From a virus: a stretch of 21,926 nt of DNA. The notes below the pieces were generated by a model. That model did no database searches. It saw only the letters and a list, made by a program, of their open reading frames with translations, and was not told the origin of the DNA. The position numbers were made by a program, and so were the translations under genes. Positions 1-21,926 of the stretch are shown here, in pieces. Location: the IMG/VR virus record IMGVR_UViG_3300021170_000076, positions 1 to 21,926 of that record; one strand, 5' to 3'. The stretch's first letter is position 1. Each line of letters starts with the position of its first letter.

Positions 1-355
1 CCGCCACGGGGCCGCTGAATGTCACGGTGGCGCCGGTCGCCGTCGCGCCTATGCCGTTGGTGCCGCCAGAGCCGGCGGCTGTGACCAGCGCGCCGATCAC
101 GACGCCTGACATGTTGATCAGCCGGTAGTTGCCGCCGTCGCTCGAAATGTAGTCGAATTCGCCGCCGGGCGGTTGGACGTTGCGGTAGGCCGCCGCGTTC
201 GGGTCGAACCATTGCAACGTGATCTGCGAGCCGAGCGTGCCGATGAACGTGCCGGGCGGAAGCTGGTAGATGCCCCCGGGCGGCAGCACGATCGCGCCGT
301 CGCCGTTGGCCGGCGCCTGCAACGGGAATGGGAAAAGACCGCCGATGCGGGACAT
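1..355 (-). CDS. Putative virion structural protein, 3' end beyond window
   Basis: About 118 residues are visible, starting MSRIGGLFPFPLQAP, and the frame stays open to the left edge, so this is a partial gene. The protein is rich in Gly, Pro and small residues (LPPGGIYQLPPGTFIG, then a Gly/Ala/Thr stretch), as in beta-rich phage surface or tail-interface proteins. I do not recognise a named family. The ATG lies 8 bases past the capsid stop codon, with a GAGG just upstream that overlaps the capsid stop, so it is probably co-translated with the major capsid gene. A role as head decoration, head-tail connector or tail protein is inferred only from its position right after the capsid gene. Confidence 0.7.
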   Translation of the reverse strand, partial: MSRIGGLFPFPLQAPANGDGAIVLPPGGIYQLPPGTFIGTLGSQITLQWFDPNAAAYRNVQPPGGEFDYISSDGGNYRLINMSGVVIGALVTAAGSGGTNGIGATATGATVTFSGPVA

Positions 356-362
356 GCGCGCC

Positions 363-1376
363 TCAGATGTTCAAGAATTGCAGGCCGTCGATTTTGGCGT
401 GCGCCTTGCATTTCACGTTGACGAGCTCGAGCAGCGACAGCACCGCCGAGATGTAGCCGAATTGGTTGTTCGGCAAAGTCGACTCGAACCCGGTGAACGC
501 GAATGCGGCGCGCTCGTGCAGGAACAGCGACAGATAGTTGGTGTTGATGATGTAGAGCACGCCCTCGGGGCAGTACGGGTCCGCGTAGAACGGAATGCCG
601 GCGATGTCGAGCGCCTGGAACGACGAATGACCGACGAAATTCGCGCTCGACAGGCTTTCGGCCGGGTTGATGTTGTAGCGCTCTTGCGGCGTGAAATCCT
701 GTGCGAGCAAGGTCCACGTGCCGAACCCCATGATCCCGATCGACGGCATTTCGCCCGTGGTCTTGCTGACCTGGGCGATGTACTGAAGCATCAGGTTTCG
801 CGTCGGGACGGTGGCGCCGCCGTTGTGAACGTAAACGGATTTCCAAAACTGATTGGTTTGACGGGGGATGCCGCCGTAGTTGGCGCTGAAGGTGCCGTCG
901 TCGATCGCCGAGGGTAGACCAATGAGCTGCTGGGTGTTGGCGACGTTGTTGTAAAGCGTAGTGGCGAAGGTGTCGATCGTAACATTTGTCGCGTCATTCA
1001 TCCTCGCGTCGATCAGCGGAACCACGGAATAGTCGAGCTGCACGAGCCCCTCGAAACCGAGGAACGGAATCGGCGTGCAGTAGGCCTTCAGGTTGAATTC
1101 GGCGTTCTGAATCCCGGGCTGCACGCCGGGCTGATTGAACGATCCCGAATAGTCGACCCATTGACCCGACACCATCGGGGCGCCCTGCAACGGCGCGGTG
1201 ATCGGCGACAGGCCACCTGAGGCGACTTGCGCGTGCGACAGCAGGGCCGCGATGAGGGGGGCGGATTTCCAGAGCTGCACGTACACGCGCGGCATGAAGG
1301 CGCGGCGCACGACGGCACTTAGCTCGTTCGCGATGGCGCCCTGTGCCGGGACGATGCCACTACCGAATTGCGGCAA
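363..1376 (-). CDS. Major capsid protein
   Basis: This 337-residue protein has the size and position of a phage major capsid protein: it directly follows a coiled-coil scaffold-like gene and lies downstream of the terminase and portal. It has no signal peptide. The sequence is rich in Asn, Phe and Tyr and has long hydrophobic beta-like segments (GIMGFGTWTLLAQDF, the YCPEGVLYIINTNYLSLFLHE region), typical of HK97-fold shell proteins that lack strong motifs. The start is a TTG (TTGCCGCAATTC) six bases after AGGAG; no ATG fits better. It is predicted to self-assemble into the icosahedral shell around the scaffold. The assignment rests on synteny and composition rather than on a diagnostic motif. 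Confidence 0.82.
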   Translation of the reverse strand: MPQFGSGIVPAQGAIANELSAVVRRAFMPRVYVQLWKSAPLIAALLSHAQVASGGLSPITAPLQGAPMVSGQWVDYSGSFNQPGVQPGIQNAEFNLKAYCTPIPFLGFEGLVQLDYSVVPLIDARMNDATNVTIDTFATTLYNNVANTQQLIGLPSAIDDGTFSANYGGIPRQTNQFWKSVYVHNGGATVPTRNLMLQYIAQVSKTTGEMPSIGIMGFGTWTLLAQDFTPQERYNINPAESLSSANFVGHSSFQALDIAGIPFYADPYCPEGVLYIINTNYLSLFLHERAAFAFTGFESTLPNNQFGYISAVLSLLELVNVKCKAHAKIDGLQFLNI

Positions 1377-1398
1377 CTACCGCTCCTGCTGCACTCCG

Positions 1399-1968
1399 CT
1401 ATGCACGAATCCCGGAACGCTTTTTGAATTCCGAGATCACTGTGTAAGCAGCGTTTTGCGCAGCAGTGGTGGGGTTCTTGGCGAAGTCGGCAAACGGAAT
1501 CGGCTTTCCGTCGCGGCCGTTCACGGTGGGGAATTCCCAGGTGGCGCCCATCCGTTGCTCATCTGGCGGGCCGTCCATCGGGTTCACGGGCGGTTTCTCG
1601 TGCGCGTACAGCACGGCCGCCTGGTTGTAGTCGAGCGTCGAGCCGTGACGGTCGATGATCTGCTTGATTTCGTCCGCCTGTTCCTTGGTGTACTTGCCGG
1701 CGGTGATCAGGTCCTCGCGCTGCTTGTCGAGCGCGCGCTGAAACTCGCGCGCCTGGGAGAGTTGCTCTTTCTGGGCGAGCTCGTTTCGCAACGCCTGCAA
1801 TTGGTCCTGATGCTCGACATCCGTGAAGCTCGCGGCGCGGTCCGGGAATTTTGCCTTGACGAGCTTGGCGACGTACGGCCGCGTCTTTGGATCGTGCGAA
1901 AGCTCGAAAAACATCGCCGACAGGTCCGCCATTTCCTGGGGGCTCAACTGTCGTTTCGGTGCGGGCAT
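1399..1968 (-). CDS. Capsid scaffold-like protein
   Basis: A 189-residue, highly charged, mostly helical protein. Residues 50-110 (LQALRNELAQKEQLSQAREF onward) look like a coiled coil rich in Gln, Glu, Lys and Ala. There are no membrane segments and no catalytic motifs. It lies 22 bases upstream of the major capsid gene and downstream of the portal, the classic place of a scaffolding protein, which lines the inside of the procapsid and leaves before DNA packaging. The start ATG (MPAPKRQLSPQEMADL) has only a weak purine-rich leader (GAAAGTGAAAGCG). A large hairpin lies just upstream at 1991-2028. The function is inferred from position and coiled-coil character. Confidence 0.72.
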   Translation of the reverse strand: MPAPKRQLSPQEMADLSAMFFELSHDPKTRPYVAKLVKAKFPDRAASFTDVEHQDQLQALRNELAQKEQLSQAREFQRALDKQREDLITAGKYTKEQADEIKQIIDRHGSTLDYNQAAVLYAHEKPPVNPMDGPPDEQRMGATWEFPTVNGRDGKPIPFADFAKNPTTAAQNAAYTVISEFKKRSGIRA

Positions 1969-1990
1969 TCGCTTTCACTTTCGAATTGGT

Positions 1991-2028
1991 GGAGGCCGGT
2001 ACACGGGAGGTGTATGGTTCCGGCCTCC
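1991..2028 (-). other. Nested hairpin before the scaffold gene
   Basis: GGAGGCCGG (1991-1999) pairs perfectly with CCGGCCTCC (2020-2028). Inside it, TACAC (2000-2004) pairs with GTGTA (2010-2014). It sits in the 83-base gap between the 66-residue gene and the scaffold gene, with no run of T after it on the minus strand. It may be an attenuator, an RNA-processing site or a weak terminator that sets the ratio of scaffold and capsid to upstream products. Confidence 0.6.
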
Positions 2029-2051
2029 TATGCGCGCGGGGGCGCACAAAC

Positions 2052-2252
2052 TCAGATCGGGCGGCCCTTGACGGCGGTCGGCCCGCCTCGCTCAAGGGTC
2101 ATCTTGTTGTTCTGGAACTTCGACTTGTCGGCGCTCGTGAAGCCGCCGAGCTCGGAATAGGTAGGGGGGTTTCGGAACATGCCGTCCTCCATCTTGCGCT
2201 TCGAGAGGTCGGACGACGGGACCTTCGTCGGTTTCAAGAAATCCTGGGCCAT
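2052..2252 (-). CDS. Small basic hypothetical phage protein (66 aa)
   Basis: The 66-residue product (MAQDFLKPTKVPSSDLSKRK) is hydrophilic, Lys-rich and probably disordered, with no recognisable family. Its ATG overlaps the stop of the previous gene (TGATG), so translation is coupled. It lies in the portal-to-capsid segment together with another short gene and the Pro/Gly-rich ORF, which suggests a head-assembly accessory or minor virion component. That role is inference from context only. Confidence 0.72.
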   Translation of the reverse strand: MAQDFLKPTKVPSSDLSKRKMEDGMFRNPPTYSELGGFTSADKSKFQNNKMTLERGGPTAVKGRPI

Positions 2253-2425
2253 CAGTGCGCCCTTTCCTTTTCGTAGTCTCCGTTCAGCAATCCGAACGGA
2301 ACAGTCAGCTTGTGGGGCTCGCCGCGTAGGACAAATTCAAGATCGCGGACGAGTTGGCCGTTGTGATCGTACACGCGCTCCGGTGCGCTTACGACACTGC
2401 CCTCATCTGGGATCAAGTGAACCAT
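2252..2425 (-). CDS. Small hypothetical phage protein (57 aa)
   Basis: This 57-codon gene starts MVHLIPDEGSVVSAPERVYD and ends with KERAH. It is acidic with alternating hydrophobic residues and could form a small beta-rich domain. The ATG overlaps the stop of the upstream Pro/Gly-rich gene by one base (TGATG), and its own stop overlaps the ATG of the next gene in the same way. This tight chain is the main reason to accept such a short gene. I recognise no family. It is probably a head-module accessory. Confidence 0.7.
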   Translation of the reverse strand: MVHLIPDEGSVVSAPERVYDHNGQLVRDLEFVLRGEPHKLTVPFGLLNGDYEKERAH

Positions 2426-2868
2426 CACATTCCCCCTTCGCCACCCGGAGGCGGCGGCATGCCACCGGAGGGCGGCAACGGGGCGGATGCTATACCAGGG
2501 GGTGGGGCGCCCGCAAGTGGCCCCCCCGGATTTTGCGTCGCCGCCATCTGGCGCAGCGCCGCGGGAGCAAGATCACCCCCTTTCGATTCGCCGAACAGCG
2601 GGTTGAGCGCCGACAACGCGCGCATGAGCCCCTGGAATTCCTTGCTGCCGGGCTCGTAGGCGAGCATCGACATCTGCATCGTGCGCATGCACGCCTTGAT
2701 GTTCGCGAGCGCGGCGGCCTGATTGCCAGCGCCGCCGCCGGGGCTCACCATCGGCGACGCCCCTGGACCGCCCGGACCGCCGGCCGGCGATTTCGGAAGC
2801 ATGCCGCCACCCGGCGGGGCCATTGGGCCGCCGCCAGCGCCGGGCATAGGTCGCGGGGGCAAAGGCAT
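2425..2868 (-). CDS. Pro/Gly/Met-rich hypothetical head-module protein
   Basis: The 147-residue protein has three parts: a Pro/Gly/Met-rich N-terminus (residues 1-47), a central helical block of about 60 residues (AAALANIKACMRTMQMSML through LFGESKGG), and a second Pro/Gly-rich tail ending GGEGGM. Low-complexity PG arms around a helical core suggest an extended or disordered protein, possibly a virion-associated or assembly factor next to the portal. It is the first gene after the terminator at 2886-2912. The start ATG has only a weak Shine-Dalgarno. No enzymatic motif is visible and no family is recognised. Confidence 0.68.
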   Translation of the reverse strand: MPLPPRPMPGAGGGPMAPPGGGMLPKSPAGGPGGPGASPMVSPGGGAGNQAAALANIKACMRTMQMSMLAYEPGSKEFQGLMRALSALNPLFGESKGGDLAPAALRQMAATQNPGGPLAGAPPPGIASAPLPPSGGMPPPPGGEGGM

Positions 2869-2885
2869 TGCGGGAACCTATGCCA

Positions 2886-2912
2886 AGAAAAAGCCCCGGT
2901 CAAACCGGGGCC
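2886..2912 (-). terminator. Rho-independent terminator downstream of the portal
   Basis: On the minus strand GCCCCGGT (2911-2904) pairs with ACCGGGGC (2900-2893) across a three-base loop, TTG, and is followed at once by TTTTTC. This is an eight-base GC-rich stem plus U-tract. It would end or attenuate transcripts coming from the terminase/portal genes before the Pro/Gly-rich and capsid genes. Confidence 0.85.
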
Positions 2913-2937
2913 AAGTCAGGAAGAGATGGAAAAGCTC

Positions 2938-2969
2938 ACGTATCGGGATGTCGATGTATCTGGATGTCG
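2938..2969. repeat. Tandem 16-bp imperfect direct repeat
   Basis: ACGTATCGGGATGTCG (2938-2953) is directly followed by ATGTATCTGGATGTCG (2954-2969), with 14 of 16 positions identical. It lies in the non-coding gap between the portal gene and the terminator. The spacing of about 1.5 helical turns could suit a protein-binding site, but it may also be a neutral duplication. Confidence 0.65.
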
Positions 2970-2977
2970 GGTGCGGC

Positions 2978-3022
2978 TTACCGCCTGCGACCGCGACGGT
3001 GACGACGTCCGCGTCTCGCCAT
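2978..3022 (-). CDS. Arginine-rich micro-ORF (14 aa)
   Basis: ATGGCGAGACGC to TAA encodes MARRGRRHRRGRRR: nine Arg and one His in 14 residues. It has a perfect AGGAGG five bases before the ATG (AATAGGAGGCAGACATG), one of the best ribosome-binding sites in the window. It lies 57 bases after the portal stop and upstream of the tandem repeat and the terminator. Such a polycation could bind DNA or RNA (protamine-like condensation, packaging or antitermination), but no function can be assigned from sequence. It may also be a short leader ORF. Confidence reflects the strong start signal against the very short length. Confidence 0.5.
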   Translation of the reverse strand: MARRGRRHRRGRRR

Positions 3023-3079
3023 GTCTGCCTCCTATTTTGCCCTTCCGCGGGATTGCGGCGGTCTGAGTGCGGGGCGAGG

Positions 3080-4816
3080 CTACCGCTTCTTTCGGCCGCC
3101 CGCAAGCTGTTGCGCAAGCAACTCAGGGTGCTGCTGCATCATCTTCGCCTTCTGCCGCTGTTCCTGGCGTAGCGAATGAATGAGGTTGTCGCGGTTCGGT
3201 GGATTGAGCATGCGAATCAGCATCTCGTTATTGATCGCGCCGGCCTTCTTCAGCAGCGCCGCGGTTTCCTTCGCTTCGTCGCCGAACAGCGGCGAGTGCG
3301 AGTGCCCCTCAATCCGCATGTGGATGTCGGACGCGATCTGTACGGGCAGGAACGGTTCGGCCTTTCCCTTTTCGTCGGGCTCCGGAATGATCGGCTGATC
3401 GTCATTTTTCATCTTCAGCTTGAGCCCGAGGTCACCGATGCGCACGAGGCTCTTTTCCAGCTTCAGCGCGGTCCGCTTGATGCGTCCGCCGCCAGTCTTG
3501 CGCAGTTCCTGAGCATGTTGCCGAGAACGCACCCCCTGTTCGCCCCGTCCGGACAGCACCTCTGTAAGTCCTGAAGCTTCGCCGAAAAGGTTGTTGATCT
3601 GCTGGAAATCCGCGAATAAATCAGGAGGCATCTTGGGGTGCAGTTCCTCAACCTTGGCCTGCGGCATTTGGTCGAAGAGGTAGCTGTCGGCTCCACCGAA
3701 GGCCTCCATTTTTTCGTCCGTCAGCCCGAGGAAACCGGATCCCACTTTTGGCGGGTAGGCCTGGCGCTCGAGGATGTCGGCGATCTGGTCGAGCCGCTCG
3801 TTCATCCAGTCCTGTAGCGGCATGAGCCCGTCGATGTGCGCGATCCCCCAGAAATAGTTGTATTTCGAATACGGCGTGATCGCTGTGAACGGGTGATCCT
3901 TCGGCAGGAAGTAATTCGATCGGGTCTTGTAGAATTCCTCGGTCAGGTTTTTGCCCTTGAACGTGCCGGCGCGCAGCATCGCGTCGACGGTCTTGCGCGA
4001 ATCGCTGATCAGGATGTCCGGATCGCACATGTGAAAGATGCGGTAGTCGCTGCATTCGTCGTCCCACGCCCACAGTTCGTCGAAGCGCACCATCGGCGTG
4101 TCGACCTTGGGCTGATAGGTCGCGAGCGGCGTGAAGTCCGGGTTGACCTGGCCGATCATGTTGCCCGACAGGTTTGATCCGCCGGTGGCGCTGATGATCA
4201 TTCGATTAAGTAACTCGGGGAACGGCGAGACAACCGGTCTATTTTCAACGGAAATCCTTGGAAGGTCAGCCCCGCGTCCTGCACGAATGAGTCGCTGAGC
4301 AGCCTCGCTCCATTCGAGAAAATACGTGTGACAGAAAGCCGACTGCGAATTGAGGTCGGTAACGTCCTCACGAAAGACTCCAAAATTCTGCGGCGGGACG
4401 AGTTCGGCAAATTGCGCCTCCCGGGTGTCGTTCCACCCCTGTTTCATGATCATGGTGTCGTATACGAGAGCCCACGGAATGGCTTCCGCCACGAGGTCGC
4501 TTAGCCCGTCGTCCTGGAAGTCGTCGTTCCACTCGTCTTGGAGAGCTATGGCCTGCTTGACCACCGCGTCGTCGGCGTTTCGGTCCGCAGCAATATTGTA
4601 AAATGCGTGATCGGGTGCGTACAGGAAGGCGGCCACCAAGTCGATGTGGCTTTCCAGTCTGTTGTAACGAATCGGGTCACTAGAGTCGGTCCCAAATAGA
4701 AAATACCGCTCGCGACGCTGATAAAGCTGTGCTCGATCATCTCGACTAGCGGTGCACGTATCAATGATCCATTTGACACGTTTCTCGATCCCTTCGTCGT
4801 CGGTCGGGAAGATCAT
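3080..4816 (-). CDS. Portal protein
   Basis: The 578-residue product from MIFPTDDEGIEKRVKWIIDT matches the size and position of phage portal proteins: it lies downstream of the terminase and upstream of scaffold and capsid. It is soluble and mixed alpha/beta, with a central WDDE/DYRIFHMCDP region, a long helical segment near LEKSLVRIGDLGLKLKMK, and a Gln/Lys-rich C-terminus ending AGGRKKR. The portal dodecamer forms the vertex channel for DNA packaging and tail attachment. I chose this ATG because GAGGA lies about ten bases upstream; an in-frame start 28 codons earlier would overlap the previous gene and adds only Arg-rich sequence. The preceding gene's stop overlaps this start by a few bases. 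Confidence 0.85.
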   Translation of the reverse strand: MIFPTDDEGIEKRVKWIIDTCTASRDDRAQLYQRRERYFLFGTDSSDPIRYNRLESHIDLVAAFLYAPDHAFYNIAADRNADDAVVKQAIALQDEWNDDFQDDGLSDLVAEAIPWALVYDTMIMKQGWNDTREAQFAELVPPQNFGVFREDVTDLNSQSAFCHTYFLEWSEAAQRLIRAGRGADLPRISVENRPVVSPFPELLNRMIISATGGSNLSGNMIGQVNPDFTPLATYQPKVDTPMVRFDELWAWDDECSDYRIFHMCDPDILISDSRKTVDAMLRAGTFKGKNLTEEFYKTRSNYFLPKDHPFTAITPYSKYNYFWGIAHIDGLMPLQDWMNERLDQIADILERQAYPPKVGSGFLGLTDEKMEAFGGADSYLFDQMPQAKVEELHPKMPPDLFADFQQINNLFGEASGLTEVLSGRGEQGVRSRQHAQELRKTGGGRIKRTALKLEKSLVRIGDLGLKLKMKNDDQPIIPEPDEKGKAEPFLPVQIASDIHMRIEGHSHSPLFGDEAKETAALLKKAGAINNEMLIRMLNPPNRDNLIHSLRQEQRQKAKMMQQHPELLAQQLAGGRKKR

Positions 4817-4995
4817 GCGGTCCGATCCTCGCCGCCGTCTAGCGGTACTACCTTGAACCCAGCAAGCCAGAGGTTGGCTAGAAAGAAATCGACGGACCAA
4901 TCAGGGTATCCCATGCGGATCATCGCCTCACGCGCCCCATTGCCAGGATTCGGCGGCTCGCGGTGTTCGTCAAGCTGAATTACATCCGCGCTCAC
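4813..4995 (-). CDS. Small hypothetical protein upstream of the portal (60 aa)
   Basis: The 60-residue protein starts at a GTG (VSADVIQLDEHREPPNPG) that shares GTGA with the stop of the zinc-ribbon gene before it. A GGGAGG lies five bases upstream. Its stop overlaps the portal ATG by a few bases. The sequence is Trp- and Phe-containing (MGYPDWSVDFFLANLWLAG) and probably folds as a small helical domain. It is translationally coupled on both sides, which supports it as a real gene. The family is not recognised; it probably belongs to the head or packaging module. Confidence 0.7.
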   Translation of the reverse strand: MSADVIQLDEHREPPNPGNGAREAMIRMGYPDWSVDFFLANLWLAGFKVVPLDGGEDRTA

Positions 4996-5450
4996 CCCGC
5001 CCTCCCCGTGTGCCGCCCCGCGATGTCGGTCATCACCTGTGGCCCCGGCACCGATCGGGACGCCGGCAGGCTGCGGTTGGTCGCGACCTTGCCGTGGAGG
5101 TCGACGCGAGCCTCCGATTCTTGGCAGGTGGCGCCCAAGCTCGACACCGGGGCCGAAAATCCGGGCGCAAAGTGCTTGACCGGCATGTCGGCGCGGCGTT
5201 GTTCGTACTTCGGCATAGCCCGATTGAGCCTCGAATGCGAACCGCTGTTGAGATTCGTCAGCCCGTAGTCGGCCGCGAGCGATTTCAGCGTCGCGTCGGC
5301 GTTCGGGGCCACTTTGGCGACGTGCCCGCCGCCCGGGACCCACGCGACCTTCACGCAACCGCAGAAGGTACACGCAGGATTCCCGCGCTCAAAGCTGTGA
5401 AAAATCCTCGCGCACGAGCGATTCAAACATTTCCAGTCTCTCGACAGCAT
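4992..5450 (-). CDS. Zinc-ribbon protein (FmdB-like N-terminus)
   Basis: The 152-residue product carries an N-terminal cysteine cluster, KCLNRSC at residues 7-13 and CTFCGC at 27-32, which fits a small zinc ribbon of the FmdB/rubredoxin-like kind. The rest is hydrophilic and Ala/Ser/Pro-rich, without catalytic motifs. The start at 5450 lies inside the previous gene, whose stop is at 5389, so 62 bases are read in two frames. The zinc-ribbon residues are encoded partly in this overlap, which argues that the start is genuine. The stop is fused to the next gene as GTGA. It may be a nucleic-acid or protein adaptor in the packaging operon; the role is unknown. Confidence 0.72.
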   Translation of the reverse strand: MLSRDWKCLNRSCARIFHSFERGNPACTFCGCVKVAWVPGGGHVAKVAPNADATLKSLAADYGLTNLNSGSHSRLNRAMPKYEQRRADMPVKHFAPGFSAPVSSLGATCQESEARVDLHGKVATNRSLPASRSVPGPQVMTDIAGRHTGRAG

Positions 5451-5982
5451 CGGCTTTGCGCGCTCCCATGCCCGGCCAGTGCGGCGGCCCCGAACAGGCC
5501 AGGCAAACGTACCATGGGGCGCCCGCGATGACTACCGCCGCCCACTTCTCTCCCTGGCACGTCCGGCAGCGCGCCCATTCGCGGTGATCGGCGGCGCGCG
5601 TGATGCGGTCCTCGGGGGGCGGTCGCCTAACTGGCCTCTGCACGTGCTTGATCCGCCATTTTTCGCGACCGCCGGCAGCTCCCCGCGCTTCGTCTTTTCC
5701 GCGCTTCGTCCGGGAATCGCGGTTGAACACGAATCTCACCTCGCCGTTCTCGATCATCTCGCACGCGCGCGACAGCCGGTGCACGGTTGCGTGGCTGTTG
5801 AAAAATCCATACCGCAGGACGTTTTGAATCTCCCGCAGATCGCAGTTCGACAGGGCCGCGAGGTTATAAACCGTGCAGCCCTGCTTGCCACGGCGGTGCT
5901 CCGGGTCGTAGCGGTACTTGCGGAGCGTGCGGATGATTTCGGCGCGGGTCAATCGCGGTCGCCCTCTTTCCAAGCCGTCCAT
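5389..5982 (-). CDS. Helix-turn-helix plus zinc-ribbon protein
   Basis: The 197-residue protein has an N-terminal HTH-like segment (residues 38-82, with YNLAALSNCDLREIQNVL followed by THVHRLS-like and MIENGEVRF elements similar to XRE-type domains). A basic linker follows, then a zinc ribbon with CRTC at 139-142 and CLAC at 160-163. It probably binds DNA or RNA, as a transcription regulator or packaging accessory. Two starts are possible: the ATG at 5982, which overlaps the previous gene by 34 bases, or a TTG at 5952 sharing TTGA with the previous stop and preceded by AGAGGG. The TTG form would begin LTRAEIIRTLRK. The C-terminus overlaps the next gene out of frame. Confidence 0.7.
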   Translation of the reverse strand: MDGLERGRPRLTRAEIIRTLRKYRYDPEHRRGKQGCTVYNLAALSNCDLREIQNVLRYGFFNSHATVHRLSRACEMIENGEVRFVFNRDSRTKRGKDEARGAAGGREKWRIKHVQRPVRRPPPEDRITRAADHREWARCRTCQGEKWAAVVIAGAPWYVCLACSGPPHWPGMGARKADAVERLEMFESLVREDFSQL

Positions 5983-6113
5983 TCCGCCAAATCTTCGGCC
6001 GGAAGGATCGTGAAGCCGTCGCGGGCGAGGTGCGCGATCAGCGCTTCGGCGGTGAGTCCATCGGCTGGCTTTGCGGTTTCGAAAAAGCGGTCAAGGCTGG
6101 CGTTCAGGGTCAT
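5949..6113 (-). CDS. Small hypothetical phage protein (54 aa)
   Basis: The product MTLNASLDRFFETAKPADG and onward is 54 residues, acidic and helical; it contains LTAEALIAHLARDGFTILP, which resembles a small helical regulatory or winged-helix fragment. The ATG at 6113 is preferred over an upstream in-frame start that would add sequence overlapping the HNH gene. It overlaps the end of the HNH gene by 4 bases (6110-6113, ATGA). No family is recognised and no catalytic residues are seen. Confidence 0.65.
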   Translation of the reverse strand: MTLNASLDRFFETAKPADGLTAEALIAHLARDGFTILPAEDLAEWTAWKEGDRD

Positions 6114-6598
6114 GGCGGAAATCCCAGGTCGGGTTGTGGTGGCTTGACGCCCGGCGTAGGCGGACACCTTAATGCTTCCATCACCGACCAGCCTCGCCGG
6201 ATGCGCTCCGAAGCAAGACGAACAGTCACCAAGCTTCCTTCCGCTTCGACGGCCTGTCGGATCGTCGCCGGGGCGCCGAGATAATCAATCATGGGCTGCG
6301 CGCGAGTGTTGACCGCCTGTTGCTGGCGGGTCGCCCAGCGGACGTTACCCGGTTCGTAGTTGCCGTTGTTGTTGATTCGGTCCAACGTGTGCTTAGGCGA
6401 CGGCTGAGAACCTACGTCTCCGAAGAAAACCATGAAGTCGTCCCACCGATCGCATACCTTTATGCCGCGACCGCTGTAGTTTTTGAAGTGATTGGCATGC
6501 CGGCAACGATCGCGCATGGCCTTCCACGCTCTGTATTCCGGCGTTCCTTTCATGCCGTGTTTGAACTTTGGGTTTTTGATCCCGTGGGGCCACGCCAT
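6110..6598 (-). CDS. HNH-type homing endonuclease-like protein
   Basis: The 162-residue protein contains the phage signature HTLDRINNNGNYEPGNVRWA (residues 70-89), preceded by a YRAWKAMRDRC block. This is the layout of free-standing HNH/AP2-type endonucleases of phages; the metal-binding His and Asn/Asp lie in HTLDRINNNGNY and GNVRW. The C-terminal region (TIRQAVEAEGSLVTVRLASERIRRG) looks like a short repeat-type DNA-binding module. Its ATG follows AGGAGGTAAC inside the terminase stop region, so it is coupled to terL. Such enzymes cut DNA site-specifically and are often mobile passengers next to terminase genes; some assist packaging cleavage. Which role applies here cannot be told. Confidence 0.8.
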   Translation of the reverse strand: MAWPHGIKNPKFKHGMKGTPEYRAWKAMRDRCRHANHFKNYSGRGIKVCDRWDDFMVFFGDVGSQPSPKHTLDRINNNGNYEPGNVRWATRQQQAVNTRAQPMIDYLGAPATIRQAVEAEGSLVTVRLASERIRRGWSVMEALRCPPTPGVKPPQPDLGFPP

Positions 6599-6599
6599 G

Positions 6600-8459
6600 T
6601 TACCTCCTGTCTGACGGTAGGGTTATATTGCTCTTTTTCAAATAGTTTAAGATTAGGTGATCAACTGGAGCTTCGCCGCCAGCGGTTTCTATAGCATTTG
6701 CCCGCTCTCGTGTCATGTTTCTGGCCTTCAAAACCGGTTGAAGCCATCTTCTCCACGCTTCATGCGCTAACGCGGCGGCCATTACTCTATCATCTTTATG
6801 GGCTCCTTCCGCACTAACGTGGCCTTCGTCGCTCACCATGCGGCGCATCTCGTCGAGCATCGGCACCGATCGCACGATCATGCGCCGGAGCTCGAAGGAG
6901 TCCTTGAGTTTGGCCATCAACTCGCGTTTGCGCTGGTCGCTCATGATGAAGTGGTACGCGAAGTCGCCACCGGACAGCGTGTCGGCCTTCGAATAGTAGA
7001 AATGCCGCATGTTGCGGAACACGTTGCGAAGGTGCGCGTCCTCATCCGTCACTTTCATCTCGCGGCATTTTTGTTGCAAGCTCATGAGCTCCTGCCAAAC
7101 AGCGGTACCAGCGCCGTTGATCTCGATTATCACCCGGCAGTCCACCGGACCAAAGAAGCCGGCAAGATGGGCCAAAACCCATGCACATTGGTACGTCGAG
7201 ACTTGGGGAGTACAAAATTCCGCAACTTGGACAATGCATTCTGCGAAGGCCCGGAACACCGTGATCACGCTCCGGTCAGCCTTCTCCGAGCTTCCCCACG
7301 CAGGATCGCAGCCAATGACGTAGTAGCCAAACGCCGATGCGTGCTCCCAGATACGCAATTCCGCTCTCGTGTCCTTGAAGCCTTGCACCTGGGTATCTTC
7401 CCATCGGGTCGTAAGCTTGTAGCGGTATCCCTGGAAAGGTATACGCCGTGATTCGCGTATCGCCGCCGTCAGCGTTTCGGCCGTAAAGTATTTCGATCCC
7501 GTCGCCTGAAACGCGTCTTCGTCCGTCCATGGGAACTCCTGGTCCATCAACTGCTGGTCGTCGTCGAATTCCTCGCGGCGCTTCCACCGATACCACGCGA
7601 TTTGCTGAAGGCTGATCGTGAAGCCGTACAGCTCCTTGACGGCGCGCACGCGCTTGCGCTCGAGCGGCGTCAGCGACGAGTCCGGCATGAACTGGTAGTA
7701 GAACGGATGGCTGGTTGCGAACGCATACCGCTCGTCCCGCCACCATCCGACGAAGATCGCCTTTACGACCGCCGACTCTTTCGCCGCTTCGTAGGTGTCC
7801 GAGAAGTGGTTGAAGCCGTTCGCGGTCGACTCGTAGATTTGGAGGCGGTGGGCGTACATGGAGGACGTAGACGATTTAAAAGCTCGGATATCGTCCTCGT
7901 TACCATAGAACGCCACTTCGGTCGCGTGAACGTAATTAGAGGCGCCGGACCTTCCCAAGCCTCCCTTTCTATTCTCCGAAGTACCCGCAATAAGGTAGCG
8001 AAATCTCGACCCGTTGGCGAAGGAAAGTATATTGCGATTGTGTCTGATCTTGCGCGGCTTGAACTTGAGGCTCTGCCCGTCGATGGTGACCTTCGCGGGG
8101 ATTTCGTCATAGAACACCTCGATTGCGGCGCGCCAGTCGTCGCGGGCCTCTTCCTTGTGGAGGATGAAGGTTCCCAAAAGTCCCTTGTATTCGAAGGCCC
8201 AGAACATATCGAGTGCTATAAAATACGTGGTGGCGCCGATCTGCCGCGGTTTGAGGACCACGAACGTCGTGATCCCGCGCTCAAGTCCCTCTATCATTTC
8301 GTCCATGATATAGCGCTGGCCGCCGAGCAACCGGAACGGGACGAGACCCATATCTTTCGATTGCACCTTGAGGCGGGAACAGAACATCAGAAACCGCTCC
8401 TGCGGAAACGGTGCCGCCCCCGAAAAACTCGGCAACTTGAATTCGAGATTGTCCGTCAT
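6600..8459 (-). CDS. terL: Terminase large subunit
   Basis: The 619-residue protein is the DNA-packaging motor. The N-terminal ATPase has a deviant Walker A, KPRQIGATT (70-78), and a Walker B-like YVHATEVAFYG (176-186), where Glu181 would be the catalytic acid. The C-terminal RNase H-like nuclease shows GCDPAWG with Asp385, IIEINGAG with Glu446, and KDDRVMAAALA with Asp556-557, the three acidic sites expected of terminase nucleases. The start at MTDNLEFK overlaps the stop of the upstream zincin-like gene as TGATG, with GGGCGGG as ribosome site; a longer in-frame N-terminus would be Arg-rich overlap sequence. The Walker A lacks the usual Lys before Thr-Thr, and Lys70 may take its place. Confidence 0.95.
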   Translation of the reverse strand: MTDNLEFKLPSFSGAAPFPQERFLMFCSRLKVQSKDMGLVPFRLLGGQRYIMDEMIEGLERGITTFVVLKPRQIGATTYFIALDMFWAFEYKGLLGTFILHKEEARDDWRAAIEVFYDEIPAKVTIDGQSLKFKPRKIRHNRNILSFANGSRFRYLIAGTSENRKGGLGRSGASNYVHATEVAFYGNEDDIRAFKSSTSSMYAHRLQIYESTANGFNHFSDTYEAAKESAVVKAIFVGWWRDERYAFATSHPFYYQFMPDSSLTPLERKRVRAVKELYGFTISLQQIAWYRWKRREEFDDDQQLMDQEFPWTDEDAFQATGSKYFTAETLTAAIRESRRIPFQGYRYKLTTRWEDTQVQGFKDTRAELRIWEHASAFGYYVIGCDPAWGSSEKADRSVITVFRAFAECIVQVAEFCTPQVSTYQCAWVLAHLAGFFGPVDCRVIIEINGAGTAVWQELMSLQQKCREMKVTDEDAHLRNVFRNMRHFYYSKADTLSGGDFAYHFIMSDQRKRELMAKLKDSFELRRMIVRSVPMLDEMRRMVSDEGHVSAEGAHKDDRVMAAALAHEAWRRWLQPVLKARNMTRERANAIETAGGEAPVDHLILNYLKKSNITLPSDRR

Positions 8460-8743
8460 CACCGCCCGCCCGGATGATCCGCGGGCCAGCCCGAGCAATG
8501 TCCTAGCTCGTGAACGCGCACGTCCTCGCGGTCGATCCGAACCACGTCGCACCGCTTCAGGAACATCACCGAACACCCGAGGAACTGCTTGCCGGGCGGC
8601 GGCGCCGCGAACCGGTGTGCCACGCTGCGCTCAAGGCAGATGCGCGCGACATCGGGCGCCGGCAGGATCGTCTCGGTCACCACGCGCGTCGGCGCCGCCA
8701 GATAGATCGCTGGCGGCTGGATGACCGGGAGGTCAAGAGGCAC
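8459..8743 (-). CDS. Small zincin-like putative metalloprotease (HELGH)
   Basis: The 94-residue protein ends with VHELGHCSGWPADH: His78-Glu79-x-x-His82 with a Gly at the metzincin-like position and a further His at residue 90. HExxH is the zinc-binding catalytic motif of metallopeptidases, and similar short proteins with HE-x-x-HCxGW occur in other phage genomes near terminase genes (recalled, not searched). It starts with GTG within 11 bases of the preceding stop, and its stop TGA overlaps the terL ATG. Substrate and role are unknown; processing of a virion or host protein is one inference. There is no signal peptide, so it should act in the cytoplasm. Confidence 0.72.
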   Translation of the reverse strand: MPLDLPVIQPPAIYLAAPTRVVTETILPAPDVARICLERSVAHRFAAPPPGKQFLGCSVMFLKRCDVVRIDREDVRVHELGHCSGWPADHPGGR

Positions 8744-9059
8744 GGGCGTTCGCCTTGGCCCATTGGTGGATCAACCGCGCGAGGTCCTCGGAACCCTGCG
8801 ACTTGATCCCCTCGGACATCTCGACGAAATCCCCGTATGGCAGCGCGAGCAGCAAGCCCGCGATCTCCTGCAAGCGAGTCGGCCCGAGCACCTGCGCCAC
8901 CGCGTGCTCGACCTGGCGCAGGTGCGCGTTCGTCGCGGCCTCATCCAGGTCGCGCGCGCTTTCCGCCACCTCGAGCAGTTCCAGCGCGCGCCCGGGCTTG
9001 CCGTCGCGCGTCCCGAAGATCGGCTGTCGGCGCTTGCCGTAGTCGTCAGGCGATGACAT
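8733..9059 (-). CDS. Hypothetical helical protein upstream of terL (108 aa)
   Basis: The 108-residue product (MSSPDDYGKRRQPIFGTRDG) has a basic, probably disordered N-terminus, then an all-helical body rich in Ala, Leu and Glu (residues 27-95). A GGGAGGA lies a few bases before the ATG, a strong start. Its place two genes before terL is compatible with a small-terminase-like role, but no helix-turn-helix or other diagnostic element is clear, so it stays unassigned. Its 3' end overlaps the next start by 11 bases. Confidence 0.7.
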   Translation of the reverse strand: MSSPDDYGKRRQPIFGTRDGKPGRALELLEVAESARDLDEAATNAHLRQVEHAVAQVLGPTRLQEIAGLLLALPYGDFVEMSEGIKSQGSEDLARLIHQWAKANARAS

Positions 9060-9074
9060 TTCAAATCCTCCCGT

Positions 9075-9296
9075 TCATAGTTTCGGCGGAAACTCTCCCG
9101 TCGTCTTGAAGTGCTCGCGCAACGGCCGCGGCAGGCGATCGACCCGCGCCATCAGTTCCGCGATCTTCGCCGCGTAGGCCTCGCACGTGATTTCGCCGCG
9201 GCCCGGAATTGCGATCACCTCGCGGCCGTCCCACACCGGCGCCAACCGCCGGGACCGCCGCCTCAGTCGAGCATTCCGTGCGGACCGCACAGCCAT
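9075..9296 (-). CDS. Small basic hypothetical protein (73 aa)
   Basis: The product begins MAVRSARNARLRRRSRRLAP, with a strongly Arg-rich N-terminus, followed by a compact segment (VWDGREVIAIPGRGEITCEA) and a helical end. The ATG at 9296 is eight bases after GGGAGG; a GTG two codons earlier is too close to that site. It overlaps the preceding Trp-rich gene by 34 bases. The basic head suggests nucleic-acid binding. No family is recognised. Confidence 0.65.
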   Translation of the reverse strand: MAVRSARNARLRRRSRRLAPVWDGREVIAIPGRGEITCEAYAAKIAELMARVDRLPRPLREHFKTTGEFPPKL

Positions 9297-9472
9297 CGCC
9301 ACAGCCTCCCATACCAGCGTTCGCTATAACTCAATTGCCACCATCCCATCCGTGTCGACGGGAACGGCAGGAACCTCCGCCAACTGCGCTGCCTATCGAA
9401 ATACACCTCACCGGTCCATGGATTCCACCGATGGATAGGCCGATATGCGCGCCTAACAATCGGCTCGCTCAC
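9263..9472 (-). CDS. Tryptophan-rich small hypothetical protein (69 aa)
   Basis: Starting at the GTG that shares GTGA with the preceding stop, the product is VSEPIVRRAYRPIHRWNPWT and onward, 69 residues with eight Trp and many Arg and Tyr. It has no transmembrane helix, but amphipathic basic/aromatic stretches (WGQLSYSERWYGRLWRWLCG-like) are present. The perfect coupling to the upstream gene supports its reality; the overlap with the next gene is in another frame. The function is unknown; RNA, DNA or membrane-surface binding are possibilities. Confidence 0.58.
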   Translation of the reverse strand: MSEPIVRRAYRPIHRWNPWTGEVYFDRQRSWRRFLPFPSTRMGWWQLSYSERWYGRLWRWLCGPHGMLD

Positions 9473-9690
9473 AGCAGCTCGTCCCCGCTCGCGTACCACG
9501 CCGCCCAGCCGGCGGATAATTCAAACATGGACACGAGCGCGGGGTTAGGCCAGTCAATGCCGTCGAATGACCGCGGATCTGGCATTTCGGACGCCAACCC
9601 CGCCCCAGCGTTCGCCGCGAGCACGTGCACGTCGAGCTCGCGGGCAACGGCGCGCTGTACGGCCATTTCAGTGTTTCGGCACATCGGCAT
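9469..9690 (-). CDS. Small acidic hypothetical protein (73 aa)
   Basis: I place the start at MPMCRNTEMAVQRAVARELD because GGGAGGA stands five bases before this ATG; longer TTG or GTG starts exist at 9741 and 9735 but lack this signal. The product contains a helical N-terminus and the segment FDGIDWPNPALVSMFELSAG, rich in aromatic and acidic residues. It ends with GDELL and its TGA overlaps the next GTG. No recognisable domain or catalytic motif is present. Confidence 0.65.
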   Translation of the reverse strand: MPMCRNTEMAVQRAVARELDVHVLAANAGAGLASEMPDPRSFDGIDWPNPALVSMFELSAGWAAWYASGDELL

Positions 9691-9747
9691 GAAATCCTCC
9701 CAGGTTGGCGACGGTTCCGCTGCCTCGCAGGTCACCGACAACCCCCG

Positions 9748-9767
9748 GTCACCGTCCGCCCGGTGAC
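9748..9767 (-). other. Hairpin in the gap upstream of the 73-aa gene
   Basis: GTCACCG (9748-9754) pairs with CGGTGAC (9761-9767) around a six-base loop. The 191-base gap 9691-9881 otherwise holds only an 18-codon open frame (9749-9805) behind GAGG. No T-run follows, so it is not a convincing terminator; it may be a regulatory or processing hairpin. Confidence 0.4.
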
Positions 9768-9881
9768 GAGCCTACTTGCCGGATCAACGTTTCCGTCGGC
9801 AACATCTGGCCTCGGGTCACTCCCCGACTTTCGCACGGGATCCAACGCATCGCAGAAACTTTCGCCCAATTCGCCGCGGCG

Positions 9882-10095
9882 TCAAGCGGACAATTCCGGA
9901 ATGGCTGCGCGAAACACATCCATCACCTGCACCATTGTCTCGCGTACGTGCTGCGTCTTGCCCGATTGAAGGTCGATCGATGCCCCAGCCCCCCGGCGGG
10001 GAGTCCGCATTCGGCGCGGCGCGAACCCGCTCGCATTGGTCCGAATTGATCGAAACCCATTTAGCTGTCGGCGTCGTCAGTGTCACCCAGGGCAT
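9882..10095 (-). pseudogene. Small conserved phage protein, one-base frameshift at a G6 run
   Basis: The gene starts MPWVTLTTPTAKWVSINSDQ with GGGAGG upstream. After ADSPP the frame degenerates, but the other frame continues as GAGASIDLQSGKTQHVRE, then TMVQVMDVFRAAIPELSA and a TGA at 9882. Dropping one base from the run of six G (C6 at 9989-9994 on the plus strand) joins the halves into a 70-residue protein of the kind with a VxIN-x-DQ head and an S/IxLxSGK...VREt tail, similar to small phage proteins I recall. Causes may be a sequencing indel in a homopolymer, a real pseudogene, or programmed +1 frameshifting. The 5' end overlaps the methyltransferase gene by 13 bases. Confidence 0.75.
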
Positions 10096-11096
10096 GAAAT
10101 GCCTCCCGAATTTCGAAACACGCGTCCAATATGCCGACTGAGCGCCAGCGGTATCTTGGCGATCATGGCGGAGGCGAACGCCCGCGACCTCGAACCCTTC
10201 GCGTGAAGGCGCCCCGGCGAAATGGTGCCTCGCGCTTTTTCCTCCGCATAGGTGCCAAACCAGTCGCCAGCTACCTTGCTCCCATCGCTGCGCATCATTG
10301 CCGTGGCTTCTTTGCGGCGATCATCGAGAGCCTTGTCCCACCATGCCGCGCCGCTGCCCTGCTGCTTGCGCCAGTCCGGATTCCTCCCCTTGCCGCTCGT
10401 GGTGTTATGGGCGATGGCGAACCACGAGCCGCCATGGTTTTTGATGGCGCGGTCTTGCAATTGGCGACCGGGGCCGCGTTCTTTCCAGCCTGCATCTCCA
10501 GCCTTGACGCCCTCGCGCAATTGCCGATCAGCGTGTGTGTTGAAGCCTTCGCCCTTGTAGCCGGGCTCGCCGTACTTGCTCCAATTCAGTCCCGGCACCT
10601 TAGCGGCCTTGAGCGTCATCGGCATCAGCGCCGGCACGTCGCCCCAAAGGTGAAAACTGCCGAACGCCCACCTACTGCGACCGACCCACGGCTGCGCACC
10701 CCTCACGTTCTCGACCACCATCGGGATGTGCCGGCCGGCGGCAAGGCTTGCCTCTGCCTGAATACGGAAACACGCATCGAATAGCTCGTTGAGTTCCGCG
10801 AGCATCTGCCCGGTTTCATCCGCCCTGATCTCCGCAGCCTTCGCCTTGGCGGCCTTCCATGGCATCGCCATCCAGGAATAGCGCTGGCACGGCGGCGAGG
10901 CGACGATCAGCGTGGCGCTCCGGAATTGCGAGCCGTGCAGCGTACGCACGTCCTGGATGACGAGCTGCGCTGGGTAGCGGTGCTCGCCGTAGACGTGGCG
11001 CTCGATGTCGAAGCCCACGCAATCCCACCCATCGGCAAGCAGGCCGTCTGACCAGCCGCCGAGGCCGCAGAAGAGGTCGATGGCCAGCGGTTTCAC
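10083..11096 (-). CDS. C5-cytosine DNA methyltransferase
   Basis: The 337-residue protein shows the C5-MTase motifs in order: motif I IDLFCGLGGWSDG (residues 6-18) for SAM, motif IV ASPPCQRYSW with catalytic Cys70, motif VI VVENVRG with Glu129-Asn130, a target-recognition region around 165-290, and a C-terminal motif IX/X-like FASAMIAKIPLALSRHIG. It transfers a methyl group to cytosine C5, probably to protect phage DNA from host restriction. The GTG at 11096 lies eight bases after GGGAGG; an earlier GTG at 11105 would overlap that site. No partner endonuclease lies nearby. A parS-like palindrome covers the start codon. Confidence 0.93.
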   Translation of the reverse strand: MKPLAIDLFCGLGGWSDGLLADGWDCVGFDIERHVYGEHRYPAQLVIQDVRTLHGSQFRSATLIVASPPCQRYSWMAMPWKAAKAKAAEIRADETGQMLAELNELFDACFRIQAEASLAAGRHIPMVVENVRGAQPWVGRSRWAFGSFHLWGDVPALMPMTLKAAKVPGLNWSKYGEPGYKGEGFNTHADRQLREGVKAGDAGWKERGPGRQLQDRAIKNHGGSWFAIAHNTTSGKGRNPDWRKQQGSGAAWWDKALDDRRKEATAMMRSDGSKVAGDWFGTYAEEKARGTISPGRLHAKGSRSRAFASAMIAKIPLALSRHIGRVFRNSGGISCPG

Positions 11097-11104
11097 GTGA
11101 AACA
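11089..11104. other. parS-like 16-bp site at a methyltransferase start
   Basis: On the plus strand the bases are GGTTTCACGTGAAACA; the consensus ParB-binding site parS of bacterial chromosomes is TGTTTCACGTGAAACA. Fifteen of 16 positions agree, and the perfect palindrome TTTCACGTGAAA is intact. It overlaps the start codon of the C5-methyltransferase and part of its leader. It may recruit host ParB, or arise from the leader sequence plus the start codons by chance. Confidence 0.6.
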
Positions 11105-11117
11105 CCTCCCGAATTCA
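11100..11117. repeat. 18-bp perfect repeat, leader copy 1 (C5-MTase)
   Basis: AAACACCTCCCGAATTCA occurs here and at 11571-11588; on the minus strand both copies give a leader with GAATTCGGGAGGTGTTT in front of a methyltransferase gene. A related copy with GCCTCCCGAATTTC precedes the frameshifted gene near 10097. It carries the Shine-Dalgarno GGGAGG. Confidence 0.8.
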
Positions 11118-11570
11118 TTCAGCCGGCGAATTTACCCGATGCAACATAATCCAGTAATTGAGGTGCCGTTGCACTGATTGTGTCGTGGCCGTCCCAAATA
11201 ACGGCGACCACCACGGCAGCAGTAAAGGCAGCACGGATTTGAGCACAAGCCCCTTCGTCGACCACTTCAATGCCATCACGGCATCAGGAATCGCAACACG
11301 GTGCGCCTCCCTTGCGCCGTCCGTGATTAATTTTCGTATCTCCGCGGCAGTGAAATGACCGTAACTCATCGCCATCCTCGAATTGCGGGATGCGTTGTAG
11401 TGCGGCGGATCAAACACTACGAGCCCAAACACCTGACCAAAAGGTAGCATACCACTGTCCGCCACCACATCAGGGCCCACCCCCTCCCTCAGATCAACGT
11501 AGACCGCATCTGGATGGCGCCTATCGAGCCAAATTGCCCGGTTACCCGCCGTGAGGTCCAAAATCCGCAT
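11115..11570 (-). CDS. Small class I SAM-dependent methyltransferase
   Basis: The 151-residue protein begins MRILDLTAGNRAIW, a motif I-like SAM-binding loop. It then has VYVDLREG (motif II acidic end) and VFDPPHYN at about residues 52-59, a DPPY/DPPH-type catalytic motif that puts it with amino-methyltransferases (N6-adenine or N4-cytosine). It is much shorter than typical Dam/M.EcoRI enzymes and is a compact phage form lacking a target-recognition domain. ATG at 11570 follows GGGAGGTGTTT; a GTG two codons upstream is inside that site. It lies directly upstream of the C5-methyltransferase, pointing to joint DNA modification. Protein or small-molecule methylation is not excluded. Confidence 0.82.
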   Translation of the reverse strand: MRILDLTAGNRAIWLDRRHPDAVYVDLREGVGPDVVADSGMLPFGQVFGLVVFDPPHYNASRNSRMAMSYGHFTAAEIRKLITDGAREAHRVAIPDAVMALKWSTKGLVLKSVLPLLLPWWSPLFGTATTQSVQRHLNYWIMLHRVNSPAE

Positions 11571-11588
11571 AAACACCTCCCGAATTCA
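11571..11588. repeat. 18-bp perfect repeat, leader copy 2 (small MTase)
   Basis: This is identical to 11100-11117 over 18 bases, and provides the GGGAGG leader of the small methyltransferase. It probably reflects duplication of the leader when genes were gained or arranged in tandem. Confidence 0.8.
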
Positions 11589-11843
11589 GCGGACAATTGA
11601 CGCCCGCCAACCCCTCGCGGCGACCACAGCCCGCGCCTCAACCTCAGTTTTGCCGGCGAGGTAACGCCGCAGGATCGGCGCGCACTCCCGCACTTCGTCG
11701 TCAATTACGAACGCCGCCACAAAAGTCGGCGCGACCACCCGCACCAAAAGCTGCGGAATAGGCGCGCGCCCAACACGCCACGCCTCGAAAGCCGCCGGCC
11801 CGCCCCGCGCACCCCAAAACCGCTGAAAATCACCCGCCGTCAT
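11586..11843 (-). CDS. Small conserved phage protein (85 aa)
   Basis: The product starts MTAGDFQRFWGARGGPAAFE and its C-terminal half (FVIDDEVRECAPILRRYLAG followed by ARGWRASIVR) resembles small phage proteins I recall as a V-E-x-G-x-V...APILR-Y-..GW pattern. It is 85 residues, soluble and of unknown function. It is the first gene of the leftward operon, about 590 bases from the rightward operon across the control region. A GTG six codons upstream is an alternative start. Confidence 0.72.
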   Translation of the reverse strand: MTAGDFQRFWGARGGPAAFEAWRVGRAPIPQLLVRVVAPTFVAAFVIDDEVRECAPILRRYLAGKTEVEARAVVAARGWRASIVR

Positions 11844-11878
11844 ACCCCCAATCCTCACCAAAAGCCGCCCACCCCGTC

Positions 11879-11898
11879 AACCGGAAATAACCGGAATT
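11879..11898. repeat. Tandem 10-bp direct repeat
   Basis: AACCGGAAAT (11879-11888) is followed at once by AACCGGAATT (11889-11898), 9 of 10 identical, spaced by exactly one helical turn. It lies just upstream of the first gene of the leftward operon. It could be an operator for a small regulator, but no matched site is known to me. Confidence 0.5.
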
Positions 11899-12098
11899 TG
11901 AGAAAACCGCAGAGCCACAGCCGTAACCACCAAACCACGTTTTTATTTTTTGGGGTGGACTGAAGGGGGGGCCGCCGACTCGACCCGATCGGTGGCCATC
12001 GGCCTCGCCGCGTTTCGCGCGCGCCGAGGGGGCAGGCGCTGGCCCCGGGCGGTGTATGAAATTCCACAATAGCTTATCAGTCGAGTGGTTTGCTGGGT

Positions 12099-12257
12099 TA
12101 CCGGCCCGCCTCGGCGGCTTGCGGGGTGCCTAGTGGTGACTGTGACCGCAAGCGAGGACGGTCCAGGGCGCCCGCCGGTATCCAGATGGCGGCCCGTTCC
12201 GCTCCCCGCGGGGCCGCCGAGCACACGGATGAGCGGGGAACCAACCCCGTGGAGCGG
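12099..12257 (+). ncRNA. Putative structured RNA with pseudoknot-like stems
   Basis: On the plus strand these pairings exist: TACCGGC (12099-12105) with GCCGGTA (12174-12180), CCTCG (12109-12113) with CGAGG (12153-12157), CTTGCGG (12118-12124) with CCGCAAG (12146-12152), GGCGGCCC (12188-12195) with GGGCCGCC (12211-12218), CGGGG (12234-12238) with CCCCG (12245-12249), and CCGCTCC (12199-12205) with GGAGCGG (12251-12257). The last stem starts inside the loop of the GGCGGCCC stem, so it would make a pseudoknot. It lies in the leader of the rightward operon. GC-richness makes chance dyads likely, so it is a hypothesis. Confidence 0.4.
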
Positions 12258-12452
12258 TATCGACGTAAGGGCACAAGAACGGAAACCATGGGGTAGCTTG
12301 GTTTCTGTTTCCGCGCGTCGTCTCCTTTTGAAGTTCGTACTGGGGGATGGTGGTGGTTGCGAGCATCCTAGCATGGGTTTTGGGCGAGGTGTTGCGAAGT
12401 CGCTGTGCGCGTGGGAGTGTACCGGACTTGACGGGTATAGAGGTCGCTGGCG

Positions 12453-12887
12453 ATGAAGTACATCTATGTAATATCGATGGGACCTAGATGTGTTAAGGTG
12501 GGCATTGCTGCTGATCCAAAGAAGAGGCTAGCGTCATTGCAGGTCGGCTGTCCTTACCTTCTGAAGGTGTTCCGAGTATTTGAGATTCAATCGGTAAGGT
12601 CTGCTTACCATTTTGAGATGTTGGTGCATCGCGAGTTGCGGCCGTGGGCACTGTGGGGCGAGTGGTTTGCGGTCACTCCCGAGCGGGCGGCTGCGACTGT
12701 TGCTGCTGTTCTCGGTCTTGAGGTCGGTTCCGAGCTTACGGGCGGAATTCGCTTGATATGCCAGCACTGCAGCCACTTTTCGCACTCGAAGTTAGACCAA
12801 GCGACGATTTCGGCGTCTAAATTTCGCTGTACGGGCTGTGATCGTGTGGTGTCAGGGAAGCGCTTTCTCATCCGCGCCGTCGCGTGA
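12453..12887 (+). CDS. GIY-YIG (T5orf172-like) nuclease domain with zinc ribbon
   Basis: The 144-residue protein starts KYIYVISMGPRCVKVGIAAD: the YVI and KVGI elements (residues 5-7 and 14-17) with Arg25 and Glu55 fit the GIY-YIG/T5orf172 nuclease fold. The C-terminus has CQHC (103-106) and CTGC (126-129), a zinc ribbon probably for DNA binding. It is the first gene of the rightward operon, with AGAGGT nine bases before the ATG. Its codon use is less GC-rich than neighbouring genes, suggesting recent acquisition. It may be a homing-type endonuclease or a regulator using the same fold. Confidence 0.8.
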   Translation: MKYIYVISMGPRCVKVGIAADPKKRLASLQVGCPYLLKVFRVFEIQSVRSAYHFEMLVHRELRPWALWGEWFAVTPERAAATVAAVLGLEVGSELTGGIRLICQHCSHFSHSKLDQATISASKFRCTGCDRVVSGKRFLIRAVA

Positions 12888-12933
12888 CCCGTTCCGCATC
12901 TTTCCGCTCTTGTGAGGATTTGTCCTGTTGCCT

Positions 12934-12963
12934 CGCCAGTCTCATTGTGAGACTTTGATGGCG
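12934..12963 (+). other. Hairpin after the GIY-YIG gene
   Basis: AGTCTCA (12938-12944) pairs with TGAGACT (12948-12954) across TTG, extended by CGCC/GGCG at 12934-12937 and 12960-12963 with a small bulge. Only a short TTGAT follows the inner stem, so it is at best a weak terminator or a regulatory structure. Confidence 0.4.
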
Positions 12964-12983
12964 TCAACACGGGAGAACGTCAC

Positions 12984-13166
12984 ATGTTTGCACACTACTT
13001 CGCAGGCCGCGATCCCCAGGGCCGCAAGTTCATCTACATCACCGAGACGCCTTCGTTGGCTGGCCTTCACATGGAGGGGTTTAAGGTTCTCAAAATTGAG
13101 GTCGAAGGTAAGGCGGACGCCCGCAAGCAGGCAGCCGCTTACGGCGCCAAATGCTGGAACTTCTGA
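12984..13166 (+). CDS. Small hypothetical phage protein (60 aa)
   Basis: The product is MFAHYFAGRDPQGRKFIYIT to the end ...AKCWNF, 60 residues. It looks like a compact beta-alpha-beta domain (FAGRDPQGRKFIYITETP, then LHMEGFKVLKIEVEG, then a helix ending in Cys-Trp). GGGAG precedes the ATG by about nine bases. The family is not recognised. It lies between the GIY-YIG gene and the recombinase in the early operon. Confidence 0.68.
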   Translation: MFAHYFAGRDPQGRKFIYITETPSLAGLHMEGFKVLKIEVEGKADARKQAAAYGAKCWNF

Positions 13167-13190
13167 ATTCATCGAACACGGGAGGGTGAG

Positions 13191-13364
13191 ATGCAGCCGA
13201 GGTGCGGAAGCGACGCCATGTGCGAAATGATCCATCAAGAGCGGGCCAGTTTGTATGTTGAATTGCAGTTGTTAATTCAGGCGCTGGATCGCATGCCATT
13301 TGGTCAGCGCCCTCATGCGGAACTCACAAGAGCGCGTAAGCTGTGGGAAAGGCTTGAGGCTTGA
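13191..13364 (+). CDS. Small helical hypothetical protein (57 aa)
   Basis: A 57-codon gene starting MQPRCGSDAMCEMIHQERAS with GGGAGGGTGAG directly before the ATG, so the start is strong. The protein is helical and amphipathic (LYVELQLLIQALDRM, then LTRARKLWERLEA), perhaps a small coiled-coil or dimeric regulator. It ends three bases before the recombinase ATG. No family is recognised. Confidence 0.65.
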   Translation: MQPRCGSDAMCEMIHQERASLYVELQLLIQALDRMPFGQRPHAELTRARKLWERLEA

Positions 13365-13367
13365 GCC

Positions 13368-13958
13368 ATGACCGGCCTCGGCAAACAAGCCAAAATCCTG
13401 TCCGAGCCGCAGATTTCGGCCGCCCTGTCGGCGGTGGCGTCTCGCCGCTACCCATTGCGTGACGCCGTGATGGTGCTGCTTTCGGTCCGGGCGGGCCTGC
13501 GGGCGAAGGAAATCGCTTTGGTCAACTGGGGCATGGTGACGGACGTGCAGGGCGAGGTCGGGACCGCGATCGCGCTGCTGAACGAGGCCTCGAAGGGCCG
13601 GCGCGGCGGTCGGGTCATTCCGATGTCGGCCGGGTTGCGCACCGCCCTGCTCGAGCTGCGGGCGACGCGAAACGACCCGGAACCGAGCGACCGGATCATC
13701 CATTCCGAGCGCGACGCCGGGATGTCGCCCGGGGCCGTGCAGGTGTGGTTCCATCGGCTGTACGCCGAATTGGGGTTCGTCGGCGCGTCGTCGCATAGCG
13801 GTCGGCGGACGTTCGTGACGCGGTGCGCGAAGCGGATCGTGGAGGCGGGGGGATCCCTGCGCGACGTGCAGGAGCTCGCCGGGCACGCGTCGCTGTCGAC
13901 CACGCAGCGGTACATCCAGGGGGATTCTGACGCAAAACGGAGGGTGGTGGAGCTATGA
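13368..13958 (+). CDS. Tyrosine recombinase, catalytic domain only
   Basis: The 196-residue protein carries the full set of tyrosine-recombinase active-site residues: Arg45 in GLRAKEIA, Lys76 in NEASKGRRGGRVIP, His143-x-x-Arg146 in SSHSGRRTF, His173 in LAGHASLSTT, and nucleophile Tyr182 in QRYIQ. It breaks and rejoins DNA via a 3'-phosphotyrosine. It lacks the N-terminal arm- and core-binding domains of normal integrases, so it is about half length but intact as a catalytic domain. It starts three bases after the previous stop, and its TGA overlaps the next ATG. It may resolve dimers, invert or integrate DNA; no att site is obvious nearby. Confidence 0.88.
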   Translation: MTGLGKQAKILSEPQISAALSAVASRRYPLRDAVMVLLSVRAGLRAKEIALVNWGMVTDVQGEVGTAIALLNEASKGRRGGRVIPMSAGLRTALLELRATRNDPEPSDRIIHSERDAGMSPGAVQVWFHRLYAELGFVGASSHSGRRTFVTRCAKRIVEAGGSLRDVQELAGHASLSTTQRYIQGDSDAKRRVVEL

Positions 13959-14188
13959 ATTTGGAACAGATGCAAAGTGGTGAACGGGAAAAACGCCGAT
14001 TTGAACTCATGATGGAAGCGTTTTTCAAAGAATGGGCTCCCCAAGATGGGTTTGATCGTGACCGATTTGACCGCGAATTGTTTTCGCTCGTGCGTCAAAT
14101 CTATCACGACGCTCAAGTGCCCGTGCTTGAGCAGTTGGGCAAGATTGCATCGCATATGCTGTTTCCACCGCCCTCGGTGAAGCCATGA
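13955..14188 (+). CDS. Small charged hypothetical protein (77 aa)
   Basis: MNLEQMQSGEREKRRFELMM begins a 77-residue, strongly charged and helical protein with FDRDRFDRELFSLVRQIYHD in the middle and a Pro-rich end. The ATG overlaps the recombinase stop (ATGA) after GGTGGAG. It is coupled to the recombinase, so it could be an accessory or excisionase-like factor, but it lacks a clear winged-helix or HTH motif. Family unknown. Confidence 0.65.
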   Translation: MNLEQMQSGEREKRRFELMMEAFFKEWAPQDGFDRDRFDRELFSLVRQIYHDAQVPVLEQLGKIASHMLFPPPSVKP

Positions 14189-14406
14189 CCGCCTCCTGGC
14201 AAATCCCTGCGCACCTGCGCCCGGGCGAGCAGCCGCCGGCCGAGTTGAGCGAGGGGGCGAAGCTGATCAGCGCGCGGCACACGCTTGAGCACATCCGGTG
14301 GTGCCTTGGGTCGCCGAAGGACGATTCCGGCAACCGGTGGACGAAGGCGCGGCGTGACGAGTACCTGCAATCTGCAATCGACGGCTGCCTGAGGTTAATC
14401 CGATGA
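14185..14406 (+). CDS. Small hypothetical phage protein (73 aa)
   Basis: The 73-residue product (MTASWQIPAHLRPGEQPPAE) has a Pro-rich head and a helical body (LISARHTLEHIRWCLGSPKD, then KARRDEYLQSAIDGCLRLIR). The start overlaps the previous stop by ATGA and its own stop overlaps the next ATG in the same way, so it is part of a tightly coupled run. No domain is recognised. Confidence 0.68.
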   Translation: MTASWQIPAHLRPGEQPPAELSEGAKLISARHTLEHIRWCLGSPKDDSGNRWTKARRDEYLQSAIDGCLRLIR

Positions 14407-14675
14407 ACGAGCACACGCCGGGGCCGTGGACAGTCACGGACGCAGTAGCCGACGACGGCGAGTTGCTTTTCCACGAAATTCGAGCGGACAGAAAGACGCT
14501 CGCATCTACTTGGGCACGGCCGCACATCGCCAACGCCCGGCTGATCGCCGCCGCGCCGGAGCTGCTGGCGGTTCTGGAACGCATATGCGCTATTGGCGCC
14601 CCGCTTGTGCCTCCCACCCGCCTGATTTACGAAGGCCGCGCCGCCATCGCCAAGGCCACGGGAGGCGGAACTTGA
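14403..14675 (+). CDS. HTPGPW-type phage protein (90 aa)
   Basis: The protein has the well-known phage hallmarks HTPGPWTV at residues 4-11 and ANARLIAAAPELLAVLE around 45-60, followed by an Ala-rich end (EGRAAIAKATGGG). This family is common in tailed phages of proteobacteria; its function is not known. The start ATG overlaps the preceding stop, and the stop shares TTGA with the next TTG start. It is probably a small early-region protein. Confidence 0.85.
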   Translation: MNEHTPGPWTVTDAVADDGELLFHEIRADRKTLASTWARPHIANARLIAAAPELLAVLERICAIGAPLVPPTRLIYEGRAAIAKATGGGT

Positions 14676-14968
14676 CGGCCGACGAGTTCCTGGCCGCCCT
14701 GGCTAAATTGAGCCTCGCTGTCTGCGATTCCGGCCCCGTGGTTGGACGGAGCAGGGCGAGCGTCTATCGGTACGCCTCGGGCCGGACGCCCATCCCTGAG
14801 CCCGTGAGGCGTATTTTGAAATCTGAGGTGGAGGCGTGCATGGTAAGGCAGTACAAGTTGCGTGACGGATCGGTCACATGGCAGGGCTACCGCCACGGCA
14901 AGCCGATCGGGCCGCCCGCCGAGGATCGCGAGCAGGCGTTCCGGTTTGCGCTGGATTTGCCGCGCTAG
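14672..14968 (+). CDS. HTH-type small regulator with C-terminal extension
   Basis: This 98-residue protein starts at a TTG (LTADEFLAALAKLSLAVCDS) that overlaps the preceding stop by TTGA, six bases after GGGAGG. Residues 28-50 (VVGRSRASVYRYASGRTPIP) then EPVRRIL fit the recognition helix and tail of XRE-like phage regulators, which often read GRS-x-x-[VT]-x-RW-SG---IP-x-PV. The preceding helix is degenerate. The C-terminal half (YKLRDGSVTWQGYRHGKPIG) is an unrelated small beta domain. It may be a repressor or early-gene regulator. Confidence 0.68.
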   Translation: MTADEFLAALAKLSLAVCDSGPVVGRSRASVYRYASGRTPIPEPVRRILKSEVEACMVRQYKLRDGSVTWQGYRHGKPIGPPAEDREQAFRFALDLPR

Positions 14969-14990
14969 TTGTGGGGAGGATGGTTTGGAA

Positions 14991-15176
14991 ATGGATATCG
15001 AAACTAAGTTGGCTATCGCAAAAGGGCTGCAAGGGATCGCTGGATTAATGATCGCGTTGCGTCCGCGCGTATCGGATCATGACTGGCTCAATTTGGATAC
15101 CTTGGCGGCGGATTTCATCCGCGAGGTGGAGCGCCATACACCACTCGACGTGCCGCGATTTAGGCCGCCGCGATGA
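14991..15176 (+). CDS. Small hypothetical protein (61 aa)
   Basis: The product MDIETKLAIAKGLQGIAGLM and onward is helical at its start and contains DHDWLNLDTLAADFIREVER. GGGGAGGA lies 12 bases before the ATG; a TTG at 14985 with better spacing is an alternative start (adding two residues). The stop overlaps the next ATG (ATGA). The family is not recognised. Confidence 0.62.
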   Translation: MDIETKLAIAKGLQGIAGLMIALRPRVSDHDWLNLDTLAADFIREVERHTPLDVPRFRPPR

Positions 15177-15478
15177 ACCGCTTTTGCCCGAGGTGTGGCC
15201 ACTATTTCAACCCCGAGCCCGACCCGTTGCCGGCAAAATGCCCCGCTTGCGGGCTGGAAGGAAACGTCATGACACGACCAGCGCCAATTCCGATCGGAGC
15301 GCCCGACGAAAACCACGACGCCTGGCTTGCCGCCGGCCACGCGTTCGGCCGATGGATCGCGCAGCACAGTTCCGGCGGCAGTTATTTGACGCACGAGCAG
15401 GCATGGCAGGCGACCAGCGCGGCGCTGCGGGCGTTCGCCGCTCGCCAGGCCGTCCAAAGCCCGGTGGTCGACCGATGA
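15173..15478 (+). CDS. Zinc-ribbon small protein (101 aa)
   Basis: The 101-residue protein starts with CPRCGHYF (residues 5-12) and CPACG (about 23-27), a four-Cys zinc ribbon. A soluble helical domain follows (ENHDAWLAAGHAFGRWIAQH then LTHEQAWQATSAALRAFAAR). An in-frame ATG behind GGAAGGAAACGTC marks the junction (MTRPAPIPIG), so a shorter internal product without the ribbon may also be made. Start and stop overlap the neighbouring genes by four bases. Role unknown; a DNA/RNA- or protein-binding adaptor is likely. Confidence 0.7.
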   Translation: MNRFCPRCGHYFNPEPDPLPAKCPACGLEGNVMTRPAPIPIGAPDENHDAWLAAGHAFGRWIAQHSSGGSYLTHEQAWQATSAALRAFAARQAVQSPVVDR

Positions 15479-15600
15479 CCGACGAAATTGCCCTGCTTTG
15501 GGAGTTGTTTGGCGCCCTCTCCGTCGTCGCCATTTCGTGCATGGCGGTCGCCATCGCGTGGTGCTGGGCGATGGACGCTTGGGACGAGCTTCATCGGTAG
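15475..15600 (+). CDS. Small single-span membrane protein (41 aa)
   Basis: MTDEIALLWELFGALSVVAI followed by SCMAVAIAWCWAMDAWDELHR: residues 10-33 form one hydrophobic helix with short charged ends. Its ATG overlaps the previous TGA (ATGA) and the stop is followed by the DnaA-box gap. Such short membrane peptides in phages may act as holin-like, superinfection or regulatory proteins. Nothing more specific can be said. Small size lowers confidence, but the coupling supports it. Confidence 0.55.
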   Translation: MTDEIALLWELFGALSVVAISCMAVAIAWCWAMDAWDELHR

Positions 15601-15621
15601 CCCCTTTCTGACTTATTCGCC

Positions 15622-15630
15622 TTATCCACA
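15622..15630 (+). other. Perfect DnaA box TTATCCACA
   Basis: TTATCCACA is the strongest consensus for binding of the initiator DnaA. A second reverse-oriented, imperfect relative (TTATCCCCA on the minus strand) lies about 90 bases away. One perfect box can occur by chance; its location in a gap with A/T-rich sequence makes it noteworthy. Confidence 0.6.
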
Positions 15631-15744
15631 GGCCGGACTCGTGCGCGGGTACGTAAAGAAAGATTCAAATATGGGACTCTTAAGTATTATGGCGGTGGAT
15701 TACAGGGATTGTGGGGATAACTTTTGAATCCACATGTCGGTACA

Positions 15745-15763
15745 ATAGGTTGCCGGCACCTAT
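15745..15763. other. Inverted repeat ATAGGT...ACCTAT
   Basis: ATAGGT (15745-15750) pairs with ACCTAT (15758-15763) around TGCCGGC. On the minus strand it follows the end of the 130-residue gene and is trailed by TTGTA, so it may be a weak terminator, or an operator. Confidence 0.4.
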
Positions 15764-15786
15764 TAATGTGAACTGACATCAATGCA

Positions 15787-16179
15787 CTATTTGAGTGGTG
15801 GTTGCGGTTCTTGAGCGCCAGATGCCGCACGGAACTGCTCCGAGCGCAACACCGCCGGCGGATTCGGATTGGCCTCGAAATACTTGCACGCAGCAGCGCT
15901 GTGCGGCAAGGACGGGCCGGAATTGACCCGCATCATCGCGGCAAATTTGGCGCACGTGCCGGGCTTGAGATTGAGATCGGCCTGCGTGTAGCTGAAGGTC
16001 GTCGGCGCGCCCTCGTTGTCGCCCTGCGCAACCTCGAAATGCCCGCACTCCCGGCACGTCTTGCCCGCCGGGCCCGTGCCGCCGAAATGCGCCTGCCCGG
16101 GGTGGCTACGCGCCTTGATCGACCGGTCGCGCGTGCTTTCGTCGACCAGCGGCTTCGTGTACCATGGTGTTTTCGGCAT
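15787..16179 (-). CDS. Cysteine-rich phage protein (130 aa)
   Basis: The 130-residue protein has Cys residues in the pattern TCRECGHF, then GTCAKF and AACKYFE, spaced like the small metal-binding phage proteins that I recall with a CxxCxxF...C...C layout. The N-terminus is basic and hydrophilic (MPKTPWYTKPLVDESTRDRS). GGGAG precedes the ATG. It starts 74 bases inside the end of the rusA gene in another frame. It is the last gene of the minus-strand cassette. Function unknown; metal binding is inferred. Confidence 0.68.
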   Translation of the reverse strand: MPKTPWYTKPLVDESTRDRSIKARSHPGQAHFGGTGPAGKTCRECGHFEVAQGDNEGAPTTFSYTQADLNLKPGTCAKFAAMMRVNSGPSLPHSAAACKYFEANPNPPAVLRSEQFRAASGAQEPQPPLK

Positions 16180-16531
16180 ATGGCTCTCCCGTCAGCGTAA
16201 TCCGGCACCCGCTGGGGGCTTCGCCCCATTCCCAGGTTCCGCCGTCACAACCCGCGTCGGCCTCAACGAGGCCGACGCGTTGGCAAAAATCCAGCAATGC
16301 CTTGATTCGGTTGTCACCGTCGGAATTGCCGCGCCGTTCGGCATCAAGAACGATAGAAATCCTAAACTTTCCAAGTTTTTGGAGGCGGATTTTGTGATGC
16401 TGCATGAAATACGCCCAATCCGCCTGATGCTTCCATGACTCATAGGCGGCTGACGAATAGACCTTCTTTGGCCCGGAGCGCCAAAGTCGGTTGACGCTCG
16501 GCGGAAACGGCAATTCGATTTCATACCGCAC
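16106..16531 (-). CDS. rusA: RusA-family Holliday junction resolvase
   Basis: The 141-residue protein has the RusA hallmarks: an N-terminal beta-strand with ELPFPPSVNRLWR (residues 6-18), then NSDGDNRIKALLDFCQRVGL (69-88) with the catalytic Asp71, Asp73-Asn74 and Lys77, and an Asp near residue 92. RusA is a dimeric, Mg-dependent nuclease that cuts four-way junctions symmetrically, used in recombination and resolution of replicating phage DNA. The GTG at 16531 with AGGGG ten bases upstream is the best start; it overlaps the preceding gene's stop region by 11 bases. The tail after CRITLTGE is an extra, uncharacterised segment overlapping the next gene. Confidence 0.85.
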   Translation of the reverse strand: MRYEIELPFPPSVNRLWRSGPKKVYSSAAYESWKHQADWAYFMQHHKIRLQKLGKFRISIVLDAERRGNSDGDNRIKALLDFCQRVGLVEADAGCDGGTWEWGEAPSGCRITLTGEPYAENTMVHEAAGRRKHARPVDQGA

Positions 16532-16859
16532 GCGAAGGTACCCCCTCAAACGCCTTGACCGCCACGACTTTCACCAATCGGTACACCGCCTCTGCGCTGC
16601 CATTATGCTCGCAGATGATCCGGTATTCGGTTTCTCGGAGCGCCTCCCGGGCGTGGCACACATGCGCCTTGAGGGCGCGGTAGCTCGGCTTGTGGATCCC
16701 CGCATAGGCGCGCGTGAACAGCGCTCTACCGCCGATTCCCTCGCGGCCGGCGGCCTTGATCAGGTCGAAAATGGCCGCCGTCATCGGGTACATTTTCACC
16801 CCGCAGCGCAGTTGCGGCATGCGCTGACCGCAATGCGGGCAATTCGGCGTCGGGATCAA
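16521..16859 (-). CDS. Zinc-ribbon/winged-helix protein (112 aa)
   Basis: The 112-residue product starts at TTG (IPTPNCPHCGQRMPQLRCGV) after a perfect GAGGAGG and shares TTGA with the preceding stop. CPHC at residues 7-10 with a further Cys near 19 may bind zinc. The rest (TAAIFDLIKAAGREGIGGRA, then LKAHVCHAREALRETEYRII, then AVYRLVKV) has the helix-turn-helix plus wing order of OmpR-like DNA-binding domains. It is probably a transcription regulator, coupled to rusA. Its targets are unknown. Confidence 0.7.
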   Translation of the reverse strand: MIPTPNCPHCGQRMPQLRCGVKMYPMTAAIFDLIKAAGREGIGGRALFTRAYAGIHKPSYRALKAHVCHAREALRETEYRIICEHNGSAEAVYRLVKVVAVKAFEGVPSRAV

Positions 16860-17047
16860 TTGATCCTCCTCACGCAGCGCTCGTCGTGGTCGCGGGCGTC
16901 GTCATCCAGCATCGCGCGGATGAGCGACTCGGCCATCTCGCTTTCGTCGATCGGCCGGCCAGGCGCGAGGTTGACGATCCGCAGCATCTGGCGGAAATGC
17001 TGCGCGTGCCAGCCCGTTAACTTGAACGTCACGAATATGTCGGTCAT
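16856..17047 (-). CDS. Small hypothetical protein, first gene of the minus cassette
   Basis: The 63-residue product MTDIFVTFKLTGWHAQHFRQ is acidic at its end (AMLDDDARDHDERCVRRIN) and has no recognised domain. The ATG at 17047 is preferred over an earlier in-frame start lacking a better site; the leader has GGGA. Its stop overlaps the next TTG (TTGA). It faces the divergent plus-strand gene at 17143, so a divergent promoter region lies in between. Confidence 0.62.
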   Translation of the reverse strand: MTDIFVTFKLTGWHAQHFRQMLRIVNLAPGRPIDESEMAESLIRAMLDDDARDHDERCVRRIN

Positions 17048-17087
17048 CGCCCAATTCCCAATTCGGTGATTTGCGGCAAAATAGGGC

Positions 17088-17117
17088 TTGACCGGCATTC
17101 ATGTCTAGGCCTAATTT
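17088..17117 (+). promoter_or_regulatory. Weak sigma70-like promoter candidate
   Basis: TTGACC (17088-17093) and TAATTT (17112-17117) are separated by 18 bases, ahead of the gene at 17143. Only the -35 is a good match, and the -10 agrees in three of six bases, so this is a weak candidate. It lies in the 95-base divergent gap between the minus cassette and the plus operon. Confidence 0.25.
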
Positions 17118-17142
17118 GAATTTATCAACGGGAGGTCGACTC

Positions 17143-17565
17143 ATGAATTACACCACTGCGGTTTTCCTCATCAACAAGCATGTCCGCGCCGTGACGGCAT
17201 GCTACGAGCCCGACAAGCCGGCCGAATTGTTCAAAACGCTTGATCCGGACATCGGCGTCGACGACTACGTGGTGGTCCCGACCGACACCCGGCACAAATT
17301 CACCATCTGCCGCGTCAAGACCGTCAACGCCGACGTGGATTTCGACTCCACGATGCCGGTGCGGTGGATCGTCGCCAAGGTCGACGTGAGCGCGCATGCG
17401 TCCATTCTCGCGCAAGAGACGGCCGCGATCGACACCGTGAAGCGCGCCGAATTCAAGAAAAAGCGCGACGACCTGAAGGCCGCGATCTTCGCCGCGGACG
17501 CCGATGGCTTGGCCGCGCTGGAACTGCACGCCAACGGCGATCCGCCGCCCGTGCCGGGAACCTGA
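17143..17565 (+). CDS. Conserved phage hypothetical protein (140 aa)
   Basis: The product begins MNYTTAVFLINKHVRAVTAC with GGGAGG nine bases upstream. It carries LFKTLDPDIGVDDYVVVPTD followed by RHKFTICRVKTVNADVDFDS, a pattern I recall from small phage proteins of unknown function, and a Lys-rich coiled tail (KRAEFKKKRDDLKAAIFAAD). It looks like a beta-rich domain plus a helix and is presumably an early-region protein. No catalytic motif was found. It is followed by two hairpins at 17573-17646. Confidence 0.78.
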   Translation: MNYTTAVFLINKHVRAVTACYEPDKPAELFKTLDPDIGVDDYVVVPTDTRHKFTICRVKTVNADVDFDSTMPVRWIVAKVDVSAHASILAQETAAIDTVKRAEFKKKRDDLKAAIFAADADGLAALELHANGDPPPVPGT

Positions 17566-17572
17566 ATCGAAT

Positions 17573-17614
17573 CCCGGCCGTTCCCCTAGCCCTGAATCTC
17601 AGGAAGCGGCCGGG
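17573..17614 (+). other. Nested hairpin after the 140-aa gene
   Basis: CCCGGCCG (17573-17580) pairs with CGGCCGGG (17607-17614), enclosing CCTGA (17591-17595) pairing with TCAGG (17599-17603). It begins eight bases after the stop codon. No T-run follows, so it is a possible attenuator or processing hairpin. Confidence 0.5.
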
Positions 17615-17626
17615 TTGTTCCAAGAG

Positions 17627-17646
17627 CGCAAGGCATGCGCCTTGCG
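17627..17646 (+). other. Perfect 8-bp hairpin
   Basis: CGCAAGGC (17627-17634), loop ATGC, GCCTTGCG (17639-17646). It follows the previous hairpin by 12 bases, making a two-hairpin unit between 17565 and the next gene. ATCTTCG after it is not a T-run. Confidence 0.5.
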
Positions 17647-17718
17647 ATCTTCGAACAAAGCCGACGCCGGGGCGGGTCGAGAGATACCCAGGGCGAAGGC
17701 CCGTCCCGGAATAGGCTG

Positions 17719-17943
17719 ATGGCGCACTGTCCGAAATGTGGCCGGCACATCAGGCGACGCGAATGCCGCCCGCTCAAATGCCCACGATGCGGGCCGATGC
17801 ACGATCCGACGTGGCGAAAAAAGGACCGAAAATGTCAAGCCTGCTATCCGAGCCCGGCTTTTACGAGATCGATGCTGACGACTACCACGGCGACCCGGCC
17901 CCCGAGGCTTCGCTGTCGAATTCAGTCGGGCGGATCATCCTAG
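17719..17943 (+). CDS. Possible small zinc-ribbon protein (74 aa)
   Basis: MAHCPKCGRHIRRRECRPLK continues with CPRCG and a third pair (KCQAC), giving a zinc-ribbon-like CxxC...CxxC arrangement with a basic linker. The leader has only AGG close to the ATG. The frame overlaps the exonuclease gene start by 112 bases, and its C-terminus after about residue 40 looks like a shadow of that gene, so the coding part may be only the first 40 codons. An in-frame ATG at 17635 would extend it 28 residues upstream across the second hairpin. It may be a decayed or very small real gene. Confidence 0.42.
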   Translation: MAHCPKCGRHIRRRECRPLKCPRCGPMHDPTWRKKDRKCQACYPSPAFTRSMLTTTTATRPPRLRCRIQSGGSS

Positions 17944-18998
17944 AGCAATGCCCGCGCGCGGCGTGGTGGGCGCACCCGAGGCTCAACCCGCAATTCACCG
18001 AGGACACCGACACCAAATTCGACCGCGGCACGGTCGCGCACGCCATTCTGCTCGGCAAGGGCAAAGCATTCCGCCTGATCGACGCGCCCGATTACAAATC
18101 CAAAGCGGCGCAGATGCAGCGCGATGCCTACCGCGAGGCCGGATTCACGCCGGTGCTGGTCGGCCACCACGCTACCGCCGAGGCGATGGCGATCGAGGCG
18201 CGGCGCCAGTTGAAGGACATCGACGGCGGCGAATTCGCGTTCAACCCGGAATTCGGTGATATCGAATTGTGCGGGCTGTCGCGCGATCCCGTGGGTTGCT
18301 GGGCGCGCACGCTGATCGATTTCTACGGCGCCAGCGTGCCGGACGGCGTGACCTGCTGGGATTACAAGACCACGAGCGGCACCGCAAACCCGCTCATGGT
18401 CGGATCGAAAATGGACGACCTGTGGGCGTTCCAGGCGGCGTTTCAGGAGCGCGTCATCACCGTGCTCAAACCCGCGCTCGCCGGCCGCATCCGGTTCCGC
18501 TTCCTCGTGCAGGAGAACGAGGAACCGTATCTGTGCTCGGTGGTCGAGCCCACGAGCGCCGCGCGCACCATCGCGCACAAGCAGGTGGCCGCCGCCATGG
18601 CGATCTGGCACGCCTGCATGCAGCGGGGCACGTGGCCGGGCTACTCGCGCAACAGCGTCGCGATCGGCGGCGCGGCGTGGAAGGAGGCCGCGTGGCTCTC
18701 GCGCGAGTTGGGCGACGAGCTCGTGCAGCTCGCGGCGCACGATCCGTTTTTGACGACGGCGTTTCAAATAGGGGGCGGCACCCGTGGAGGGTTTGGCGGA
18801 GGTAACGTTACCGCCGACGCTGGGACGATAGCTGGTCATGCGGCGAATGGCCCAACGGAACCGGGGCAGCCGGTGCATGCGGGTCAGAACCGCACCGCTC
18901 CACCAAAGACCCGCAAGCCGCGCGGCCCGTACAAGCCGCGCAAGCCGAAGGCGCCGCCGGAACTGCCGCCAGGCACGACGATGATGGATGCTGGGTGA
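17832..18998 (+). CDS. RecE/PDDEXK-like exonuclease
   Basis: The 388-residue protein (MSSLLSEPGFYEIDADDYHG) shows a PDDEXK nuclease core: FDRGTVAHAILLG (64-75), LIDF with Asp163, and CWDYKTTSG (176-184) with Asp177 and Lys179, the D-ExK-like pair. This layout matches phage exonuclease VIII/YqaJ-like proteins that resect double-strand ends for recombination. After residue 310 comes a Gly-rich linker and a Lys/Pro/Arg-rich tail (KTRKPRGPYKPRKPKAPP). The start has AAAGGA seven bases upstream. With the J-domain protein and Sak4-like ATPase it forms a single-strand annealing module. Confidence 0.82.
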   Translation: MSSLLSEPGFYEIDADDYHGDPAPEASLSNSVGRIILEQCPRAAWWAHPRLNPQFTEDTDTKFDRGTVAHAILLGKGKAFRLIDAPDYKSKAAQMQRDAYREAGFTPVLVGHHATAEAMAIEARRQLKDIDGGEFAFNPEFGDIELCGLSRDPVGCWARTLIDFYGASVPDGVTCWDYKTTSGTANPLMVGSKMDDLWAFQAAFQERVITVLKPALAGRIRFRFLVQENEEPYLCSVVEPTSAARTIAHKQVAAAMAIWHACMQRGTWPGYSRNSVAIGGAAWKEAAWLSRELGDELVQLAAHDPFLTTAFQIGGGTRGGFGGGNVTADAGTIAGHAANGPTEPGQPVHAGQNRTAPPKTRKPRGPYKPRKPKAPPELPPGTTMMDAG

Positions 18999-19579
18999 TG
19001 GCCGTCCAAAACTACCCGCTATCGTGGCCGCAAGGCTTTGCCCGCTCTAAATACCGGGAAACCGGACGATTCCGCTCGAATTGGAATGCGGCTCGGGAGA
19101 ACGTCGAAAAGTCTCTGGAACTGTTCGCGCGCGACAGCAACAAGGTGATCACCAATCTCGTTATCTCGTCTAATGTTACGATCGGCGGCGGCGTCAGTCC
19201 GAACGATCCGGCGGTGGCTGTGTGGTTCATGTGGGACGGCATGCAAGTGTGCATCCCGATTGATCGCTACAGTTTTGCGGCGTCAAACTTGCAGGCAATC
19301 CACCACGTCATCGAGGCGCGGCGGGTCGAACTCCGTCACGGCACGCTCGCGCTGATCCGCGCGACATTTACGGGTTTCCAGGCGCTGCCGGCGCCGGCAG
19401 GCAAGCATTGGCGCGATATTCTCGCCATGCCCTCCGATGCGCCGGGGACGCGCGACGAAATCGAAAAAGCCTTCAAGCGATTGTCGATGGTCCGCCATCC
19501 CGATCGCGGCGGCTCGCATGAGTCGATGGCCGAACTCAACAACGCGCGCGAGACAGCGCTCAGGGAAACCGCACGATGA
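18998..19579 (+). CDS. J-domain-like phage protein
   Basis: The 193-residue protein ends with a short J-domain: FKRLSMVRHPDRGGSHESMA, with HPD at residues 167-169, the sequence that stimulates DnaK (Hsp70). The N-terminus (MAVQNYPLSWPQGFARSKYR) is the YPLSWPxGxxR signature of a phage protein family I recall, of unknown role. It could recruit the host DnaK to a replication or recombination complex. The ATG overlaps the exonuclease stop (TGATG) and its own stop overlaps the next ATG (ATGA), so three genes are coupled. Confidence 0.82.
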   Translation: MAVQNYPLSWPQGFARSKYRETGRFRSNWNAARENVEKSLELFARDSNKVITNLVISSNVTIGGGVSPNDPAVAVWFMWDGMQVCIPIDRYSFAASNLQAIHHVIEARRVELRHGTLALIRATFTGFQALPAPAGKHWRDILAMPSDAPGTRDEIEKAFKRLSMVRHPDRGGSHESMAELNNARETALRETAR

Positions 19580-20745
19580 GCCCGCCCCGCCGCGTATTTC
19601 ACGCCGAGCCGGCCGTCCGCAAGGCGGTGCCACTGCTGATCGGGATCATGTCGCCGAGCGGAGGTGGCAAGACATTCTCGGCGCTGCGCCTCGCCGCCGG
19701 CATGCAACGCGTCTACGGAGGCCCGATCTTCGGCATCGACACCGAAAACTACCGCATGCTGCACTACGCCGATCAGTTCAAATTCAGCCATGTTCCGTTC
19801 GCCGCACCGTTCGGCTCGCTCGACTACCTCGAGGCGCTCAAGTGGGCGAGCGGTCAGGGCTCACGAATCACCATCGTCGATTCAATGAGTCACGAACATA
19901 TCGGGGAGGGGGGCTACCTCGAAACGGCAGAGGCCGTCGTGAACCGCATGGCCGGCGACGATTGGAAAAAGCGCGATGCCGTCAAGATGCTCGGGTGGGC
20001 GACCGCCGGCCCGCTGCGTCAGAAGATGATCGAGGCCATGAAGCAACTCCCGGGCGCGTTCATCTTCTGCTTTCGCGCCAAGGAAAAGACCAAGCCCGTC
20101 AAGCGCGCCGACGGCAAGACGGACATCGTCGACATGGGCTTCATGCCGATCGCAGGCGAGGAATGGCTCTACGAAATGACGGTCAACTGCATGCTCGAAC
20201 CGCGCAGCGACGGCGTGCCGACGTGGCGCTCAGATTACGTCGGCGAGCGGCTGATGATGAAACTCCCGGCGCAGTTCCGCGACGTGTTCGCCGCGCGCGC
20301 GCCATTGAGCGAGGACATCGGCGAGCAGTTGGCGCGTTGGGCGCTTGGGAGCGGGGCTGGCAGCAGACCGGCTACCGCGCCCGAGAATCGGGCGGCCGGG
20401 GGGGGACTCAACCACCCCCTCGAAACGGCGGCGGCCAATCCTCACACGTCGCCACCGACGCCACCCGACGAGCCGGCCGGGGGAATCGCCGCGGTGCCCG
20501 CCCCAAGCAGCACCGCGCCCCCGGCCGGGGCTTCCGACGACGATGAAACCGCTAGGCGCGTTGACATTGAGCGCGCGCTGCGCAACGCCACAGAGGACGG
20601 CTACAAGGCGCTGGCCATCGCGTGGAACGCGCTCCCGGGCACGGATCACGCCATCTTCAAGGCGTTGCGGGACCGGCAGCTCATTCCGCGCGCGCGCGAG
20701 GTCGACGTCGCCCGCGCGCCACTCAGAACGGATTTGTTGACATGA
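19576..20745 (+). CDS. Sak4-like RecA-fold ATPase
   Basis: The 389-residue protein has a RecA-like ATPase core: Walker A SPSGGGKTFSAL (residues 26-37), DTENYR (55-60), and Walker B RITIVDSMSHEH (97-108). This matches Sak4-type phage annealing ATPases, which work with single-strand binding and exonuclease proteins in recombination. After about residue 255 follows a low-complexity Pro/Ala/Gly linker and a small helical C-terminal domain (ARRVDIERALRNATEDGYKA to LIPRARE). The start overlaps the J-domain gene by ATGA. No single-strand binding protein gene was seen. Confidence 0.82.
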   Translation: MSPPRRVFHAEPAVRKAVPLLIGIMSPSGGGKTFSALRLAAGMQRVYGGPIFGIDTENYRMLHYADQFKFSHVPFAAPFGSLDYLEALKWASGQGSRITIVDSMSHEHIGEGGYLETAEAVVNRMAGDDWKKRDAVKMLGWATAGPLRQKMIEAMKQLPGAFIFCFRAKEKTKPVKRADGKTDIVDMGFMPIAGEEWLYEMTVNCMLEPRSDGVPTWRSDYVGERLMMKLPAQFRDVFAARAPLSEDIGEQLARWALGSGAGSRPATAPENRAAGGGLNHPLETAAANPHTSPPTPPDEPAGGIAAVPAPSSTAPPAGASDDDETARRVDIERALRNATEDGYKALAIAWNALPGTDHAIFKALRDRQLIPRAREVDVARAPLRTDLLT

Positions 20746-21005
20746 CACGTTTGATGCGCAACCAGCGCGACGGAAAAGGCAAATACAGCGTCTTCAACAA
20801 CCGCAAGAAAGCGTGGGTCGATGACGATGGTCCCGGAGATCCGCATGAACACTTCGTGGTGATGCTCGCCGACAAAGCAGCGCGGGCCGCACTGCTTAGT
20901 TACGCTGCCGAGTATAAGGACGACAACCCGGAATACTCCAAAGACGTTATGGAGTTGGCGAACCGATCCGGTCCGATGCACCCTAATTGCAAGGCGGCTG
21001 ACTGA
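20742..21005 (+). CDS. Small conserved phage protein (87 aa)
   Basis: MTRLMRNQRDGKGKYSVFNN with RNQRDGKGKYSV at residues 6-17 is a pattern I recall in small proteins of proteobacterial phages. The rest (DPHEHFVVMLADKAARAALL then EYSKDVMELANRSG) looks like a helical domain. The start overlaps the ATPase stop (ATGA) and the stop overlaps the next ATG (TGATG). The function is unknown. Confidence 0.75.
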   Translation: MTRLMRNQRDGKGKYSVFNNRKKAWVDDDGPGDPHEHFVVMLADKAARAALLSYAAEYKDDNPEYSKDVMELANRSGPMHPNCKAAD

Positions 21006-21250
21006 TGACCACCAATGGCGCCGGCCGCACCTGCGGGAACTGCCATTATTTCGAGCCCATCAAGGGCCAGCCGCGTAGGGTGGGCAACTGCCTCGCCGAC
21101 CCGCCACTTGCGTTCGCCGCGATGGCGCCGAACCCGGCGTCCGTGATCGCGCCGCACATGCCGCAAGCGATGCCGGTCATTCAATCGATGGAGCGGCCGG
21201 TAGAGCCGACTCGACGCGCGTGCCGGCATTGGGAGGCGGTCAATGGATGA
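21005..21250 (+). CDS. Small Cys-rich protein (81 aa)
   Basis: TCGNCHYFEPIKG at residues 9-21 with further Cys at GNCLADPP and CRHWE near the end give a four-Cys metal-site pattern typical of small phage proteins of the CxxCxxF...C...C type. It also contains a Pro-rich middle. It is translated from ATG at 21005, overlapping the previous stop, and overlaps the DUF3310 gene by eight bases. Role unknown; compare the similar pattern in the 15787-16179 protein. Confidence 0.75.
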   Translation: MTTNGAGRTCGNCHYFEPIKGQPRRVGNCLADPPLAFAAMAPNPASVIAPHMPQAMPVIQSMERPVEPTRRACRHWEAVNG

Positions 21251-21461
21251 CGGAGTGAACCATCCCGCGCACTACGGCGGTCCCGATAATCCTTACGAAG
21301 CAATCCGAGTCATAGAGGCGTGGAACCTGGGATTTTGCTTGGGTAATGCCCTCAAGTATATTGCCCGCGCCGAGAAAAAAGGCGCCGCAGTAACGGACCT
21401 GAAGAAAGCCCGCTGGTACATTGATAGACAAATTAAAAACATGGAGAATCCGAGTGGATGA
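21243..21461 (+). CDS. DUF3310 protein (SaV-like)
   Basis: The 72-residue protein has the family signature NHPAHYGGPDNPYEAIRVIE (residues 6-25), then FCLGNALKYIARAEKKG, and DLKKARWYIDRQI. DUF3310 proteins are common in phage replication regions, often near helicase or nucleotide genes, and are probably nucleotide-binding or regulatory, but no activity is proven. It overlaps the previous gene by eight bases and the next gene's start lies inside its 3' end. Confidence 0.9.
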   Translation: MDDGVNHPAHYGGPDNPYEAIRVIEAWNLGFCLGNALKYIARAEKKGAAVTDLKKARWYIDRQIKNMENPSG

Positions 21462-21720
21462 CGCCCAAGTCCAAGCCCTCATGCAGACTTGGCACGAGGC
21501 GCTTGTCAAGCAGATGGCGGACATGAAGCTGCGGCAGTGGTGCGTGGAGCGCGCAATTGAGTCGCTGGGCGATCACGCCACCGCGTGGATGACGGGCGGC
21601 GAGAATCCAGGTCCAATCACGGTGAATTTCGCTGTGGTGTCGCTTTCTAACGAAATCCTGAAATTCATCACCGTGCCGTTCGCCGAGATATTCACCCCGC
21701 CGGAAGCGCCGCCATCCTGA
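21454..21720 (+). CDS. Small hypothetical phage protein (88 aa)
   Basis: Starting at the GTG at 21454, the product is VDDAQVQALMQTWHEALVKQ, MADMKLRQWCVERAIESLGD and onward, 88 residues, helical in its first half. GGAG lies seven bases before the GTG. It overlaps the DUF3310 gene by eight bases. The C-terminal part (ITVNFAVVSLSNEILKFITV) is hydrophobic and may form a beta-hairpin; no transmembrane helix is sure. Its 3' end overlaps an opposite-strand ORF by 148 bases. Confidence 0.68.
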   Translation: MDDAQVQALMQTWHEALVKQMADMKLRQWCVERAIESLGDHATAWMTGGENPGPITVNFAVVSLSNEILKFITVPFAEIFTPPEAPPS

Positions 21721-21833
21721 ACGTGTTGACGTGAACCCCGGCCATTCCCAGCAGCACGGTCGCGACGACACGCCCACCAAATCACGCCGATGATGATGCA
21801 GAAGAAGATCAGGCCGATCAGCGTTCCGATCAT
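21573..21833 (-). CDS. Small membrane protein with N-terminal span
   Basis: The frame begins MIGTLIGLIFFCIIIGVIWW followed by ACRRDRAAG: residues 3-20 make a transmembrane helix with a basic end, the N-in orientation being likely. AAAGGA lies about eight bases before the ATG, and the ATG overlaps the stop of the upstream gene (ATGA), supporting a real start. The C-terminal part after about residue 45 is antisense to the plus-strand gene 21454-21720 and may be read-through shadow or a frame disruption; the real protein may be shorter. Possible roles are holin-like or lysis-cassette functions, but nothing proves this. Confidence 0.5.
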   Translation of the reverse strand: MIGTLIGLIFFCIIIGVIWWACRRDRAAGNGRGSRQHVQDGGASGGVNISANGTVMNFRISLESDTTAKFTVIGPGFSPPVIHAVA

Positions 21834-21926
21834 GACTTTTGTCCTTTCGAGGCGCTTTCAGCCTTGGCCTGAGCGCGCCCGCTCGCCACGCCGAGGGCCG
21901 TCGCTTCGCCCCTCACGGCATCGACG
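21830..21926 (-). CDS. C-terminal end of an Ala-rich protein, running off right edge
   Basis: The last 31 codons of a minus-strand gene are visible: DAVRGEATALGVASGRAQAK and then AESASKGQKS with TGA overlapping the ATG of the membrane protein (ATGA). It is helical, Ala/Glu/Lys-rich. The coupling to the membrane protein suggests that a further minus-strand operon lies to the right. No function can be assigned. Confidence 0.55.
   Translation of the reverse strand, partial: VDAVRGEATALGVASGRAQAKAESASKGQKS

Follow-up and report, generated by a model that had tools for sequence, protein, structure and literature searches.

Very short Arg-rich peptides, such as the adenovirus core peptide mu and the sperm protamines, condense dsDNA, and tailed dsDNA phages are usually thought to package naked DNA together with metal ions and polyamines. 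Lambda-type N proteins carry further NusA- and polymerase-binding regions beside their Arg-rich RNA-binding motif, and morons are sporadic in occurrence. In microviruses, the J/VP8 protein binds DNA within the capsid and is required for packaging (PMC11281519). At the RNA level, the leader pseudoknot of T4 gene 32 is possibly the only viral pseudoknot used for translational autoregulation (PMC3014915).

In this work, a 14-residue micro-ORF and its relatives were compared with these systems. The micro-ORF lies in a virus record of IMG/VR (IMGVR_UViG_3300021170_000076, positions 1 to 21,926), and the whole 21,926-nt stretch is referred to as the window. Like phiX174 J and gokushovirus VP8, it encodes a tiny Arg/Lys-rich protein in the capsid gene region. 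However, J/VP8 serves ssDNA T=1 capsids, whereas the phages with the micro-ORF are tailed dsDNA phages with terminase, portal and tail genes. VP8 of SpV4 has 38 aa and ends in a Phe that is buried in the capsid protein, while the micro-ORF products are 10-32 aa, are basic to the last residue, are built of triads, have no aromatic tail and are encoded in up to three tandem copies. By this comparison, the product would work most like microvirus J/VP8, yet stands outside the Microviridae J/VP8 family. Mu is cut from a precursor, whereas the whole micro-ORF gene corresponds to the mature peptide; no homology is claimed, and the hosts and viruses are unrelated. The Arg-rich motif of lambda-type N is similar in length to the micro-ORF product, which consists of the basic segment alone (14 residues in the window).

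Structure of the micro-ORF locus in the window

The genes and signals around the micro-ORF, with coordinates in the window, were as follows.

363..1376, minus strand: major capsid protein gene (PHROG 9953, E 5e-27)
1399..1968, minus strand: 189-aa gene directly ahead of the capsid gene, scaffold-like by position alone
2425..2868, minus strand: gene after the micro-ORF, about 147 aa, Gly/Pro-rich
2892..2912, minus strand: intrinsic terminator, 9-bp stem followed by TTTT
2978..3022, minus strand: micro-ORF MARRGRRHRRGRRR, ATG start and TAA stop, translation read directly
3023..3067, minus strand: conserved leader CTCAGACCGCCGCAATCCCGCGGAAGGGCAAAATAGGAGGCAGAC, identical in the window, L002, L003, L016 and L211
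3028..3033, minus strand: Shine-Dalgarno (SD) sequence AGGAGG, then the 5-nt spacer CAGAC and the ATG at 3022
3045..3058, minus strand: possible 4-bp hairpin CCGC-AAUCCC-GCGG in the leader, found by inspection
3080..4900, minus strand: portal protein gene, 606 aa (weak match to PHROG 1216, E 4e-4; homologues annotated as portal in MW202753 and MW202825)
6600..8576, minus strand: terminase large subunit gene (PHROG 2, E 2e-11)

The first-pass annotation had described a 14-residue ORF behind AGGAGG-N5-ATG in the interval from the portal gene to a terminator, and all of these details were correct on re-reading. Its count of ten Arg or His residues was confirmed by translation (9 Arg and 1 His), and the peptide can be parsed in triads as M-ARR-GRR-HRR-GRR-R. 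The portal gene is the upstream neighbour, with its stop 57 nt from the start side of the micro-ORF, and the terminator is located 65 nt downstream. When one fixed criterion, namely an SD, a length of 10-32 aa and 7 or more basic residues among the last 13, was applied to both strands of the window, this was the single ORF recovered. No convincing promoter was found upstream of it in the window. The overlapping 79-aa TTG ORF at 2878-3117 was rejected as a true gene: it had no match in PHROGs, and it was also ruled out by L016, in which the DNA upstream of the leader is unrelated yet the leader and the micro-ORF are kept.

In L003 and L009, too, the micro-ORF is followed by a gene similar to that at 2425..2868, and the capsid protein of the window shares 53-54% identity with those of MW202753 and MW202825. 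The PDB search using the portal profile gave no match. Elsewhere in the window, homologues of integrase (13368-13958) and exonuclease VIII (17736-18998) were identified, which suggests a temperate phage that encodes its own recombination functions. Two adjoining frames (10083-11105 and 11115-11576) both match DNA methyltransferase families and represent two genes or one split gene.

Conservation and protein-level selection of the micro-ORF family

Relatives were sought with the portal protein as query in a viral contig collection, a genome collection and named phages, and a deeper viral scan kept 80 of at least 579 confirmed relatives. Seventy-six distinct loci were found by the portal only and had sufficient DNA behind it. 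The first-pass annotation had made its reading depend on conservation in syntenic phages, and 73 of these 76 loci had, immediately behind the portal, one to three polybasic micro-ORFs of 10-32 aa with a net charge of +6 to +12. In L042 the micro-ORF was more distant, at +770, and L028 and L097 seemingly had none (2/76). The SD, which is part of the counting criterion, was present at the homologous position in all loci counted. In an enlarged set, the micro-ORF was detected in 143 of 148 loci, a count that is biased because some of the contigs were selected by ORF pattern. High-GC contigs encoded, for example, MARKRRRHRRGRR, MNIKAEIAKREGAAHGRRGRRHKRRGRR, MLMWTKLLANAQERRRRHRRGRR and MKRKHKRGRRRGRRK, and low-GC contigs encoded MYKKMKRGRKTRR and MARKARKGRKARK, at times with a third peptide such as MARKSKKGRKSCK.

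Arg codons are common at high GC, from which an ORF of this kind could arise by chance. Over the enlarged 148-locus set, however, just 12 of 2960 dinucleotide-shuffled post-portal regions (0.4%) were positive and the antisense strand held no such ORF; the background rate of ORFs meeting the criterion in related phages was 0.014 per kb of strand. The peptide was also conserved with Lys codons in AT-rich relatives. The probability of a chance ORF is therefore negligible, and the window micro-ORF is near certain to be a real gene.

The portals of loci bearing the micro-ORF diverge down to 31-33% identity, and presence in 73/76 loci across such divergent portals indicated that the micro-ORF is a core gene. 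The circular GenBank genomes MW202753 and MW202825, whose portals are 32-33% identical to that of the window, carry two micro-ORFs each and none is annotated, in line with the earlier remark that annotation overlooks such genes. In MW202753 (L208), two antisense hypothetical proteins (4740-4877 and 4874-5038) are annotated over the sense micro-ORFs, and these gene calls are probably spurious.

Searching for MARxxRKGRK accompanied by an SD yielded at least 120 stretches, and almost all of these came from contigs that either contain this portal gene or are cut just before it; the interior match in L138 belonged to an unrelated long ORF and was discarded. The pattern of the high-GC type gave 12 stretches, of which one (L217) was out of frame and rejected. 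In all syntenic loci the micro-ORF was within the head module. In a distant branch (L213, L215 and L216; tail genes 24-27% identical), a micro-ORF cluster was located after a baseplate-like gene instead of the portal, still amid virion genes, and thus the gene is tied to the virion module and not to the portal itself. No clear family member was seen in a TM7 phage whose capsid protein is distantly related (25%). Further polybasic ORFs of 25-26 aa, MARRRRMVMVPASRKARRARKGRRY, MARRGRKMVRRHGRKTFPKPRRSRR and their relatives, occur in tandem and unannotated immediately ahead of the genes for the scaffold-like and capsid proteins in L009-L011 (L009:8422-8578, L010:8555-8635, L011:8620-8782), and a relative of MARRRRMVMVPASRKARRARKGRRY was found again in L216. 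Every family member seen was metagenomic; these tailed phages belong to a large group that is uncultivated and of which hundreds of members have been sequenced.

Protein-level selection on the peptides was shown from sequence comparison. The 14-residue product is identical in the window, L002 and L211, whose micro-ORFs differ at synonymous sites only. The pN/pS ratio was 0.26 for the MARxxRKGRK type (59 distinct DNA sequences) and 0.38 for the MYKK/MRK type (42 distinct DNA sequences). In 89 rows of the MAR type, M1, A2, R3, R6, K7, R9, K10 and K13 were invariant, including the identity of Arg versus Lys. The non-basic residues of the peptides were spaced with a period of 3 (0.629 compared with 0.311 ± 0.021 in shuffles, lag 6 also raised). 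Such counts are inflated by kinship among the sequences. Based on this spacing, the shared design is Met plus about four x-basic-basic triads, M(x-basic-basic)4, and it was seen again across highly divergent portals. Between clades Arg and Lys exchange, and synonymous codons are free to vary.

The peptides consist of 60-80% Arg, Lys and His and are basic through the C-terminus. Among 1354 residues of the basic cores, 6 were acidic and 9 were Val, Ile, Leu, Phe or Trp, so neither a hydrophobic core nor an amphipathic helix is formed, and a membrane-active cationic peptide was ruled out since hydrophobic residues are almost lacking. A peptide of this composition is probably unable to fold as an enzyme and would bind nucleic acid or acidic surfaces. 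For the longest members (23-28 aa; those below 20 aa are not scannable), Pfam gave no match at E<=1 and PHROGs gave a single insignificant match (E 0.13). Literature searches for small phage proteins rich in Arg, for microproteins and for basic peptides, in a collection with few subscription papers, gave no prior description of the family.

Expression signals and leader RNAs

In the low-GC clade, CGT and CGC made up 92% of the Arg codons in the micro-ORFs, compared with 79% in the capsid genes and 60% in the portal genes of the same contigs; GGT and GGC accounted for 95%, 90% and 77% of the Gly codons, respectively. TAA was the stop codon in 196 of 200 micro-ORFs. These features are a hallmark of genes expressed at very high levels, although RNA-level constraint could contribute to them. 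The high-GC clade, window included, showed little such contrast and no excess Arg codon bias.

A terminator within 150 nt downstream of the micro-ORF was found in 26 of 33 high-GC loci (1.4 expected) and in 6 of 97 low-GC loci. An Arg-codon-rich ORF followed by a terminator, as in the window and those 26 loci, would fit a leader peptide at whose Arg codons ribosomes stall and so govern the terminator and the genes behind it. Such attenuation is highly improbable, because Lys freely substitutes for Arg between clades and the identity of the sensed codon is thus not conserved, the Arg codons of the low-GC clade are optimal rather than rare, most low-GC loci have no terminator there, and selection acts on the protein sequence while synonymous changes are free. 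Control of the downstream terminator, one of the roles raised in the first-pass annotation, was likewise disfavoured, as the low-GC peptides are conserved regardless of a terminator.

A sigma70-like promoter was detected upstream in 48% of high-GC loci compared with 3% in shuffles. Together with the terminators and the integrase in the window, this resembles a moron, that is, a promoter-ORF-terminator cassette that has been inserted between late genes and is active in the lysogen. The sporadic presence of morons, however, does not agree with a gene held at 73 of 76 loci, and this origin is very unlikely. The promoter in about half of high-GC loci, the strong ribosome-binding site and the very small, very basic product would also suit an effector directed at the host, with ribosomes, RNA polymerase or host nucleic acid as its target and shutdown or redirection of the host as its effect. 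It is improbable that the peptide acts in this way, given that the gene is always amid late virion genes and never in the early region, and that it is near-universal whereas host-specific effectors are usually patchy.

The five contigs sharing the leader of about 45 nt were 79-81% identical in portal DNA and 70-78% in downstream DNA, and the invariance of the leader against this flanking identity indicated strong constraint. For the same reason, no covariation can be obtained for the candidate hairpin at 3045-3058. The folding energy of the window leader was no better than that of shuffles (z +0.99; mean of the high-GC clade -0.67), and the pseudoknot described below is therefore claimed for low-GC leaders only. 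In two other high-GC leaders, those of L031 and L032, the hairpins were strong (z -4.0 and -4.8, respectively) and had inner stems of unlike sequence, possibly another structured leader type.

In the low-GC clade, an H-type pseudoknot was identified ahead of the last micro-ORF, with stem 1 (e.g. AGGG/CCCU), a 3-nt linker and stem 2 (e.g. GGCUGACU/AGUUGGCC) interleaved, and its 3' end 17-25 nt before the start codon. Of 39 portal-derived loci that have this last micro-ORF, 36 contained the pseudoknot, and the same loose search elsewhere gave about 1 per 7 kb. Covariation was analyzed with L014:4813-4880 and 63 other low-GC leaders (alignment A2; 64 distinct sequences, aligned without structure). 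In these 64 leaders 93.8% of cells paired, compared with 83.5% after shuffling and 37-64% with partners slid, a percentage that favours the pseudoknot because the structure was proposed from the same sequences; the covariation, less dependent on this, comprised 76 double-change cells compared with 20.8 ± 3.3 in shuffled and 2-8 in slid controls. The exchanges in stem 2 were C-G to A-U and C-G to U-A, and the stem 1 pairs were A-U, G-C, C-G and U-A. When six loci were scanned against Rfam at E<=5, the element matched no family, and the covarying pseudoknot is a candidate new RNA family. Rfam matches over the window region and its relatives were all far under the curated thresholds and were taken as chance; a type II hammerhead ribozyme match in L095 (904-952, minus strand) was also sub-threshold (28.7 bits, curated cut-off 37).

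The low-GC micro-ORF resembles T4 gene 32 in having an H-type pseudoknot upstream of the ribosome-binding site and, as gp32 binds nucleic acid, in its presumed ligand; the sequences and genes differ, and autoregulation in the micro-ORF phages is hypothetical. With T4 gp32 autoregulation as precedent (PMC3014915), the peptide might bind a structured phage RNA, such as its own pseudoknot or leader, and set its own or head-operon expression, or antiterminate, as was also raised in the first-pass annotation. This possibility deserves some weight although it is rather unlikely. The strongly covarying pseudoknot, the nearly immutable leader of the window and the fixed Arg and Lys identities, which suit specific RNA recognition, agree with it. 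However, the pseudoknot ends well before the start codon and masking of the SD is only putative, the peptide is nonetheless conserved in high-GC clades that have other leaders and no such pseudoknot, and the capsid-like codon bias suggests bulk demand rather than that of a regulator. For a lambda-N-type antiterminator, 10-14 residues are too short to hold NusA- or polymerase-binding parts.

Proposed role in virion assembly

The reading that we favour, with middling confidence, is a bulk role of the peptide with packaged DNA, in which it would neutralize or guide the DNA during packaging. Packaging with DNA, or its condensation, had been among the roles raised in the first-pass annotation. The bulk role is preferred because of the head-module location, the near-universal presence, the tandem copies and the capsid-like codon bias. 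The micro-ORF is a gene of the virion-assembly module, with a product of Met and about four x-basic-basic triads that in some members has a short N-terminal extension. Under this model, the strong ribosome-binding site behind the conserved leader would yield the microprotein late in infection and at capsid-like amounts; it would bind nucleic acid by charge over its full length and neutralize or guide phage DNA at the portal or in the head. It might then be retained in the virion or consumed in assembly, as a protamine-like or J-like helper freed as a separate peptide.

The sigma70-like promoter that roughly half of the high-GC loci seem to have counts against a packaging role, as a late structural gene would need none of its own, and so do the apparent lack of the gene in L028 and L097 and the absence of excess Arg codon bias in the high-GC clade. 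The strict Arg-versus-Lys identity exceeds what a plain charge neutralizer needs and could reflect a specific target. Because of these fixed identities and the constrained leaders, the RNA-directed role keeps a share of the probability, and both roles could be true together. An unlikely further extension is that these phages have an undescribed class of virion-bound 13-residue polybasic peptides that condense or guide tailed-phage dsDNA, with a peptide-sensing leader pseudoknot matching synthesis to DNA as a minimal analogue of the T4 gp32 loop.

A gene of 13-14 codons, under the standard size limit of gene finders, is one of the better conserved elements in the head module. Both micro-ORF annotation and translational control in phages could be tested cleanly on the micro-ORF family and its leader pseudoknot. 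If a dedicated head polycation is true, it would alter the picture of naked-DNA packaging for this phage group.
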